NCBI RefSeq assembly: GCF_000412695.1
Contig: NC_021499.1
Coordinates: 5,146,001-5,210,000 of the forward strand
Reading direction: 5' to 3'
DNA: 64,000 nt
From: Pseudomonas resinovorans NBRC 106553
GTDB lineage: Bacteria; Pseudomonadota; Gammaproteobacteria; Pseudomonadales; Pseudomonadaceae
Positions 1 to 64,000 of the stretch are shown here, piece after piece. Position numbers and translations under genes: made by a program. The notes under the pieces are model-generated. The model ran no database searches and was not told the origin of the DNA. It was given only the letters and a program-made list of their open reading frames with translations. Positions within the stretch are counted from its first letter, which is position 1. Each line of letters opens with the position of its first letter.

Positions 1-34
1 CCCCACCGTAGGGTCGGTTTCCCAAGGCCAAATG

Positions 35-65
35 AAAAGGCCCCGTCCTTGCGGGACGGGGCCTT
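35..65 (-). terminator. Rho-independent terminator of the pyeR-pyeM-xenB operon
   Basis: A stem GCCCCGTCC / GGACGGGGC with a short TTGCG-type loop lies just past the xenB stop. Read on the minus strand it is followed by TTTT, as expected for an intrinsic terminator of the leftward operon. Positions 1-34 hold nothing recognisable. Confidence 0.85.
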
Positions 66-83
66 GGCTTCAGCAGCGCCGGC

Positions 84-1133
84 TTACAGTCGCGGATAGT
101 CGATGTAGCCCACCGGCCCCTGGGCGTAGAACAGCTCGGGACGCGGTTCGTTCAGGGGCGCGTCCTGGCGCAGGCGCTCCGGCAGGTCTGGGTTGGCGAT
201 GAAGGGAATGCCGAAGGCCACGGCGTCGGCCTTGCCGGTTTCCAGCCAGGCGTTGGCGCTGGCCTTGGTGAAGCGCTCGTTGGCGATGAACACGCCACCG
301 AAGATTTCCTTCAGTTGCGGCGTCAGGCTGTCCGCGCCTTCCTTCTCGCGGGCGCAGATGAAGGCCACGCCACGCTTGCCCAGTTCGCGGGCCACATAGC
401 CGAAGGTCGCGGCCAGGTCGGAGTCGCCCATGTCATGGGAGTCGGCGCGCGGCGCCAGGTGCACGCCGACACGGCCGGCACCCCAGACCTTGATCGCCGC
501 ATCGGTGACTTCCAGCAACAGGCGAGCGCGGTTCTCGATGGAGCCGCCATATTGGTCGCTGCGTTTGTTGGTGCCGTCCTGGAGGAACTGGTCCAGCAGG
601 TAACCGTTGGCGGCGTGGATTTCCACCCCGTCGAAACCGGCGGCCTGGGCATTCTCGGCACCTACACGGTAGGCCTCGACGATATCGGCGATCTCTTCGG
701 TCTCCAGGGCACGCGGCACCGGGTAGTCGCGCAGCGGGCGCAGCAGGCTGACATGGCCCTTGGCGGCGATGGCGCTGGGCGCCACCGGGGCTTCGCCGTC
801 CAGGTAGCTGGGGTCGGAGATACGGCCCACGTGCCACAGCTGCAGGACGATCTTGCCGCCATTGCCGTGCACGGCCTTGGTGATGTTGCTCCAGCCCTTG
901 ACCTGCTCGTCGGACCAGATGCCGGGGGTGTCCGGGTAGCCGACACCGAGCGGGGTGACGGAGGTGGCTTCGCTGATGATCAGCCCGGCGGACGCGCGCT
1001 GGGTGTAGTACTCGGCCATCAGGGCGTTGGGCACGCGGCCCTCGTCGGCGCGGCAGCGGGTCAGGGGCGCCATGATGATGCGGTTGGCGAGTTCCAGGTC
1101 GCCGATCTTGATCGGGTCGAAGAGCGTGGGCAT
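84..1133 (-). CDS. xenB: Old Yellow Enzyme family ene/xenobiotic reductase (XenB-like)
   Basis: This is a 349-residue FMN-dependent alkene/nitro reductase of the Old Yellow Enzyme family, using NAD(P)H to reduce activated C=C bonds, quinones or nitro compounds in the cytosol. It is a full-length single TIM barrel. Visible signatures are MAPLTRCRA near residue 21, QLWHVGR at 98-104, the substrate-binding HAAN at 173-176, and SDQYGGSIENRARL at about 192-205. A GAGGT ribosome site precedes the ATG. It is the last gene of a leftward operon, 16 bp after the MFS gene, which in turn follows an ArsR repressor. P. aeruginosa has the same order (pyeR-pyeM-xenB). The physiological substrate cannot be read from sequence. 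Confidence 0.93.
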   Translation of the reverse strand: MPTLFDPIKIGDLELANRIIMAPLTRCRADEGRVPNALMAEYYTQRASAGLIISEATSVTPLGVGYPDTPGIWSDEQVKGWSNITKAVHGNGGKIVLQLWHVGRISDPSYLDGEAPVAPSAIAAKGHVSLLRPLRDYPVPRALETEEIADIVEAYRVGAENAQAAGFDGVEIHAANGYLLDQFLQDGTNKRSDQYGGSIENRARLLLEVTDAAIKVWGAGRVGVHLAPRADSHDMGDSDLAATFGYVARELGKRGVAFICAREKEGADSLTPQLKEIFGGVFIANERFTKASANAWLETGKADAVAFGIPFIANPDLPERLRQDAPLNEPRPELFYAQGPVGYIDYPRL

Positions 1134-1149
1134 GTCGTATTACCTCGGG

Positions 1150-2313
1150 TCAGTCGAGAGCCGGTTGCAGCTCGGGATTACGGTTGCTGAAGGTGAGCAG
1201 GGTCGCTATCAGGGCGAGGATCGCCAGCACGGCAGCGGCCATGGGGACAGTGGTGAGGCCGTAGCCCTGGCTGATGACCAGGCCGCCGATCCAGGCGCCC
1301 AGGGCATTGCCGACGTTGAAGGCGCCGATGTTCAGGGTGGAGACCAGGTTCGGTGCGGCACTGCCGAAATTCACCACGTTGACCTGCAGGGCCGGCACGG
1401 CGGCGAAGGCGGCCGTGGCCCAGAGGAACAAAGTGATCTCGGTGGGTATGAGTGCGCTGCTGGTCCAGGTCAGGGCACTGGAGGCCACCGCCAGGGCGAC
1501 GAACACGCCCATCAGGGTCTGCGCCAGCTTCCAGTCGGCCAGGCGGCCGCCGATGATGTTGCCCAGGGTCAGGCCCAGGCCGATCAGCAGCAGGCTCCAG
1601 GTCACGCCACGGGGCGAAACGCCTGTCACCTCGCCCAGCAGCGGCGCCACGTAGGTGAAGATGCAGAACACCGCGGCGGAGAACAGCACGGTGGTGGACA
1701 GCGCCAGCCAGAGCCCGGCACCGCGCAGGGCGGCGAACTCGGCACGGATGTCGGTGGCCTCCTCGTCGGCCTGGCGCGGCAGTACGCGCCACAGGCCGAT
1801 CAGCGCGGCAACGCCGATCAGGGTCACCGCCCAGAAGGTGGAGCGCCAGCCGGCGACCTGGCCGAGGGCGGTGCCCAGGGGCACGCCGAGCACGTTGGCC
1901 AGGGTCAGGCCGGTGAACATCAGGGCCACGGCGGATGCCTTGCGATTGGCCGGCACCAGGCTGGCCGCCACCACCGAACCGATGCCGAAGAAAGCACCGT
2001 GGCACAGCGCGGTGACCACCCGGGCGAGCATCAGCAGGCCGTAGTTGGCGGCGATGGCACACAGCAGGTTGCCGACGATGAACACCCCCATCAGCACCAG
2101 CAGGGCGCCCCGGCGCGGCAGCCGGGCGGTGGCCATGGCCATGAAGGGGGCACCGATGGCCACGCCGAGGGCGTAGCCGGTGACCAGCCAGCCGGCACCG
2201 GGAATCGATACGCCAAGGTCGGCGGCCACCTCGGGCAACAGCCCCATGATGACGAATTCGGTGGTGCCTATGGCAAATGCGGACAAGGCGAGGACGAGAA
2301 GCGCAGTAGGCAT
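1150..2313 (-). CDS. pyeM: MFS transporter, DHA1 family (PyeM-like)
   Basis: A 387-residue major facilitator permease with about 12 hydrophobic segments. The N-terminal pattern AIGTTEFVIMGLLPEVA is typical of the AraJ/YdhP branch of DHA1 exporters, so proton-coupled efflux of a small organic molecule across the inner membrane is the likely role. It lies between the ArsR regulator (44 bp upstream) and xenB (16 bp downstream) and is surely co-transcribed with both. The symbol rests on synteny with the P. aeruginosa pyeR-pyeM-xenB operon. The substrate is unknown. A GGAG ribosome site lies about 9 bp before the ATG. Confidence 0.88.
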   Translation of the reverse strand: MPTALLVLALSAFAIGTTEFVIMGLLPEVAADLGVSIPGAGWLVTGYALGVAIGAPFMAMATARLPRRGALLVLMGVFIVGNLLCAIAANYGLLMLARVVTALCHGAFFGIGSVVAASLVPANRKASAVALMFTGLTLANVLGVPLGTALGQVAGWRSTFWAVTLIGVAALIGLWRVLPRQADEEATDIRAEFAALRGAGLWLALSTTVLFSAAVFCIFTYVAPLLGEVTGVSPRGVTWSLLLIGLGLTLGNIIGGRLADWKLAQTLMGVFVALAVASSALTWTSSALIPTEITLFLWATAAFAAVPALQVNVVNFGSAAPNLVSTLNIGAFNVGNALGAWIGGLVISQGYGLTTVPMAAAVLAILALIATLLTFSNRNPELQPALD

Positions 2314-2357
2314 TGGCCTGCTCCTGGAAGGTTTAGGGTTGTAGGCAGGTGCTGCGG

Positions 2358-2666
2358 TTACAGCTCGTCGCTCATCTGGCGAAGAAATTCAGCGATGACG
2401 GTCTCGTTGCGTTTGAAGAAGTTCCACTGGCCCACCTTGCGGCTGGTCACCAGGCCGGCACGCTGCAAGGTCGCCAGGTGCGCGGAAACGGTGGACTGGG
2501 ACAGCCCGCAGCGCTGGTCGAACTTGCCGGCGCAGACGCCGATCTCGAAGGGGTGGTCCTGCTCGACGAAGTACTTCTCCGGCTCCTTGAGCCACTGCAG
2601 CATCTCGCGCCGCATCGGGTGGGCGAGTGCCTTGATGATTTCGTCGAGGTCGATGGATGTGTTCAT
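2358..2666 (-). CDS. pyeR: ArsR-family winged-helix repressor (PyeR-like)
   Basis: A 102-residue ArsR/SmtB-type winged-helix protein. The helix-turn-helix is visible as LSQSTVSAHLATLQRAGLV at about residues 55-74, followed by a wing (RKVGQWNFFKRNE). There is no obvious CxCxxC metal-binding set, matching the non-classical ArsR group that includes P. aeruginosa PyeR. It heads the leftward operon with the MFS and xenB genes and is divergent from the acpH-like gene. The 123-bp space between them holds inverted repeats that are good autoregulatory operator candidates. An inducer cannot be deduced. Confidence 0.9.
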   Translation of the reverse strand: MNTSIDLDEIIKALAHPMRREMLQWLKEPEKYFVEQDHPFEIGVCAGKFDQRCGLSQSTVSAHLATLQRAGLVTSRKVGQWNFFKRNETVIAEFLRQMSDEL

Positions 2667-2702
2667 GGCCGGGATTCGTATATCGGAATGGAGCGAACTT
2701 TA

Positions 2703-2729
2703 TATCGATCAAAGACGATACAGGATCGT
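2703..2729. promoter_or_regulatory. Candidate operator dyads in the pyeR/acpH divergent region
   Basis: Two overlapping perfect dyads, TATCG-N8-CGATA (2703-2720) and ACGAT-N5-ATCGT (2715-2729), lie 37-63 bp upstream of the ArsR gene start in an AT-richer patch. ArsR proteins bind such short inverted repeats. The assignment is inference from position. Confidence 0.45.
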
Positions 2730-2789
2730 TTCGACCGATAGTCTTCATCAACCGACATGATAGAACCCGCCCTGGGTTAAGCTCAGCCG

Positions 2790-3371
2790 ATGAACTACCT
2801 GGCCCATCTCCACCTCGGCGGTCCGCAGCCCGCGCAACTGCTCGGCAGCCTCTATGGCGACTTCGTCAAGGGGCCTCTGGCCGGGCGCTGGCCGGCGGAA
2901 ATCGAGGCCGGTATCCGCCTGCACCGACGCATCGACGCGTTCACCGACAGCCACCCACTGGTCACCCAGGCCAGGCTGCGTTTCCCTGCCGAACGACGGC
3001 GCTTCTCCGGCATCCTGCTTGACGTCTTCTTCGACCACTGCCTGGCCCGCGACTGGGGGCTGTATGCCGCCGAACCGCTGGATGCCTTCACCCGACAGGT
3101 CTACCAGGTGCTGGTGACCGAGCCGCGACTGCCCGAGCGCCTGGCGCTGATCGCCCCGCGCATGGCGGCCCAGGACTGGCTCGGCAGCTACCGTGAATTC
3201 GACACCCTCGAGCTGGTGATCGCCGGCATGGCGCGACGGCTGTCACGGCCCGATGCACTGGCCGGCGCCATGGCCGAGCTGGAAGCCCTTTACCAGCCCC
3301 TGAGCGATGACTTCCGTCAGTTTTACCCAGAACTGCAGGATTTCGCCGACAGACAAAAAAGCCTCGCTTGA
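2790..3371 (+). CDS. acpH: Acyl-carrier-protein phosphodiesterase family protein (DUF479, AcpH-like)
   Basis: A 193-residue cytosolic protein, the same length as E. coli AcpH. It carries the family pattern MNYLAHLHL at the N-terminus, a GSLYGDFVKG segment (18-27), LHRRIDAFTDSH (about 44-55) and DVFFDHCLARDW (about 78-89), whose His/Asp residues are expected to bind metal. AcpH removes the 4'-phosphopantetheine arm from holo-ACP. It is transcribed divergently from the ArsR operon and is followed by the universal stress gene. Its stop codon lies inside the ANR-like box that precedes that gene, so the two probably have separate promoters. Activity of the Pseudomonas member is inferred from family only. 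Confidence 0.82.
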   Translation: MNYLAHLHLGGPQPAQLLGSLYGDFVKGPLAGRWPAEIEAGIRLHRRIDAFTDSHPLVTQARLRFPAERRRFSGILLDVFFDHCLARDWGLYAAEPLDAFTRQVYQVLVTEPRLPERLALIAPRMAAQDWLGSYREFDTLELVIAGMARRLSRPDALAGAMAELEALYQPLSDDFRQFYPELQDFADRQKSLA

Positions 3372-3381
3372 CCTGTATCAA
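3368..3381 (+). promoter_or_regulatory. ANR/DNR (FNR-type) binding box upstream of the universal stress gene
   Basis: TTGACCTGTATCAA matches the FNR/ANR consensus TTGAT-N4-ATCAA in 9 of 10 defined bases. It overlaps the acpH stop codon and ends 57 bp before the Usp ATG, a spacing that allows class II activation. Usp genes of this type in P. aeruginosa are known to be ANR-dependent and anaerobically induced, which supports the call. Confidence 0.78.
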
Positions 3382-3438
3382 GGGCCAATTCCTACAACTG
3401 GAGTGCAATCAGGGTACGACCTTTACCGGAGGTGCCCG

Positions 3439-4320
3439 ATGAAAGCCCTGATGCTGGCGACAGATTTATCCAATCGTTCCGATCGAGCCCTGCGTCGAGC
3501 CGCACGCCTGGCCCGGCAGTTCGACTGTCCCTGGTTCATCCTTCATGTGGTCGACGAAGACCAGCCGCAATTGCGCGTGGAGCTGGAGCTGGAACAGGTC
3601 CGGCGCTACCTGAACGAACAGCAGCCGTTCTTCACCGAGCTGGCCGGCCGCGCGCCGGAAATCTGGGTGGAAGTGGGCGACCCGGCCAAGCACATCGCCG
3701 ACTGCACCCGCTGGGCCGAAATCGACCTGCTGGTGGTGGGCAGCCACCGCAAGAACCCGCTACGCGACATCTTCGTCGGTACTACCCTGGAGCGCCTGCT
3801 GCGCACCAGCCATGTCCCCATCCTGCTGGTGAACAAGACCGCCGAGGACGACTACCTGATGCCCCTGCTGGCCCTGGACTGCTCTCCCGCCTCGGCCCAG
3901 GCCGTGCGCGCCGCCCATGAACTGGGTCTGCTGCCCAGGTCCGGCGCCAAGGCGCTGCACGCCTTCGACCCGCTGGGCGGCGCCATGCTGCTGGCGGCCG
4001 GCGCGGGCGCCGGGATGATTCCGGGCGACTACGCCGTGGAAGAGCGTCGCCGCGCCACCGCCGCGCTGGATGAGTTCCTGCTGCACGAAGAACTGGGGTC
4101 GGTCATCGATGAGCGCCTGATCGAAGAAGGCCAACCCATGACGGCACTGCGTCGGGTGCTGGAGCGCGAACCGATCGACCTGCTGGTGATGGGCACGCGC
4201 GGCCTGACGGGCATGAAGCGGGTACTGATCGGCAGCGTGGCCGATGCGGCCATGCGCGAACTGGACTGCGACATACTCGCCGTGCCGCCGATCCGTTGGC
4301 CGGACCACAACCCGGCCTGA
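3439..4320 (+). CDS. Tandem-domain universal stress protein (UspA family)
   Basis: A 293-residue protein made of two Usp domains (about 1-140 and 150-293). The second keeps the ATP-binding pattern G-x2-G-x9-GS (GTRGLTGMKRVLIGS); the first has a degenerate version starting GSHRKN. I start it at the ATG at 3439, which has GGAGG six bases upstream. The reading frame stays open further 5', but that part overlaps acpH and has no ribosome site. The ANR-type box upstream and synteny with P. aeruginosa PA4352 point to a role in survival under oxygen limitation. The biochemical action of Usp proteins is generally unknown. Confidence 0.9.
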   Translation: MKALMLATDLSNRSDRALRRAARLARQFDCPWFILHVVDEDQPQLRVELELEQVRRYLNEQQPFFTELAGRAPEIWVEVGDPAKHIADCTRWAEIDLLVVGSHRKNPLRDIFVGTTLERLLRTSHVPILLVNKTAEDDYLMPLLALDCSPASAQAVRAAHELGLLPRSGAKALHAFDPLGGAMLLAAGAGAGMIPGDYAVEERRRATAALDEFLLHEELGSVIDERLIEEGQPMTALRRVLEREPIDLLVMGTRGLTGMKRVLIGSVADAAMRELDCDILAVPPIRWPDHNPA

Positions 4321-4327
4321 CCGCCAC

Positions 4328-5101
4328 TCAGGCGGCCAGGGCCTCGTCCCGCACCTCACCGAAGAGCGCCTGTTGCACGGCGCTCTTCGCTTTCTGGCTC
4401 AGCATCGTGCGGCTCAGGCCCTGGCTGGGAATGGGCTCCAGCAACTGGATTTCCACCTCGGCCAGGTCGCTGCGCAACAGGCGCACCAGATGGGAAAGCA
4501 GGTCGTCTTCGCCGATGAAGGGGGCGATCTCGTCCCGCTGTCCGTCACGCAGGTAACGGATGGCCACCGGCTGCACCGGCACACCGGTTTCCACCGCACT
4601 GGTGAGCAGCCGGCTATGAAAGGTTTTCAGGTGACTACCATCGCTGGTGGTGCCCTCCGGAAAGATCAGCAGGTGGCGCCCGTGGCCCAGGTGACGGGCC
4701 AGTTGCTGCCCCACCAGGCCGCTGTCTCCCGAGCCCCTGCGAATGAACAGGGTACCGGCCTTGTGCGCCAGCCACCCGGCCACCGGCCAGGCCCGCACCT
4801 CGGACTTGGACAGAAACGACAGCGGCGCCACGGCACCCAGCAGCGGGATATCGGTCCAGGACACATGGTTGCCGACCCAGAGCATCGGTTGCTCCGGCAC
4901 ACGGCCGCTGACCCGCACGCGGAACGGCAGGGCGCCGGTCAGGCGGGCGAGAAACCAGCGGGTCAGGCGCTGCCGGCTCACCATCAGGTCACCCGCGCCG
5001 GCCCGCTCGCGCAGCCCGACCCAAAGCGCCAGCAGCACGCCGAGGCCAATCACCGCCAACAACCGGGCGACCCGCCCGTAGAAACGCAGGGACTGCAGCA
5101 T
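4328..5101 (-). CDS. olsA: Lyso-ornithine lipid O-acyltransferase (PlsC family)
   Basis: A 257-residue membrane-associated acyltransferase that adds the second, ester-linked acyl chain to lyso-ornithine lipid; PlsC relatives act on lysophosphatidate. The catalytic NHxxxxD motif is seen as NHVSWTD (H79, D84) and the FPEGT substrate motif at 147-151. A hydrophobic anchor spans about residues 11-29. The ATG at 5101 is chosen because the upstream extension lies inside olsB in another frame. It follows olsB by 4 bp in the same direction, so translation is coupled and the pair encodes the complete ornithine-lipid pathway. Confidence 0.9.
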   Translation of the reverse strand: MLQSLRFYGRVARLLAVIGLGVLLALWVGLRERAGAGDLMVSRQRLTRWFLARLTGALPFRVRVSGRVPEQPMLWVGNHVSWTDIPLLGAVAPLSFLSKSEVRAWPVAGWLAHKAGTLFIRRGSGDSGLVGQQLARHLGHGRHLLIFPEGTTSDGSHLKTFHSRLLTSAVETGVPVQPVAIRYLRDGQRDEIAPFIGEDDLLSHLVRLLRSDLAEVEIQLLEPIPSQGLSRTMLSQKAKSAVQQALFGEVRDEALAA

Positions 5102-5105
5102 GGGC

Positions 5106-5876
5106 TCAGACCGCCGCCTTGAAGTGGCGGGCGTAGCGCGGGCAGAGCTCGTCGCGCTTGAGCAGGATGAACACGTCGGCCACCTGGAAGTCCGGGTCCC
5201 AGCAGGGTTCGCCGCAGACCTTCGCCCCCAGGCGCATATAGGCCTTGAGCAACGGCGGCATCTCGGCGATGACATTGCCGGGCAGTTCCAGCGTCGGCAG
5301 CGGGGTCTTCGGCTCGGCGCGCAAATGTTCGGTGCACAGGTAGCGCTCGCGCAGGCGCTGCATGATGGCCTGGGCCTGGATGCCGCCATCCTGCATGGGG
5401 ATGCTGGCGCAGCCCATCAGGTAGCGGTAGCCGCCCTGGTTCAGCACCTCGGCCAGTTCGCCCCAGAGCACGGCGATAGTGGCACCGTTGCGGTAGGCCG
5501 TGTCGACGCAGGTGCGGCCGATCTCCAGCACCGGCCCCTGCAGTTCGCCAAGGCCGTGCAGGCTGAATTCCTCTTCGCTGTAGAAGCGGCCCAGGTCGTG
5601 GGCGGCCTGGTGGTCCAGCAGGCGAGTGGTGGCCACCAGCTCGCCGCTGTCCAGGTCGCGCACGCCGATGTGCTGGCAGTGCGGATCGTAGTCATCCATG
5701 TCGAGGCCGAACTCGGCGCCTTGCAGCTTGGCATCGAACTCGGCGCTGAACACACGGAAACGCAGGGCTTGCGCCTCGCGCAGCGCGGCAACGCCATCCA
5801 GGCGTTCGGCGTGCAGACGGCGAGGACTCTTCCCGTTGGGTGCGACGCTGTCGCGGGTCATGGCGATCTGGGTCAT
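5106..5876 (-). CDS. olsB: L-ornithine N-alpha-acyltransferase (GNAT-like)
   Basis: A 256-residue OlsB-family enzyme that transfers a 3-hydroxyacyl chain from ACP to the alpha-amino group of ornithine, the first step of phosphorus-free ornithine lipid synthesis. The GNAT-like core contains [25 protein letters not shown] and the [25 protein letters not shown] segment that marks the family. Length is normal. It is the first gene of the olsB-olsA pair, and a run of PhoB-like 11-bp repeats lies about 90 bp upstream, in keeping with ornithine lipids replacing phospholipids under phosphate limitation. Confidence 0.92.
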
Positions 5877-5966
5877 GAATAAGCCTCCGTAGGCCGGCTC
5901 GATCCCGGTTGCAGCCGGATGATCTTGTTGTGCAAGCTCAGGCTAGGTAGACCCGGTGTCACCACC

Positions 5967-5995
5967 GTGACGGTCCCGTGATGCTTGCATGACAA
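5967..5995 (-). promoter_or_regulatory. Candidate PhoB box array upstream of olsB
   Basis: Read toward olsB, three heptamers spaced 11 bp apart are TTGTCAT, GCATCAC and CCGTCAC, resembling the Pho box unit CTGTCAT-N4. The first and third match five or six of seven bases and the middle one is weak. olsB of P. aeruginosa is known to respond to phosphate starvation. The array overlaps the 5' leader of the divergent gene. Confidence 0.5.
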
Positions 5996-6012
5996 CCCCC
6001 AAGGAGCCTCCA

Positions 6013-6900
6013 ATGCCCTGGCAACGCCTGCTCGACGCCTCCGCCCGCCTGCCCTCCGGCCAATCCCTGGAAGACTGGTACAGCGCCCTGCTGGAACGCC
6101 TGGACGAGGTCACCCCCTTCGACCTGGCGGTGCTCGGCGGCAAGCTGGCCGCCACCCCCGGCCTGGCCTTCCTCGCCGGCTACCAGGGCGCGCTGCGCCT
6201 GCTCTGGCCCTCGGCACCGCTGAGCCTGGGAGCCCTGTGCGTCACCGAGAACCGCAGCGTGCGCCCGGCGGACATGCAGACCCGGCTGGGCGGGCTCAGC
6301 CTCAACGGACGCAAGGACTTCGTCACCGCAGGCGATTCCGCCGCCTGGCTGCTGGTGGCGGCCCGCGAGGAAGCCGGTGGCGACGCGCCACGCCTGGCGC
6401 TGACCGTGGTGCGCAATGGCGACCCCGGCGTGCGCATCGAAACGCTCAAGCCGCTGCCGCTGATGCCCGACGTGCCCCACGCCCGCCTGCACCTGGAGGC
6501 TGCCCATTGCGAGCGCCTGGCCGGGGACGGCTGGGACGCCTACGTGAAGCCCTTCCGCAGCATCGAGGACCTGCACGTCCTCGCCGCCCTGGTGGCCTGG
6601 CTCTATGGCGTCGGCCGCGACTGCGCCTGGCCCCAGGCCTTGCAACTGCGCCTGCTGGGCCTGCTCGCCGGCGCCGCGGAGGTTTCCCGCCAATGCGCGA
6701 CCACCCCGACCATGCATCTGCTGCTGGCCGCTCTGTTCGCCGAGTTCAAGACGCTCAAGCCTGAGCTGGACGCCGCCTTCGCCAGCGGCCCGGCGCACTG
6801 GGCCGAGCTCTGGAAGCGCGACCAGGGCGTGCTGGAAATCGCCAGCGGCCCGCGGGCCAAGCGCCTGGCAAAGGCATTGGCGGCGCTGGGCATCGCCTGA
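6013..6900 (+). CDS. Short acyl-CoA dehydrogenase-like protein of unknown function
   Basis: A 295-residue protein with weak resemblance to acyl-CoA dehydrogenases: a central beta-domain-like stretch (GALCVTENRSVRPADMQTRLGGLSLNG-type turns, then GRKDFVTAGDSAAWLLVAAREE) and a helical C-terminal half (SIEDLHVLAALVAWLYGVGRD). It is about 80-100 residues shorter than catalytic family members and I see no clear active-site glutamate, so it may be a divergent or non-catalytic relative. The ATG at 6013 has AAGGAG six bases before it. It is divergent from olsB. Function is not known to me. Confidence 0.7.
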   Translation: MPWQRLLDASARLPSGQSLEDWYSALLERLDEVTPFDLAVLGGKLAATPGLAFLAGYQGALRLLWPSAPLSLGALCVTENRSVRPADMQTRLGGLSLNGRKDFVTAGDSAAWLLVAAREEAGGDAPRLALTVVRNGDPGVRIETLKPLPLMPDVPHARLHLEAAHCERLAGDGWDAYVKPFRSIEDLHVLAALVAWLYGVGRDCAWPQALQLRLLGLLAGAAEVSRQCATTPTMHLLLAALFAEFKTLKPELDAAFASGPAHWAELWKRDQGVLEIASGPRAKRLAKALAALGIA

Positions 6901-6917
6901 TTGCGAGCGGTACGCGC

Positions 6918-7003
6918 GTAGGATGGGTTGAGCGAAGCGATACCCATGCGGACGGTTCGATGGGTTTCGCAGGCTCAGCGGAACGCCGCCCGACCCATCC
7001 TAC
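6918..7003. repeat. Dispersed palindromic intergenic repeat, GTAGGATGGGT type
   Basis: The ends are a perfect 11-bp inverted repeat, GTAGGATGGGT (6918-6928) and ACCCATCCTAC (6993-7003). Inside are the shared blocks AGCGAAGCGATACCCA and GGTTTCGCAGGCTCAGCGG. Similar copies occur at 25022, 25207, 32215, 42873, 47400, 53335 and 53438, with a half copy at 38721. Confidence 0.85.
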
Positions 7004-7031
7004 GTTCTGCTGCATGCGTATAGCCTGTGTC

Positions 7032-7045
7032 TTGATCCACGTCAG
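7032..7045 (+). promoter_or_regulatory. Possible ANR-type half-site box upstream of the ODP-like gene
   Basis: TTGATCCACGTCAG has a perfect left half (TTGAT) and a degenerate right half (GTCAG against ATCAA). It ends 57 bp before the downstream ATG, exactly the spacing of the stronger box at 3368-3381 before the Usp gene. Confidence 0.5.
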
Positions 7046-7102
7046 GGTGTATCGGAGGGAAATGCCTTACATCTGCGCGTCGCAATTCCTACAGAGGTTT
7101 CC

Positions 7103-7888
7103 ATGCGTCGCGACCCCATCGTGCTGTTCGATAACGGCCCCCACCAATGCCTGATGTTCGACGATCTGGTCAGCGGCGACGGCGTGCAGTCCAACCAGTT
7201 CCTGATCACCGACCATGAACAGTACCTGCTGCTGGACCCGGGCGGCGACCTGACCTACACCCCGCTGTCGCTGGAACTGTCCAAGCACATGCCGGTGCAG
7301 GACCTGACCTACATCTTCGCCTCGCACCAGGACCCGGACATCATCGCCTCCCTGGACAAGTGGCTGCTGCACACCCGCGCCCAGGTGATCTGCTCCAAGC
7401 TCTGGGCGCGCTTCCTGCCGCACCTCACGGCCAACTACCTGGCCATCAGCCACGGCATCTCCACCTACGACCGCATCATCGCCCTGCCCGACCGTGGCCA
7501 GTCCATCACCCTCGGCCAGTGCCAGCTGAAGGCGGTGCCGGCGCACTTCCTCCATTCGGTGGGCAACTTCCAGATCTACGACCCGATCAGCCGCATCCTC
7601 TTTTCCGGCGACATGGGCGCCTCCCTCGTGGACGACGCCTCGCCGGTGCGCGACTTCGTCAACCACGTGCCGAACATGGAAGGCTTCCACCGCCGCTACA
7701 TGGCCAGCAACAAGGTCTGCCGGCTCTGGGCCGACATGGTGCGTGGCATGGACGTGGAGATGATCGTCCCGCAGCACGGCCGGCCCTTCGTCGGCAAGGA
7801 AATGATCAGCGCCTTCCTCTACTGGATCGAGAACCTGGAATGCGGCATCGACCTGCTCGGGCCCGAGGATTACCGACTGCCGCGCTGA
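7103..7888 (+). CDS. Oxygen-binding di-iron (ODP-like) metallo-beta-lactamase-fold protein
   Basis: A 261-residue cytosolic protein of the MBL fold in the flavodiiron/ODP branch. In place of HxHxDH it has HQDPD (75-79), the HxD/ExD arrangement used for a di-iron site, followed by PAHFLHSVGN (about 146-155), the bridging-aspartate motif FSGDMGA (about 167-173) and a C-terminal VPQHGRPF histidine. There is no flavodoxin domain, unlike full flavodiiron proteins, so it is more likely an O2-binding or sensing module than an O2 reductase. The partial ANR box upstream fits low-oxygen expression. The partner protein is unknown. Confidence 0.8.
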   Translation: MRRDPIVLFDNGPHQCLMFDDLVSGDGVQSNQFLITDHEQYLLLDPGGDLTYTPLSLELSKHMPVQDLTYIFASHQDPDIIASLDKWLLHTRAQVICSKLWARFLPHLTANYLAISHGISTYDRIIALPDRGQSITLGQCQLKAVPAHFLHSVGNFQIYDPISRILFSGDMGASLVDDASPVRDFVNHVPNMEGFHRRYMASNKVCRLWADMVRGMDVEMIVPQHGRPFVGKEMISAFLYWIENLECGIDLLGPEDYRLPR

Positions 7889-7898
7889 CTGACCTATC

Positions 7899-7939
7899 GC
7901 GCCGAATAACCCCATAAGCCGGCGCGTTCGGCGCTTTTT
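7899..7939 (+). terminator. Rho-independent terminator after the ODP-like gene
   Basis: GCGCCGAA (7899-7906) pairs with TTCGGCGC (7927-7934), with a 20-nt intervening loop, followed immediately by TTTTT. Confidence 0.65.
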
Positions 7940-7995
7940 ACCGTCATATGGCCCGTGCTAGGTTGCGCCCTCCAATAAGCACAAGAGGCCCGCCG

Positions 7996-9108
7996 ATGCC
8001 CATCCCCTTCATCCGCCCACTGGGCCTGGCCCTCGCCCTGGTCGCCGGCCTGGCCCGGGCCGAGACCTGGCCCGCCGCCGACTGGCAGAGCGGCCCCGCC
8101 CCCAGTGGCGCCGCCGTGCAGGCCTTCGAACGCTACGCCTTCCCCCAGCGCGATGATGCCGAGCGCAAGGGCGTGCGCAGCGATGCGGTGGTGGTGATCC
8201 GCGATGGCGAGCTGATCTACGAGCACTACGCCGGCCCCACCGGCGCGCAAACCCCGCACCTCACCTGGTCGGTAAGCAAGAGCCTGCTGGCCTCGGTGCT
8301 GGGCGTCGCCTACGGCGAGCAGCGCTTCAAGCTGGACGAACCGGTCGCGCGCTATTACCCGGGCTTCGCCGGCCATCCCAACGTGCACCTGGAAGACCTG
8401 CTGCACTGGGCCTCCGGCCTCGCCTGGCAGGAAGACTACGAATACGCGCCGCTGAAATCCTCGGTGGTGGCCATGCTCTACACCCGTGGCCGCGGCGACA
8501 TGGCCGCCTTCGCCGCCGACCACCCGCTGGACGCCATGCCCGGCAAGCGCTTCCGCTACTCCAGCGGCGACACCAACGTGCTCTCCGCCGCCCTGCGCGG
8601 CATGGTCGGTGACGCGGCCTACGCGGACTATCCGTGGAACGCGCTGTTCGAGCCCCTGGGCATCCGCTCGGCGGTGTGGGAAACCGACGCCGCCGGCACC
8701 TATGTCGGCTCCTCCTACAGCTACCTGACCGCCCGCGACCTGGCCCGCGTCGGCCTGCTGATGCAGCGCGACGGCCGCTGGGGCGAGCGCCAGCTGCTGC
8801 CAACCGACTGGGTCGCGTTCAACCGCAAGCCCTTCGCCGACTACCAGCCCGACCCGGCCAAGCCCGGCGAGGCCGTCCCCGGCGGCCACTGGTGGCTCAA
8901 CGCCCAGCTGGCCGGCGCCGCCAAGCCCTGGCCGGACGCTCCGGAAGACGCCTTCGCCGCCCTCGGCCACTGGGGCCAGGCGCTCTACGTGCTGCCCAGC
9001 CAGAAACTGGTGATCGTGCGCTACGCCGACGACCGCGACGGCAGCTACCGGCACAACGACTTCCTCAAGCTGGCCCTGGCCGCGTTCGCCCCGGAGATGC
9101 CGCAATGA
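7996..9108 (+). CDS. Periplasmic serine hydrolase, class C beta-lactamase family
   Basis: A 370-residue protein with a signal peptide (hydrophobic core LGLALALVAGLA, cleavage near residue 22). The catalytic SxxK is SVSK at 92-95 and the second motif is YSSGDTN at 188-194, as in penicillin-binding-protein-like esterases. Substrates of this broad family include esters, amides and D-amino-acid peptides, so no exact reaction can be given. I start at 7996 because the signal peptide begins there; the earlier in-frame codon lacks a ribosome site. Its stop overlaps the start of the next gene (ATGA), so the two are translationally coupled. Confidence 0.85.
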   Translation: MPIPFIRPLGLALALVAGLARAETWPAADWQSGPAPSGAAVQAFERYAFPQRDDAERKGVRSDAVVVIRDGELIYEHYAGPTGAQTPHLTWSVSKSLLASVLGVAYGEQRFKLDEPVARYYPGFAGHPNVHLEDLLHWASGLAWQEDYEYAPLKSSVVAMLYTRGRGDMAAFAADHPLDAMPGKRFRYSSGDTNVLSAALRGMVGDAAYADYPWNALFEPLGIRSAVWETDAAGTYVGSSYSYLTARDLARVGLLMQRDGRWGERQLLPTDWVAFNRKPFADYQPDPAKPGEAVPGGHWWLNAQLAGAAKPWPDAPEDAFAALGHWGQALYVLPSQKLVIVRYADDRDGSYRHNDFLKLALAAFAPEMPQ

Positions 9109-9437
9109 TCGCCCGCCGCCCCATCCGCAGCCTGCTGGTGCTGGCCCTGGTGCTGCTGGCCGCCACGGCCTGGCAGAACCGTACCTACCTGGCCGCCTTC
9201 CCCGGCATCATCAGCGCCTACACGGCCAAGGAGTACTGCTCCTGCCGCTACGTCATGGACAACGCCGCCGACTACTGCCAGGGCTATGTGAAGCAGTACG
9301 TGCCCACCAGCGGCTTCCTCGACGATGCCGAACGCAAGCGCGTGACCGCCAGCGGCCTGGGCCGCAGCAGCACCGCCGCCTGGCTCGGCCCGAGGCAGGG
9401 CTGCCAGTTGCTGCCGGAGGCCGATCCGCTGCCCTGA
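9105..9437 (+). CDS. Small cysteine-containing membrane or exported protein, unknown
   Basis: A 110-residue protein that starts within the stop codon of the serine hydrolase (ATGA overlap). A basic N-terminus and a hydrophobic segment (SLLVLALVLLAATA, about residues 9-22) suggest a signal anchor or signal peptide. The exported part has four cysteines: CSC at about 45-47, then C58 and C100, which could form disulfides or bind metal. The conserved-looking motif is AKEYCSCRYVM. Coupling to a periplasmic serine hydrolase implies a shared task, perhaps as a chaperone or activator, but this is inference. I do not recognise a named family. Confidence 0.72.
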   Translation: MIARRPIRSLLVLALVLLAATAWQNRTYLAAFPGIISAYTAKEYCSCRYVMDNAADYCQGYVKQYVPTSGFLDDAERKRVTASGLGRSSTAAWLGPRQGCQLLPEADPLP

Positions 9438-9450
9438 AAGCCGCTTTCTC

Positions 9451-9480
9451 GACCCCTCTCCCGCACGCGGGAGAGGGGTC
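9451..9480. terminator. Perfect GC-rich hairpin after the serine-hydrolase pair
   Basis: GACCCCTCTCCCGC and GCGGGAGAGGGGTC form a perfect 14-bp stem separated by only AC. No T-tract follows on either side, so it may act as a weak terminator, an mRNA 3'-end stabiliser or a REP-type element. Confidence 0.55.
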
Positions 9481-9503
9481 ACTCACGCCTGCCCCCGCCC
9501 CCT

Positions 9504-9520
9504 GTTCCACCCAGTGGAAC
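9504..9520 (+). promoter_or_regulatory. Candidate operator for the IclR regulator (site A)
   Basis: GTTCCACCCAGTGGAAC is a perfect 7-bp inverted repeat with a 3-bp centre, 74 bp before the amidohydrolase ATG. A second site with the same TTCCA-N5-TGGAA layout lies before the porin gene at 14572-14588. E. coli IclR sites also use TGGAA/TTCCA arms. Confidence 0.65.
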
Positions 9521-9594
9521 CACCTTCGATTGTCCTCCTCTCACCCGCGCGGTTAGCTGACGTCCAGCCGCCCCCAACGAGGAGAACAACAACA

Positions 9595-10800
9595 ATGGCC
9601 CGCTACGCCCATATCGACGCCTGGCTCGACGACATCGCCGGTGAACTCAAGGCCCTGCGCCAGGACATCCACGCCCACCCCGAACTCGGCTTCGAGGAAC
9701 AGCGCACCGCCGCCCTGGTGGCGCGTCTGCTGACCGAATGGGGTTACGAGGTACACAGCGGCATCGGCCGCACCGGCGTGGTCGGCGTGCTGCGCAACGG
9801 CAACGCCACGCGCAGCCTGGGCCTGCGCGCCGACATGGACGCCCTGCCCATCATCGAAGCCACCGACCTGCCCTACAGCAGCTGCCACAGCGGCTGCATG
9901 CACGCCTGCGGCCACGACGGCCACACCGTCATGCTGCTCGGCGCCGCGCGTTACCTCGCGGCCACCCGCAATTTTCAGGGCACCCTCAACCTGATCTTCC
10001 AGCCCGCCGAGGAAGGCCAGGGCGGCGCCGAGGCGATGCTCGCCGACGGCCTGCTGGAACGCTTCCCCTCCGAGGCCCTGTTCGGCATGCACAACATGCC
10101 CGGCCTCGCCGCCGGCCACCTGTGCTTCCGCGAAGGGCCCCTGATGGCATCCCAGGACCTGCTGGAAGTGGTGATCGAAGGGGTTGGCGGCCACGGCTCC
10201 ATGCCGCACCTGTCGGTGGACCCGCTGGTAGCCGCCTCCAGCACCGTGATGGCCCTGCAGACCGTGGTCGGCCGCAACGTCGACCCGCAGCAGGCGGCGG
10301 TGGTGACGGTAGGCGCCCTGCAGGCTGGCGAAGCAGCCAACGTGATTCCCCAGAGCGCGCTGCTGCGCCTGAGCCTGCGCGCCCTCGACGCGGGGGTACG
10401 CGAGCTGGTGCTGGAACGGGTGCGGGCAATTATCCACAGCCAGGCCGAGAGCTACGGCTGCCGCGCCAGCATCAGCCACCGACCGGCCTACCCGGTGCTG
10501 GTCAACAGCCCTGAACAGACCACTTTCGCCCGCCGCGTGGGCGAAGAACTGGTGGGCGCCGCGCAGGTCCAGGACGCCCCCACGGTGATGGGCAGCGAAG
10601 ACTTCGCCTGGATGCTCGAGCGCTGCCCCGGCAGCTACCTGTTCATCGGCAACGGTACCGGCGGGCCGATGGTCCACAACCCCGGATACGACTTCAACGA
10701 CGACATCCTGGTACGCGGCGCCGCGTACTGGGCCGCGCTGACGGAAACCTGGTTCCAGACTCCGCCGGTGCTTTCCCAGGCTTCTGCCACTGCCGCCTAA
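9595..10800 (+). CDS. M20-family amidohydrolase (hippurate hydrolase/aminoacylase type)
   Basis: A 401-residue di-metal peptidase-family M20D enzyme that would hydrolyse an N-acyl-amino acid or similar amide. Family marks are HAHPELGFEE, LRADMDALPI, the metal-binding HACGHDGH, FQPAEEGQGGAEAML and GSEDFAWML, in the expected order. The ATG at 9595 has GAGGAG upstream; a longer in-frame start at 9514 would begin inside the candidate operator and lacks a ribosome site. It is first in an operon with an MHS transporter, an amidase and, overlapping, an IclR regulator, matching P. aeruginosa PA4344-PA4341. Confidence 0.9.
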   Translation: MARYAHIDAWLDDIAGELKALRQDIHAHPELGFEEQRTAALVARLLTEWGYEVHSGIGRTGVVGVLRNGNATRSLGLRADMDALPIIEATDLPYSSCHSGCMHACGHDGHTVMLLGAARYLAATRNFQGTLNLIFQPAEEGQGGAEAMLADGLLERFPSEALFGMHNMPGLAAGHLCFREGPLMASQDLLEVVIEGVGGHGSMPHLSVDPLVAASSTVMALQTVVGRNVDPQQAAVVTVGALQAGEAANVIPQSALLRLSLRALDAGVRELVLERVRAIIHSQAESYGCRASISHRPAYPVLVNSPEQTTFARRVGEELVGAAQVQDAPTVMGSEDFAWMLERCPGSYLFIGNGTGGPMVHNPGYDFNDDILVRGAAYWAALTETWFQTPPVLSQASATAA

Positions 10801-10824
10801 CGTCCCAGTCTCCGGAGAATTCCC

Positions 10825-12147
10825 ATGCACGCTTCCCAGAGCGGAACCCCGCGTTCCCGCCAGGTGACCGCCGCCGTCATCGGCAACGCCCTCGAGTGGT
10901 ACGACTTCATCGTCTACGGCTTCCTGTCCAGCATCATCGCCCGGCTGTTCTTCCCCTCCGACAGTGAATACACCTCGCTGCTGATGGCCCTCGCCACCTT
11001 CGGCGTCGGCTTCTTCATGCGCCCGGTGGGCGGCGTCCTGCTCGGCCTCTATGCCGACCGCAAGGGCCGCAAGGCGGCCATGCAGCTGATCATCCTGCTG
11101 ATGACCCTGGCCATCGCGATGATCGCCTTCGCCCCCGACTACGCCGCCATCGGCCTCGGCGCACCGCTGCTGATCGTGGTGGCACGCATGCTCCAGGGCT
11201 TCGCCACCGGCGGCGAGTACGCCAGCGCCACCGCCTTCCTGGTGGAAAGCGCGCCCGACAACCGCCGCGGCCTCTACGGCGCCTGGCAGCTGTTCGGCCA
11301 GTGCCTGGCGGTGTTCGCCGGTGCCGGCATGGGCGCCCTGGTCACCCATATGCTGACGCCCGAAGCGCTGGACAGCTGGGGCTGGCGCGTGCCCTTCATC
11401 CTCGGCCTGCTGATCGGCCCGGTGGGGCTGTGGATGCGCCGCCACATGGAAGAGACCGAGGCCTTCCTCGACGCCCGCGAAGCCCACAAGGGCGAGTCCT
11501 TCAGCCTGATGCAGGTGCTGCGCGAGCACCGCCGCGCCGTGCTGGTGACCATGGGCAGCACCATCAGCGGCACCGTGTCCTTCTACGTGGTGCTGGTGAA
11601 CATGCCCACCTTCGCCCACAAGCAGCTCGGCCTGCCCCTGGACCAGGTGTTCATGGTGCAGATGCTGGCGGTGGCACTGATGACCGTCATCATTCCCCTG
11701 GCCGGTGCCCTGTCCGACCGCATTGGCCGGCGCCCGGTGCTGTTCGCCGGCACCCTGGCCTTCTTCCTGCTGGTCTACCCGCTGTTCTCCTGGGTCGCCC
11801 AGGCCCCCAGCATCGAACGCTTGCTGGTGATGCAACTGCTGCTCTGCACCATGATCGGCGTCTCCTACGGTCCGGCGCCCACCGCCGTGGCCGAGCAGTT
11901 CCCCACCCGCGTGCGCTCCACCGGCCTCGCCCTCGCCTACAACGTGGCAGTGATGCTGTTCGGCGGCTTCGCGCCCTTCATCGTCACCTGGCTGACCCAG
12001 GCGGCCGGCACGCCGGTGGCCCCGGCCTTCTACGTGCTCTTCGCCTCGCTGATCGGCCTGACCGCAATCGGCTTCCTGCGCGAAGGCGCCCCCGCCGCCC
12101 TGGAGAAACGCCGCAACCTGCTCGCCACTTCCGCTCGGAGCCTGTGA
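10825..12147 (+). CDS. MFS metabolite:H+ symporter (MHS family)
   Basis: A 440-residue permease with about 12 transmembrane segments. NALEWYDFIVYGFLSS near the N-terminus and LYADRKGRKAAM after helix 2 are typical of the MHS subfamily (ShiA, ProP, KgtP). The FATGGEYASA stretch is also an MHS signature. It should import an organic acid or amide that the flanking hydrolases use. It starts 24 bp after the amidohydrolase, with CTCCGGAG-type Shine-Dalgarno sequence, and its stop touches the next start codon, so the genes form one operon. Confidence 0.9.
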   Translation: MHASQSGTPRSRQVTAAVIGNALEWYDFIVYGFLSSIIARLFFPSDSEYTSLLMALATFGVGFFMRPVGGVLLGLYADRKGRKAAMQLIILLMTLAIAMIAFAPDYAAIGLGAPLLIVVARMLQGFATGGEYASATAFLVESAPDNRRGLYGAWQLFGQCLAVFAGAGMGALVTHMLTPEALDSWGWRVPFILGLLIGPVGLWMRRHMEETEAFLDAREAHKGESFSLMQVLREHRRAVLVTMGSTISGTVSFYVVLVNMPTFAHKQLGLPLDQVFMVQMLAVALMTVIIPLAGALSDRIGRRPVLFAGTLAFFLLVYPLFSWVAQAPSIERLLVMQLLLCTMIGVSYGPAPTAVAEQFPTRVRSTGLALAYNVAVMLFGGFAPFIVTWLTQAAGTPVAPAFYVLFASLIGLTAIGFLREGAPAALEKRRNLLATSARSL

Positions 12148-13632
12148 ATGACCCGTTTCGAAAACGCCCTACCCCGCTCCACCTCGCCGCAGCAGGAAAT
12201 CGTCGCCCTCGAGGCCCTGCCGCTGTCGGAGGCGATCCGCAGCCGCCAGCTGTCCTGCCGCGAGGTGATGCAGGCCTACCTGGAACAGATCGAGCGCTTC
12301 AATCCGGCGGTCAACGCACTGGTCGCGCTGCGCCCGGCCAAGGAACTACTGGCCGAAGCCGATGAGCGTGACCGCCAGTTGGCCCGGGGCGAGTACCTGG
12401 GCTGGATGCACGGCATGCCCCAGGCGGTGAAGGACCTCGCCGCCTGCACCGGGCTGCCCACCAGCATGGGCTCGCCGCTGTTCGCCGGGCAGATGGCCCG
12501 GCACGACGCCATCGCCGTGTCGCGGGTACGCGCCGCCGGAGCGATCTTCATTGGCAAGAGCAACGTGCCGGAATTCGGCCTCGGCTCGCAGAGCTACAAC
12601 AGCGTCTTCGGCACCACCGGCAACGCCTACGCTCCCGGCCTCTGCGCCGGCGGCAGCAGCGGCGGCGCGGCCTCGGCCCTGGCCCTGCGCCTGCTGCCGG
12701 TGGCCGACGGCAGCGACATGATGGGCTCGCTGCGCAACCCGGCGGCCTTCAACAACGTCTACGGCCTGCGCCCGTCCCAGGGCCGCGTGCCCTTCGGGCC
12801 GACGCCGGAGCTGTTCGTCCAGCAACTGGGCACCGAGGGCCCCATGGGCCGCAGCGTGGCCGATGTGGCGGCGCTGCTGCGCACCCAGGCCGGCCCCCAT
12901 CGCGCCGCGCCCCTGGCCCTGTCCAGCACGGCGGACCTGGTCGGCCCGCTGCAGCGCGACTTCGCCGGCGCGCGCATCGGCTGGCTCGGCGACTTCAACG
13001 GCTACCTGCCCATGGAGCCCGGCCTGCTGGCCCTCTGCGAAAGCGCCCTGGCGGACTTTCGCGACCTCGGCTGCCTGGTCGAGGACTGCCAGCCGGAATA
13101 CAGCATGGAGCGCCTGTGGAACTGCTGGCTGGTCCATCGCCAGTGGCTGGTGGCCGGCAACCTGGCGGCGGCCCATGCCGATCCGACCAAGCGTGCCCTG
13201 CTCAAGCCCGAGGCGGTCTGGGAAGTGGAAAGCGGCCTGGGCCTGCGCGCGGCGGACGTCTTCCGGGCCAGCCTGGATCGCAGCGACTGGTACCGCGCGG
13301 TGGAAAAACTCTTCGAACGTTACGACTTCCTGCTCCTGCCCAGCGCACAGGTGTTTCCTTTCGATGCACGGCTGCACTGGCCAAAAGCCATAGCCGGACG
13401 CGAAATGGACACCTACCACCGCTGGATGGAAGTGGTGATCGGCGCCACCCTGGCCGGCATCCCGGCCATGAGCGTGCCGGTGGGCTTCAACCCTTCCGGC
13501 CTGCCCATGGGCCTGCAGATCATGGGCCCGGCGCAGGCCGACCTGGCGGTGCTGCAACTGGCCCACGCCCACGAACAGCTCACCCAGTGGGTGCGCAACT
13601 GCCCGCCACCGTTGCTCAATGATGCCGGCTAG
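12148..13632 (+). CDS. Amidase signature family enzyme
   Basis: A 494-residue cytosolic amidase with the Ser-cisSer-Lys triad region visible: the lysine in MPQAVKDLAACTG, the glycine/serine-rich CAGGSSGGAASALA, then GSDMMGSLRNPAAF containing the nucleophilic serine. The usual GSDxGGS has become GSDMMGS, a change in a loop glycine. It starts directly at the TGA of the transporter (TGAATG). With the M20 enzyme it suggests stepwise hydrolysis of a compound with two amide bonds. The final codons overlap the longest reading frame of the IclR gene. Confidence 0.9.
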   Translation: MTRFENALPRSTSPQQEIVALEALPLSEAIRSRQLSCREVMQAYLEQIERFNPAVNALVALRPAKELLAEADERDRQLARGEYLGWMHGMPQAVKDLAACTGLPTSMGSPLFAGQMARHDAIAVSRVRAAGAIFIGKSNVPEFGLGSQSYNSVFGTTGNAYAPGLCAGGSSGGAASALALRLLPVADGSDMMGSLRNPAAFNNVYGLRPSQGRVPFGPTPELFVQQLGTEGPMGRSVADVAALLRTQAGPHRAAPLALSSTADLVGPLQRDFAGARIGWLGDFNGYLPMEPGLLALCESALADFRDLGCLVEDCQPEYSMERLWNCWLVHRQWLVAGNLAAAHADPTKRALLKPEAVWEVESGLGLRAADVFRASLDRSDWYRAVEKLFERYDFLLLPSAQVFPFDARLHWPKAIAGREMDTYHRWMEVVIGATLAGIPAMSVPVGFNPSGLPMGLQIMGPAQADLAVLQLAHAHEQLTQWVRNCPPPLLNDAG

Positions 13633-13720
13633 GCCGCAGGCAATCGCCCCCGGCGCGTTCGGGTCCCGATCTTGCAATATGCTTGCGGTCGATCGAGGCG
13701 CGGCGCACCAGGGGGCGGAG

Positions 13721-14491
13721 ATGCAGGGCAAAGACGAGAGTGGCACGGTCCGCTCGGTGGAACGGGCACTGGCCATAGTCGAGCTGCTGGGCGAGCACCA
13801 CGAGCTTGGACTGGAAGAACTGCACTACCTCACCGGCCTGCCCAAGGCCACGGTGTCGCGCCTGCTGCACACACTGCTGGAGCAGGACTGGATCTACCGT
13901 GGCCTGTGCGACCGCCGCTACCGCCTGCGGGCGCGGCGGCTGTTCGGCACTCCCGACCAGCGCTTCAGCCGCCACCTGGTGGAACAGGCCGCACCGTTGT
14001 TGCGCGAGTTGGCCGAGCGCACCGGGCTGGTGGCGGACCTGTCGTTCTTCGACGGTGACGACCTGCATGTGATGGAGAGCGCCATTCCCGACGTGCTGCG
14101 CAAGCGCTATCCGAACAATCGCCTGGTCATGGGCCAGCAGGCCAGCCTGTTCCATTCGGCCATGGGCAAGGCCTGCCTCGGCGAGCTCGACTGTGCCGAG
14201 GTCCAGCGCCTGGCCCAGCGCCACCGCATGAGTGGCGACGACCTGTTGCGGGCCCATGAGCAGACCCACACCCAGGGTTTTGGCGAACGCACCGAGGGCA
14301 GCTGGGAATACGCGGTACGCCTGCCCTTTCTGATCCGCGCCGTCGCCTTGCCGGTGCTCAGCCAGGACCGCCTGGTGGGCAGCATCGCCCTGCACTGGCC
14401 ACGGGACGCCGACAGCGTCGAAAACGTCCAGCAGCGCCACCTCGGCAGCCTGGCCGCCACCGTCAGCCAGTTGCAGAACAGCCTCGTCTGA
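13721..14491 (+). CDS. IclR-family transcriptional regulator
   Basis: A 256-residue regulator with an N-terminal winged helix (about 8-68: SVERALAIVELLGEH, then LTGLPKATVSRLLHTLLEQDW) and a C-terminal IclR effector domain (about 80-250). The ATG at 13721 is chosen because it gives the normal IclR length and has a purine-rich GGCGGAG before it; the frame is open back to 13619, inside the amidase stop. It is likely the local regulator of the amidohydrolase operon and of the OprD-type porin. The TTCCA-N5-TGGAA dyads at 9504 and 14572 are its probable sites. The effector is unknown. Confidence 0.88.
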   Translation: MQGKDESGTVRSVERALAIVELLGEHHELGLEELHYLTGLPKATVSRLLHTLLEQDWIYRGLCDRRYRLRARRLFGTPDQRFSRHLVEQAAPLLRELAERTGLVADLSFFDGDDLHVMESAIPDVLRKRYPNNRLVMGQQASLFHSAMGKACLGELDCAEVQRLAQRHRMSGDDLLRAHEQTHTQGFGERTEGSWEYAVRLPFLIRAVALPVLSQDRLVGSIALHWPRDADSVENVQQRHLGSLAATVSQLQNSLV

Positions 14492-14512
14492 ATACGCCTC
14501 GATACAACCTGC

Positions 14513-14545
14513 AAGTTGCCGCCGGACCATTCCGGCGGCAACTTT
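14513..14545 (+). terminator. Terminator after the IclR gene
   Basis: AAGTTGCCGCCGGA (14513-14526) and TCCGGCGGCAACTT (14531-14544) form a perfect 14-bp stem with a CCAT loop. The T-run after it is short, and the arms themselves supply AA/TT ends. Confidence 0.75.
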
Positions 14546-14561
14546 GCGCGCACTTTTTCAG

Positions 14562-14588
14562 TGGAATCCATATTCCATAGTGTGGAAC
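14562..14588 (+). promoter_or_regulatory. Candidate IclR operator (site B) before the OprD-type porin
   Basis: Two interlocked dyads are present: TGGAAT-N4-ATTCCA (14562-14577) and ATTCCATAGTGTGGAAC (14572-14588). The second has the same TTCCA-N5-TGGAA layout as site A at 9504-9520. It lies 94 bp before the porin start. Confidence 0.65.
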
Positions 14589-14682
14589 CCAATTGAATTG
14601 CCCTTTATTCCCGTGATTCGACAATAGGTCCCGGCCCGAACATCGGCCTTGTCGTCATAACACAAGAATAAAAGGTGATGAG

Positions 14683-15990
14683 ATGTGCAAAGTTCGTAGC
14701 AGGCACCTGGCCGGGATTGCCATGTGCTTATTGGCCGGGAGTGCCGCCGCCCAGGGTTTCCTCGAAGACAGCCTGACTTCGCTGCGCTATAGCCAGTTCT
14801 ACTGGAAGGAGAACGACGGCGGCGGCACCGGCCCCACCCGCGATGAATGGGTCCAGGCCACGCAGTTCAGTTTCAACTCCGGCTGGTACAAGGACATGCT
14901 CGGCCTGGACTACAGCTACGGTCTGGCCAACGACCTGCGCATCGGCGACGACGCCAACAGCCTGAGCAACCTGCAACCCGACGGCTCGGTGCAATCGCCC
15001 CACGGCCTGGCCAAGCCCATCGAGGCCTACCTGCGCGGACGCCTGGCTGGCGACGCCGGCGAACTGGTGATGGGCGGCGGCAAGAAGGTCCGCCGCTACG
15101 CCCAATACGCCGATGACGCCACCCGCATCCTGCCCGCCGCCACCCAGGGCCTGGACCTGGATTACCGCCTGAGCGACCTCACCCTGCGCTACAGCCACAT
15201 CGACCGCTTCAGCCCGCGCAACGAGAACGGCTGGGGCGACGAACTGACCAACTTCAGCGGCGAGCGCATCGACAACCTGCAACTCTTCGCCCTCGGCTAC
15301 CAGCTCCCCTTCGGCAGCCGCCTGCTGGCCGAGTACGCCGAGTCCAGGGACTACCTGCGGGTCGCCTCGCTGAAACTGGAACACAGCATCGCCCTGGACG
15401 CCGGGCGCTCCATCGAGCTCTATGCCACCGAAGGCATGCAGCAGGACGCCGGTGACCTGTTCGATCACGCCGGCGTACCCGGGCTCTATGAAGCGGAAAA
15501 GTCCCACCATGCCCGATATACCGACTTGTCCGCCAAGTTCCGCACGGAAAACCAATATGTGGGCATGACCTACAACAAAGTTCGCGGCGATGACTTCGAC
15601 AGACTGTTCTTCAGCAAGGACCACGGCACCTGGAACAGCAGCGCGAAGTTGTTCTATTACTTCGGCCTGGAAGACGAAGAGATGTTCAAGTTGATGGGCG
15701 GAACCAACTTCGCGATGCTGGGTGTCCCGCAACTAAGGCTGGATGTCCACTATGCATTTTCCGACCATGCCGACGGCTATGACGGGTTCTCCCGGCGCGA
15801 ATTCCAGAGCCTGGTGCAATACAACTTCACCGGCGCCCTGAAAGGCCTGAGCCTGGCCTGGCTGCACAACGAGTTCCACACCAAGGGCGTGCCGGATGGC
15901 GAGCGCCGCACCTTCAGCTCTCGCGGTCCGGCGGGGATCATCACCCATAACGCCGAGCGCTTCTACATGAGCTATGTCGTCAGGTTCTGA
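14683..15990 (+). CDS. OprD-family outer-membrane porin
   Basis: A 435-residue outer-membrane channel with a signal peptide (LAGIAMCLLAGSAAA, cleavage before QGFLEDS). The mature start QGFLEDSLTSLRYSQFYWKE and the C-terminal ERFYMSYVVRF, ending in phenylalanine, are characteristic of OprD-type 18-strand barrels. It is monocistronic, with its own promoter region carrying the TTCCA/TGGAA dyad and a terminator on the far side. It probably lets in the substrate handled by the amidohydrolase-amidase operon. P. aeruginosa has about 19 such paralogues, so an exact name is not attempted. Confidence 0.88.
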   Translation: MCKVRSRHLAGIAMCLLAGSAAAQGFLEDSLTSLRYSQFYWKENDGGGTGPTRDEWVQATQFSFNSGWYKDMLGLDYSYGLANDLRIGDDANSLSNLQPDGSVQSPHGLAKPIEAYLRGRLAGDAGELVMGGGKKVRRYAQYADDATRILPAATQGLDLDYRLSDLTLRYSHIDRFSPRNENGWGDELTNFSGERIDNLQLFALGYQLPFGSRLLAEYAESRDYLRVASLKLEHSIALDAGRSIELYATEGMQQDAGDLFDHAGVPGLYEAEKSHHARYTDLSAKFRTENQYVGMTYNKVRGDDFDRLFFSKDHGTWNSSAKLFYYFGLEDEEMFKLMGGTNFAMLGVPQLRLDVHYAFSDHADGYDGFSRREFQSLVQYNFTGALKGLSLAWLHNEFHTKGVPDGERRTFSSRGPAGIITHNAERFYMSYVVRF

Positions 15991-16017
15991 ACTTCACTTC
16001 ACGGAGTTTCAGCCAAG

Positions 16018-16112
16018 GGTGGACCACGCTTCATCGGTCCACCAAGCGAGGTTCGGCCAAGCACCGATGGTGGATGTGAAAAGCGACATCCACCCTTGTA
16101 CCGCTGCTCACA
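16018..16112. repeat. Second dispersed repeat type, GGGTGGA...TCCACCC
   Basis: The segment reads GGGTGGACCACGCTTCATCG, then GTCCACCA, a variable middle, then GGTGGATG and ACATCCACCCTTG. A second full copy is at 50505-50586 (GGGTGGATCACGCTTCACCG), and a fragment is near 53264-53303. The arms GGGTGGA/TCCACCC can pair. Confidence 0.75.
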
Positions 16113-16145
16113 CCCCCTTCATCCCCCACCCCGACAATCGCCCAC

Positions 16146-16175
16146 AAAAAAGCCCCTGAATGCAGGAGCTTTTTT
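16146..16175. terminator. Bidirectional terminator between the porin and the coiled-coil gene
   Basis: AAAAAAGCCCCTG and CAGGAGCTTTTTT form a stem with one mismatch around an AATG loop, with A/T runs on both outer sides. It serves two convergent genes. Confidence 0.88.
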
Positions 16176-16190
16176 CATTCAAGCGACCAA

Positions 16191-17036
16191 TCAGCGCATA
16201 TTGATCTGCTGCTGCAGGTTCTGCACCTGGCTCTGCAGGGTGCTGATATTGCGGGTCATCTGCGCGCGGAAGGCGTCGAACTCCGCGGTGCTGGCGCCCT
16301 GGGACGGTGCCGGGCGGTTGTCCAGCTCGCTACGCAGCACCAGCAGGTCCTGCTCCAGGCTCTTGATCGCCTGGCTCGGGTTGCCCTGCTTCTTCAGCGC
16401 CTCGACATCACTGCCCAGGCCCTTCAGGCGGCCATCGAGCTGGCTGATATCGCCCTGGGCGGCCTTCAGTTTGCCCTGCTCGGCGACCAGGCCATCGAGC
16501 TTGCTGCCCAGCTGGCTACCCAACTGGGTGGCGGCGCCCTGGGTGGTCTTGAGCTCGGCCGCCAGTTGCTCGACGCGCTTGCCCTGGCTGCCCAGCTGGG
16601 CGCTGGCGCTCTGCTGCTGCTTGCTCAGTTCGGCCAGCTTGGCCTGCACTTGCTTGAGCTGCAGCTTCAGGGACTCGCTGCCGCTGGTGATGTTGGACTC
16701 GGTGGCCACCACCTTGCCGGAGATGTCCTGGATGCGACCGGCAGCCTCCTCGCTGATGCGGGCGAAGCTTTCCTGGGTAGCGACCAGTTGCTGCTCCATC
16801 AGGCTGATCTGCTGGAAGCTCCACCAGCCGAGGCCGCACAGCGCCACCAGCAGGGCCACCACCAGCGCCCAGAGCGCACCGGTACTGGCACCCTTGGCCT
16901 TTTGCGGGGCCGGGGCATAGCCAGCGTGGCGATGCAGCGGCTCGGCCGCCGATTGATGACCGAACTCCTCGCGATCACGGGCATCGGTTTTCAGGCTGGG
17001 GACATCATCCACTTCGTCGAGAGCGTCATTACGCAT
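16191..17036 (-). CDS. Membrane-anchored coiled-coil protein, unknown function
   Basis: A 281-residue protein with an acidic cytoplasmic N-terminus (about 1-50), one transmembrane helix (ALWALVVALLVALCGLGWW, about 53-71) and a long periplasmic coiled coil rich in Gln, Leu, Lys and Ser (about 75-280), ending QNLQQQINMR. The architecture resembles cell-envelope spacer proteins, but no family motif is recognised. I start at the ATG at 17036 (MRNDALDEVDD); a longer frame to 17096 has no ribosome site. It converges with the OprD-type porin across the bidirectional terminator. Confidence 0.75.
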   Translation of the reverse strand: MRNDALDEVDDVPSLKTDARDREEFGHQSAAEPLHRHAGYAPAPQKAKGASTGALWALVVALLVALCGLGWWSFQQISLMEQQLVATQESFARISEEAAGRIQDISGKVVATESNITSGSESLKLQLKQVQAKLAELSKQQQSASAQLGSQGKRVEQLAAELKTTQGAATQLGSQLGSKLDGLVAEQGKLKAAQGDISQLDGRLKGLGSDVEALKKQGNPSQAIKSLEQDLLVLRSELDNRPAPSQGASTAEFDAFRAQMTRNISTLQSQVQNLQQQINMR

Positions 17037-17333
17037 GGGGGGACCTTTGGAGGGAAACGCAGAACCGCGAATGGCCGGGAGTATACCGGTTCGCACGACA
17101 GTGTTCAGCGTCGCGCCAGGGCGGTGCGGGTTGCACCGCGGGAGAGCAGCACCCCTTCATTGACCACGCCAGGGCCCAACGGTTCCGGGGCTTGCGGCCT
17201 GGTACGGGGCTTGCTAGCCACTTGCCAGCCCCGGCACGGGGCCATTACCAGACGCAGCCCGTGCTGCGCTGGGCTCCGCACCTCAGGAGGTGGGGTCGGG
17301 GCCCTCTTCAACCGACGATGGGGGGAAGAAGGA

Positions 17334-17597
17334 GTGGAACTGACCAAGGCTGTGCTGGATTGCATGCAGACGCTGCGACGCCAGCTTCGTGACGAACAGG
17401 CTGTGGATATTCGCCTCAGCCAGCCCGACGCCATCCTGTCCATGCTCAACGCCTGTGCCGAATCCCGGCAGGGCGCCACGCGCGAACTGGGTGAGCGCCT
17501 CAGCGAACTGACCGGCGTGCGCCTGAAGGCGCCGGTGCTCAGCGAGGAGGAACTGATCCGCAAGTACACCCAGTACGCAGGGCCGCTACGGGGCTGA
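17334..17597 (+). CDS. Small conserved-looking hypothetical protein
   Basis: A protein of about 85-87 residues, mostly helical: KAVLDCMQTLRRQLRDEQ, then LSQPDAILSMLNACAESR, then LSEEELIRKYTQY. Codon choice is GC3-rich like the neighbours, and the composition looks like a genuine soluble protein. The start is uncertain: an AAGGAG at 17329-17334 would serve a CTG at 17340, while a GTG at 17334 overlaps it and GTG 17352 or ATG 17364 are further on. The minus-strand frame opposite it is judged a shadow. Position and direction convergent with the epimerase gene. Function unknown. Confidence 0.6.
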   Translation: MELTKAVLDCMQTLRRQLRDEQAVDIRLSQPDAILSMLNACAESRQGATRELGERLSELTGVRLKAPVLSEEELIRKYTQYAGPLRG

Positions 17598-17603
17598 CCG
17601 ACG

Positions 17604-18593
17604 TCAGGGTTGCTGCGCGCCCCACCAGGCACAGAACTCGTCCAAGGCGGTCCAGACGCTCACCCTCGGGTCGTACTCCAGGTACTGCCGCGCGCGGCTG
17701 ATATCCAGGGAGAAATCCTTGGCCATCACCGCCACGGCCAGGCGGTAGAGCGACGGCTCCGGGCGCCCCGGCAGCAGTTTGCAGACCGACTCGTTGAGCA
17801 GCGCCGCGCTGTACGCCACCCCATAGGGCACATGTCGGCGCACCTGGGGTTCACCCAGCTTGCGCAGCACGTAATTGACCACGTCCCAGAGCGGCACGGG
17901 CTGGCCGTTGCTGATGTTGTAGACCTGCCCCAGCGCCGGGCCGGTGGCCAGCAGGCCGCTGAACAGCGCGTCGTTGAGGTTCTGCACACTGGTGAAGTCG
18001 ACCTTGTTCAGGCCGTTGCCGACTATCTTCAGGCGGCCCTTGCGCTGCATCGCGATCAGGCGCGGGAAGATGCTGGTATCGCCGGCGCCGGTGACGAAGC
18101 GCGGGCGGAACGCCATGACCTCCAGGCCGAATTCCTCGGCGGCGAAGACCTTCTGCTCGGCCAGGTACTTGGTGGCGCCGTAGTGATCGGAGAAGCGCTT
18201 GGGTACCTGCTCTTCGTTGATCCCGACATGGGAACGGCCATCGAAGTAGATCGACGGCGAGGACAGGTGCAGCAGGCGCCGCACCCGCTGCTTCAGGCAG
18301 GCTTCCACCACGTTCTCGGTGACCTGGACGTTGGCCTGGTGGAAGTGCTCGTACTTGCCCCAGACGCCCACGGCGCCGGCGCAATGCACCACCGCATCGA
18401 CGTCGTGACACAACTGCTGCACCAGCTCCGGATCCGACAGGTCGCCCTGGATGAACTCGGCGCCGCGCTTGACCAGATGCTCGGCACCTTCCGGACGGCG
18501 GCCGTTCACCCGCACGTCGAGTCCCTGCTCCAGAGCGAAACGGGCAAAACGCCCGCCGATGAATCCACTCGCCCCCGTCACCAGAATCTTCAT
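17604..18593 (-). CDS. NAD-dependent epimerase/dehydratase family protein
   Basis: A 329-residue extended SDR. The nucleotide-binding motif is TGASGFIG at 6-13 and the catalytic YxxxK is YGATK at 138-142, with Ser111-112 in HLSSPSIYF as the third active-site position. The layout resembles 3-beta-hydroxysteroid dehydrogenase/dihydroflavonol reductase-like members acting on sugar or isoprenoid-like substrates, but the substrate cannot be stated. The ATG at 18593 (MKILVTGASG) is chosen because the Rossmann strand begins there. It is divergent from the saccharopine-dehydrogenase-like gene. Confidence 0.87.
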   Translation of the reverse strand: MKILVTGASGFIGGRFARFALEQGLDVRVNGRRPEGAEHLVKRGAEFIQGDLSDPELVQQLCHDVDAVVHCAGAVGVWGKYEHFHQANVQVTENVVEACLKQRVRRLLHLSSPSIYFDGRSHVGINEEQVPKRFSDHYGATKYLAEQKVFAAEEFGLEVMAFRPRFVTGAGDTSIFPRLIAMQRKGRLKIVGNGLNKVDFTSVQNLNDALFSGLLATGPALGQVYNISNGQPVPLWDVVNYVLRKLGEPQVRRHVPYGVAYSAALLNESVCKLLPGRPEPSLYRLAVAVMAKDFSLDISRARQYLEYDPRVSVWTALDEFCAWWGAQQP

Positions 18594-18770
18594 CAATGGC
18601 CCCTTGGTCTGCCTTGTAATGCCCGCGACTCTAGCAGCCCCGGCGGCCGCCAGGTGTGGCATCGCGAGCCAATAGAACGACTCTGAACGCTGCCGTGGCG
18701 CTTCGTTCCCGCCCCGCCGGGGTGCCGTGGGCTAAGGTTGTCTGCGAATCCACCGCCGAGGGAATACGCA

Positions 18771-19832
18771 GTGAGCACACACACCTGGATGATCTACGGC
18801 GCCTACGGCTACACCGGCCAGCTCGTGGCCGAAGAGGCCCTGCGCCAGGGGCTGACGCCGATTCTCGCCGGTCGCGACCCGGCCCAGGTGGAGGCCTTGG
18901 GCTCGCGCCTCGGCCTGCCGACCCGGGTCTTCGACCTGGACACACCCGCCCACGCCGCCGAACGCCTGGAGGGCGTGAAGGTGGTCGCCCACTGCGCCGG
19001 CCCCTTCTCCGCCACCAGCACACCGATGCTCCAGGCCTGCCTCGCCAGTGGCACCCACTACCTGGATATCACCGGCGAAATCAGCGTGTTCGCGCTGGCC
19101 CATGCCCAGGATGCCGCCGCGAAAAAAGCCGGCATCGTGGTCTGTCCCGGTGTCGGCTTCGATGTGATTCCCACCGACTGCGTGGCCGCCTGCCTCAAGG
19201 CCGCCCTGCCCGACGCCAGCCACCTGGCCCTGGGCTTCGACAGCGACAGCGGCCTCTCGCCGGGTACCGCCAAGACCAGCATCGAGGCCTTGGCCATGGG
19301 CGGCCAGGTGCGCGAGAACGGTCGCCTGCGCCCGGTTCCCCTGGGCCACAGGCGACGCGAAATCGACTTCGGCCGTGGACCGAAGGACGCCGTGACCATC
19401 CCCTGGGGCGATGTCGCCACGGCCTTCTATTCCACCGGTATCCCCAATATCGAGGTCTACCTGCCGACCCCTGCCGCCGTCGCCCTGGGCATGCGCCTGG
19501 CCGATCCGCTGCGCGGCCTCCTGGGTGGCGCCTGGGTCCAGCGCAAGCTGAAGGAACTGGCGGCCCGGCGTCTCATCGGACCCGACCAGGCCACCCGCGA
19601 GAATCGTCCCACCTGGGTCTGGGGCGAAGCACGCAACGCAGCCGGCGAACGGCGCACGGCCCGCCTGGAAACCGCCAACGGCTACCAGGTGACGATGCAT
19701 GGCGTGCTCCACGCGGTGCGCCACCTGCTGGACTACCAGGGCGCCGGGGGCTACTTCACGCCATCGCAACTGCTGGGCGAGCGCTGCGTGGAACAGCTCC
19801 CCGGCTCCAGCAAGATCCGTATCGACTCCTGA
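18771..19832 (+). CDS. Saccharopine dehydrogenase-like NAD(P)-binding protein (trans-acting enoyl reductase type)
   Basis: A 353-residue protein with an N-terminal Rossmann fold starting TWMIYGAYGYTGQLVAEEA, followed by PAQVEALGSRLGLP and CAGPFSATSTPMLQACLASGTHYLDITGE, which mark the saccharopine dehydrogenase NADP-binding family; relatives in mycobacteria act as trans enoyl reductases. The GTG start at 18771 follows GAGGGAA and gives a normal N-terminus. It ends 3 bp before the convergent argP stop, with no terminator between them. Role in Pseudomonas is not known to me. Confidence 0.82.
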   Translation: MSTHTWMIYGAYGYTGQLVAEEALRQGLTPILAGRDPAQVEALGSRLGLPTRVFDLDTPAHAAERLEGVKVVAHCAGPFSATSTPMLQACLASGTHYLDITGEISVFALAHAQDAAAKKAGIVVCPGVGFDVIPTDCVAACLKAALPDASHLALGFDSDSGLSPGTAKTSIEALAMGGQVRENGRLRPVPLGHRRREIDFGRGPKDAVTIPWGDVATAFYSTGIPNIEVYLPTPAAVALGMRLADPLRGLLGGAWVQRKLKELAARRLIGPDQATRENRPTWVWGEARNAAGERRTARLETANGYQVTMHGVLHAVRHLLDYQGAGGYFTPSQLLGERCVEQLPGSSKIRIDS

Positions 19833-19835
19833 GCC

Positions 19836-20732
19836 TCAGCGTTGCAGGGGTACCAGCCAGCGGCCGACCGCCCCGAGCAGGTGGTCGGTCAACAGGCCGA
19901 GCAACTCGCCGCCATGGCGCCAGTGGTGCCAGTAGAGCGGCACATCGATGGGCCGGTCGGGAATCAGCTCGCGCAACACCCCACGGGCCAGCTGCGCGCT
20001 CACCTGTTGCTCCGGCACCAGGCCCCAGCCGAGACCACCTTCGGTCATACGCACGAAACCCTCGGATGACGGGCAGAGGTGGTGGACGAAGCCACCCTCC
20101 ACGCCCAGGGTCGCCAGGTAGCGGTGCTGCAGCGAGTCGTCCGGGCCGAAGACGATGGCCGGCGAACGGGCCAGGGCCTGGGCCGTCACCCCCGAGGAAA
20201 AGTGCCGCGCGATGAAGGCCGGGCTGGCCAGGGCGCGGTAGCGCATGGCGCCCAGCGGCAGGCTGCGGGCGCCGGCCACCGGCCGCTCGGCCCCGCAGAC
20301 ACAGGCCGCCACCTCGCCGGCGCGCATGCGCTTGAGGCCCACCTCCTGGTCTTCCACCACCAACTCCATCAACACCCGCTGCTCGGCGCAGAAATCCGCC
20401 ACCGCCACGGCCCACCAGGTGGCCAGGCTGTCGGCGTTGAGGGCGATACGCAGGCGTTCCGGCATGCCACCCTCCTCCAGCGCCGGCACCTGGCGTTGCA
20501 GGTCGCGCTCCAGCAGGCGCACCTGCTGCACATGGTTGAGCAGGCGCGTGCCGACCTCGGTGGGTGCCGGCGGCGTGGCCCGCACCAGCACCGGCTGGCC
20601 GACCCGCGCCTCCAGCAACTTGATCCGCTGGGACACCGCCGACTGCGAAAGGCCGAGCAACTGCGCGGCGCGCTCGAAGCCGCCCTGCTCCACCACGGCC
20701 GCCAGGGCCGAAAGCAATTTGTAGTCGAACAT
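19836..20732 (-). CDS. argP: LysR-family regulator ArgP (IciA)
   Basis: A 298-residue LysR regulator. The N-terminal helix-turn-helix reads FERAAQLLGLSQSAVSQRIKLLE, and the following ARVGQPVLVRATPPAPTEVGTRLL is the ArgP hallmark. The C-terminal part is a periplasmic-binding-like effector domain sensing arginine or lysine. It is divergent from an operon holding an ACT protein and the basic-amino-acid exporter ArgO, its classical target. The 95-bp space between the genes should contain the ArgP site; I see no unambiguous motif there. Confidence 0.92.
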   Translation of the reverse strand: MFDYKLLSALAAVVEQGGFERAAQLLGLSQSAVSQRIKLLEARVGQPVLVRATPPAPTEVGTRLLNHVQQVRLLERDLQRQVPALEEGGMPERLRIALNADSLATWWAVAVADFCAEQRVLMELVVEDQEVGLKRMRAGEVAACVCGAERPVAGARSLPLGAMRYRALASPAFIARHFSSGVTAQALARSPAIVFGPDDSLQHRYLATLGVEGGFVHHLCPSSEGFVRMTEGGLGWGLVPEQQVSAQLARGVLRELIPDRPIDVPLYWHHWRHGGELLGLLTDHLLGAVGRWLVPLQR

Positions 20733-20827
20733 CAGTTCTCCTAATGCCAGATCAGGAAGATTCGTTTTCCTTATACAGCGCCCACCTCCAGACTCGCCAC
20801 ATCCGAATCCGCTCGAAGGACAGCACC

Positions 20828-21235
20828 ATGGCCGGCGAAACCACTCTCTCCCTCCTGATCCGCGACATGTCGCCGATCCTCAACCCCGGCAGCTACGTGT
20901 TCTGCACCCTGGAAAGCGCCGCCCAACTACAGGGCTGCGAGCCCCTGGGCAGCTTCCGTGAGCGCGAAGGCCTGACCGCGATACTCGAACGCGGCGAAGC
21001 CGACCGCCTCGGCCTGGCCTACGACTATCACGCCGCCTGGATCACCCTGGAGGTGCACTCCTCCCTCAGCGCCGTGGGCCTGACCGCCGCCTTCGCCGCC
21101 GCCCTGGCCCAGGCCGGGATCAGCTGCAACGTGGTCGCTGGCTACTTCCACGACCACCTGTTCGTCGCAAGCAAGGACGCCGAACGCGCCCTCTCCACCC
21201 TGCGGGCCCTGGCGGCCAACGCCCAAGCGGAGTAA
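20828..21235 (+). CDS. ACT-domain protein of the argO operon
   Basis: A 135-residue protein with an ACT_7-like domain: the regular alternation around YHAAWITLEVHSSLSAVGLTAAFAAALAQAGISCNVVAGYFHDHLFV (about 77-123) fits a regulatory amino-acid-binding ACT fold. The ATG at 20828 follows AAGGACAG; a longer frame begins at 20744 next to the argP start. It ends 5 bp before argO and is read away from argP, so it is probably induced with the exporter by basic amino acids. A role in sensing or buffering amino acids is inference. Confidence 0.82.
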   Translation: MAGETTLSLLIRDMSPILNPGSYVFCTLESAAQLQGCEPLGSFREREGLTAILERGEADRLGLAYDYHAAWITLEVHSSLSAVGLTAAFAAALAQAGISCNVVAGYFHDHLFVASKDAERALSTLRALAANAQAE

Positions 21236-21240
21236 GCACC

Positions 21241-21843
21241 ATGTGGCAGAGCTACCTGAACGGCCTGTTGATGGCCGCCGGCCTGATCATCGCCATCGGC
21301 GCGCAGAACGCCTTCGTCCTCGCCCAGAGCCTGCGCCGCGAACACCACCTGCCGGTGGCCGCGCTCTGCGTCTTGTGCGACGCGCTGCTGGTCAGCGCCG
21401 GAGTCTTCGGCCTGGCCACCCTGCTGGCGCAGAACCCGGTGCTGCTGGGCATCGCCCGCTGGGGCGGGTTCGCCTTCCTGCTCTGGTACGGCATCAAGGC
21501 GTTGCGCCGGGCCATCAGTCCCGCCGCCCTGGACCAATCCGCCCAGGCCGGGCCGCGCTCACGCCGGGCGGTGTTGCTGGCGGCACTGGCGGTGACCCTG
21601 CTCAACCCCCACGTATACGTCGACACCGTGCTGCTGATCGGCTCCCTCGGCGCCCAGCAGACGGCTCCCGGCGCCTACGCCCTGGGCGCCGCCAGCGCAT
21701 CCCTGGTGTGGTTCTTCGCCCTCGCGCTGGGCGCCGCCTGGCTCGCGCCCTGGTTAGCGCGACCGGCCACCTGGCGCCTGCTGGACCTGGCGGTGGCACT
21801 GATGATGTTCGCCATGGCGGGGCAATTGTTGAACGGGATCTGA
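21241..21843 (+). CDS. argO: LysE/ArgO-type basic amino acid exporter
   Basis: A 200-residue membrane protein with about six hydrophobic segments. GLIIAIGAQNAFVLAQSLRREH at the N-terminus is the LysE/ArgO family signature (GAQNAFV), and LLNPHVYVDTVLLIG in the middle is also diagnostic. It exports arginine and possibly lysine or canavanine. It follows the ACT gene by 5 bp and is divergent from argP, the usual activator. Confidence 0.93.
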   Translation: MWQSYLNGLLMAAGLIIAIGAQNAFVLAQSLRREHHLPVAALCVLCDALLVSAGVFGLATLLAQNPVLLGIARWGGFAFLLWYGIKALRRAISPAALDQSAQAGPRSRRAVLLAALAVTLLNPHVYVDTVLLIGSLGAQQTAPGAYALGAASASLVWFFALALGAAWLAPWLARPATWRLLDLAVALMMFAMAGQLLNGI

Positions 21844-21888
21844 GCTCACGGGGTCACACGAGAACGGCTCGCCAAGGCCGTAGGACAA

Positions 21889-21921
21889 GGCTTAACCACA
21901 CACTTGCTGCGTGGTTAAGCC
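21889..21921. promoter_or_regulatory. 11-bp perfect inverted repeat upstream of sodB
   Basis: GGCTTAACCAC (21889-21899) and GTGGTTAAGCC (21911-21921) flank an 11-nt centre. It lies 46-78 bp downstream of argO and just before a TATGAT hexamer (21935-21940) that may be the sodB -10. It could be a weak argO terminator (no T-run) or an operator overlapping the sodB -35 region. Confidence 0.5.
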
Positions 21922-22048
21922 CTATGCCCGGTGCTATGATCCGGACTTCGCGGCAAAAAAGAGTCTGAACTCGCAGCCGCTTTCTTCGGCCGACCGTGAA
22001 CGGCCCCGCGCCTGGCGCAAAAATCCCGACCTGATGAAGGAGATAGAC

Positions 22049-22630
22049 ATGGCTTTCGAATTGCCGCCGCTGCCTTACGAGAAGAACGCCCTCGAACCGC
22101 ACCTGTCCGCCGAGACCCTGGAGTTCCACCACGGCAAGCACCACAACGCCTACGTGGTAAACCTGAACAACCTGGTTCCGGGCACCGAGTTCGAAGGCAA
22201 GAGCCTGGAAGACATCATCAAGACCTCTTCCGGCGGCATCTTCAACAACGCGGCCCAGATCTGGAACCACACCTTCTACTGGAACTGCCTGAGCCCGAAC
22301 GGCGGTGGCCAGCCCACCGGCGCCCTGGCTGACGCCATCAACGCCGCCTTCGGTTCCTTCGACAAGTTCAAGGAAGAGTTCAGCAAGACCTCCATCGGCA
22401 CCTTCGGCTCCGGCTGGGGCTGGCTGGTGAAGAAGGCTGACGGCTCCCTGGCCCTGGCCAGCACCATTGGTGCCGGTTGCCCGCTGACCAGCGGCGACAC
22501 CCCGCTGCTGACCTGCGACGTCTGGGAACACGCCTACTACATCGACTACCGCAACCTGCGTCCGAAGTACGTAGAGGCCTTCTGGAACCTGGTCAACTGG
22601 GACTTCGTAGCCAAGAACTACGCAGCCTGA
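22049..22630 (+). CDS. sodB: Iron superoxide dismutase
   Basis: A 193-residue cytosolic Fe-SOD that converts superoxide to O2 and H2O2. Metal ligands are in place: H27 ([11 protein letters not shown]), a second His in WNHTFYWN, and D-x-W-E-H near the C-terminus ([12 protein letters not shown]). The [16 protein letters not shown] region is typical of the iron rather than manganese form. The ATG at 22049 follows AAGGAGATAGAC. It is monocistronic, between argO and bifA, with a strong terminator. Confidence 0.97.
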
Positions 22631-22649
22631 ACCAGCTTCGGATGAACGA

Positions 22650-22680
22650 GAAACCCGGCCATTAGCCGGGTTTCTTCATT
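22650..22680 (+). terminator. sodB terminator
   Basis: GAAACCCGGC (22650-22659) and GCCGGGTTTC (22665-22674) form a perfect 10-bp stem around CATTA, followed by TTCATTTTT. The remaining space up to bifA (22681-22914) shows no further clear feature. Confidence 0.9.
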
Positions 22681-22914
22681 TTTGCGCGTCGTTCGTCGCC
22701 TTATCGGAGTACAAGGGAAAAATTGTCGGACATCTCTCTCAAGCTCGGTCCAGTTCGAACCGACACAGATAGAGGGAGATCGAACGTGGGTCGCCGGCTC
22801 TGGACCAACGCAATGAATAGTGGCATTCACATACTGGCCCTTTGACGGCCACGGCCTGTTTGCCAATACTCACACCCGTCTGACGCCTGGCGGCATCGAA
22901 CAAGGAATCTTCAT

Positions 22915-24981
22915 TTGAAGCTGGATCTCAAACACAGCTTGTCGCTCAAGCTGCTGCGCGTGGTGCTGCTATCCGCACTGGTTGTCGGTGTGGTGCTGAG
23001 CTGCGCGCAGATCGTGTTCGATGTCTACAAGACGCGGCAGGCGGTGTCCAACGACGCCAACCGCATCCTTGGCATGTTCCGCGATCCCTCGACCCAGGCG
23101 GTCTACAGCCTGGATCGCGAGATGGGCATGCAGGTGATCGAAGGCCTGTTCCAGCACGAATCGGTGCGCCACGCCTCCATCGGTCATCCCAACGAGCCCA
23201 TGCTGGCGGAGAAGGACAGGCCGCTGACCGAGCTGCCCACCCGCTGGCTCACCGACCCGATCCTCGGCAAGGAACAGACCTTCACCACCCAGCTGGTCGG
23301 CCGCAGCCCCTACAGCGAGTACTACGGCGACCTCAGCATCACCCTCGACACCGCCCCCTACGGCGAAGACTTCGTCACCAGCTCGGTGATCATCTTCATC
23401 TCCGGCGTACTGCGCGCCCTGGCCATGGGCCTGGTGCTCTACCTCGTCTACCACTGGCTGCTGACCAAGCCGCTGTCGAAGATCATCGAGCACCTCTCCA
23501 GCATCAACCCCGACCGCCCCAGCGAACACAAGCTGCCCATGCTCAAGGGCAACGAGAAGAACGAACTGGGCCTGTGGATAAACACCGCCAACGACCTGCT
23601 GGCCTCCATCGAGCGCAACACCCATCTACGCCGTGAAGCCGAGAACAGCCTGCTGCGCATGGCCCAGTACGACTTCCTCACCGGCCTGCCGAACCGCCAG
23701 CAACTGCAACAGCAGCTCGACCAGATCCTCGAAGACGCCGGCCGCCTGCAGCGCCGCGTGGCGGTACTCTGCGTCGGCCTGGACGACTTCAAGGGGGTCA
23801 ACGAACAGTTCAGCTACCAGACCGGCGACCAGTTGCTGATCGCCCTGGCCGACCGCCTGCGTGGCCACAGCGGCCGCCTGGGTGCCCTGGCGCGGCTGGG
23901 CGGCGACCAGTTCGCCCTGGTCCAGGCCGATATCGAGCAGCCCTACGAGGCCGCCGAGCTGGCCCAGAACGTGCTGGACGACCTGGAAGTCGCCTTCTCC
24001 CTGGAACAACAGGAAGTGCGCCTGCGCGCCACCATCGGCATCACCCTCTTCCCGGAAGACGGCGACAGCACCGAGAAGCTGCTGCAGAAAGCCGAACAGA
24101 CCATGACCCTGGCCAAGAGCCGGTCGCGCAACCGCTACCAGTTCTACATCGCCAGCGTCGACAGCGAGATGCGCCGCCGCCGCGAGCTGGAAAAGGACCT
24201 GCGCGAAGCCCTCAACCGCGGCGAGCTGCACCTGGTCTACCAACCCCAGGTGGACTATCGCGACCACCGGGTGGTGGGCGTCGAAGCGCTGCTGCGCTGG
24301 CAGCACCCGCAGCACGGCTTCGTGCCGCCGGACCTGTTCATCCCGCTGGCCGAGCAGAACGGCTCGATCATCCCGATTGGCGAATGGGTGCTGGACCAGG
24401 CCTGCCGCCAACTGCGCGAATGGCACGACCAGGGCTTCAGCGAGCTGCGCATGGCCATCAACCTGTCCACCGTGCAGCTGCACCACGCCGAGCTGCCCCG
24501 GGTGGTGAACAACCTGCTGCAGGTCTACCGCCTGCCCCAGCGCAGCCTGGAGCTGGAAGTCACCGAAACCGGCCTGATGGAAGACATCTCCACCGCCGCC
24601 CAGCACCTGCTGAGCCTGCGCCGCTCCGGTGCGCTGATCGCGATCGACGACTTCGGTACCGGCTACTCCTCACTGAGCTACCTGAAGAGCCTGCCGCTGG
24701 ACAAGATCAAGATCGACAAGAGCTTCGTCCAGGACCTGCTGGAAGACGAGGACGACGCCACCATCGTCCGCGCCATCATCCAGCTGGCGCGCAGCCTCGG
24801 CATGCAAGTGATAGCCGAAGGCGTGGAAACGGCCGAACAGGAGGCCTACATCATTTCCCAGGGCTGCAACGAAGGTCAGGGCTACCTCTACAGCAAGCCC
24901 CTGCCGGCCCGCGAACTGACCCTCTACCTCAAGCAGGCCCGCCGGCTGACCAACGCCGCCTCCAACCCCGCCACGCTCTGA
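22915..24981 (+). CDS. bifA: c-di-GMP phosphodiesterase BifA (degenerate GGDEF + EAL)
   Basis: A 688-residue inner-membrane protein. A transmembrane helix (about 12-35) is followed by a periplasmic sensor region (about 36-158), a second helix (about 160-182), a linker with the MAQYDFLTGLPNRQQL start of the GGDEF domain, a degenerate signature GGDQF (about 331-335) and an EAL domain beginning near residue 430 with GVEALLRW, DDFGTGYSS and IAEGVET. GGDQF is also found in P. aeruginosa BifA, which is a phosphodiesterase controlling biofilm and swarming. Position right after sodB matches. Translation starts at TTG (22915) with AAGGA eight bases before it. Confidence 0.92.
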   Translation: MKLDLKHSLSLKLLRVVLLSALVVGVVLSCAQIVFDVYKTRQAVSNDANRILGMFRDPSTQAVYSLDREMGMQVIEGLFQHESVRHASIGHPNEPMLAEKDRPLTELPTRWLTDPILGKEQTFTTQLVGRSPYSEYYGDLSITLDTAPYGEDFVTSSVIIFISGVLRALAMGLVLYLVYHWLLTKPLSKIIEHLSSINPDRPSEHKLPMLKGNEKNELGLWINTANDLLASIERNTHLRREAENSLLRMAQYDFLTGLPNRQQLQQQLDQILEDAGRLQRRVAVLCVGLDDFKGVNEQFSYQTGDQLLIALADRLRGHSGRLGALARLGGDQFALVQADIEQPYEAAELAQNVLDDLEVAFSLEQQEVRLRATIGITLFPEDGDSTEKLLQKAEQTMTLAKSRSRNRYQFYIASVDSEMRRRRELEKDLREALNRGELHLVYQPQVDYRDHRVVGVEALLRWQHPQHGFVPPDLFIPLAEQNGSIIPIGEWVLDQACRQLREWHDQGFSELRMAINLSTVQLHHAELPRVVNNLLQVYRLPQRSLELEVTETGLMEDISTAAQHLLSLRRSGALIAIDDFGTGYSSLSYLKSLPLDKIKIDKSFVQDLLEDEDDATIVRAIIQLARSLGMQVIAEGVETAEQEAYIISQGCNEGQGYLYSKPLPARELTLYLKQARRLTNAASNPATL

Positions 24982-25021
24982 GCCGGTGCGGGGCCTCCGC
25001 TGCGAACTCCCTACATCAGCA

Positions 25022-25103
25022 AGTAGGTTGGGCAGAGCGCAGCGAAGCCCAACGTCGGCGTGCGACAGGTGTTGGGCTTCGCGTAGCTCAGCCTCAACCT
25101 ACT
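25022..25103. repeat. Dispersed GTAGGTTG palindromic repeat (first copy in tandem unit)
   Basis: AGTAGGTTG opens and CAACCTACT closes an 82-bp element with internal TTGGGCAGAGCGCAGCGAAG and TTGGGCTTCGCG blocks. It is the left part of the 184-bp tandem unit described at 25023-25390. Confidence 0.88.
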
Positions 25104-25204
25104 GCATCAGGCCGGTCGCCTTGAGCACATAGACGGTCGCCACCGCCCCGCCCACGCACAGGAGCGCACCGAACAGCGCCTGCCAGCGGAACTGCCGGGC
25201 CAGC
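25099..25204 (-). pseudogene. Duplicated 3' fragment of the GIDE-domain gene
   Basis: The minus strand here repeats the final codons of the neighbouring gene (LARQFRWQALFGALLCVGG through ATGLMQ and the TAG stop) but lacks everything upstream. It arises from the 184-bp tandem duplication. An open frame of 60 codons runs through the intervening repeat, yet there is no ribosome site, so it is treated as a non-functional fragment. Confidence 0.8.
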
Positions 25205-25206
25205 GC

Positions 25207-25286
25207 GTAGGTTGGGCAGAGCGCAGCGAAGCCCAACGATGGCGTGCGACAGGTGTTGGGCTTCGCGTAGCTCAGCCTCAACCTAC
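25207..25286. repeat. Dispersed GTAGGTTG palindromic repeat (second copy in tandem unit)
   Basis: Nearly identical to the copy at 25022. Its closing CAACCTAC contains, on the minus strand, the TAG stop codon of the GIDE-domain gene (25283-25285). Confidence 0.88.
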
Positions 25287-26191
25287 TGCATCAGGCCGGT
25301 CGCCTTGAGCACATAGACGGTCGCCACCGCGCCGCCCACGCACAGGAGCGCGCCGAACAGCGCTTGCCAGCGGAACTGCCGGGCCAGGACATCCTCGCCG
25401 TGGCTGGAAAGCAGGAAGGGCTGTGCTTCGCGCGGACGGCGCAGATGGTTCATGGCGGGCGCCGCGCTGGTGTGGCGATGGCGGTCCTCGGCCTCCAGCT
25501 GGGCGGCCAGGCGCACGCGGCCCCATTCGGCCTCGTCCAGCTGGCCGTCGCCGTTGCTGTCGAAGCGCCGCAGGAGACCTGAGAAATCACTCTTCCATTC
25601 GCGAACCACCGCCCCCTGGGCCGACGCCAGGTCCAGCCCCTGGCTGCCGCCGCCGCTGGTGCGGAAATCGCCGATGGCGTAGAGCGGCTCGCCGGCGTGC
25701 AGGCGTTCCTCGGTGTAGCGGTATTCACCGCTGGACAGCCAGCCGCCCAGCGCCCCCTGCACCTGGCCCGCGCGGGGATGGCGGGCGCTGCCCTTCCAGA
25801 CCTCGCGGCTGGCCGGGCGCACCTCGGCGCCACGGGGGTCGATCAGGCATTCGCCGGTAGCGTCGGCCAGACGCAGCCAGGCATCGCTGACGCCGCTGTC
25901 CACCACGCGCCAGCTCTTGTTCTTGCCGCTTTCGCTGTACTGCTCGATGCGATAGCGCCACCAGAGGCACGGCTTGCCGGTCAGGGGCGCGCTCAGCTGG
26001 CTGTCGCCCTGGACATGGAGCATGCCGTAGAGCTCCACATAGCCCTGGGCGGCGGAGCGGATCTTCGAGGTGGGGGTATCCAGCAGCAGCCGGGCCTGGG
26101 CCAGCCGGCGCAGGCACCACCAGCCACCACCGGCGAAGGCGCCGAGACTGAACCCCAGGCTGATGGCCAGCCCGGCGATATCCACCTGCAT
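25283..26191 (-). CDS. GIDE-domain membrane protein with an EF-hand
   Basis: A 302-residue inner-membrane protein: N-terminal helix (about 5-25), a GIDE-type domain in the middle (GYVELYGMLHVQG, then KPCLWWRYRIEQYSE, as in bacterial relatives of the MULAN/GIDE E3-ligase fold), a calcium-binding EF-hand loop DSNGDGQLDEAEW (about 209-221) and a C-terminal hydrophobic helix (LFGALLCVGGAVATVYVL). It starts 1 bp after lemA ends and is surely co-transcribed with it. The pairing of LemA and GIDE proteins is common, but the function is unknown. Its stop codon is supplied by an intergenic repeat, and its 3' end is duplicated next door. Confidence 0.85.
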   Translation of the reverse strand: MQVDIAGLAISLGFSLGAFAGGGWWCLRRLAQARLLLDTPTSKIRSAAQGYVELYGMLHVQGDSQLSAPLTGKPCLWWRYRIEQYSESGKNKSWRVVDSGVSDAWLRLADATGECLIDPRGAEVRPASREVWKGSARHPRAGQVQGALGGWLSSGEYRYTEERLHAGEPLYAIGDFRTSGGGSQGLDLASAQGAVVREWKSDFSGLLRRFDSNGDGQLDEAEWGRVRLAAQLEAEDRHRHTSAAPAMNHLRRPREAQPFLLSSHGEDVLARQFRWQALFGALLCVGGAVATVYVLKATGLMQ

Positions 26192-26192
26192 A

Positions 26193-26765
26193 TCAGCTGA
26201 ACAGGGTCTTGAGGTCGACGTCGGCCTTCTCGGCCTCGCTGAACTCCAGCAGTTCGGCCGCCTTGAAGCCGAACAGGCCGGCGATGATCAGGTCCGGGAA
26301 CTGCTCGATGCGCACGTTGTTCAGGTTCACCGCCTCGTTGTACAGCTCGCGGCGGTCGGCGATGCCGTTCTCCAGGCCAGCGACGCGCTGCTGGAGGAAC
26401 TGGAAGCTCTCGTTGGCCTTGAGCTGCGGGTAGTTCTCGGCCAGGGCGAACAGCTGCCCGAGGCCGGCACGCAGGCCGCTCTCGGCCTGGCCGAGGGCGC
26501 CGACGTCACCCTTCTCGCGGGCGCTGGCCACGGCATTGCGGGCGGCGATCACCCGTTCCAGGGTGGTGCGCTCGTGCTGCATGTACTGCTTGCAGGTTTC
26601 CACCAGCTTGGGCAGCTCGTCGTGACGCTGCTTGAGCAGCACCTCGATGTTCGACCAGGCCTTGCCGACCCCGTGCTTGAGGCGCACCAGCGCGTTGTAG
26701 AGGACCACCGCATAGGCGGCGACGAGCAACAGGACCACGATCAGGGCGACGCTGGTCAAACTCAT
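26193..26765 (-). CDS. lemA: LemA family membrane protein
   Basis: A 190-residue protein with an N-terminal transmembrane helix (VALIVVLLLVAAYAVVLYNALV, about 6-27) followed by helical-bundle sequence. NALVRLKHGVGKAWSNIEVLLKQRHDELPKLVETC and YNEAVNLNNVRIEQFPDLIIAGLFGF are the LemA hallmarks. The ATG at 26765 is chosen by the family N-terminus. It heads an operon with the GIDE-domain gene. LemA proteins appear to take part in envelope processes; the biochemical role is unclear. Confidence 0.92.
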   Translation of the reverse strand: MSLTSVALIVVLLLVAAYAVVLYNALVRLKHGVGKAWSNIEVLLKQRHDELPKLVETCKQYMQHERTTLERVIAARNAVASAREKGDVGALGQAESGLRAGLGQLFALAENYPQLKANESFQFLQQRVAGLENGIADRRELYNEAVNLNNVRIEQFPDLIIAGLFGFKAAELLEFSEAEKADVDLKTLFS

Positions 26766-26880
26766 GCAGGCTTCTCCTTCAGGCTGCGGGGTAAAGGCTT
26801 CGGCGATTCTAGAGGCGTTTGCCAAGGGCTGTGGAGATCTCGTGCGCAGCCCGTGTAAAACGCCCGAATTCCACCTTTCC

Positions 26881-26899
26881 AAAAATGAAAATCTTTCGC
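26881..26899 (+). promoter_or_regulatory. Candidate Fur box upstream of icmP
   Basis: AAAAATGAAAATCTTTCGC matches the 19-bp Fur consensus GATAATGATAATCATTATC at 13 of 19 positions. It lies 67-85 bp before the icmP start and within an AT-rich island. The P. aeruginosa counterpart operon is iron-regulated. Confidence 0.6.
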
Positions 26900-26965
26900 A
26901 TTATGTGCCGGTTCTCCCATGCGCAACTTCACATTGCCATCATCCAGAAGCAAAGGACCTCGCCC

Positions 26966-28306
26966 ATGATTCGTATGCCCCTGGCCACCGCCAGCCTGCT
27001 CGCCGTCGCCATCTCCCTCGCAGGTTGCGGTGACGACAAGAAAGAAGCTGCAGCAACGCAAGCCGCCGCCCCGGCCGCAACCAGCACCGCTGCCGCTCCG
27101 GCTGCAACCGCCAAGGTCGACGAAGCCGAGGCCAAGAAAGTCGTTGCCCACTACGCCGACCTGGCCCTGGCCGTCTTCACCGACGCCCACACCACTGGCG
27201 TAGCCCTGCAGAAGGCCGTCGACGCCCTGCTCGCCAACCCCAACGACGACACCCTGAAAGCCGCCCGCGAAGCCTGGCTGGCCGCTCGCGTGCCCTACAT
27301 GCAGACCGAAGTGTTCCGCTTCGGCAACCCGGTGGTCGACGACTGGGAAGGCCAGCTGAACGCCTGGCCGCTGGACGAAGGCCTGATCGACTACGTCGCC
27401 GGCGACTACCAGCACGCCCTGGGCAACCCCGGCGCCACCGCCAACATCATCGCCAACACCACCATCCAGATCGGCGAAGACAAGATCGACGTCACCGAGA
27501 TCACCGGTGAGAAGCTGGCCAGCCTGAACGAGCTGGGCGGTTCCGAGGCCAACGTCGCCACCGGCTACCACGCCATCGAATTCCTCCTCTGGGGCCAGGA
27601 CCTGAACGGCACCGGCCCGGGCGCCGGCAACCGTCCGGCCAGCGACTTCAAGGTGGGCGAAGGCGCCACCGGCGGCCACAACGAGCGTCGCCGCCAGTAC
27701 CTGAAGGCCGCCACCGACCTGCTGGTTTCCGACCTGGAGTACATGGTTGGCCAGTGGAAATCGGGCGTTGCCGACAACTACCGCGCCAAGCTGGAAGCCG
27801 AATCGGCCGAATCCGGCCTGCGCAAGATGCTCTTCGGCATGGGCAGCCTGTCCCTCGGCGAGCTGGCTGGCGAGCGCATGAAGGTCGCCCTGGAAGCCAA
27901 CTCCACCGAAGACGAGCACGACTGCTTCAGCGACAACACCCACAACTCGCACTTCTATAACGCCAAGGGCATCCGCAACGTCTACCTGGGCGAGTACAAG
28001 AAGGTCGACGGCACCACCCTCACCGGCCCGAGCCTGTCCGCCCTGGTGGCCAAGATCGACGCCCAGACCGACAGCACCGTGAAGGCCGACCTGGAAGCCA
28101 CCGAAGGCAAGATGCAAGCCCTGGTGGACAGCGCCAACAAGGGCGTGCACTTCGACCAGCTGATCGCCGCCGACAACGCCGCCGGCCAGCAACTGGTACG
28201 CGACGCCATCGCCGCCCTGGTCAAGCAGACCGGCGCCATCGAAGAAGCCGCCGGCAAGATCGGCATCACCGACCTGAAGCCGGACAACGCCGACCACCAG
28301 TTCTGA
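26966..28306 (+). CDS. icmP: Imelysin-family lipoprotein IcmP (iron-regulated, M75)
   Basis: A 446-residue lipoprotein with a lipobox LAGC near residue 18, followed by a low-complexity Ala/Pro/Thr linker to about residue 50. The imelysin domain carries the conserved GxHxxE motif as GYHAIEFLLWGQD and a second conserved LEYMVGQW region. The P. aeruginosa homologue (PA4370) was described as an insulin-cleaving outer-membrane metalloprotease, but members are also viewed as iron-uptake components. ATG 26966 has AAAGGA eight bases before it. A Fur-like box lies upstream, and the following genes encode a di-haem lipoprotein, a second imelysin and a DUF1513 protein. Confidence 0.93.
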   Translation: MIRMPLATASLLAVAISLAGCGDDKKEAAATQAAAPAATSTAAAPAATAKVDEAEAKKVVAHYADLALAVFTDAHTTGVALQKAVDALLANPNDDTLKAAREAWLAARVPYMQTEVFRFGNPVVDDWEGQLNAWPLDEGLIDYVAGDYQHALGNPGATANIIANTTIQIGEDKIDVTEITGEKLASLNELGGSEANVATGYHAIEFLLWGQDLNGTGPGAGNRPASDFKVGEGATGGHNERRRQYLKAATDLLVSDLEYMVGQWKSGVADNYRAKLEAESAESGLRKMLFGMGSLSLGELAGERMKVALEANSTEDEHDCFSDNTHNSHFYNAKGIRNVYLGEYKKVDGTTLTGPSLSALVAKIDAQTDSTVKADLEATEGKMQALVDSANKGVHFDQLIAADNAAGQQLVRDAIAALVKQTGAIEEAAGKIGITDLKPDNADHQF

Positions 28307-28325
28307 TCGACGCAGCGGTAACCCG

Positions 28326-28360
28326 AAGCGGATGCGGCCCAGTGCCGCATCCGCTTTTTT
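28326..28360 (+). terminator. icmP terminator
   Basis: AAGCGGATGCGGC (28326-28338) and GCCGCATCCGCTT (28344-28356) form a perfect 13-bp stem around CCAGT, followed by a T-run. Transcription into the next genes therefore needs read-through or a new promoter. Confidence 0.92.
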
Positions 28361-28385
28361 CATGCCCGGGATTTCGCATTCCCTT

Positions 28386-28482
28386 GTAGGGGCGAATTCA
28401 TTCGCCAAAGGTGGCGCAGCCGCCCCCGTACGGGCCTTCCCGGCAGGACTTCGTCCTGCTTGGCGATTGAAATCGCCCCCAC
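28386..28482. repeat. Pseudomonas-type GCGAATTCATTCGC intergenic repeat
   Basis: GTAGGGGCGAATTCATTCGC opens and GGCGATTGAAATCGCCCCCAC closes a 97-bp imperfect palindrome, with an inner AGGACTTCGTCCT hairpin at about 28445. It resembles the REP-like elements common between pseudomonad genes and is distinct from the GTAGGTTG family. Confidence 0.8.
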
Positions 28483-28595
28483 ACCAGCCGGCCGGGCCCA
28501 GTAAACGGATTCCTACCCAAACGCAAATCCCTCTTATTCAGAAACCCCAGTCCTGATAAGCTTGCCCGCCTGTTTTCGCCTATCGGACCCCGCCA

Positions 28596-30023
28596 ATGCT
28601 CGCTTCGCCGGCCCTTCGCCGCCTGTCGCCCCTGCTGCTGGCCATCAGCCTCAGTGCCTGTGACGACGCACCGCGATTCACCCAGGCCGAGCCCGGCGAG
28701 CATCTCTCCGGTGGCGCCGCGACGGTCCGCCAGTTCGACCACAACGCCTTCTCCATGCCCTCGGCCAACCTGACGCCCTCGCGCCGCCTGGACTTCAGCG
28801 TGGGCAACAGCTTCTTCCGCAATCCCTGGGTGATCGCCCCCGCCACCACCACCGCACGCGACGGCGTGGGGCCGCTGCTCAATACCAACGCCTGCCAGAA
28901 CTGCCATGTGAAGGACGGTCGCGGCCACCCGCCCGCGCCCGGTGCGAACAACGCCGTGTCGATGCTGGTACGCCTGTCGATCCCGGCCGACGCCTCGGCG
29001 GAGCACGCGCGCCAGCTGCAGCGCCTGGGGGTGGTGCCCGAGCCGGTCTACGGCGGCCAGTTGCAGGACGTGTCGATTCCCGGCGTCGAGCCCGAAGGCA
29101 AGGTGCGGGTCAGCTACGACGCCGTCCCGGTGCGCTTCGCCGACGGCACCACGGTCGAGCTGCGCAAGCCGCGCCTGGAAATCACCCAGCTCGGCTATGG
29201 CCCGATGCACCCGGACACCCTGTACTCCGCGCGCATCGCGCCGCCCATGATCGGCCTGGGCCTGCTGGAGGCGATTCCCGAAGCGGCGCTGCTGGCCAAC
29301 GCCGACCCCGAGGACGCCAACGGCGATGGCATTCGCGGTCGCGCCAACCTGGTCTGGGACGATATCGCCGGCAAGCCGGTGCTCGGCCGCTTCGGCTGGA
29401 AGGCCGGCCAGCCCAATCTGAACCAACAGAATTTTCACGCCTTCTCTGGTGACATGGGCCTGACCACCAGTTTCCTGCCGAAGGACGACTGCACGGCGGC
29501 CCAGACCGCCTGCAAGGCCGCGGTAAACGGTGGCGAGCCGGAAGTCAGCGACAACATCCTCTCCCTGGTGCTGTTCTATACCCGCAACCTGGCCGTACCG
29601 GCCAGGCGCCAGGTGGCCGATGCGCAGGTACTGGAGGGCAAGGGCCTGTTCCACCAGGCCGGCTGTCAGGGCTGCCATACGCCGAGCTTCACCACGGCTG
29701 GCGATGCCGCCGAACCCGAACTCGCCAACCAGTTGATCCGCCCCTACAGCGACATGCTGCTCCACGACATGGGCGACGGGCTGGCCGATGGCCGCGCCGA
29801 ATTCCAGGCCGGCCCCCGTGACTGGCGCACGCCGCCGCTCTGGGGCATCGGCCTGACCGAAACGGTGAGCGGACACACCCAATTCCTGCACGACGGCCGC
29901 GCACGCAACCTGCTGGAAGCCATTCTCTGGCACGGCGGTGAAGCAGAAGCCGCCAAGCAGAAGGTCCTGAATTACGACGCCGGGCAGCGCGACGCGCTGC
30001 TGGCCTTCCTGAATTCCCTATAA
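28596..30023 (+). CDS. Di-haem c-type cytochrome lipoprotein (DUF1111, 'thiol oxidoreductase')
   Basis: A 475-residue lipoprotein (lipobox LSAC at about 19-22) with two CxxCH haem-binding sites: CQNCH near residue 106 and CQGCH near residue 354. The family is related to MauG/cytochrome-c peroxidase-like di-haem proteins. It sits 10 bp before an imelysin gene and about 290 bp after icmP, in a conserved iron-regulated block. A redox role in periplasmic iron handling, such as oxidation or reduction of iron passed to imelysins, is plausible but inferred. Confidence 0.88.
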   Translation: MLASPALRRLSPLLLAISLSACDDAPRFTQAEPGEHLSGGAATVRQFDHNAFSMPSANLTPSRRLDFSVGNSFFRNPWVIAPATTTARDGVGPLLNTNACQNCHVKDGRGHPPAPGANNAVSMLVRLSIPADASAEHARQLQRLGVVPEPVYGGQLQDVSIPGVEPEGKVRVSYDAVPVRFADGTTVELRKPRLEITQLGYGPMHPDTLYSARIAPPMIGLGLLEAIPEAALLANADPEDANGDGIRGRANLVWDDIAGKPVLGRFGWKAGQPNLNQQNFHAFSGDMGLTTSFLPKDDCTAAQTACKAAVNGGEPEVSDNILSLVLFYTRNLAVPARRQVADAQVLEGKGLFHQAGCQGCHTPSFTTAGDAAEPELANQLIRPYSDMLLHDMGDGLADGRAEFQAGPRDWRTPPLWGIGLTETVSGHTQFLHDGRARNLLEAILWHGGEAEAAKQKVLNYDAGQRDALLAFLNSL

Positions 30024-30033
30024 GGAGCCCCGC

Positions 30034-31098
30034 ATGTTCCGTCCCAAACTGCTGTTCACCAGCCTCGCCGCCCTCGCCCTGGGCGCCTGCGCCCCGCAGG
30101 ACCAGCAGGCGCAGACCGCCGCCGCGCTGGCCAAGGACGTGATCCTGCCGACCTACAGCCGCTGGGTCGACGCCGACCGCCAGTTGGCCGCCAGCGCCCT
30201 GGCCTTCTGCGCAGGCAAGGCGGACCTGGACAAGGCCCGCGCCGACTTCCTTGCCGCGCAAAAGGCCTGGGCCGAGCTGCAGCCGCTGATGGTCGGCCCG
30301 CTGGCCGAAGGCAACCGCGCCTGGCAGGTGCAGTTCTGGCCGGACAAGAAGAACCTCGTCGGCCGCCAGGTGGAGCAACTGGTCAAGGCCCAGCCGCAGG
30401 TCGACGCCGCATCCCTGGCCAAGGCCAGCGTGGTGGTGCAAGGCCTCTCCGCCTACGAATACATCCTCTTCGACAGCAACCTGGACATGGCCGACAGCGC
30501 CCAGAAAGCGCGCTACTGCCCGCTGCTGCAAGCCATCGGCGAGCGCCAGAAGGGCCTGGCCGAGGAGATCCTCGCCCGCTGGAACAGCAAGGACGGCATG
30601 CTCGACCAACTGAGCAATTTCCCCAACCAGCGCTATGCCGACTCCCACGAAGCCATCTCCGAACTGCTGCGGGTCCAGGTCACCGCCCTGGATACCCTGA
30701 AGAAGAAGCTCGGCACCCCGCTGGGCCGCCAGACCAAGGGCCTGCCGCAACCGATGCAGGCCGAGTCCTGGCGCAGCGACACCTCCCTGGACAACGTCGC
30801 CGCCGCCCTGGCCAGCGCCGAAAGCCTCTGGCTGGGCGCCGACAAGCACGGCATCCGCAGCCTGCTGGGCGACGACCAAAAGGCCCTGGCGGAGAAGATC
30901 GACGCCGGTTACCTAGAGGCGCGCGGCAAGCTCGACGCACTCAAGCAGCCGCTCGGCGTGCTGCTGGCCAGCGAAGAAGGCAGCAAGCAGGTCAACGACT
31001 TCTACGACAGCCTCGACCGCGTCCAGCGCCTGCACTCCGGCGAACTGGCCAAGGCCCTCGGCGTCCAGCTCGGCTTCAACGCCAACGACGGTGACTGA
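30034..31098 (+). CDS. Second imelysin-family lipoprotein
   Basis: A 354-residue lipoprotein with lipobox LGAC near residue 19. The helical imelysin fold is suggested by AAQKAWAELQPLMVGPL and by FPNQRYADSHEAISELLRVQ. At the position of the GxHxxE motif it has GLSAYEYILFD, so the histidine is replaced by serine while the glutamate stays; the icmP product keeps the histidine. It follows the di-haem gene by 10 bp and overlaps the longest frame of the DUF1513 gene. It is probably a periplasmic iron-binding partner rather than a peptidase. Confidence 0.88.
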   Translation: MFRPKLLFTSLAALALGACAPQDQQAQTAAALAKDVILPTYSRWVDADRQLAASALAFCAGKADLDKARADFLAAQKAWAELQPLMVGPLAEGNRAWQVQFWPDKKNLVGRQVEQLVKAQPQVDAASLAKASVVVQGLSAYEYILFDSNLDMADSAQKARYCPLLQAIGERQKGLAEEILARWNSKDGMLDQLSNFPNQRYADSHEAISELLRVQVTALDTLKKKLGTPLGRQTKGLPQPMQAESWRSDTSLDNVAAALASAESLWLGADKHGIRSLLGDDQKALAEKIDAGYLEARGKLDALKQPLGVLLASEEGSKQVNDFYDSLDRVQRLHSGELAKALGVQLGFNANDGD

Positions 31099-31099
31099 A

Positions 31100-32194
31100 A
31101 TGCTCCGACGCCAGGTCCTCACGCTCGCCAGCCTGCTGCTCGGTGCCGTCGGCCTGGGCGGCTGGACCCTGAGCCGCAAGGGCGCCACGCCCCTGCTGCT
31201 CTCCGCCCGCGACGACGCCGACGGCCAGCACTACGCCGTGGGCTACCGGCTGGACGGCACCCAGGTGTTCGCCACCCGCGTCGCCCAGCGCTGCCATGAC
31301 ATAGTCGAGCACCCCAGCGAGCCCGTGGCGCTCTTCGTCGCCCGCCGTCCGGGCACCGAGAGCTACCTGGTGGACCTACGTGACGGCCGCCTGCTGCAGA
31401 CCCTGACTTCGCAGCAGGATCGCCACTTCTACGGCCACGGAGTGTTCCACCGCGGTGGCGAATGGCTCTACGCCACCGAGAACGACACCACCGACCCCGG
31501 ACGTGGCGTGCTCGGCCGCTATCGCTACCAGGGTGGCCTGTTGCACCACGAAGGCGAGATATCCACCCATGGCCTGGGCCCGCACCAGGTGTCCTGGATG
31601 CCCGACGGCGAAACCCTGGTGGTGGCCAACGGTGGCATTCGCACCGAGGCGGAAAGCCGGGTGGAAATGAACCTCCACGCCATGGAGCCGAGCCTGGTGC
31701 TGATGCGCCGCGACGGCAGCCTGCTGTCGAAGGAAACCCTGCCGCAGCAGATGAACAGCGTCCGCCACCTGGCCATCGGCGCCGACGGCACCATAGTCGC
31801 CGGCCAGCAGTACATGGGCGATTCCACCGATCGCGCCGACCTGCTCGCCATCAAGCGTCCCGGCCAGCCCTTCCAGCCCTTCCCGCTGGAAGACGAGCAG
31901 CGCCTGGCGATGGTCCAGTACACCGCCAGCGTCGCCATCCACGACGAGCTGCGCCTGGTGGCCCTGACCGCACCACGGGGCAATCGCTTCTTCATCTGGG
32001 ACCTGGACAGCGGCGCCGTGCGCCTGGACGCGCCCCTGCCGGACTGCGCCGGTGTCGGCGCAGTGAAGGACGGCTTCGTGGTCACCTCCGGCCAGGGCCG
32101 CTGCCGCCTCTACGACTGCCGTGGCGAGCAGTTCACGGCGACCCCGCTGCAACTGCCGGCAAGCTTCTGGGACAACCACCTGCACCTGGCCTGA
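31100..32194 (+). CDS. DUF1513 beta-propeller-like exported protein
   Basis: A 364-residue protein of the DUF1513 family. The start MLRRQVLTLASLLLGAVGLGG looks like a signal peptide (twin arginine at 3-4). Repeated blocks such as FYGHGVFHRGGEWLYATEND, HGLGPHQVSWMPDGETLVVANGG and NSVRHLAIGADGTIVAGQQ fit a seven-bladed propeller. I choose ATG 31100, which follows the upstream TGA by 1 bp; a GTG at 31091 is also possible. It closes the di-haem/imelysin operon. DUF1513 genes keep this neighbourhood in many proteobacteria, pointing to iron acquisition. Confidence 0.85.
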   Translation: MLRRQVLTLASLLLGAVGLGGWTLSRKGATPLLLSARDDADGQHYAVGYRLDGTQVFATRVAQRCHDIVEHPSEPVALFVARRPGTESYLVDLRDGRLLQTLTSQQDRHFYGHGVFHRGGEWLYATENDTTDPGRGVLGRYRYQGGLLHHEGEISTHGLGPHQVSWMPDGETLVVANGGIRTEAESRVEMNLHAMEPSLVLMRRDGSLLSKETLPQQMNSVRHLAIGADGTIVAGQQYMGDSTDRADLLAIKRPGQPFQPFPLEDEQRLAMVQYTASVAIHDELRLVALTAPRGNRFFIWDLDSGAVRLDAPLPDCAGVGAVKDGFVVTSGQGRCRLYDCRGEQFTATPLQLPASFWDNHLHLA

Positions 32195-32214
32195 ACATCC
32201 GAGCCGCCTAATCC

Positions 32215-32296
32215 GTAGGTTGGGTAGAGCCTGCGAAACCCAACGACAGCCCCAGCACCGAAATGTTGGGTTTCGCTGCGCTCTACGCCAACCTAC
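32215..32296. repeat. Dispersed GTAGGTTG palindromic repeat
   Basis: GTAGGTTGGGTAGAGC opens and GCTCTACGCCAACCTAC closes the element; the middle contains AACCCAACG and GTTGGGTTTCGC. It begins 21 bp after the DUF1513 stop. The rest of the gap to the chemoreceptor (32297-32531) shows no other feature I can support. Confidence 0.87.
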
Positions 32297-32531
32297 AAAA
32301 GCCCCTCGCAGCACCTTCGCGGACGCACCGCCAAAGCCTCGCCAGCCGGGGCTCTACTGGCACTCCCGTACCCCACATTTTCCCTCCCGAAGCCCTTCAG
32401 CGCTGGCCCCGGATGCCGACTAGATGGGGGAATCCAGCGGTTGCTCCCGCCGCAGTCGAATCGTCACGAAACTGCAATATCCGACTGGTAGACGAGCCCT
32501 GTCCCTTTCCTTCTCCAAGAGGCGCAATACC

Positions 32532-34163
32532 ATGTCTCTGCAACGCTCCCTGCGTGGCCAGATCCTCACCCTGCTCGGCGGCAGCCTGCTGCTGCTCCTG
32601 CTGAGCGCACTCGCCTGCTTCCATTTCCTGTCCGGCGGCGTGCAGTCCTACCGCGCCCTGGTGAACGGCACGCTCGCAGCCTCCAGCCTGGTGGACGAAG
32701 CCAACCTCGAGTTCAAGGTGCAGGTCCAGGAATGGAAGAACGTGCTCCTGCGCGGCAAGGACCAGGAGAACCTGAACAAGTACTGGAGCCAGTTCGAGAG
32801 CCAGGAGGCCAAGGTCCAGGCCGTGCTCGGCAAGCTGCTGGACAAGGCGCATGACCTGGAGGACCAGAGCCTGCAGACCAAGGTGGACAGCCTGCGGACC
32901 GAGCACCGCAACCTCGGCACCGCCTACCGCAAGGGCCGCGACGCCTTCATCGCCGCCGGGGCCGACCCGGTGGCCGGCGACAACGCGGTGAAGGGCATCG
33001 ACCGCGCCGCCAGCGAGCAGATGAGCGCCCTGGTGGCCGAACTCCATGCCCGTGGCCAGCAGCAGTCCGACGCCATCAGCGCGAGCGCCGATCGCACGGT
33101 GAGTCTCGGCATCCTGGCGATGCTGCTGTCGAGCCTGGGTATCGGCCTGTTCAGCCTGTGGCTGATCAACCGCAACCTGATCGCCCCCATCGGCTCACTG
33201 ATCGAGCACATCGCCCAGCTCAGCCAGGGCAACTTCGGCCAGCGCGTGGATGCCAGCCGCCAGGACGAGCTGGGCCGCCTGGCCGTGGCCGCCAATACCC
33301 TGCGCGACTTCCTCGCCGACACCTTCAACCGCCTCAAGCAGAGCACCGTCCAGCTGGACAGCGCCAGCGGCGAGCTCCACGCCATCGCCAGCCTGATGGC
33401 CGAAGGCACCCGCGAACAGTTCTCGCGCACCGACCAGGTGGCCACCGCCATGCACGAGATGTCCGCCACCGCCCAGGAAGTCGCGCGTCACGCCGCCGAA
33501 GCCGCCGGCGCCGCCGACCAGGCCGACCATTCGGCGCAACAGGGCGACGCGGTGATGCAGGCGACCATCCTCAGCATCACCGGCATGCGCAGCGAGATCG
33601 CCAACACCGCCGAGGTCATCCGCCGCCTGGAAAGCGACAGCGGGCGCATCGGCAAGGTGCTGGAAGTGATTCGTGGCATCGCCGAGCAGACCAACCTGCT
33701 GGCGCTCAACGCCGCCATCGAGGCCGCCCGCGCGGGCGACCAGGGTCGTGGTTTCGCCGTGGTGGCCGATGAGGTGCGCACCCTGGCCCAGCGCACCGCC
33801 GAATCCACCGCCGAGATCCACCTGATCATCGACACCGTGCAGACCGGCGCCGTCAACGCCGTGCGCGCCATCGAAAGCGGCCAGAACCGCAGCGAGGAAA
33901 GCGTCGCCCAGGTCACCGAGGCCGGCGCCATGCTGCAGCGCATCACCGATGCCGTGGAAGCCATCCGCGACATGAACCGGCAGATCGCCACCGCCGCCGA
34001 GGAACAGACCTCGGTGGCCGAGGACATCTCGCGCAACCTCACCGAGATCACCGCCATCGCCACCACCAACGAGGGCAACGTGCAGCGCACCCAAGGCGCC
34101 AGCCAGCACCTGCACGGCCTCTCCGGCGAACTCAACCAGCTCACGGCGCGCCTGCACGCGTGA
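32532..34163 (+). CDS. Methyl-accepting chemotaxis protein
   Basis: A 543-residue transmembrane chemoreceptor: TM1 ([23 protein letters not shown], about 11-33), a periplasmic four-helix-bundle-sized sensor (about 34-192), TM2 (about 195-215), one HAMP domain, then the signalling hairpin with the invariant tip [20 protein letters not shown] and [17 protein letters not shown]. There is no C-terminal pentapeptide for CheR docking. The ATG at 32532 has AAGAGG nine bases before it. It stands alone between the iron operon and mexVW; P. aeruginosa lacks an MCP here as far as I recall. Ligand unknown. Confidence 0.92.
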
Positions 34164-34406
34164 TCCGCCGAGGGCACAGGGACGTGCCCCGCAGACCTGC
34201 CCCACCAATCAGGAAAGGCCAAGGTACCGCTTGGCGAAATCTGCCGAACTTTCTCGATCTCCGTCGATCAACCGTCCAGTAGAAGGCCTACCGACCTGGA
34301 TGCAATGTTCTGACATTTCTAGGCTTTGACTTGCGTCTGGCAGTGGTACTAAGGTGCATCCCTTGCCTATTCCCAGGCCACTCAATCCCTGCCAAGGAAC
34401 CGGAAT

Positions 34407-35558
34407 ATGTTGCTCCGCCGCATGCTCATCATGCTTGGCGCGGTCGCCGTTGTTGTAATCGCGTTCGCCGCCTACAAAGGATTCTCCATCTATAAGCAGG
34501 TCCAGCAGTTCTCTGCGCCCCAGCCTCCCATCAGTGTGTCCGCCGAAAAGGCCACCGAGCAGCCCTGGCAAAGCCTCCTGCCGGCCATCGGCACCCTGAA
34601 GGCCTTCCAGGGCGTGGACCTCACCGTGGAAGCCAGCGGTACCGTCCAGGACGTGCTCTTCCTCTCCGGCGAGAAGGTCAAGCTGGGCCAACCGCTGATC
34701 CAGATGGACAGCGACGTGGAACGCGCCACCCTGGCCACCGCCGAAGCCGAACTGTCCCTGGCCCGCGTCGAGTTCGAGCGCGGCCGCAGCCTGGTCAGCC
34801 GGCAGAACATCTCCAAGAGCGAGTTCGACCGCCTGTCCTCGGAGCTCCAGGCCGCCACCGGCAAGGTCGCCCAGCTCAAGGCCCTGATGGACAAGAAGCG
34901 CATCATCGCGCCCTTCGCCGGCACCATCGGCATCCGCCAGGTGGACGTCGGCGACTTCCTCTCCTCGGGCACCATCATCGCCACCCTGCAGGACCTGAAC
35001 ACCCTGTTCGTCGACTTCTTCCTGCCGGAACAGTCCGCGCCGCTGCTGGCCGTGGGCCAGAAGGTCCGCATCAGCGTTGCGGCCTTCCCCGGCGAGCACT
35101 TCGAGGGCGACATCGCCGCCCTCAACCCCAAGGTCGAGGAAGCCACCCGCAACCTGCAGGTGCGCGCCGTGCTGCCGAACCCGGACGGCAAACTGCTGCC
35201 CGGCATGTTCGCCAACCTCGAGGTGCTGCTGCCGGGCGCCCAGGAGCGCGTGGTGGTGTCGGAAAGCGCCATCACCTACACCCTCTACGGCAACTCGGTG
35301 TACGTGATCGGCGAGAAGAAGAACGCCGAAGGTCAGCCCGAGAAAGGCCAGGACGGCCAACCGCAGCTGGTGGTGGAACGCCGCTTCGTCGAAACCGGCG
35401 AGCGTCGTGATGGCAAGGTCGTGGTCCTCAAGGGGCTGACGGCCGGCGAACAGGTGGTGACTTCCGGCCAGCTCAAGCTGGACAACGGCTCCCACGTCGC
35501 CATCGCGCCCGACCAGACCCTGTCCAGCGACCCGGACAATCAAGCCCGCGCCCAGTAA
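34407..35558 (+). CDS. mexV: RND efflux periplasmic adaptor (MexV-like)
   Basis: A 383-residue membrane-fusion protein: N-terminal anchor helix (about 5-25, no lipobox cysteine), then beta-barrel, lipoyl and hairpin domains typical of RND adaptors (LTVEASGTVQDVLFLSGEKVKLGQPLIQMDS; KKRIIAPFAGTIGIRQVDVGDFL). It is 26 bp upstream of the RND pump gene. By synteny with PA4374-PA4375 it is MexV. No outer-membrane factor gene follows; MexVW of P. aeruginosa uses OprM encoded elsewhere. A TTGACT hexamer at 34326-34331 could be part of its promoter. Confidence 0.87.
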   Translation: MLLRRMLIMLGAVAVVVIAFAAYKGFSIYKQVQQFSAPQPPISVSAEKATEQPWQSLLPAIGTLKAFQGVDLTVEASGTVQDVLFLSGEKVKLGQPLIQMDSDVERATLATAEAELSLARVEFERGRSLVSRQNISKSEFDRLSSELQAATGKVAQLKALMDKKRIIAPFAGTIGIRQVDVGDFLSSGTIIATLQDLNTLFVDFFLPEQSAPLLAVGQKVRISVAAFPGEHFEGDIAALNPKVEEATRNLQVRAVLPNPDGKLLPGMFANLEVLLPGAQERVVVSESAITYTLYGNSVYVIGEKKNAEGQPEKGQDGQPQLVVERRFVETGERRDGKVVVLKGLTAGEQVVTSGQLKLDNGSHVAIAPDQTLSSDPDNQARAQ

Positions 35559-35584
35559 GCGTTACCCGCGCGAAGGAATGGAAC

Positions 35585-38500
35585 ATGGCTTTCACAGATC
35601 CCTTTATCCGTCGCCCGGTGCTGGCGACCGTGGTCAGCCTGCTGATCGTGCTGCTGGGCTTCCAGGCCTTCAGCAAGCTGGTGATCCGCCAGTACCCGCA
35701 GATGGAAAACGCCCTGATCACGGTCACCACCGCCTACCCGGGCGCCAACGCCGAGACCATCCAGGGCTACATCACCCAGCCGCTGCAACAGAGCCTGGCC
35801 AGTGCCGAAGGCATCGACTACATGACGTCGTCGAGCCAGCAGAACATGTCGGTCATCCAGATCTACGCGCGCATCGGCGCCAACTCCGACCGCCTGTTCA
35901 CCGAGTTGCTGGCCAAGGCCAACGAGGTGAAGAACCAGCTGCCCCAGGACGCCGAAGACCCGGTGCTTTCCAAGGAAGCGGCCGACGCCTCGGCGCTGAT
36001 GTACATCAGCTTCTACAGCGATGAGCTGTCCAACCCGCAGATCACCGACTACCTCTCGCGGGTGATCCAGCCCAAGCTGGCCACCCTGCCGGGCATGGCC
36101 GAGGCGGAAATCCTCGGCAACCAGGTCTTCGCCATGCGCCTGTGGCTGGACCCGGTGCGGATGGCGGCCTACGGCATCACCGCCAACGACATCAACGACG
36201 CGGTGCGCAAGTACAACTTCCTCTCCGCCGCCGGCGAGGTGAAGGGCCAGTACGTGGTCACCAGCATCAACGCCAGCACCGACCTCAAGTCCCCCGAGGC
36301 CTTCGGCGCCATCCCGGTGAAGACGGTGGGTGACAGCCGGGTACTGCTGCGCGACGTGGCGCGGGTGGAAATGGGCGCGGAGAACTACGACTCCATCAGC
36401 TCCTTCGACGGCATCCCCTCGGTCTACATCGGCATCAAGGGCACTCCCAGCGCCAACCCGCTGGACGTGATCAAGCATGTGCGCGCGATCATGCCGGAGC
36501 TGGAGGAACAGCTGCCGCCGAACCTCAAGGTGTCCATCGCCTACGACGCCACCCGCTTCATCCAGGCCTCCATCGACGAAGTGGTGAAGACCCTCATCGA
36601 GGCGGTGCTGATCGTGATAGTGGTGGTGTTCCTGTTCCTCGGCGCCTTCCGCTCGGTGCTGATCCCGGTGATCACCATCCCGCTGTCGATGATCGGCGTG
36701 CTGTTCTTCATGCAGTTGATGGGCTACTCCATCAACCTGCTGACCCTGCTGGCGATGGTGCTCGCCATCGGCCTGGTGGTGGACGATGCCATCGTGGTGG
36801 TGGAAAACATTCACCGGCACATCGAGGAAGGCAAGACACCGTTCGACGCCTCCATCGAGGGTGCCCGCGAGATCGCCGTGCCGGTGATCTCCATGACCAT
36901 CACCCTGGCCGCGGTGTACGCCCCCATCGGTTTCCTCGAAGGCCTGACCGGCGCCCTCTTCCGCGAGTTCGCCCTGACCCTGGCCGGCGCGGTGATCATC
37001 TCCGGCATCGTCGCCCTGACCCTGTCGCCGATGATGTGCTCCAAGCTGCTGCGCCACGAGGAGAACCCCTCGGGCCTGGCGCACAAGCTGGACATGATCT
37101 TCGATCGCCTCAAGCGCCGTTACCAGCGTGCCCTGCACGGCACCCTGAACACGCGGCCGGTGGTGGTAGTGTTCGCCCTCATCGTGCTGCTGCTGATCCC
37201 GGTGCTGTTGAAGTTCACCAAGAGCGAACTGGCCCCGGACGAAGACCAGGGCATCGTCTTCATCATGGCCAAGGCGCCGCAGCCGACCAACCTGGACTAC
37301 CTGAACGCCTACACGGAAAAATTCGTGAAGATCTTCAAGGAGTTCCCCGAGTACTACTCGTCGTTCCAGATCAACGGCTTCGACGGCGTGCAATCGGGCA
37401 TCGGCGGCTTCCTGCTGAAACCCTGGGACGAGCGCGAGCGGACCCAGATGGAGCTGCTCCACGAGGTCCAGGGCAAGCTCAACGAGATCCCCGGACTGCA
37501 GATCTTCGGTTTCAACCTGCCGTCGCTGCCGGGCACCGGTGAGGGTCTGCCGTTCCAGTTCGTGATCAACACCCCCAACGACTACGAGTCGTTGCTGCAG
37601 GTGACCGAGCGAATCAAGGCCCGCGCCATGGAGTCGGGCAAGTTCGCCTTCCTCAACGTCGACCTGGCCTTCGACAAGCCGGAAGTGGTGGTGGACATCG
37701 ACCGGGCCAAGGCCGCGCAGATGGGCGTGTCCATGGAGGACCTGGGCTCGACACTGGCGATCCTGCTGGGCGAGGGCGAGATCAACCGCTTCACCATCGA
37801 CGGCCGCAGCTACAAGGTCATCGCCCAGGTGGAACGCGCCTACCGCGACAACCCAGGCTGGCTGAGCAACTACTACGTGAAGAGCGAGAGTGGCGCCATG
37901 GTGCCGCTCTCCACACTGATCAGCGTGCATGACAGCGCCCGTCCGACCCGTCTGAAGCAGTTCCAGCAGCTCAACTCGGCCATCATCGAGGGCTTCCCGC
38001 TGGTGAGCATGGGTGACGCCATCGAAACCGTGGCCCAGATCGCCCGCGAGGAAGCGCCACGGGGCTACGGCTTCGACTACGCCGGCGCCTCGCGCCAGTA
38101 CGTGCAGGAAGGCAGCGCGCTCTACGTGACCTTCGCCCTGGCCCTGGCGATCATCTTCCTGGTGCTGGCGGCGCAGTTCGAGAGCTTCCGCGACCCGTTG
38201 GTGATCCTGGTGACGGTGCCGCTGTCGATCTGCGGCGCGCTGATCCCGTTGTTCCTCGGCTGGTCGAGCATGAACATCTACACCCAGGTGGGCCTGGTGA
38301 CCCTGATCGGCCTGATCAGCAAGCACGGCATCCTGATCGTGGAGTTCGCCAACCAGTTGCGCCGCGACAAGGGACTCTCGCCCCGCGAGGCCGTGGAAGA
38401 AGCCGCCGCCATCCGCCTGCGCCCGGTCCTGATGACCACCGCGGCCATGGTGTTCGGCATGGTGCCGCTGATCCTCGCCACCGGCGCCGGCGCGGTCAGC

Positions 38501-38638
38501 CGCTTCGACATCGGCCTGGTGATCGCCACCGGCATGTCCATCGGCACGCTGTTCACCCTCTTCGTCCTGCCCTGCGTCTACACGCTACTGGCGAAGAAGG
38601 ACCCGCAGCCGACCGGCGAAACGGCTGCCAGCCACTGA
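35585..38638 (+). CDS. mexW: RND multidrug efflux pump (MexW-like)
   Basis: A 1017-residue inner-membrane RND transporter with 12 helices and two large periplasmic loops. The N-terminus FTDPFIRRPVLATVVSLLIV is typical, and the proton-relay region GLVVDDAIVVVENIHRH in TM4 contains the paired aspartates. It pumps drugs through an adaptor and an outer-membrane channel; in P. aeruginosa MexVW gives resistance to fluoroquinolones, tetracycline, chloramphenicol and erythromycin when overexpressed. It forms an operon with the adaptor and ends at a strong terminator. Confidence 0.9.
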   Translation: MAFTDPFIRRPVLATVVSLLIVLLGFQAFSKLVIRQYPQMENALITVTTAYPGANAETIQGYITQPLQQSLASAEGIDYMTSSSQQNMSVIQIYARIGANSDRLFTELLAKANEVKNQLPQDAEDPVLSKEAADASALMYISFYSDELSNPQITDYLSRVIQPKLATLPGMAEAEILGNQVFAMRLWLDPVRMAAYGITANDINDAVRKYNFLSAAGEVKGQYVVTSINASTDLKSPEAFGAIPVKTVGDSRVLLRDVARVEMGAENYDSISSFDGIPSVYIGIKGTPSANPLDVIKHVRAIMPELEEQLPPNLKVSIAYDATRFIQASIDEVVKTLIEAVLIVIVVVFLFLGAFRSVLIPVITIPLSMIGVLFFMQLMGYSINLLTLLAMVLAIGLVVDDAIVVVENIHRHIEEGKTPFDASIEGAREIAVPVISMTITLAAVYAPIGFLEGLTGALFREFALTLAGAVIISGIVALTLSPMMCSKLLRHEENPSGLAHKLDMIFDRLKRRYQRALHGTLNTRPVVVVFALIVLLLIPVLLKFTKSELAPDEDQGIVFIMAKAPQPTNLDYLNAYTEKFVKIFKEFPEYYSSFQINGFDGVQSGIGGFLLKPWDERERTQMELLHEVQGKLNEIPGLQIFGFNLPSLPGTGEGLPFQFVINTPNDYESLLQVTERIKARAMESGKFAFLNVDLAFDKPEVVVDIDRAKAAQMGVSMEDLGSTLAILLGEGEINRFTIDGRSYKVIAQVERAYRDNPGWLSNYYVKSESGAMVPLSTLISVHDSARPTRLKQFQQLNSAIIEGFPLVSMGDAIETVAQIAREEAPRGYGFDYAGASRQYVQEGSALYVTFALALAIIFLVLAAQFESFRDPLVILVTVPLSICGALIPLFLGWSSMNIYTQVGLVTLIGLISKHGILIVEFANQLRRDKGLSPREAVEEAAAIRLRPVLMTTAAMVFGMVPLILATGAGAVSRFDIGLVIATGMSIGTLFTLFVLPCVYTLLAKKDPQPTGETAASH

Positions 38639-38655
38639 GCCCCGGCCCGATGAAG

Positions 38656-38682
38656 AAAGCCCCGCGATTGCGGGGCTTTTCT
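38656..38682 (+). terminator. mexVW terminator
   Basis: AAAGCCCCGC (38656-38665) and GCGGGGCTTT (38670-38679) form a perfect stem around GATT, followed by TCTTT. Confidence 0.9.
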
Positions 38683-38720
38683 TTGGTGCTTCATGCCCCC
38701 GGGGCGACTGGCCCGTGAAT

Positions 38721-38754
38721 CGTTGGGCTTCGCTGCGCTCGGCAACCAACCTAC
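38721..38754. repeat. Half copy of the GTAGGTTG repeat
   Basis: CGTTGGGCTTCGCTGCGCTC followed by GGCAACCAACCTAC is the right half of the dispersed repeat; the left half is absent and is replaced by unrelated sequence. Confidence 0.75.
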
Positions 38755-38770
38755 GCAAATCGCGCGCCCA

Positions 38771-38800
38771 CAAAAAACCCCGCTCTCGCGGGGTTTCCTG
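38771..38800 (-). terminator. Terminator of the inaA operon
   Basis: Read leftward, AAACCCCGC and GCGGGGTTT form a stem around GAGA, followed by TTTTTTG. It ends the leftward methyltransferase-inaA-small protein transcript. Confidence 0.88.
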
Positions 38801-38812
38801 TGGTTCCTGTGC

Positions 38813-39037
38813 TCATTCCTGGCCTCGTAGTCCCTGGGAAAGGCCGAACATGACCAGCAACAGGTTCTGGTCCGGCTGGATCTGCGCTTTCAGCCGCGCA
38901 TTGGGCGGCAGGGGGCAGTAACCCAGGCCATTGACGCTAACCACAGAGGGTGAAGGCTCATGCCAGGCAGCCGCTGCGAGGGAGGCCACCCCCAGTGCAC
39001 CGACGAGAAACAAAGCTCGCGTTACTTCTAACTTCAT
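38813..39037 (-). CDS. Small exported hypothetical protein (ColR-locus)
   Basis: A 74-residue protein with a likely signal peptide (RALFLVGALGVASLAAAAW, about 7-25). The mature part is short and has one cysteine (GYCPLPPNARLKAQI). It starts inside the inaA stop codon (ATGA overlap) and is last in the operon. In P. aeruginosa a similar small gene (PA4377 as I recall) takes this position. A role in outer-membrane integrity is suggested only by its operon. Confidence 0.78.
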   Translation of the reverse strand: MKLEVTRALFLVGALGVASLAAAAWHEPSPSVVSVNGLGYCPLPPNARLKAQIQPDQNLLLVMFGLSQGLRGQE

Positions 39038-39735
39038 GATCGCAACCCCTTGATAGCGCTGCCAAACGCTGCTTCATAACCGTAGATCAGACACTTCCAA
39101 TCCGCCTCACTCAGCGACGAGTGGCGCCTAAACTGCCACAGGTCGCGCCTCGCCGCCCGTTTGCTCGACAGCCGGTGCCGGGCTTTTTCCAGGTCGAGCA
39201 GGGCTATTTCAGGCAGGCCGCCCTCCCCTTTCGGGCGCACGAAAACGTGTTTGGCGTAGAGACAACCGTGCTGCCAGCCACCCTGGTGCAGGCGGCAGAG
39301 GGTAACGGCCAATTGTTGCAAAACGAGGTGCCTGGCCCGTTCGTCGGGCTGCGAGGCGTACCAGCTGCCGAACTCGATGAAGCCTTCCAGCGCCTCGGTC
39401 ACCAGCAGCGCCTGCCAGCCGTTGCCGGGGCGATGGCTGGCGCCACCATAGACCAGATGTGGTACCCGTACGCCCAGGCCTTCGATGGCGAGCAGGGCGT
39501 CCCGTTCGCGCAGCGCGGTGGGTCGGCCGAAGGGATGGCGCAGGCTGCGGTAGAGGTGCCCGACCTGGCGTTTGAGATACAGCTGCCGACCGTCCATCAG
39601 TTGGACCCTTTGCACACCGCTCACACCACCACGGCGACGATTGGGCGCCTCCACCCAGTCGCCCCGCAGCGACCAGAAACGGCGGAATTCCTCGTCCGCC
39701 CGGGGCTCGACCGAACCCAGCCAATCAACGGCCAT
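39034..39735 (-). CDS. inaA: InaA / lipopolysaccharide-kinase-like protein
   Basis: A 233-residue protein of the Kdo/WaaP-like lipopolysaccharide kinase family. Kinase-like features include YLKRQVGHLYRSLRHPFGRPTALRE in the N-lobe, HGCLYAKHVFV (the HGD-like catalytic-loop region) and LLDLEKARHRL (the DFG-like aspartate). The ATG at 39735 overlaps the methyltransferase gene by 11 bp, so it is translationally coupled. inaA is weak-acid inducible in E. coli and is a ColRS target in pseudomonads. Kinase activity has not been established for this family member. Confidence 0.87.
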   Translation of the reverse strand: MAVDWLGSVEPRADEEFRRFWSLRGDWVEAPNRRRGGVSGVQRVQLMDGRQLYLKRQVGHLYRSLRHPFGRPTALRERDALLAIEGLGVRVPHLVYGGASHRPGNGWQALLVTEALEGFIEFGSWYASQPDERARHLVLQQLAVTLCRLHQGGWQHGCLYAKHVFVRPKGEGGLPEIALLDLEKARHRLSSKRAARRDLWQFRRHSSLSEADWKCLIYGYEAAFGSAIKGLRS

Positions 39736-40420
39736 GGCCTGGCACCTTGCGCAGCACGTAGACCCGCCACATCGCATAGAACGGCAGGAAGTCCAGGTGC
39801 TCCTGGATCTCGAAACCGGCCTCGCGGAACTCCGCCTCGACGGTGGCCACCGGCAGCACGAAGCGGTTCTGGTAGCCCTGCTCCTTGCGCCGTGCCTGAC
39901 GCCGGTTTTCCAGGCGCTGGCGGCGCCAGGCCTTGAAGTTGCCATCGACCCAGAGGGAAACGATCAGGCTGTCGCGGGTGACCCGGTGACACTCGCGCAG
40001 CAGCGTCAGGCGGTTGGCGGGCTCGCCGATGTGGTGCAGCAGGCGCATGCAGAAGATGCTGTCCACCGCGTTCTCGGGCAGTTGGATGGAGAAGGCCGAG
40101 GTCTGCAGCAGGCGCACCCGCCTGACCACTTCCGGCGGTTGGAACTCGGCGGCCACCCGCAGCATCTGCTCGGAGTTGTCTGCGCCGATGATCACCCGGT
40201 TCGGTTTCTCGGCCAGCAGCGGCCAGAAACGGCCGGCGCCGCACGGCAGGTCCAGTACCAGGCCTGGCTCGTCGGCCAGCGCCAGGGCACGCCGCGCCAG
40301 CTGCAGGTCGCGCCAGTTGGACAAGCGCCGCGACAGGCCGGCCTGGTGTTTGCGGAAGTAGGCTTCGGCGTGCTGGCGGTCGTATTTGTCGGAGAATTCG
40401 AGATTGATCGGGCGGGTCAT
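39725..40420 (-). CDS. Class I SAM-dependent methyltransferase
   Basis: A 231-residue methyltransferase. Motif I is LVLDLPCGAGRFWPLL (about 54-69), followed by GADNSEQML (motif II) and SIFCMRLLHHIGEP (post-II region). The substrate is not evident. It is the first gene of a leftward operon with inaA and a small exported protein, 80 bp downstream of colS. A ColR-like box sits at the colS 3' end, within this gap. In P. putida the corresponding genes next to colRS belong to the ColR regulon and support membrane integrity. Confidence 0.87.
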   Translation of the reverse strand: MTRPINLEFSDKYDRQHAEAYFRKHQAGLSRRLSNWRDLQLARRALALADEPGLVLDLPCGAGRFWPLLAEKPNRVIIGADNSEQMLRVAAEFQPPEVVRRVRLLQTSAFSIQLPENAVDSIFCMRLLHHIGEPANRLTLLRECHRVTRDSLIVSLWVDGNFKAWRRQRLENRRQARRKEQGYQNRFVLPVATVEAEFREAGFEIQEHLDFLPFYAMWRVYVLRKVPGHGR

Positions 40421-40490
40421 GGACCACCTCCGGATTGAAGATGGTCATTAAATTAACCAGCGCCTGGTCAAGAAGTGGTCAAGTTCAGGT

Positions 40491-40504
40491 GAAAAAAACG
40501 TCAA
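40491..40504 (-). promoter_or_regulatory. Candidate ColR-binding site
   Basis: Read leftward the sequence is TTGACGTTTTTTTC. It fits at every defined position the ColR motif as I recall it from P. putida, (T/C)(T/C)NA(C/G)NN(T/C)TTTTT(C/G). It overlaps the last codon of colS and lies 71-84 bp before the methyltransferase-inaA operon. Confidence 0.65.
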
Positions 40505-41784
40505 GCCCCCGGTCGGCCCTTCAGCAGCACTTCGAAGCGACAACCGGTGGGCTCCACCGCACTCAAGCCAACCTTCCAGCCCTGGTTGTCACAGATCCGC
40601 TGTACCAGCGAAAGCCCGAGCCCCAGGCCATCACCGCGCCTGGCCGGCCCACGGACGAAGGGCCGGAACATGGCTTCGCGGTCCTCTTCGGGAATGCCCA
40701 CGCCGCTGTCCTGCACCACGAAGCCCTGGTCCGTGAGCACCAGGCGAATGCTGCCGCTGTCGGTGTAGTGCAGGGCGTTGCGCAGCAGGTTGCCCAACAC
40801 CGAACGCAGGAAGGAGGCATTGTAACGCTGCTCCTGGCGTGGGCCGGGCTGGTACTCGAAATGCAGCCCCTTGCGCTCGATGGCATCGCGCCACTAGCTG
40901 GCAAGCTCGTCGGCCACACTGCTGAGGCTCGCCTGGGGCGCCGCGCTGACCTCTTCGTGCTGGGAACGCGCGAGGAACAGGAAGGTCTGCACCAGGTCGC
41001 GCATCTCTTCGGTGGCACGGGCCATGCGCTGCACCTGGGCACGGCCACGGGCGTCGAGGCCGGGGTTCTCCACCAGCAGTTCGCAGGAGCTGGCCAGGAC
41101 CATCAGCGGCGTACGCAACTCATGGCTGACGTCGCTGGTGAACAGTCGCTCGCGATGGAGCACCTCGTGCAAACGACCCAGCGTGTCATCGAAGGCCAGG
41201 GCCAGTTGCCCGACCTCATCGGAGGCGTAGTCCGGCGCCAGCGGTGGCGCCATGCCCAGCAGCTGGTCGCGGTGGCGTACCTGGCCGGCCAGGCGAACCA
41301 CCGGTTCTATCACCTTGCGCGCCAGGACCCAGCCCAACAGCAGGGCCAGGACCACGCTGAGCCCGAAGCCCACCATCACCACCCGATAGAGGACCTGTTC
41401 GCGGGCCTCGAACTCGCTCTGGTCCTGCAGCATCACATAACGACGGCCGTCCACCTCGCGCACCAGCGCGTGATAGGAGCTCTCGCCCTCGAATACCTCG
41501 TGGAAACCCAGCGCCAGATTCGCCAGGTTGGCCGGTATGGCATGGCCGGCGGGCCCCTCGCTGCTGTAGAAGCGGGTGTCGCTGTCCAGGCTCGGCGGCC
41601 GGCCCTGGGCGATGTTCTGGGTGAGCACGCGGTTGAGTTCGTTGTTCAGGTCACGGGAGATCAACTGCTCTTCGATCAGGTGCACCACCGCGATGATGCC
41701 CACGGCGAAGGCGCCCGCCACCAGGGTGGTCATCAGCACGAAGGCGATGAGGATCCGTCGTGCCAGGCTCTGCTTAAACTCCAT
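40501..41784 (-). pseudogene. colS: Sensor kinase colS interrupted by one in-frame amber codon
   Basis: The two halves lie in the same frame and are separated only by TAG at 40894-40896. Codons 1-296 encode TM1, a short periplasmic sensor, TM2, a HAMP region and the HisKA H-box (SDVSHELRTPLMVL). After the amber codon the frame continues WRDAIERKGLHFEYQPG, then the HATPase N-box (LGNLLRNALHYTDSG), G1 (DSGVGIPE) and G2 (GDGLGLGLSLV), to a normal stop at 40501. Full length would be 427 residues. The product truncated at the amber codon lacks the ATP-binding domain and cannot phosphorylate ColR. It could be a real null allele, a sequencing error or a suppressed amber. The start overlaps colR by 11 bp. 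Confidence 0.9.
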
Positions 41785-42457
41785 CGGCGGACTCCGCCAG
41801 GCGATAGCCCAGCCCGTGCAGGGTATGCAGCAACGGCTTGGCGAAGGGTTTGTCGATCACCTGGCGCAACTGGTGGATGTGGCTGCGCAGGCTGTCGCTG
41901 TCGGGGCAGTCGTCGCCCCACAAGGCCTCTTCCAGCGCCTCGCGACGCACCAGGTGGGGACTCTTCTGCATCAGCACGGCGAGCAGCTTGAGGCCAATGG
42001 GGTTGAGCTTGAGCGACTTGCCACCCCGGCTGACTTCCAGGGTGTCCAGGTCATAGCTGAGATCGGCCACCTGCAGGCTGCGCTTGCCGCCGCCCTGGGA
42101 GCGACGCAGAACCGCCTCGATGCGGGCGGCGAGTTCGGACAGGGCGAAGGGTTTGAGCAGGTAGTCGTCGGCGCCGGACTTGAAGCCCTGCAGACGATCG
42201 TCCAGGGCATCGCGGGCGGTGAGCATGATCACCGGGGTATCGCGCCGCGCCTCTTCGCGCAGGCGCCGGCACAGGTTGTAGCCATCCAGCCCCGGCAACA
42301 TGATGTCCAGCACGATCAGGTCGAAATGCTCGCTGCTGGCGAGATGCAGGCCGGACAGGCCGTCCCGTGCGCAATCGACGCTGTAGCCCTTGAGTTCGAG
42401 GAAATCGACCATGTTGGCCAGGATGTCGTTGTTGTCTTCGACCAGCAGGATGCGCAT
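41774..42457 (-). CDS. colR: Response regulator ColR (OmpR family)
   Basis: A 227-residue two-component regulator with an N-terminal receiver (MRILLVEDNNDILANMV; phospho-acceptor aspartate in LIVLDIMLPGLDG near residue 51; conserved K in DYLLKPF) and a C-terminal OmpR-type winged helix (SLRSHIHQLRQVIDKPFAKP). I start at 42457, where GGAG is eight bases upstream; a 7-codon longer start exists. It overlaps colS by 11 bp. ColRS controls envelope and LPS genes and responds to zinc/iron in P. putida. No fault is seen in ColR itself. Confidence 0.94.
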   Translation of the reverse strand: MRILLVEDNNDILANMVDFLELKGYSVDCARDGLSGLHLASSEHFDLIVLDIMLPGLDGYNLCRRLREEARRDTPVIMLTARDALDDRLQGFKSGADDYLLKPFALSELAARIEAVLRRSQGGGKRSLQVADLSYDLDTLEVSRGGKSLKLNPIGLKLLAVLMQKSPHLVRREALEEALWGDDCPDSDSLRSHIHQLRQVIDKPFAKPLLHTLHGLGYRLAESADGV

Positions 42458-42584
42458 CGGGTGAACTCCATTCATCAAACGGCGGATGACCAGTTGCCAG
42501 GCTGAGCACCTTTTGACCGGGAGTCAGCTTACGGTTCCCGTCGGCGCAGACTCCCGATCATACCCATGCCATGTGAAGTCGCGC
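42458..42584. other. Upstream region of colR
   Basis: 127 bp with no gene; it should hold the colRS promoter. I see no convincing -35/-10 pair or dyad. Confidence 0.4.
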
Positions 42585-42825
42585 ATTCTCGCGGGCAAGA
42601 AAAGCGGCATTGCGGGATTCAGCCTGAGGCCTGTTCGCCCAGCTCATTGCCGAGCGGGCTGCGGGTTTCTGTTTCGCCTTCCCGGGCGAGTCACTTTTGC
42701 CAATCGCGGGATGGCCGGCCCCGGCAAAAGTAACCAAAACCGCTTGCCCCGACATCCGGCCCGGCTTCGCCGGGTACCCTCCTTCCATCCCTGCTCCGGG
42801 GCCGCCGCGAAGGGGCGGTTAGCGC
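42585..42825. repeat. Large intergenic repeat-like block (pseudomonad type)
   Basis: The core is ACTTTTGCC (42693-42701) pairing with GGCAAAAGT (42723-42731), flanked by CGCCTTCCCGGGCGAGTC and AACCAAAACCGCTTGCCCC. This block is familiar from many pseudomonad genomes, where it is often annotated as a tiny hypothetical protein. A 76-codon minus-strand frame here is that artefact and is not called. Confidence 0.6.
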
Positions 42826-42872
42826 GGCGTCATCTTTCCTGCTCGATATCAGGCCGGTTTGGGCATCACTTC

Positions 42873-42944
42873 GTAGGATGGGTGGAGCGGAGCGATACCC
42901 ATGCGGACAGGGCTGATGGGTATCGCAAGCTCAACCCATCCTAC
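42873..42944. repeat. Dispersed GTAGGATGGGT palindromic repeat
   Basis: GTAGGATGGGTGGAGC opens and GCTCAACCCATCCTAC closes the 72-bp element. It shares AGCGATACCCATGCGGAC with the copy at 6918, so these two belong to the same subtype. Confidence 0.87.
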
Positions 42945-43001
42945 GAACAGCAGGCTTGCAAGTGATTAGTGCGCATCGGGCCCTCTCCGCAAAAAACCAA
43001 T

Positions 43002-43030
43002 AAAAAAGCCCCGCACAAGGCGGGGCTTCT
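43002..43030 (-). terminator. groESL terminator
   Basis: Read leftward, GAAGCCCCGC and GCGGGGCTTTTTT form a stem around CTTGT, followed by ATT. It closes the groES-groEL transcript. Confidence 0.92.
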
Positions 43031-43052
43031 TCAGACCGGATGGCCGGGTGGC

Positions 43053-44693
<1,641 letters not shown>

Positions 44694-44740
44694 TTAACTG
44701 ATCCTCAATTCTTTGGTATTTGGGCGGAGATTCGCGGAAC

Positions 44741-45034
44741 TCAGGCTTCGACGACAGCGAGGATTTCGCTCTCGCCCATCACCAGCAGCTCTTCGCCATC
44801 GACCTTGATGGTGTTGCTGCCGGAGTACGGGCCGAACACAACCTGGTCGCCGACCTTGACGGCCAGCGCACGTACTTCGCCGTTGTCCAGCAGGCGACCG
44901 GTGCCTACAGCGACGACTTCGCCACGGTTCGGCTTCTCGGCGGCCGAGCCCGGCAGCACGATGCCGCCAGCGGTTTTGGTCTCTTCTTCGCTGCGACGGA
45001 TGACGACGCGGTCATGCAGAGGACGAAGCTTCAT
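44741..45034 (-). CDS. groES: Co-chaperonin GroES (10 kDa)
   Basis: A 97-residue lid of the GroEL chamber. [35 protein letters not shown] contains the mobile loop (about 16-32) and ends in LAVVEA. The ATG at 45034 is fixed by the family N-terminus, with AGAGA-type ribosome site. It is the first gene of the groESL operon. Confidence 0.98.
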
Positions 45035-45174
45035 TGTCGATCTCTCCCAATAGTGTTGTCTTTCGGCCGGTGCGTGCACCGGTGGGTTGGTAATGTCCGG
45101 CGGAGCCGGTTGCGGCGCATCAGGCGCGCCGCTGGAATCAGACCTGTCGTTGAACAGGAACCTTGCGGTGACCG

Positions 45175-45204
45175 ATACATAGGGGCGCCAGGAGGCATTT
45201 CAAG
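45175..45204 (-). promoter_or_regulatory. Sigma-32 (RpoH) heat-shock promoter of groESL
   Basis: Read leftward, CTTGAAA (plus 45198-45204) is followed after 13 bp by CCCTATGT (plus 45177-45184). The sigma-32 consensus is CTTGAA, 13-15 bp, CCCCATNT, so the -10 has one mismatch. It lies about 140 bp before the groES start. Confidence 0.8.
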
Positions 45205-45228
45205 GGTCGACCGCAAAATAAATGCACT

Positions 45229-45681
45229 TTATCGGTCGCGACGCTCGTACTCGCCTTCGATCACATTCGGGCGGGTCTGGCCGGTTCGCGCAGCCAGGTC
45301 GTCGGCGAATGCGCGCTGGCGCAAGGCCTGGTCCTGGGCCCGCTGGCGCAGATTGCGGATGAACAGGCGGCGGGTGAAGGGAATCAGGCAGAGCAGGCCG
45401 AAGATGTCGCTGATGAAGCCCGGCAGCAACAGCAGGCCGCCACCGACGGCGATCAGCAGGCCTTCGAGCACTTCCTGCTCGGGGACTTCGCCACGGGCCA
45501 GGCGCTCGCGGGCCCGCCAGGCGGTGGCCACGCCAGCCACCCGCAGCAGCACGCTGCCGAGCACGGCGGTACCGACCACCAGCAACAGGGTCGGCAGAAC
45601 GCCGATCACGCTGCCGACCTGGATCAGGACGGCCAGCTCGATCAGCGGAAAGAGCAGGAACAGAAAGAGGAACGCGCGCAT
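45229..45681 (-). CDS. fxsA: FxsA family membrane protein
   Basis: A 150-residue cytoplasmic-membrane protein with three or four hydrophobic segments (MRAFLFLFLLFPLIELAVLIQVG; LPTLLLVVGTAVLGSVLLRVAG; GLLIAVGGGLLLLPGFISDIFG). The LLPGFISDxxGLLCLIP motif is the FxsA signature. In E. coli FxsA relieves F-plasmid exclusion of phage T7; its normal role is unknown. It is usually next to groESL, as here, transcribed in the same direction but apparently upstream of the heat-shock promoter. Confidence 0.92.
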   Translation of the reverse strand: MRAFLFLFLLFPLIELAVLIQVGSVIGVLPTLLLVVGTAVLGSVLLRVAGVATAWRARERLARGEVPEQEVLEGLLIAVGGGLLLLPGFISDIFGLLCLIPFTRRLFIRNLRQRAQDQALRQRAFADDLAARTGQTRPNVIEGEYERRDR

Positions 45682-45747
45682 CAGGGGTTTCCTTGGCGGA
45701 AGAACGGCTTCCGATAATCCATTACATGAAGCCGCCCACGGCCCAAT

Positions 45748-46479
45748 TCAAGCCACGGCATCGCCACTGGTCGGCCAGACTTCAGCGCGCGCCAGCTGTA
45801 CCAAGGCCTGACGGACTGCGCCAGGGTTGTTACAGGATGTTGGGAAGGGCAGCCAATGAACTGTCTGACCGATACGTAGGTGGAATCCTTCAGTGTCGAT
45901 CCCGACCATCTCCGCCGCCGACTCCCGGGGCAGCCCGGCCAGCTCCACGTAGTGGGCGATGGCGTTGGCGTGGTCGCTGTTCATGTGCTCGATCATGCTG
46001 ATTTCGGCGTCGCCGGCGAAGGCGTTGGCCAGCACCAGGTGGTCAACCCAGTGGATGGCGCCGAAACCGCCGATGAAGCGGGCGCGCACCGGTTCCAGGC
46101 GCCAGAAATCGAAATCATGGGTGCTGTGGTAGTCCGCCGCCTGGGGGAAGTAGCGGTAGTAACGGCTGGCGGCGGCGTCCACTTCGTCGGCGGCGCTGAT
46201 CTGCCGCGCTTCGGCCAGCAGCGTCAGGCGGCCGGCGGCCTGCACGTCCTCGGCGCCGCGTTCGCCAACCAGCAGGGAGCAGCGCGGGTCCTTCTGCAGG
46301 TTATGGGTGTGCTGGGCGATGCGGCTGATGAGGATCAGCGGCCGTCCTTCGGCATCCAGGCAGTAGGGCACCACTGATCCGAAAGGGAAGCCCGGCATGG
46401 CCTTGGAGTGGGTGGAGAGCACCCCCTGGTATTCCTTGAGCAGCAATTCTCGTGCATGCTTTGCGGCTTTCACGCTCAC
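45748..46479 (-). CDS. HugZ-family pyridoxamine 5'-phosphate oxidase-fold protein
   Basis: A 243-residue protein: an N-terminal split-barrel FMN/haem-binding domain (TLSTHSKAMPGFPFGSVVPYCLD-type start and LISRIAQHTHNLQKDPRCSLLV) and a C-terminal DUF2470-like domain (ISMIEHMNSDHANAIAHYVELAG). This pairing characterises HugZ/HutZ-like proteins that bind or degrade haem, or related oxidoreductases. It starts at a GTG (46479) with GAGGAG seven bases upstream; the frame continues further 5' only as a shadow of the divergent SDR gene. Haem degradation is possible but unproven for this clade. Confidence 0.86.
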   Translation of the reverse strand: MSVKAAKHARELLLKEYQGVLSTHSKAMPGFPFGSVVPYCLDAEGRPLILISRIAQHTHNLQKDPRCSLLVGERGAEDVQAAGRLTLLAEARQISAADEVDAAASRYYRYFPQAADYHSTHDFDFWRLEPVRARFIGGFGAIHWVDHLVLANAFAGDAEISMIEHMNSDHANAIAHYVELAGLPRESAAEMVGIDTEGFHLRIGQTVHWLPFPTSCNNPGAVRQALVQLARAEVWPTSGDAVA

Positions 46480-46584
46480 CTTATGACTCCTCGCAAAGAA
46501 TCCGTCGAAAACGGACGAGCGCCCAGAATAGCGGTTTAACGGCGCCAGCGGGGGCAAAGCGACAGTTATTCGAGGGGGACACTC

Positions 46585-47343
46585 ATGCAACTCAAAGACA
46601 AGGTCATCATCATCACCGGCGGTTGCCAGGGCCTCGGCCGCGCCATGGGCGAATACCTGGCGGCCAAGGGCGCGAAACTCGCCCTGGTGGACCTGAACCA
46701 GGAGAAGCTCGATGAGGCCGTGGCCGCCTGCAAGGCCGCCGGTGGCGACGCCCGTGCCTACCTGTGCAACGTGGCCAACGAAGAGCAGGTGACCCACATG
46801 GTCGCCCAGGTGGCCGAGGACTTCGGTGCCATCAATGGCCTGGTGAACAACGCCGGCATCCTGCGCGACGGCCTGACCATCAAGGTCAAGGACGGCGAAA
46901 TGACCAAGATGAGCCTGGCCCAGTGGCAGGCGGTGATCGACGTCAACCTGACCGGCGTGTTCCTCTGCACCCGTGAAGTGGCCGCCAAGATGATCGAACT
47001 GGAGAACCAGGGCGCGATCATCAACATCTCCTCCATTTCCCGCGCCGGCAACATGGGCCAGGCCAACTACTCCGCGGCCAAGGCCGGGGTCGCCGCCGAC
47101 ACCGTGGTCTGGGCCAAGGAACTGGCGCGCTACGGCATCCGCGTGGCGGGTGTGGCTCCCGGTTTCATCGAGACCGACATGGTCGCCAGCATGAAACCCG
47201 AAGCCCTGGAGAAGATGACCTCCGGTATCCCCCTGCGTCGCCTGGGCAAACCGATGGAAATCGCCCACTCGGTGGCCTACATCCTGGAAAACGACTACTA
47301 CACCGGTCGTGTCCTGGAACTGGACGGCGGCCTGCGCCTGTAA
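46585..47343 (+). CDS. SDR-family oxidoreductase (FabG-like)
   Basis: A 252-residue classical short-chain dehydrogenase. [12 protein letters not shown] (about 11-22) is the TGxxxGxG dinucleotide-binding motif, NNAG follows at about 91-94, the catalytic serine is in NISSISRAG, and YSAAK gives the YxxxK pair. The C-terminus [10 protein letters not shown] is typical. It is monocistronic, divergent from the HugZ-type gene, and ends at a strong terminator. P. aeruginosa PA4389 is the likely orthologue. The substrate is unknown; 3-oxoacyl compounds are common for such enzymes. Confidence 0.92.
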
Positions 47344-47358
47344 GCGCCCCGCCCCATG

Positions 47359-47386
47359 AAAAAGCCCCGCATTCGCGGGGCTTTTT
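47359..47386 (+). terminator. Terminator after the SDR gene
   Basis: AAAAAGCCCCGC (47359-47370) and GCGGGGCTTTTT (47375-47386) form a perfect 12-bp stem around ATTC. The A- and T-runs make it potentially bidirectional. Confidence 0.92.
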
Positions 47387-47399
47387 CGTTTCCGTCCCG

Positions 47400-47482
47400 G
47401 TAGGTTGGCGCTGAGCGAAGCGAAGCCCAACAAAGCCAGGCATAGTCCCTCGTTGGGCTTCGCAGGCTCAGCACCAACCTAC
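47400..47482. repeat. Dispersed GTAGGTTGG palindromic repeat overlapping a stop codon
   Basis: GTAGGTTGGCGCTGAGC opens and GCTCAGCACCAACCTAC closes the element. On the minus strand the closing GTAGG carries the TAG stop (47479-47481) of the cysteine-peptidase gene. Confidence 0.88.
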
Positions 47483-48435
47483 AAGGGCGTCAACCCGCAC
47501 ACCGGCACTGCCTGGCACTGCGCCTTGCCCGCGGGCGTTGCCCCCAGGGGAGCGGCCATGCGCGGATCGTTCGGCGCCAGCTGCCGCGCACAAGCTCGGG
47601 CCTGGCCGGCCTGGGCCGCGCAACCCTTCTCGTTGAGCAACTCGGACAGGTTGAACCAGCCCAGGGCGTAATCCGGCTTGCGTCCCAGGCTTTCCCGCAG
47701 GGCGCGCTCGGCGCCGTCGCGGTCGCCGTCGGCATAGCGGGCATTGGCCAGGGCGAAGAGCGGCAACGGTTCCTGCGGCCAATGCTTCGCCGCCGTACGG
47801 TAGGCGCGCTCGGCCACCGGCCGTTGGGCCGTTTCCTCCAGGTCGCTGGCGGCCTTGATCCAGGGTTCCAGGCGCGCCTCGGCCGGCAGTTGCTCCGGCG
47901 GCAAGGTCACCACGGCCCAGCGCTCGGCACGCTGCCAGGTGCGGTCGAAGCTGCGCAGGTCGGTCACCCAGCGCTTCTCCGTGCCCGAACGCAGCACCAG
48001 CTCGCCCTTGGCCCGGTCATAGCCCACCACCACCGCGAAGTGCCAGCGGGGCAGCCAATCGAGGCCGAGGTTCTGCATCACCAGCACCGGGTTGCCCGCC
48101 GCCACCTGGGCCAGCAAGGCATCCAGCTCGGGTTCCAGCGGATACACCAGCATCCCGTTCTGACGCGCCGCCGCCACCAGTTCCAGCTTCAGGCTGCCCT
48201 GGCGTCCCGGCAGGTAGACCTTGGGCACCAGCGCCTCGGGCGAGGTATCCACCCCGCGCTGGACCAACAGGGTGGCCAGTGCGGCCGGGCCGCACTGGTA
48301 GATCTCCTGGGGGTAGAACGGCGTCTGCGTCAGCTCCACCCGCTCGGGCAGCCGCTCGCTATCGGCGGGCAGCATGGGACCCTGCCCGGCGCAGCCCGCC
48401 AGCGCCAGAACCAGCACGGCGAGCCAGACGCGCAT
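47479..48435 (-). CDS. PA2778-type cysteine peptidase lipoprotein (C39-like + TPR)
   Basis: A 318-residue lipoprotein (lipobox LAGC near residue 15). An N-terminal papain-like C39 fold shows the putative catalytic cysteine in YQCGPAALATLL and the histidine in RWHFAVVVGYD; the position of the usual DP/N after the histidine reads VLRSG, so the triad may be altered. The C-terminal half is TPR-like (PLPLFALANARYADGDRDGAERALRESLG). I use the ATG at 48435, which overlaps the upstream stop as TGATG; a 4-codon longer start exists. It forms a two-gene unit with the PA2779-type gene. Function unknown. Confidence 0.82.
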   Translation of the reverse strand: MRVWLAVLVLALAGCAGQGPMLPADSERLPERVELTQTPFYPQEIYQCGPAALATLLVQRGVDTSPEALVPKVYLPGRQGSLKLELVAAARQNGMLVYPLEPELDALLAQVAAGNPVLVMQNLGLDWLPRWHFAVVVGYDRAKGELVLRSGTEKRWVTDLRSFDRTWQRAERWAVVTLPPEQLPAEARLEPWIKAASDLEETAQRPVAERAYRTAAKHWPQEPLPLFALANARYADGDRDGAERALRESLGRKPDYALGWFNLSELLNEKGCAAQAGQARACARQLAPNDPRMAAPLGATPAGKAQCQAVPVCGLTPL

Positions 48436-48842
48436 CAATTGATGCACTTGATGAAGCTGAAGATATCGGTGGCGCAGAGCATGTCGGTGATGATGAAGAT
48501 CACCAGGAACAGCACGATGATGCCGACCCAGCCACCCGCCGGCTCCTGCTCCAGGCGCTGGTTGAACTGCTGCAGTTCGGCCGGGGTCAGGCTGGCGATC
48601 CGCGCCTCGACCTGCTCGCGCGGGACGCCGAGGGATTCGAGCTTCTGCTGTACCGCCCGGTCATCGAGCATGGCCCGCAGCTGCTCGCGGTCCACCGGCT
48701 GCTGCTGCGCCGCCTGCGGCGCCTCCACGGCTTGCGGCGTACCAATCATGGCGGCTTGTGCCATGGGCATCTGGGCAAGAAAGACGAACTGGCTTGCGAT
48801 CAGCAGGGAGGCAAGGCGGCGGTTGCAGGAAGGTGTGAGCAT
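48435..48842 (-). CDS. PA2779-type small membrane protein
   Basis: A 135-residue protein with a signal peptide or N-terminal anchor (LLIASQFVFLAQMPMAQA), a central helical region (REQLRAMLDDRAVQQKLESLGVPREQVEARIASL) and a C-terminal transmembrane segment (GWVGIIVLFLVIFIITDM) with two cysteines near the end. The ATG at 48842 follows GGAG. It is coupled by TGATG to the C39-like lipoprotein. The pair is widespread in pseudomonads and other proteobacteria and may act as peptidase plus partner, but no role is known to me. Confidence 0.82.
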   Translation of the reverse strand: MLTPSCNRRLASLLIASQFVFLAQMPMAQAAMIGTPQAVEAPQAAQQQPVDREQLRAMLDDRAVQQKLESLGVPREQVEARIASLTPAELQQFNQRLEQEPAGGWVGIIVLFLVIFIITDMLCATDIFSFIKCIN

Positions 48843-48964
48843 GGTGGTTTCTCCAGAATTGTCCGCAATAGACCACAGGGCGTTTTGCACGGTTCCAGCG
48901 ATCTGCTGAAGCTGTGGAATTCGTCGCGTTCCGCTGCTGGTTGCTGAATGCCGGCCGGCAACTA

Positions 48965-48983
48965 TAGAATGCGAAACATTCCC
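48965..48983 (+). promoter_or_regulatory. Candidate Fur box upstream of the fecI-like gene
   Basis: The core AATGCGAAACATT aligns with the Fur consensus centre AATGATAATCATT in 10 of 13 positions, and the 19-bp window matches at 12 of 19. It lies 22-40 bp before the probable start of the ECF sigma gene. Confidence 0.6.
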
Positions 48984-49004
48984 ATTTGCTTCCGAGTCCA
49001 ACTC

Positions 49005-49526
49005 TTGAATCACGGCGCCGACGCCCTGCCGCCCCCGCCGGCCGACTCCCTGCACCGCCTCTACAGCGACCACCACGGTTGGCTGACGGGCTGGCTGCGG
49101 CGGCGCCTCGGATGCCCGCAGAATGCCGCCGACCTCGCCCAGGACACCTTCCTGCGCGTGCTGCTGGCACGGGAGAAGCCGGTCATCCTCGAGCCGCGCG
49201 CCTTCCTCACCACGGTGGCCAAGCGCGTGCTGGCCAACCACTACCGCCGCCAGGACATCGAACGCGCCTACCTCGAAGCCCTCGCCGCGCAGCCGGAAAT
49301 CCTGGCCCCGAGCGAGGAAGAGCGCGCCATCGTCCTGGAAACCCTGGTGGAGCTCGACCGTCTGCTCGATGGCCTGCCCGCCGTGGCCAAGCGCGTATTC
49401 CTGCTGGCCCAGGTGGATGGCATGACCTACGCCGAAATCGCCGAGCAACTCGATATCTCCCTGTCCACCGTCAAGCGCCACATGGTCAAGGCCGCGCAGC
49501 GCTGCTACTTCGCGGAGAGCTGCTGA
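49005..49526 (+). CDS. FecI-type ECF sigma factor (iron-starvation sigma)
   Basis: A 173-residue ECF sigma factor with region 2 (LHRLYSDHHGWLTGWLRRRLG and DLAQDTFLRVLL) and region 4 (VFLLAQVDGMTYAEIAEQLDISLSTVKRHMVKA). It should direct transcription of the downstream TonB receptor when the FecR-like protein signals. The start is uncertain: TTG 49005 gives the normal length and lies beyond the Fur box; an ATG at 48969 would sit inside that box. The FecR-like gene starts 1 bp after the stop. Confidence 0.9.
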   Translation: MNHGADALPPPPADSLHRLYSDHHGWLTGWLRRRLGCPQNAADLAQDTFLRVLLAREKPVILEPRAFLTTVAKRVLANHYRRQDIERAYLEALAAQPEILAPSEEERAIVLETLVELDRLLDGLPAVAKRVFLLAQVDGMTYAEIAEQLDISLSTVKRHMVKAAQRCYFAESC

Positions 49527-49527
49527 G

Positions 49528-50490
49528 ATGAGCCTGCACGCAGTGGATCGCAGCCGCATCGCCCCGGCCGCGGCCGAACAGGCGGTGGAGTGGCTGGTGG
49601 AACAGCAGAGCGGCGACTTCAGCGAGCCCCGCCGCCAGGCCTGGCAGGAGTGGCGCGCAGCCGACAGCGAACACGAACGCGCCTGGCAACGCATCGAGTC
49701 GGTGAACCGTGGCCTGCGCGGCCTGGATACAACGCTCGCCATGGCTGCCCTCGGCGCGCCGGCGCGCCGCAGCCGCCGCGATGCCCTGAAGCTGCTGATG
49801 CTCTGCGCCCTGGCCGGTGGCGGCGTCATCGGCCTGCGCGACAGCGAGCCCCTGCTGGCCCTGCGCAGCGACGAAGCCACCGACGTCGGCGAGCGCCGCG
49901 CCCTGCGCCTGCTGGACGGTTCGCGGCTGGAGCTGAACACCGCCAGCGCCGTGGATATCCGCTTCGATGCCGGCCAGCGCTGGATCGAGATGCGCCAGGG
50001 CGAAATCCTCCTCGACGGCGCCAGGGATTCGCGCCCATTGCGCATCCACACCCCCCAAGGGCTGATCGAGACCATGGGCGGCCGCCTCAACGTGCGCATC
50101 CTCGGACGCAGCAGCCAGGTCAGCCTGTTCGACGGCGACGCCGACCTGATCAAAGACGGCCAGCGCCAGTCGCTGCGACCCGGCCAGCGGGCCAACCTCA
50201 GTCCGATGCGCATCGAAACCGCGGGCAGCGCCAGCGAGGACAGCGTCGCCTGGACCCAGGGCATGCTGGTGGCCAGCGGCATGCGCCTGGACGACTTCCT
50301 CGCCGAACTCGGCCGCTACCGTCGCGGCCACCTCGGCTGCGACCCACAGGTGGCGGGGCTGCTGATTTCCGGCAGCTATCCCCTGGACCACACCGAACGC
50401 ATCCTCGCCATGCTGCCCAAGGCGCTGCCGGTGGAGGTGCACAGCCTGACCCGCTACTGGGTCAAGGTGCATCCGCGCGCGACGGGTTGA
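49528..50490 (+). CDS. FecR-family anti-sigma/sigma regulator
   Basis: A 320-residue inner-membrane signal transducer. The cytoplasmic N-terminus has the Trp-rich anti-sigma region (AVEWLVEQQSGDFSEPRRQAWQEWRAAD), a membrane segment follows at about 88-105 (ALKLLMLCALAGGGVIGLRD), then the periplasmic FecR domain (RALRLLDGSRLELNTASAVDIRFD) and a C-terminal secretin/STN-like part that contacts the receptor. It is directly downstream of the sigma gene and relays occupancy of the TonB receptor to it. Confidence 0.92.
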   Translation: MSLHAVDRSRIAPAAAEQAVEWLVEQQSGDFSEPRRQAWQEWRAADSEHERAWQRIESVNRGLRGLDTTLAMAALGAPARRSRRDALKLLMLCALAGGGVIGLRDSEPLLALRSDEATDVGERRALRLLDGSRLELNTASAVDIRFDAGQRWIEMRQGEILLDGARDSRPLRIHTPQGLIETMGGRLNVRILGRSSQVSLFDGDADLIKDGQRQSLRPGQRANLSPMRIETAGSASEDSVAWTQGMLVASGMRLDDFLAELGRYRRGHLGCDPQVAGLLISGSYPLDHTERILAMLPKALPVEVHSLTRYWVKVHPRATG

Positions 50491-50504
50491 CCGAGCCGAC
50501 TGGG

Positions 50505-50586
50505 ATCGGGTGGATCACGCTTCACCGATCCACCAGCGGTGCCGAGGCTGAACACATTGGTGGATGGACAAAGCGCCATCCACCCT
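50505..50586. repeat. Second copy of the GGGTGGA...TCCACCC repeat
   Basis: GGGTGGATCACGCTTCACCG, then ATCCACCA, a variable middle, GGTGGATGG and GCCATCCACCCTACG. It closely resembles the copy at 16018-16112 and lies between the FecR-like gene and the receptor. Confidence 0.75.
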
Positions 50587-50689
50587 ACGATTGAACGCCT
50601 CAAATTTTTTTGCGAAAGCTGAGCCTTTTTTCCGACCTCGCGTGACAAGGCAGGCAGAGACCCTCCCTTTTCACTTGCGAGACACCGCC

Positions 50690-53227
50690 ATGCAGTACCC
50701 GCAACGCCTCCGCCCCTTCACCCGCACGCCCCTCGCCCGCGCCCTGCTGCTGGGCCTTGGCCTGGCTGCCGCCCTGCCCGCCCAGAGCTTCGCCGCCCCG
50801 CTGGAAATAGGCGCGCAGAGCCAGCGCCAGGCCTTCGACATCCCGGCCGGGCCGTTGGAAGCCGCGCTCAACCAGTTCGGCCGCGAAGCCGGCGTACTGC
50901 TGTCCTTCAGCCCCGAGCTGACCGACGGCCGCACGACCCAGGGCCTGCATGGCCAGTTCGGCATCGACGACGGCCTGCGCCAGTTGCTGGCCGGCAGCGG
51001 CCTGGATGCCACGGCCCAGGACGGCGGCTACAGCCTGCAATCCACCGGCGCCGCCCTGGTGGTGGACCGCCAGGTGGTGGTCGGCTCCCGCGCGCCCACC
51101 AGCATCAGCGAGCTGCCGGGCACCGTGTGGATCATCGACGCGCCCCAGCTGCAGGAGCAGACCCGGGCCGGCGTGCCCTTCAAGGAAGCCCTGGGCCAGT
51201 TGATCCCGGGCCTGGACATCGGCCCCCAGGGCCGGACCAACTTCGGCCAGAACATGCGCGGCCGCAGTGCCCTGGTGATGATCGACGGCGTGTCCCTGAA
51301 CAGTTCCCGTGGCATCAGCCGCCAGTTCGACTCCATCGACCCGTTCAACGTCGAGCGCATCGAAGTGCTGTCCGGCGCCAGCGCTGTCTACGGTGGCGGC
51401 GCCACCGGCGGCATCATCAACATCGTCACCAAGAAGGGCGAAGAAGGCCCGGCGCGGTTCAACAGCGAAGTGGGCGTGCGCAGCGGCTTCCAATCCAGCC
51501 AGGACCACGACTGGCGCGTGGCCCAGTCGGTCAGTGGCGGCAGCGAGCAGCTCAAGGGCCGCGCCTCGGTGGCCTACCAGAACAACGGCGCCGCCTACGA
51601 TGGCAACGGCGACCAGGTGATGCTCGACATCACCCAGACCGACCTGCAGTACAACCAGGCGGTGGATGTCATGGGCAGCCTCGACTTCGCCTTCGCCAAC
51701 GGCCACAGCCTGAGCCTGGGCGCCCAGTGGTACGACTCCGGCTACGACGGTGACAAGGGTGTCGACATGGGCCGCAACTTCTCCGCCCTGCGCGGCGAGC
51801 AGCCGTTCGAGATCAGCGGCGGCGCCAGCTTCGACCGCGAGCCGCGCACCGAGCGCAGCCAGTTCAACGCCACCTACCACGCCCCCGAAGTGCTCGGCCA
51901 CGACCTCTACCTGCAGGCCTACTACCGCAGCGAGGAAATGGCCTTCCAGCCCTACCCGAACATCGTCTTCACCGGCGCCGGTGCCATCAACCCGAGCCGT
52001 TCCTACTACTCCGCGTCCCAGCAGGACACCGACTACTACGGGCTGAAAGCGGTGCTGGTGAAGGAGTGGGACCGCTTCACCCTGACCTACGGCGCCGACA
52101 TCGAGCGGGAGAGCTTCGACTCCGACCAGGCCCTGTTCGACCTCGGCACCGCCGCCCAGACCGGCGGCCTGGTTGCTGACGAGTACGCCAAGGTCGGCCG
52201 CTACCCGGGCATCGACACCGACAGCAACTCGCTGTTCGCCCAGGGCAGCTGGCGAGCCACCGACGACCTCACCCTGTCCGGTGGCGTACGCCGCCAGCGC
52301 ACCAACAACGAAGTCGGCGACTTCGTCGCGGCCGCCCAGCAGATCCAGATCAGCAAGGGCAACGGCACCAGCGCCGACGCCATCCCCGGCGGCGAGAAGG
52401 ACTACCAGGTCGATCTCTACAACTTCGGCGCGGTGTACAAGCTGAACAAGGCGCAGCAGGTCTGGGCCAACTACTCCGAAGGCTTCGAGCTGCCCGACCC
52501 GGCCAAGTACTACGGCCAGGGCAGCTATTCCGCGGCACCGGTCAACGGTCACTGGGTGCTGCAGCGCGGCGTCAACGTGAAGGACTCGGCCCTGGACGGC
52601 ATCAAGACCAAGCAGGTGGAACTGGGCTGGCGCCACTACGACGGCGGCCTGGACGCCCAATTGGCGGCCTTCTATGCCTGGTCCGACAAGAGCATCACCT
52701 ACAACCGCACCACCCTGCTGGTGGAACAGCTGGACAACAAGAAGCGCAACTACGGCCTGGAAGGCCAGGCCAACTACTGGCTGACCGAGAACTGGCAGGT
52801 GGGCACCAGCGCCCTGGCCATCCGCTCCCAGCAAAAGGTGGATGACCGCTGGCAGAAGCAGGACGTGACCGCCGCCAGCCCCTCCAAGCTGACCGCCTTC
52901 GTCGGCTGGCAGGGCGGCGACACCAGCCTGCGCCTGCAGGGCGTGCGCACCTTCAACCTCTCCGACGACGGCAACGTGCTCGCCAACGGCCAGTTCGACG
53001 GCAAGGACCACAAGATCGACGGTTACGCCACCTTCGACCTGCTGGGCAGCCACGCCCTGCCGGTGGGCACCCTCAACTTCGGCATCCAGAACCTGCTGGA
53101 CAAGGACTACACCACCGTCTGGGGCCAACGTGCGCAGGTGTTCTACAGCGCCAACATCCCCGCCGAACTGTTCGACTACCGTGGTCGCGGCCGTACCTAC
53201 AGCCTGAGCTACAGCCTGGAGTTCTGA
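50690..53227 (+). CDS. TonB-dependent siderophore receptor with signalling (STN) domain
   Basis: An 845-residue outer-membrane receptor. A signal peptide (ALLLGLGLAAALPAQSFA) is followed by an N-terminal STN signalling domain (about 45-110, FDIPAGPLEAALNQFGREAGVLLSF), a plug (TVWIIDAPQLQEQTRAG to about 290) and a 22-strand barrel ending YSLSYSLEF with terminal Phe. The plug motif RQFDSIDPFNVERIEVLSG is close to the IutA/ChtA branch, so a citrate-hydroxamate siderophore such as aerobactin or schizokinen is a reasonable guess. With the sigma and FecR-like genes it forms a cell-surface signalling system. ATG 50690 is chosen by the signal peptide. Confidence 0.9.
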   Translation: MQYPQRLRPFTRTPLARALLLGLGLAAALPAQSFAAPLEIGAQSQRQAFDIPAGPLEAALNQFGREAGVLLSFSPELTDGRTTQGLHGQFGIDDGLRQLLAGSGLDATAQDGGYSLQSTGAALVVDRQVVVGSRAPTSISELPGTVWIIDAPQLQEQTRAGVPFKEALGQLIPGLDIGPQGRTNFGQNMRGRSALVMIDGVSLNSSRGISRQFDSIDPFNVERIEVLSGASAVYGGGATGGIINIVTKKGEEGPARFNSEVGVRSGFQSSQDHDWRVAQSVSGGSEQLKGRASVAYQNNGAAYDGNGDQVMLDITQTDLQYNQAVDVMGSLDFAFANGHSLSLGAQWYDSGYDGDKGVDMGRNFSALRGEQPFEISGGASFDREPRTERSQFNATYHAPEVLGHDLYLQAYYRSEEMAFQPYPNIVFTGAGAINPSRSYYSASQQDTDYYGLKAVLVKEWDRFTLTYGADIERESFDSDQALFDLGTAAQTGGLVADEYAKVGRYPGIDTDSNSLFAQGSWRATDDLTLSGGVRRQRTNNEVGDFVAAAQQIQISKGNGTSADAIPGGEKDYQVDLYNFGAVYKLNKAQQVWANYSEGFELPDPAKYYGQGSYSAAPVNGHWVLQRGVNVKDSALDGIKTKQVELGWRHYDGGLDAQLAAFYAWSDKSITYNRTTLLVEQLDNKKRNYGLEGQANYWLTENWQVGTSALAIRSQQKVDDRWQKQDVTAASPSKLTAFVGWQGGDTSLRLQGVRTFNLSDDGNVLANGQFDGKDHKIDGYATFDLLGSHALPVGTLNFGIQNLLDKDYTTVWGQRAQVFYSANIPAELFDYRGRGRTYSLSYSLEF

Positions 53228-53263
53228 CGGGCATCGCGCCCGGTGTGCGCGGCTTTCCTGTCC

Positions 53264-53303
53264 ACCATTCGGAGATCAGCTCGACTCCGTTGGTGGATGT
53301 GAC
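53264..53303. repeat. Fragment of the GGGTGGA...TCCACCC repeat
   Basis: GTCCACCATTCGGAGATCAG and GTTGGTGGATGTGACG resemble the middle of the repeat seen at 16018 and 50505, but the outer arms are missing. It is the first of three repeat pieces that fill the 307-bp gap between the receptor and the DUF3016 gene. Confidence 0.55.
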
Positions 53304-53334
53304 GAGTGAGTTGCCAGCTATCCGGGTGCGACTC

Positions 53335-53411
53335 GTAGGATGTGGTTGAGCGCAGCGATACCCATCGGCTCCAACGAACAGCATGGGTATCGCAGGCTCA
53401 ACCCATCCTAC
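53335..53411. repeat. Dispersed GTAGGATG palindromic repeat
   Basis: GTAGGATGTGGTTGAGCGC opens and GGCTCAACCCATCCTAC closes the 77-bp element, with internal GCGATACCCATCGG and CATGGGTATCGC. It is of the ATGGGT subtype. Confidence 0.87.
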
Positions 53412-53437
53412 GTCGCTAGGCCGTGGTCATGAGTACT

Positions 53438-53520
53438 GTAGGTTGGGTAGAGCGCAGCGAAACCCAACGATTCCCGGCCAGGCCGAACGTTGGGCTTCGC
53501 ATGGCTCAGCCACAACCTAC
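53438..53520. repeat. Dispersed GTAGGTTGGG palindromic repeat
   Basis: GTAGGTTGGGTAGAGCGCAG opens and GGCTCAGCCACAACCTAC closes the 83-bp element, 26 bp after the previous copy. It is of the TTGGG subtype, so two subtypes lie side by side here. Confidence 0.88.
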
Positions 53521-53534
53521 AGGCCCCTCCTCAA

Positions 53535-54044
53535 TCAATAGGCAGCCGTGCGACGCTGCGGGCCGATGTTCCAGCGGAACCAGTCATCCAGCATGGTTTT
53601 CTCGTAGCGCAGGCGGTCGTTGCTGAAGTAACGGTTGGCGCGTTGCAGGTAGGTCTGGTCGATCACCGCGACATTCCGGCTCGACAGGACCTTGCCATCC
53701 TGCTCCAGGCTGTAATGCAGCTTGATGCGCGGCCAGGTCACCCCGCGCAGCACACGCACATCCTGGAAGTTCACCCGCCAGGGCTCGTATTGGCCGGCCA
53801 GGTCGATGTCGCGGATATCCACCTTGAGGGTCTGCCCCGGCTGCAGGTAGCGACCGCCCAGCTTCTCGATATGCGCCTTGAGGTCCTTCAGGACGAAATC
53901 GTCAGCGCCACGGCCACGGTCGCGGTTCAGGCGCGCGTCAGTGAATTTCTCCGGATGGGTGAAGCTGACCTCGGTGGTGGCTGCCAGCGCGGCCGGGGAA
54001 ATAATCACCACGGCGAGCACGACGAGGAGCAACGTGGGTCGCAT
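53535..54044 (-). CDS. DUF3016 exported protein
   Basis: A 169-residue protein with a signal peptide (LLLVVLAVVIISPAALAA) and a DUF3016-like body: TEVSFTHPEKFTDARLNRDRGRGADDF, then LKVDIRDIDLAGQYEP and YEKTMLDDWFRWNI at the end. ATG 54044 has AGGAGG seven bases upstream. It is the last of the leftward genes after DUF3649, PepSY and DUF3325, with an 87-bp gap that may hold a separate promoter. Probably periplasmic; role unknown. Confidence 0.85.
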   Translation of the reverse strand: MRPTLLLVVLAVVIISPAALAATTEVSFTHPEKFTDARLNRDRGRGADDFVLKDLKAHIEKLGGRYLQPGQTLKVDIRDIDLAGQYEPWRVNFQDVRVLRGVTWPRIKLHYSLEQDGKVLSSRNVAVIDQTYLQRANRYFSNDRLRYEKTMLDDWFRWNIGPQRRTAAY

Positions 54045-54131
54045 GGAACACCTCCTGACGGTGATGCGGGGCACCGCCAGGGTCAGTGTACGCCTGCCAA
54101 TGCGAACGGAAAGCAGCTTCAGGCGGGTGGT

Positions 54132-54458
54132 TCAGACCAGCGCCAGCAGGCCACCGGTCACTGGCAGCACGGCCACCAGCGGCAGCACCCAGCGGGCCTT
54201 CCAGGCCAGCAGGGCAACCAGCAGCAGGCCGGCGAGCATCAGCTGGCAGAGCCAGATCACGCCGCCGATCTCGCCGCCGAGCTGGACCATGGCCAGGGCC
54301 AGGCCGACGGCCATGGCCAGGACCGCGCCGATACGCAGCAGACGGCTGCGGGACTCGCTCGGCGCGCCGCTGAACACCAGTTTGTGTTGGCGCGACATGG
54401 CCAGGGCCAGGCAGACCATGGCCAGGTAGCAGAAGGCGAAACTCAGGACCAGCATCAC
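54132..54458 (-). CDS. DUF3325 small membrane protein
   Basis: A 108-residue, four-helix membrane protein (MLVLSFAFCYLAMVCLALAMS; LLRIGAVLAMAVGLALAMVQL; VIWLCQLMLAGLLLVALLAW; WVLPLVAVLPVTGGLLALV). Its start overlaps the PepSY gene stop by 4 bp (ATGA). The DUF3649-PepSY-DUF3325 trio is typical of TonB-receptor loci, where it is thought to help ferric-siderophore reduction at the inner membrane. Confidence 0.87.
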   Translation of the reverse strand: MMLVLSFAFCYLAMVCLALAMSRQHKLVFSGAPSESRSRLLRIGAVLAMAVGLALAMVQLGGEIGGVIWLCQLMLAGLLLVALLAWKARWVLPLVAVLPVTGGLLALV

Positions 54459-55975
54459 GCGCTCTCCTCCACCAGACGGCGGCGACGCGGTGCCTTTTCC
54501 ACCTGCGGCAGCGACAGGCGCCTGGCCGCTAGCGCGCAGACCACGCCGGAGAACAGCAGGACGAGATCGATCCCGGCCAGGTCCCAGTCGCCACGACCGA
54601 GGGTCGTCAGCAGGCTGCCCTGGGGGGTGACCAGGGCGTTGAGCAGCGGCAGGCCGAGGGCCAGGACCGCCAGCGCCAGCAGCACGTCGCGGGCCACCTT
54701 GCCGCTGTTGCGACGCAGCACCGCCCAGACCGCCACCAGCAGCCAGGCACCGACGAAGACCCAGGTTTCCGCGCTGCCCCGCGCCGCCATGTCCGCCGGG
54801 ATCAGCCGGTTGCCGTAGAGCAGCGCCAGGCTGGCCACCGGCAGGCCGCCGACCACCGCGCCGTTGAGCGCACGCACCAGGCCGATGCCGTAGCCGCCGC
54901 GCGCCTCGCGCTTGCGCAGCCAGACCTGCAGGCCCGACACCAGCATGGCGCAGCCCATCAGGCCGAGCAGCAGGTACAGGGCACGGACTATCTGCCCGCC
55001 GAACTGCGCCATGTGCAGGTTGGTCAACCAGGCATAGCTGGCGTAGCCGGCGCTGTAGGGCTTCTGCTCATGCAGCAGTTCGCCGCTGGCGGCGTCGAAG
55101 GACAAGGTCCACTGGAAGTCCACTATCTGGGAGCGGTTGTAGCGGCGGATATCCACCACGGCCGCCTCGTCCCCCGGGTGATGCACGCTTAGCCAGCCGG
55201 TCTCGTTGCCGCCCCAGTGGCGATGGGCCTCGGCCACCAGGGCGTCGAGGGAAGCCGCCGGCGGTGCCGGGCGCTTCACATCCTCGCGCTCGTAGGCGCC
55301 CATCACGTCGCGGAAGAACTCCTCGGCGTTGCCCTTGTAGGCCTGCTGGATGGCGGCGGGCATATAGAAGACGACGAAGATCGCCAGGCCCGTGTAGGCG
55401 ATCAGCAGGTGGAAGGGCAGCCCCACCACGCCGAACAGGTTGTGGGCGTCGAGCCAGGCGCGCTGGCCGTTGGCGTCCGGGCGCAGGGTGAAGAAGTCCT
55501 TGAAGATGCGCCGATGGATGATGATTCCGCTGATCAGCGCCACCAGCATGAACATGGCGGCGATGGCTACTATGTACATGCCGATCATGCCGGCGTTGAG
55601 GTCGTAGTGGAGGGTGAAGAAGAACAGCCCGCCGACGGTTTCCGGCATGACTTCACCGGTGGCCGGGTCCAGCGCCAGGCGCACGAACTCGCTTTCGTCG
55701 GCCGGCTCATAGCCCGCCCAGAAGAAGGGTTCACGCTCGCTCGGCGGGCGGATCCAGATGGCGTGGGCGTCCGGCGCCTTGGCCAGGAGGATGTCGCGCA
55801 CCTGGTCCAGGCTCAGGCTGTGGCCGGCGGGTTCGTGAACGGCCGGGCGCATCCAGCGCTCCAGCTCCTTGTCGAAGCAGGCGATGCTGCCGGCGAAGAA
55901 GATCACGAACAACAGCCAGGACGGCAGCAGGCCGCCCCAGGTGTGCAGTCCCGCCATGGATTGACGCAGGCTCAT
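54455..55975 (-). CDS. PepSY-associated transmembrane protein (siderophore reductase type)
   Basis: A 506-residue inner-membrane protein with four or more helices and PepSY-like periplasmic regions. HTWGGLLPSWLLFVIFFAGSIA, the histidine-bearing LHYDLNAGMIGMYIVAIAAMFMLV and LDAHNLFGVVGLPFHLLIAYTG are typical of the iron-uptake PepSY-TM group, whose conserved histidines may bind haem and reduce ferric siderophores. It overlaps both neighbours by 4 bp, so DUF3649-PepSY-DUF3325 is one translational unit. The Fur-like palindrome upstream of the first gene predicts iron control. Confidence 0.9.
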   Translation of the reverse strand: MSLRQSMAGLHTWGGLLPSWLLFVIFFAGSIACFDKELERWMRPAVHEPAGHSLSLDQVRDILLAKAPDAHAIWIRPPSEREPFFWAGYEPADESEFVRLALDPATGEVMPETVGGLFFFTLHYDLNAGMIGMYIVAIAAMFMLVALISGIIIHRRIFKDFFTLRPDANGQRAWLDAHNLFGVVGLPFHLLIAYTGLAIFVVFYMPAAIQQAYKGNAEEFFRDVMGAYEREDVKRPAPPAASLDALVAEAHRHWGGNETGWLSVHHPGDEAAVVDIRRYNRSQIVDFQWTLSFDAASGELLHEQKPYSAGYASYAWLTNLHMAQFGGQIVRALYLLLGLMGCAMLVSGLQVWLRKREARGGYGIGLVRALNGAVVGGLPVASLALLYGNRLIPADMAARGSAETWVFVGAWLLVAVWAVLRRNSGKVARDVLLALAVLALGLPLLNALVTPQGSLLTTLGRGDWDLAGIDLVLLFSGVVCALAARRLSLPQVEKAPRRRRLVEESA

Positions 55976-56268
55976 GGGCGTACTCCGAAGTCGCTGGGCA
56001 GGTAGGCCGCCAGGGCCATCAAGGCGGTCGCCCCGGCCAGCACCAGCCAGACGCGCAGGGCCGAGCGCGCGGCGAATGCGTAGATGATGGCGAAGGTGTA
56101 GACGACGAAGCAGGCCAGGCTGGCGAACACCACCCGGTCGCTGCGCATCAGCGGCAGATAGACGGAAAGGAACGCGGTGGCCGCATAGGCCGCCGCGTAG
56201 CCACCGAGAATCGCCGCCAGCACGCGCGCGGTCAGGTCCCAGCGCGTGGAAGTCTTGGCTTTGCTCAC
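55972..56268 (-). CDS. DUF3649 small membrane protein
   Basis: A 98-residue protein with three membrane helices (LTARVLAAILGGYAAAYAATA; VVFASLACFVVYTFAIIYAFAA; VWLVLAGATALMALAAYL). The GTG at 56268 has AAGGT seven bases upstream and is preferred; an ATG at 56304 is possible. It is the first gene of the leftward PepSY unit, about 65 bp downstream of a perfect AATAATTCT dyad. Confidence 0.84.
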   Translation of the reverse strand: MSKAKTSTRWDLTARVLAAILGGYAAAYAATAFLSVYLPLMRSDRVVFASLACFVVYTFAIIYAFAARSALRVWLVLAGATALMALAAYLPSDFGVRP

Positions 56269-56331
56269 GTTGCTACCTTGGTCGAGGAAGCCTCTGTCGG
56301 CCATTTGTCCGACGAGGCGAAGGAATCCGGG

Positions 56332-56352
56332 AAATAATTCTGAGAATTATTT
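56332..56352 (-). promoter_or_regulatory. Candidate Fur box (perfect dyad) before the DUF3649-PepSY operon
   Basis: AAATAATTCT and AGAATTATTT form a perfect 10-bp dyad around one G. The central 19 bases match the Fur consensus at 12 of 19. It lies 64 bp before the GTG start of DUF3649 and in an AT-rich patch. Confidence 0.65.
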
Positions 56353-56528
56353 ACATGCCCACTCGGATTGCAACAGAGAATTTCTATCGGCCCGTGCGGT
56401 ACGACCCCGATCACGCCTGTCCGCGACAGTTGGTCGGGGCAACGTGGCTCCGTCGGTCATTGCGGTTCGAACTTTGCAATTGTTCTGGCGTCCATCGACT
56501 CATCGCTCGACCAACCAGGTGAATGGCC

Positions 56529-56840
56529 ATGTACAACCCCTTCGAGATCCTCACCGACGCTTTCCAGGCCGAATACCGCGTCAACCTCAGCCTTGAAGGC
56601 CCGGGTGGCAACATCATGCTGACCCTCACCAACGACCGCGGCGTGGTGGCGCGACGCATGATCAGTGCGGCCCAGCGCAACGACCCGGTGCGCTTGAAGC
56701 GGGTGATCGAGAGCATCCGCCTGGGGATAGCCATCGAGAACGGCCACAAGGTCGGGGAACTGCTCACCAGCATGACCGGCGGCCACGTGGCGCCGGTACG
56801 CTCCGGCCAGGTCAACGTTGCACGGATAGCGCGCATCTGA
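56529..56840 (+). CDS. DUF3509 small protein
   Basis: A 103-residue soluble protein with the DUF3509 pattern: MYNPFEILTDAFQAEYRVNLS, MLTLTNDRGVVARRMIS and DPVRLKRVIESIRLGIAIENG. The second of two close ATGs (56529) has AGGTGA six bases before it. It is divergent from the DUF3649 operon and convergent with psiE. DUF3509 proteins are small Pseudomonas-enriched proteins of unknown role. Confidence 0.82.
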   Translation: MYNPFEILTDAFQAEYRVNLSLEGPGGNIMLTLTNDRGVVARRMISAAQRNDPVRLKRVIESIRLGIAIENGHKVGELLTSMTGGHVAPVRSGQVNVARIARI

Positions 56841-56862
56841 TGCACGCTAACCGTGCACGGGG

Positions 56863-57354
56863 TCAGGCCTCTTCTTCCGCCTCGACCTGAGGACCTGGGT
56901 TGCGTCGGCGCGGCGGGGCGTCGGTCTGCACCGAAGGGAAGCGCGAGGACGCATAACGCACCACGAGGATCGCCAGGGCCAGCAGCAGGATGGCGCCCGA
57001 GACGTAGACGACGCCCAGGTCCGGCCGGTGGTGATGCGACACATCGGAAATCAGCAGGCGGGTCAGCGCGGTGATCGCCACGTAGATCAGGAAGCGCACC
57101 GGCATGTGGTTGGTCTTGAAGTAGATGCCGACCATCGCACCCAGTTCGAGGTAGATGAACAGCAGCAGGATGTCATCGACCGTGATGTGCCCCTTCTCCA
57201 CCATCCCCAGGAAGGCCACCACCGCAGCCCAGGCGGTGATCCCGCCGATGGCGAACAGCGCCAGGTAGTGGAAGCTCTCCACCAGCAGATTTCCCAGCGA
57301 CTCGGCCAGGCCATGCACGTTCTCGCGCAGTCTTTCAGCCCAGTTGATCTTCAC
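56863..57354 (-). CDS. psiE: PsiE-family phosphate-starvation-inducible protein
   Basis: A 163-residue inner-membrane protein with four helices: YLALFAIGGITAWAAVVAFLG, DDILLLFIYLELGAMVGIYF, PVRFLIYVAITALTRLLI and VYVSGAILLLALAILVVRYA. FIYLELGAMVGIYFKTNHMPVRFL is the PsiE signature. It starts at GTG (57354) with AAGGAG seven bases upstream; the acidic tail PQVEAEEEA is cytosolic. One Pho-box-like heptamer CTGTCAC lies 45 bp upstream (minus strand of 57399-57405) but I see no second unit. It is divergent from yebG. Confidence 0.88.
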   Translation of the reverse strand: MKINWAERLRENVHGLAESLGNLLVESFHYLALFAIGGITAWAAVVAFLGMVEKGHITVDDILLLFIYLELGAMVGIYFKTNHMPVRFLIYVAITALTRLLISDVSHHHRPDLGVVYVSGAILLLALAILVVRYASSRFPSVQTDAPPRRRNPGPQVEAEEEA

Positions 57355-57540
57355 GATAAAACTCCTTGCGACGACGGCCCCGACGGTAATGGGGCAAGGT
57401 GACAGTGGGGTTATGCAGGATGGGGGCCGCAACCGCCCCGGCGCTACGAGGCAGGATGTCGCAGGGGTTCGGGCACGGGCTATGCTTGGTTTCCAGCGGG
57501 TTTCTGACCGATTCGCAACGAACGCGAGGCACAGTCGGCG

Positions 57541-57570
57541 AATGGAAATTTCCGACGGGCTATTTCCATT
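57541..57570. other. 9-bp inverted repeat upstream of yebG
   Basis: AATGGAAAT (57541-57549) and ATTTCCATT (57562-57570) surround a 12-nt centre. It is about 70 bp before yebG, upstream of the SOS box. No function is assigned. Confidence 0.4.
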
Positions 57571-57587
57571 TGCCATCATTCCGAATA

Positions 57588-57603
57588 CTGTACGCGCATC
57601 CAG
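57588..57603 (+). promoter_or_regulatory. LexA (SOS) box of yebG
   Basis: CTGTACGCGCATCCAG fits the CTG-N10-CAG form of Pseudomonas LexA sites. It lies 38-53 bp before the yebG start. yebG is a classic SOS gene in E. coli. Confidence 0.78.
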
Positions 57604-57640
57604 TATTTTTAACCCAATGATCAAAGGTGAGGGGTGATGA

Positions 57641-57901
57641 ATGGCCGTCGAAGTGGTGTACCGCAGCAGCCGCGATCCGGAGCGCCTGTTCATGGATAAG
57701 GCCGAAGCCGACCGTTACGACAAGATGCTCGAACTGGCCGAGTCCCTGGGCGAGGTCCTGCACAAGGCGGTGCCTTCCCTGAGTGAGCAGCAGGTGGAAG
57801 ACATCGGCATCTTCATGGCCAAGCACCGCGATACCTTCGCCCGGGCCTTCAAGAACCAGCCCGATGCGCTGGCCGAGCTGGAGCTGCCGGCCGCCGACTG
57901 A
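57641..57901 (+). CDS. yebG: YebG family SOS protein
   Basis: An 86-residue protein of the YebG family, DNA-damage-inducible and of unknown function. MAVEVVYRSSRDPERLFMDKAEADRYDKMLE is the conserved N-terminus and IGIFMAKHRDTFARAFKNQPDAL follows. The start at 57641 follows GGTGAGGGGTGATGA. An SOS box lies upstream, so damage-dependent expression is expected. The fatty-acid-hydroxylase gene starts 72 bp after its stop. Confidence 0.88.
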   Translation: MAVEVVYRSSRDPERLFMDKAEADRYDKMLELAESLGEVLHKAVPSLSEQQVEDIGIFMAKHRDTFARAFKNQPDALAELELPAAD

Positions 57902-57973
57902 GTTTGCGCCGTTTCTTCAAGCCCCTGTTCCGCATCGAAGAGAAGCTGAGGCACCCCACATCAGGAGTGCCTC

Positions 57974-58870
57974 ATGCGTATTCTCATCGCCCGGCTTTTC
58001 GCCCCCTGCTTTCTGTTCGGCTTCATCGCCCTCGCGCTCGGCCTGGCCCAGGCCTACCCGCAGCAACCCGGCTGGTTGTTGGTGCTGCTGGCGCTGGCCA
58101 TAGGGCTGTCCTTCCTGGCCGAAGCCTGGCTGCCCTACCGCCCGGACTGGAACCATGACCATGACGACCGCTGGCGCGACGCCCTGCATGCCCTGGTCAA
58201 CGAAGGGCTGAGCGCGCTCGGCCTGCTGGCCGTTCCCCTGCTGGCCGCCCTGCTCCCGGATACCGGCCTCTGGCCCCATGCCTGGCCCCTGTGGCTGCAA
58301 TTGCTGGTGAGCGTGGTGGTGGCGGACCTGGGGCTGACCCTCATGCACCTGCTGAGCCACCGCCTGCCCTGGCTCTGGCGCCTGCACGCGATTCACCACA
58401 GCGTGCGGCGCATGTACGGCTTCAACGGCCTGATGAAACACCCGCTGCACCTGGCCGTGGAAACCATCGCCGCGATCACGCCGCTGCTGATCCTCGGCAT
58501 ACCGACGCAAGTGGCCGCGCTGCTGGCCTTCGCCATCGCCATCCAGCTCCTGCTCCAGCACAGCAATGTCGACATGCGCATCGGCCCGCTACGCCACCTC
58601 TTCGCCTGGGCGCCCGTGCACCGTTTTCACCACATGAAATACGGCACCGCAGGCGATGTGAATTTCGCCCTGTTCTTCAGTTTCTGGGACAGGCTGCTGG
58701 GGACTGCCTTCTACAACCCGAACTACCGCATCGGCGGTGATGACCTGGGCATTGGCAGCCAGCCCGACTACCCGAGCGCCTACCTCGCCCAACTGGTTGC
58801 GCCCTTCCAGGCGGAAGAGCCAGGGCAGCCCAGCCCCAGCGCGCCGGATGCTTTGCTAAAGCAGCCTTAG
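57974..58870 (+). CDS. Sterol desaturase/fatty acid hydroxylase family membrane protein
   Basis: A 298-residue membrane protein with four or more helices and the di-iron histidine clusters of the FA-hydroxylase superfamily: HLLSH, then HAIHH, HPLH, HSNVD and HRFHH. It would hydroxylate or desaturate a lipid chain with O2; the substrate is unknown. The ATG at 57974 follows AGGAGTGCCTC. Its last 15 bp overlap the end of the convergent AraC gene, so the two transcripts are antisense at their 3' ends. Confidence 0.88.
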   Translation: MRILIARLFAPCFLFGFIALALGLAQAYPQQPGWLLVLLALAIGLSFLAEAWLPYRPDWNHDHDDRWRDALHALVNEGLSALGLLAVPLLAALLPDTGLWPHAWPLWLQLLVSVVVADLGLTLMHLLSHRLPWLWRLHAIHHSVRRMYGFNGLMKHPLHLAVETIAAITPLLILGIPTQVAALLAFAIAIQLLLQHSNVDMRIGPLRHLFAWAPVHRFHHMKYGTAGDVNFALFFSFWDRLLGTAFYNPNYRIGGDDLGIGSQPDYPSAYLAQLVAPFQAEEPGQPSPSAPDALLKQP

Positions 58871-59536
58871 CTGAAAGTTGCGCAGGGTCCGATCGGCACG
58901 CACGCCGAAGGTGGCGCGCACGGTCCGCGAGAAGTGCGCGGCATCGGCAAAGCCGGCGGCATGGGCGGCACGGGTGAGCGTCTCCCCGGCCATGGCGAGC
59001 TTCAGGGCGAGCCGCAGCCGACGCCAGAGCACCAGGCGGCGGACCGACAGACCGACCTGTTCGCCGAACAGCCGCTCCAGCTGACTGAGGGACAGGCACG
59101 CCTCCTGCGCCAGCGCGGTCGCGCTGACCTTCTCCGCCAGCAGCAGGTCCACGGCCTCGAGCGCCCGGGCGACGCGTCCATCCAGCGCCTGCCTGGGTGC
59201 ATGGAGCAGGCGCTCGGCCAGTTCCTGGAGGTCCGTTCCGGCCGGGTCGAGGGCCTCCCGCAAGCTCGGCAGGCTGAATGCCAATGGCTCGGCATAGACC
59301 GCCACCATGGGCTGGCTGGCATCGGCCAGCGCGTGCCTGCGCATCGATTCCACATACACCACGCGACCGCTCACCGGTTTCCCTTCCACCTGCAGGTGCA
59401 GGGGCTCGTCCCGCGCCAGCAGGACCTGGTGGGCGTAGTGGGCATGGGAATGGGTGGCGCCGCTGGCACCGGCGATCAGGCAGAAATCGCCGGCCAGCCA
59501 GAACGCCCCCTGCCAGGAGGAGTCGGTCATGGGCAT
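58856..59536 (-). CDS. AraC-family transcriptional regulator
   Basis: A 226-residue regulator with an N-terminal cupin-like ligand domain (GASGATHSHAHYAHQVLLARDEPLHLQ) and a C-terminal pair of helix-turn-helices (ATALAQEACLSLSQLERLFGEQVG; LTRAAHAAGFADAAHFSRTVRATFG). It starts at ATG 59536 (an alternative ATG is two codons later); there is no strong ribosome site. It is 62 bp downstream of the reductase gene, in the same direction, and is the likely regulator of the Rieske cluster. The effector is unknown. Confidence 0.86.
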   Translation of the reverse strand: MPMTDSSWQGAFWLAGDFCLIAGASGATHSHAHYAHQVLLARDEPLHLQVEGKPVSGRVVYVESMRRHALADASQPMVAVYAEPLAFSLPSLREALDPAGTDLQELAERLLHAPRQALDGRVARALEAVDLLLAEKVSATALAQEACLSLSQLERLFGEQVGLSVRRLVLWRRLRLALKLAMAGETLTRAAHAAGFADAAHFSRTVRATFGVRADRTLRNFQLRLL

Positions 59537-59598
59537 GCACGGTACAGCGAAGGCAACCAGGACGAACAGCCCCGCCCGGCCGAGAAGAGGCCAGCTCC

Positions 59599-60567
59599 CT
59601 ACAAGTCCAGCACCAGCCGGCTGCCCGCCGCCGCCCGGGAGACGCAGATCATCAGGCTTTGCTGCGCGGCCTTCTCCTCGTCGGTGAGGTACTGGTCGAA
59701 GTGCTGCGCCTGGCCCTCGAGAATGCGCGTCTCGCAGGTGCCGCAGACGCCTTCGCGGCACAGGCACTCCACCTGGGCGGCGTTGCTGCGCTCGATGGCC
59801 TGGAGAATGCTGCTGCCCTCCTCCACCTGCAGCTCGCGCCCGGAGCGACCCAGCACCAGGGTGAAGGCGCCCCCCTCGGCCGGCGTGGCGGCGAACTGCT
59901 CCCAGTGCACCCGCGCCTGCTCGATCCCCTTGGCGCGGGCCCGTTCGATCAACGCATCGATCAGCGGGCGCGGGCCGCAGACGTAGACATGGGCGTCGGG
60001 AGCCATGCCGTCCAACAGCGCGTCCAGGTCCAGGCGCTGGCCTTCGCTGTCGATGTAGAAGCGGCACTGCGGGCCATGCCCGGCCACAAGTTCCTCACGG
60101 AAGGCCCCATGCTCCGGCGCGCGGAAGGCATAGTGCAGCTCATAGCTGGCGCCCAGGCGGCGCAGGTCGTGAAGCTGCGAAAGGAAGGGCGTGATGCCGA
60201 TGCCCCCGGCCACCAGCACATGGTGACCGGCCTCGGGCGCCAGGGCGAAGAGGTTGCTCGGCAGGGAAATGCGCAGCTCGCTGCCCACCGCCACCTGTTC
60301 GTGGAGGAACGCCGAACCGCCCTTGGAGTTCTCCTCGCGGCGCACGCCGATCTGGTAGTGGCGGGTATCGGCCGGCGAACTCATCAGCGAATAGGCATTG
60401 GTGAAGCGCCGCTCGCCCTGGGTCATCTGCACCAGTACGTGGCTGCCGCCGGTGAAGCCGGGCAAGGGGCGGCCATCGCAGGCCGCCAGGGTGAAGCGCT
60501 TGATCTGCGGAGTCATCTGTTCCACCGCGGCCACACGCACCGCGATAATCTGCTGCAGGTTGTTCAT
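59599..60567 (-). CDS. Oxygenase reductase component (PDR/VanB type: FMN-NAD-2Fe-2S)
   Basis: A 322-residue electron-transfer protein. The order is flavin domain (FTNAYSLMSSPADTRHYQIGVRRE), NAD domain (GGIGITPFLSQLHDL and HVYVCGPRPLIDAL) and a C-terminal plant-type [2Fe-2S] ferredoxin with CLCREGVCGTCETR and a later CVSRA cysteine. This arrangement is shared by VanB, GbcB and CntB. It passes electrons from NAD(P)H to a Rieske oxygenase, which is encoded 17 bp upstream. One reductase may serve both oxygenases of the cluster. Confidence 0.92.
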   Translation of the reverse strand: MNNLQQIIAVRVAAVEQMTPQIKRFTLAACDGRPLPGFTGGSHVLVQMTQGERRFTNAYSLMSSPADTRHYQIGVRREENSKGGSAFLHEQVAVGSELRISLPSNLFALAPEAGHHVLVAGGIGITPFLSQLHDLRRLGASYELHYAFRAPEHGAFREELVAGHGPQCRFYIDSEGQRLDLDALLDGMAPDAHVYVCGPRPLIDALIERARAKGIEQARVHWEQFAATPAEGGAFTLVLGRSGRELQVEEGSSILQAIERSNAAQVECLCREGVCGTCETRILEGQAQHFDQYLTDEEKAAQQSLMICVSRAAAGSRLVLDL

Positions 60568-60584
60568 GTTCGTCTCCGCTGGGC

Positions 60585-61703
60585 TCAGTCCTGGTGCTGC
60601 TGGGCGACCAGGTGGTGGAAGTGGGCGATGCCGTGCTCGCTGAGGCCGCTGCGCTGGTGATCGACCATGATCCGGCCCTGGCCGCGATAGCCACGGGACT
60701 TCAGGCCCTTCTGCACGCTCTCCACCAGGCGCAGGTCCTCCGGGCGGAAGACGTTGCGGTACCACTCGATCAGCGACTGCTGGTCGGCGGTGAGGTCCTG
60801 GTTCAGGAAGTAGATGTCGTAGTGCTGCAGGGTCACCTCGGCGCTCACCGGGAACTCGTAGATCACGGTCATGAAGTTGCCGCCGGGCGGCGCGTTGAAC
60901 ATAGTGCAGGGCCAGGCCCAGAAACCGGCGAAGGACGGGTCCTTCACCGACTCGTCGAACTTGAAGGACTTCTCCGACGGCTTGGCCACGCCGTACTGCA
61001 ACGACCAGTTGCCGTGCAGGCTGTGGCTGTACTGGCCGACGTCCACCGAATCGGAGAAGCCCGGGTGCGCCGGGGCGCAGTGGTAGCACTCCAGGTAGTT
61101 GTCGACGATGGACTTCCAGTTGGCCGGGGTCTGGCTGACGAAGCGCGCGGCCAGGTGCAGGTCGTCCACCACCGGGCAGGCCTGGCGCAAACGCGCTTCC
61201 AGGCCGGGCAACTGCTCCGCCACCGGGCCGGCGTCCTGGTTCATGTTGACGAAGATGAAGCCGGCGTACTCCTCCACGCGCAGCTGCACCAGGCTGGAAT
61301 TGGCCTTGTCGAAGTCGGCCACCTGGTCGCAGTTGCGCGCGTGGGCCAGCTCGCCGTCGAGCTTGAAGGTCCAGGCGTGGTAGGGGCAGGTGATCACGTT
61401 CCTGGCCTTGCCGTCGCCCTGCAGCAGTTGGTGGCCACGGTGCGGGCAGACGTTGTAGAAGGCGCGCAGCTCGGCGTCGCGGCCACGCACGATGATGATG
61501 CTTTCGCCGATGAACTCGCGGGTGATGTAGGCGTTGTTCTCGGCCACCTCGCTGCGGTGCCCCACGCAGACCCAGCTGTTGGCGAAGATGCGTTCCTTCT
61601 CCCGCTCGAACACCCCCGCGTCGGTGTAATAGGGCGCGGGCAGCGTGTAGGCGTTGGTGGGGTCGGCACAGAAGTCCGGGGCAAGTCTGACGATCGGGTT
61701 CAT
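60585..61703 (-). CDS. Rieske non-haem iron oxygenase, alpha subunit
   Basis: A 372-residue oxygenase. The Rieske [2Fe-2S] ligands are in CPHRGH (about 86-91) and CPYHAW (about 106-111). The mononuclear iron site is signalled by NYLECYHCAPAHPGF (two histidines), with a C-terminal GRIMVDHQRSGLSEHGIAHFH. The tail is reminiscent of GbcA (glycine betaine) and CntA (carnitine) enzymes, so an N-demethylation or C-N cleavage of a trimethylammonium compound is a guess. No beta subunit gene is present, which suits that group. It is followed by the reductase. Confidence 0.9.
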   Translation of the reverse strand: MNPIVRLAPDFCADPTNAYTLPAPYYTDAGVFEREKERIFANSWVCVGHRSEVAENNAYITREFIGESIIIVRGRDAELRAFYNVCPHRGHQLLQGDGKARNVITCPYHAWTFKLDGELAHARNCDQVADFDKANSSLVQLRVEEYAGFIFVNMNQDAGPVAEQLPGLEARLRQACPVVDDLHLAARFVSQTPANWKSIVDNYLECYHCAPAHPGFSDSVDVGQYSHSLHGNWSLQYGVAKPSEKSFKFDESVKDPSFAGFWAWPCTMFNAPPGGNFMTVIYEFPVSAEVTLQHYDIYFLNQDLTADQQSLIEWYRNVFRPEDLRLVESVQKGLKSRGYRGQGRIMVDHQRSGLSEHGIAHFHHLVAQQHQD

Positions 61704-61744
61704 TGCAGCTCCTCGGTCGAGCTAAGGCGTTTGCCGTGGTGGAG

Positions 61745-61762
61745 CGCCGCCATCCGGCGGCG
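61745..61762 (-). other. Intergenic hairpin between the porin and oxygenase genes
   Basis: CGCCGCC and GGCGGCG form a 7-bp stem around ATCC, in the 65-bp gap. No T-run follows, so it is more likely an mRNA-processing or attenuation structure than a terminator. Confidence 0.4.
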
Positions 61763-61768
61763 GGCGGT

Positions 61769-63100
61769 CTAGAGGATTTCCAGGGGGTACTCGATGATCA
61801 GGCGCACTTCGTCGATGCTGCCCTCGCCCTGGTCGGCGTTGGCCCGATGGGTCGCCTGGCGCACGCGGAACGACAGGTCCTTGGCCGCCCCCTCCTGCAC
61901 CACGTAGCTCACCTCCAGGTCACGCTCCCAGTGCTTGCCGTCGGCCCCCTGCAGCGGCACGAACTCGCCGAGGTCCTCGTCGAAGGGGTTGTAGGCGCCG
62001 CCCTGTTCCGCACGGGTTCCGTCGATGTTGTCGCCGGTGATGTAGCGCGCCATGAAACTCAGGCCGGGCACGCCGAAGCTGGACATGTCGAGGTCGTAGC
62101 GCGCTTGCCAGGACTTCTCGTGGGCGCCGTTGAAGTCGGAGTACTGCACCGAGTTGGCCAGGTAGATCGAGTCGCCGCCGACATAGTCGAAGGGCGTGTC
62201 GCCATCCACCTTCTGGTAGGCCAGGGCGAAGGAGTGGGCACCGATGCTGTACACCGCCGCCAGGCTGAAGGTGGTGTTGTCGATCTCGCCGGCCAGGGCC
62301 TCGCCATGGTCGTTGGTGCGGTAGAGGTTGAAGTCGAAGTTGAGGCTCTGCTCGTCGTCGATGGCCAGGGTGTAGTTGAGGTTGCCGTAGTACTGCCGCC
62401 AGGTTTCCGAAAGCTCCGAGCCGTAGAGGGTGACGCTCAGGGCGTCGCTGATGGCGTAGCTGCCGCCGACGAAATCGATGCCGCCGGCCGAGGTGTCCAC
62501 GGCATAGCCGAAGAACTCGTCGCGGCTATTGGTGGAGTCGCGGTTGTTGAAGGCGGTGAAGTGGCCGGCGGTCAGCGACAGGCCCTCCAGTTCATCGCTG
62601 CTGAGCAGGAAGCCCGTCGCGGTTTCCGGCAGCAGGCGCAGGTCGCCGGTATCGAATACCGGGGTTTCCACCTGCATCTCGCCGTATTTCAGCACCGTGC
62701 TCGACAGGCGCATCTTCACCACGCCACCGGCCTCGGAGTAGTCGTCCTGGGCGCGACCCTCGCTGTCCACCGGCAGCAGCCCGGTACCGCTGCGACCGCG
62801 TCCGCTGTCCAGCTTGAGGCCGAGCATGCCGTAGGCATCCACGCCGAAACCGACCGTGCCTTGGGTAAAGCCGGACTCGAAGGTACCGATGAAACCCTGG
62901 GCCCATTCCTCCTGGTAACTCTGCTCGTCCGGCCCCGAATCGCGCAGGTCGTGGTTCATGTAGAAGTTGCGGTTGAGCAACACCAGGCTGGCGTCTTCGA
63001 CGAAGCCCTGGGCCTCCTCCTGCTGGCCGGCCAGGGCCGATTGCGCGGTGGCCACGGATACCACCGCCAGCGCCAGGGCGCTCCACTTGTCTACAGGCAT
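61769..63100 (-). CDS. OprD-family outer-membrane porin
   Basis: A 443-residue channel with a signal peptide (ALALAVVSVATAQSALAG). The mature start GFVEDASLVLLNRNFYMNHD and the following barrel repeats are typical of OprD. It lies between two Rieske oxygenase genes and is transcribed with them, so it is the probable entry path for their substrate. The last residues are EYPLEIL, ending in leucine rather than the usual phenylalanine, which is unusual for a barrel terminus. ATG 63100 is chosen for the signal peptide. Confidence 0.88.
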   Translation of the reverse strand: MPVDKWSALALAVVSVATAQSALAGQQEEAQGFVEDASLVLLNRNFYMNHDLRDSGPDEQSYQEEWAQGFIGTFESGFTQGTVGFGVDAYGMLGLKLDSGRGRSGTGLLPVDSEGRAQDDYSEAGGVVKMRLSSTVLKYGEMQVETPVFDTGDLRLLPETATGFLLSSDELEGLSLTAGHFTAFNNRDSTNSRDEFFGYAVDTSAGGIDFVGGSYAISDALSVTLYGSELSETWRQYYGNLNYTLAIDDEQSLNFDFNLYRTNDHGEALAGEIDNTTFSLAAVYSIGAHSFALAYQKVDGDTPFDYVGGDSIYLANSVQYSDFNGAHEKSWQARYDLDMSSFGVPGLSFMARYITGDNIDGTRAEQGGAYNPFDEDLGEFVPLQGADGKHWERDLEVSYVVQEGAAKDLSFRVRQATHRANADQGEGSIDEVRLIIEYPLEIL

Positions 63101-63155
63101 AGCGCGTCTTTCCTTCTTGTTGTTGTTGGCTGAAAGCACTGCAACCTGCCGGGGC

Positions 63156-64000
63156 TCAGCCCAGGCGAACCAGGTGATGGGAGGGGCGCTGCTCTTCGCG
63201 GGCGATGGGCAGGCGCTGGCGGATCCAGTCGCGGAAGGCGCGCACGCCGGTCTCCCGGGGCGAGAGGTAGCCGAAGGGATAGGCCGAGCCCTCGAACCCG
63301 CGCTGCACCGACTCGGTGAGTTCGTTGTCCTCTTCCTGCACCTGGCTCCACACGCGCCCGGCGGCCACCCGCGCGGCCTGCACCTCGGGGCTGGCGCTGG
63401 GCAGGGAGAAGCTGGCGGTGCGGAACACCGCGCGGCCCGGGCCCAGGGGGTAGAAGATGAAGTAGTCGATGCTGTCCGGCTGCAGGCCGATGTTCACGTT
63501 GGGGAACAGCGACAGGTAGCTCCAGCGCCGGCCATGGTCGCCCGGCAGGTGCTCGGCCGAGGCGCGGATGCTGAGGTAGGCGAACTCGTCCGGGCCGCCG
63601 GCGGGATGGTCCTTCAGCAGGTGGGTGGCGAAGCTCACGCCGTTCGCGCCATCGGCCTCCACGTCGTAGCCGCCTTCCACCATCTTGTTCAGCCCCGGAT
63701 GGCCCACGGCGACGTGATAGCCCTCCAGGTAGTTGTCCATCATGTTCTTCCAGTCCACCGGGTGCTCTTCGACGCTGAGATCGTCGTTGGGGACCATCTC
63801 GTCGATGCGGTAGGCCGCCAGCAGCTCGGCGTAGCCGGCCAGGCGCTCGGCCACCGACGGCCCCTCGGACTTCAGGCGAATCCAGACGAAGCCCATGAAC
63901 ACTTCATGGTCCACCGGCAGCAGGCCGTGGCCCACCTGTTTTACGTCCTCCTCGCTGCCGCCGGGGATCGCGCGGATGCCGCCGTCCTGGTTGTAGGTCC
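63156..64000 (-). CDS. Second Rieske oxygenase alpha subunit (5' end beyond the window)
   Basis: At least 281 residues are visible; the N-terminal Rieske cysteine/histidine motifs lie outside. The first visible stretch reads TYNQDGGIRAIPGGSEED, typical of the strand after the second Rieske motif, so the frame remains open to the window edge and the internal ATG at 63935 is not the start. The mononuclear iron site is in NYLEGYHVAVGHPGL. The C-terminal ESVQRGFEGSAYPFGYLSPRE and FRDWIRQRL are typical of this family. It precedes the OprD porin by 55 bp in the same direction. It is distinct from the oxygenase at 60585-61703, so two reactions are implied. Confidence 0.9.
   Translation of the reverse strand, partial: TYNQDGGIRAIPGGSEEDVKQVGHGLLPVDHEVFMGFVWIRLKSEGPSVAERLAGYAELLAAYRIDEMVPNDDLSVEEHPVDWKNMMDNYLEGYHVAVGHPGLNKMVEGGYDVEADGANGVSFATHLLKDHPAGGPDEFAYLSIRASAEHLPGDHGRRWSYLSLFPNVNIGLQPDSIDYFIFYPLGPGRAVFRTASFSLPSASPEVQAARVAAGRVWSQVQEEDNELTESVQRGFEGSAYPFGYLSPRETGVRAFRDWIRQRLPIAREEQRPSHHLVRLG

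What the first reader, a model, noticed from the sequence alone, without database searches (positions are those of the whole stretch)
40894..40896. A single amber codon splits colS into a sensor half and an ATPase half
Seen in the sequence: reading frame, spacing and overlap with colR are intact, but TAG interrupts the frame after 'DELAS'. The following sequence resumes in the same frame with normal ColS content. The truncated product keeps the H-box but loses the N, G1 and G2 ATP-binding boxes. If real, ColR in this strain works without its kinase, or through cross-talk, which is striking because the ColR target box next door is preserved. Alternatives are a base-call error or amber suppression.
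Basis: partly seen in the sequence, partly recalled or inferred. Interest (0 to 1): 0.72.

Follow-up and report, generated by a model that had tools for sequence, protein, structure and literature searches.

The report
Recent stop codon disables sensor kinase
A carbazole-eating bacterium carries what looks like a recent single-codon break in the gene for a metal-stress sensor, leaving the partner regulator without its normal switch; this is an ordinary kind of gene damage, made more interesting because the bacterium also lacks the spare sensor that many relatives keep.

Summary
Confirmed: an in-frame TAG at 40894-40896 (minus strand) ends colS after residue 296. The first part keeps the metal-sensing segment and the histidine-bearing HisKA domain; HATPase_c lies behind the stop. 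The window is the chromosome of Metapseudomonas (Pseudomonas) resinovorans CA10/NBRC 106553. All 17 other genus genomes held here have an uninterrupted colS. None of CA10's 70 tRNA genes has anticodon CUA, and the RNA behind the stop folds no better than chance. The ATPase part is as constrained as in relatives, and colS is the only clear mid-gene stop among 269 ORFs compared with a relative. Best reading: a recent strain-level nonsense mutation that uncouples ColR from ColS. A consensus error remains possible, because no reads are held. New here: CA10 also lacks the spare kinase ColS2 but keeps a second ColR-type regulator beside eptA, so neither regulator has an intact ColS-type partner. The preserved ColR box is unremarkable: it overlaps colS's own terminator and lies behind colS in 12 of 13 genomes. 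Ordinary in kind, moderately interesting.

The parts
40894..40896 (-). in-frame TAG that ends colS after codon 296
   Evidence: no stop in 17 of 17 genus relatives
40897..41784 (-). colS, translated part: 296 aa with periplasmic sensor (ExxE at residues 126-129), weak HAMP match and HisKA with His221
   Evidence: 73-90% identical in 17 genus relatives
40501..40893 (-). colS, part behind the stop: 130 codons with HATPase_c, then the normal TGA
   Evidence: still constrained
41774..42457 (-). colR, OmpR-family response regulator, intact, overlapping the start of colS
   Evidence: 93-97% identical in the 13 genus relatives searched
40489..40504 (-). ColR-box match TTGACGTTTTTTTCAC, overlapping the terminator of colS, about 70 bp before the methyltransferase gene
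   Evidence: 0 in 100 shuffles of the window; consensus from PMC2689224 passages
39725..40420 (-). methyltransferase gene in the position of PP0903, the ColR-activated gene of P. putida
   Evidence: Pfam Methyltransf_25/11; position as in PMC2689224 passages
39034..39735 (-). lipopolysaccharide kinase (Kdo/WaaP; InaA-like) gene in the position of PP0904
   Evidence: Pfam PF06293, E=1.5e-54

Best explanation
The sequenced strain CA10 carries a recent, strain-level nonsense mutation in colS (natural, or acquired in culture). Shown: the stop, the domain split, uninterrupted copies in 17 of 17 genus relatives, no CUA tRNA, and no loss of constraint behind the stop. Inferred: translation ends at residue 296 and gives a membrane protein that still has the metal-sensing segment and the DHp helices but cannot bind ATP, so it cannot autophosphorylate or switch ColR on. 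It is either degraded or left as a weak phosphatase for ColR~P. ColR targets, including the methyltransferase/LPS-kinase operon next door, then sit at basal level and no longer respond to zinc or iron. Because CA10 also lacks ColS2, its second ColR-type regulator (beside eptA) is left without an intact ColS-type kinase too.
For: In-frame TAG with both pieces otherwise normal. 17 of 17 other genus genomes show no stop; only CA10 has a TAG. 70 tRNA places, 70 ARAGORN genes, none with anticodon CUA (the paper also reports 70). ATPase part: mean pN/pS of CA10 against 12 relatives 0.194, among those 12 0.180; sensor part 0.189 against 0.166. One private residue in 126 columns, on a tip branch of 0.099 substitutions per site. 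This fits a stop younger than a small part of that branch. Isolated event: colS is the only clear mid-gene stop in 269 ORFs. Function: P. putida colS mutants lose the metal response of ColR targets and tolerate less zinc and iron (MIC 5 to 2 mM and 5 to 1.25 mM; PMC4074579 passages). DHp alone suffices for phosphatase activity in NtrB and EnvZ (PMC3510030 passages).
Against: No reads, no second strain of the species and no expression data were available, so neither the base nor the phenotype is proven. Full conservation behind the stop is equally what an error or efficient read-through would give; the test cannot tell these apart. P. putida colS mutants pay a clear cost under metal and phenol stress, so fixation in a wild aromatic degrader would be surprising. 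The phosphatase role of the truncated protein is analogy only.
Confidence: 0.72

Rival explanations
1. Consensus (base-call or manual-editing) error in the finished genome; the strain has an intact colS.
For: The ATPase part is fully conserved and carries no second lesion, and all 17 relatives are uninterrupted.
Against: 18x GS FLX plus 75x HiSeq, with ambiguities inspected and corrected with Illumina reads. The usual 454 error is a homopolymer indel (recalled), whereas here the frame is exactly kept.
Confidence: 0.15
2. The stop is real, but another kinase has taken over ColR, as RisK did for RisA in Bordetella pertussis after risS broke, so ColR signalling persists under a new input.
For: Direct precedent (PMC5020355 passages). 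CA10 has 45 HisKA matches. ColR and its box are intact.
Against: No close ColS paralogue in CA10: the next matches to the sensor part are 30-32% identical over about half its length, and ColS2 is absent. The best HisKA stretch among 29 other loci compared (of 44) is 23/59 identical. In P. putida, loss of colS abolishes the metal response, so no ready donor shows itself there.
Confidence: 0.08
3. The TAG is read through at useful rates (suppressor tRNA, near-cognate decoding or programmed recoding), giving some full-length ColS.
For: Constraint behind the stop is undiminished.
Against: No CUA tRNA among 70. TAG ends 42 of 318 predicted genes in the sampled stretch, so it is a normal stop. No unusual structure in the 60 nt behind it (z=-0.01). 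No relative keeps a stop there.
Confidence: 0.04
4. Two-piece kinase: the ATPase part is made separately and acts in trans.
For: An in-frame GTG exists at 40800 (99 aa ORF).
Against: That start lies inside the domain, just before the N box, and I saw no Shine-Dalgarno-like sequence before it (by eye). The TAGTG overlap at the stop restarts in another frame (87 aa ORF).
Confidence: 0.01

Closest known systems
ColR-ColS two-component system of Pseudomonas (P. putida)
   Same: Gene order, colR/colS overlap, ColR box, downstream methyltransferase/InaA-like operon, ExxE motif and domain content
   Different: In CA10 the kinase ends before its ATPase domain, and the spare ColS2 present in 9 of the 17 other genomes of the genus is missing
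RisA/RisS of Bordetella pertussis
   Same: Intact OmpR-family regulator beside a kinase gene broken in one lineage and not in a relative (PMC5020355 passages)
   Different: risS is a pseudogene in all isolates examined (frameshift) and RisK replaces it; in CA10 one strain is known, the break is recent and no replacement is evident
DHp domains of EnvZ and NtrB expressed alone
   Same: Truncated ColS keeps the HisKA helices with an HExxT-type motif (motif recalled) but no ATPase domain
   Different: Phosphatase activity was measured for those (reported in PMC3510030 passages); here it is inferred only

Membership tests
ColS orthologue (ColRS system) | gene directly after colR, overlapping it, with ColR box and methyltransferase operon behind | tested here: met
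ColS orthologue (ColRS system) | periplasmic ExxE metal-sensing motif | tested here: met
   FEARE at residues 125-129 by my count of the translation; motif from PMC4074579 passages
ColS orthologue (ColRS system) | HisKA and HATPase_c in one polypeptide | tested here: not met
   separated by the TAG; so not a working ColS kinase as the sequence stands
Recent nonsense pseudogene | intact orthologues in close relatives, same gene order | tested here: met
   17 of 17 for colS; colR found beside it in the 17 loci aligned
Recent nonsense pseudogene | no further decay behind the stop | tested here: met
Recent nonsense pseudogene | stop present in independent reads of the strain | not testable with these tools
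   no reads held; no second strain of the species seen among the protein hits listed
Amber recoding or programmed read-through | cognate CUA tRNA | tested here: not met
   none among 70 tRNA genes
Amber recoding or programmed read-through | stop conserved across relatives, or a structure behind it | tested here: not met
RisA-like regulator with replaced kinase | another kinase phosphorylates the regulator | not testable with these tools
   no close paralogue found (partial comparison of HisKA stretches); needs biochemistry

The most novel reading that the evidence does not exclude
CA10 is a naturally ColS-free pseudomonad. Both of its ColR-type regulators (one with the truncated kinase, one beside eptA whose ColS2 is gone) run without any intact ColS-type kinase, held off by a phosphatase-only ColS stub or fed by unrelated kinases. 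[quoted passage not shown] putida (PMC2865465 passages) and pCAR1.3 carries Tn3-family transposases, one with a TnpC-type regulator annotated under the match on pCAR1. I did not test whether that transposon is of the Tn4652 kind.
Probability: 0.08. Interest if true: 0.6.

Novelty: new member of a known kind. Interest (0 to 1): 0.33.

Why it matters
CA10 is the original host of the carbazole plasmid pCAR1. If its ColRS system is off, its tolerance of metals and aromatic compounds and its envelope state may differ from other Pseudomonas hosts for a simple genetic reason, and comparisons between hosts should allow for it. It would also be a natural test of what two related response regulators do when both have lost their ColS-type kinases.

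Tried and rejected
Recoding was rejected: no CUA tRNA, TAG a normal stop (42 of 318 predicted genes), no structure. A reading of general decay or poor assembly was rejected. Of 17 ORFs flagged with a stop in CA10 (of 269 with a match of at least 60%), only colS was kept. One (B_64) was shown to be the 5' leader of an ORF whose start I had placed too far upstream. One (B_48) was an antisense shadow of an intact ABC-transporter-like frame (by eye). The other 14 were set aside by position alone (first 76 or last 3 residues), not one by one; some of these leaders are well conserved. One further ORF gave a split match and two gave short matches; these three were not followed up. 58 of 327 ORFs had no such match and were not examined. 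In the reverse comparison 10 of 262 were flagged: nine within the first 95 residues, one at residue 196 of 347 that looks like the leader of a PAS-type gene (by eye) and is also the one split match there; one short match was not followed up.

Genome-wide ColR-box counting led nowhere: 66 exact matches in 13 genomes against 52 for the backward control pattern. Only the recurring box behind colS (12 of 13 genomes; not G015) and those at the colS2/eptA locus mean anything. Three of CA10's seven matches are copies inside a tandem phage-like repeat. The plasmid search with the ATPase piece gave 290 records, all under 60% identity. Paper searches gave the RisA and DHp precedents but nothing on CA10 ColS. 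No paper in the library holds both 'resinovorans' and 'ColS' as whole words.

Full report
What was checked. The minus strand of 40894-40896 reads TAG in the frame that starts at the ATG 41784. The product is 296 aa and ends in DELAS; the same frame then continues for 130 codons to a TGA at 40501-40503. Pfam places HisKA in the first piece (residues 213-276) and HATPase_c in the second. HAMP scores under its curated cut-off. colR ends at 41774, so the overlap with colS is intact.

Where it is. The window lies on a 6,285,863-base contig beside a 198,965-base one. These are exactly the sizes of the chromosome and pCAR1.3 of Pseudomonas resinovorans CA10 = NBRC 106553 (PMC3735057, whole text read), now Metapseudomonas resinovorans in the NCBI taxonomy: a carbazole degrader from activated sludge, sequenced with 18x GS FLX and 75x HiSeq.

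Relatives. The held genus has 18 genomes, CA10 included. All have the colS locus; 17 of 17 others show no stop and CA10 alone has one TAG. In all 17 the two pieces align in one frame with exactly one codon between them. A search of about 5.8 billion proteins with the sensor part (7999 candidates scored, best 120 listed) gave CA10's own 296-aa product as a single-member cluster, and next a 90%-identical, 429-aa protein of TCU-HL1. No second strain of this species was therefore available, and polymorphism could not be tested.

Age. If the ATPase part had been free of selection along CA10's branch it should have gathered amino-acid changes. It has not: mean pN/pS of CA10 against 12 relatives is 0.194, against 0.180 among those relatives; sensor part 0.189 against 0.166; colR 0.068 against 0.074. 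CA10 has one private residue in 126 columns of the ATPase part; the 12 others have 0 to 8. The tip branch is 0.099 substitutions per site (several inner nodes of that tree are poorly supported). By a rough estimate of mine, about 65 amino-acid-changing substitutions would be expected in about 282 nonsynonymous sites over a wholly unconstrained branch, and the excess seen is about two. The stop is therefore recent, or is read through, or is an error.

Read-through. All 70 tRNA places of CA10 (the paper also counts 70) were read by ARAGORN; a recount gives 70 genes with 38 anticodons and no CUA. TAG ends 42 of 318 predicted genes of a 400-kb stretch. The 60 nt behind the stop fold no better than shuffles (z=-0.01). 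The in-frame GTG at 40800 is far inside the domain, and the TAGTG restart leads into another frame.

Is the genome generally broken? ORFs of TCU-HL1 were compared with 400 kb of CA10: 269 of 327 had a match of at least 60% identity and 17 of these showed a stop. One is colS, at residue 297 of 429. One is a leader artefact, one an antisense shadow, and 14 lie at ORF ends and were set aside by position. One split and two short matches were not followed up. The break looks isolated; the stretch was chosen because it holds colS.

The ColR box. TTGACGTTTTTTTCAC at 40489-40504 fits the published consensus (PMC2689224 passages); no shuffle of the window held a match. It overlaps colS's own TGA. An exact box lies behind colS in 12 of 13 genomes examined, including relatives where the methyltransferase/LPS-kinase operon is not in the predicted gene list (JM0905a and G011) or is reduced to a remnant (BN417). 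Its survival therefore says little about whether the system still works. Across the genomes the exact pattern is hardly above its backward control (66 against 52 in 13 genomes), though in CA10 alone it is 7 against 0, three of the seven in a phage-like repeat.

A second regulator and a missing spare kinase. A ColS-like paralogue (ColS2, 50-56% identical to CA10's sensor part) is present in 9 of the 18 genomes, not in CA10. A ColR-like paralogue (74-77%) is present in 10 of the 14 genomes searched, CA10 included (the G016 match holds a TAA). In TCU-HL1 and BN417, ColS2 lies between eptA and a gene with a weak strictosidine-synthase-like match; in CA10, JM0905a and G007 it is missing there. In G007 and CA10 a box is still in place between these two genes. 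In CA10 eptA, that gene, a PAP2 gene and the second colR lie together, whereas in JM0905a, G007 and BN417 about 6.7 kb separates the PAP2 and colR genes from the others. Five of the 10 genomes with the second ColR lack ColS2 (CA10, G008, G003, G014, G007). In four of them ColS itself is the only ColS-type partner, which suggests that ColS may serve both regulators; that is inference. By these searches CA10 is the only one of the 18 genomes with no intact ColS-type kinase. Among its 45 HisKA matches the colS frame is the shortest (320 aa; next 394). In the 30 of 45 loci that I compared (29 besides colS), the best other stretch is 23/59 identical, against 50 identical residues for ColS2 of TCU-HL1.

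Likely effect. P. putida without ColS loses the metal response of ColR targets and tolerates less zinc and iron (PMC4074579 passages), and both colR and colS mutants fail on phenol plates that the wild type tolerates (PMC2865465 passages). In P. aeruginosa eptA responds to zinc through ColRS, without raising colistin resistance (PMC9952513 passages). The CA10 stub keeps the sensor, His221 and an HExxT-type motif; for EnvZ and NtrB the DHp domain alone is reported to be a sufficient if weaker phosphatase (PMC3510030 passages). I therefore expect ColR to be unphosphorylated and metal-deaf in CA10. A replaced kinase, as with RisK in B. pertussis (PMC5020355 passages), is possible but has no candidate.

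Verdict. A real feature of the public sequence, most likely a recent nonsense mutation in one strain: ordinary in kind, with a consensus error as main rival. The loss of both ColS-type kinases with both regulators kept is the part worth following.

Noticed in passing
L237 (G000:C1:3160001-3180000): Tandem array of a 6,970-base unit, 100% identical between copies from about 3,162,000 to the end of the stretch (two full copies and a third begun), with a Zot-like ATPase frame by eye: looks like a filamentous prophage array.
   Followed up: partly
L003 (BN417), L239 (JM0905a), L240 (G011), behind colS: The methyltransferase/LPS-kinase operon in the place of the ColR-regulated PP0903 operon, intact in CA10, is missing or a remnant in these relatives while the ColR box stays.
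   Followed up: partly
L233:5355-9600 (G000:C1:3535355-3539600): eptA, a strictosidine-synthase-like gene, a PAP2 gene and a second colR in a compact cluster without ColS2 and without the 6.7 kb found there in three relatives.
   Followed up: partly
G016:C2:1563713-1564393: The second colR-type gene of this relative shows a TAA within the match, so a ColR paralogue may be decaying there.
   Followed up: no
L238 (G000:C2:172001-192000): Two different Tn3-family transposase genes on pCAR1.3 (936 and 1004 aa ORFs); on pCAR1 a TnpC-type regulator is annotated under the match to the second.
   Followed up: partly
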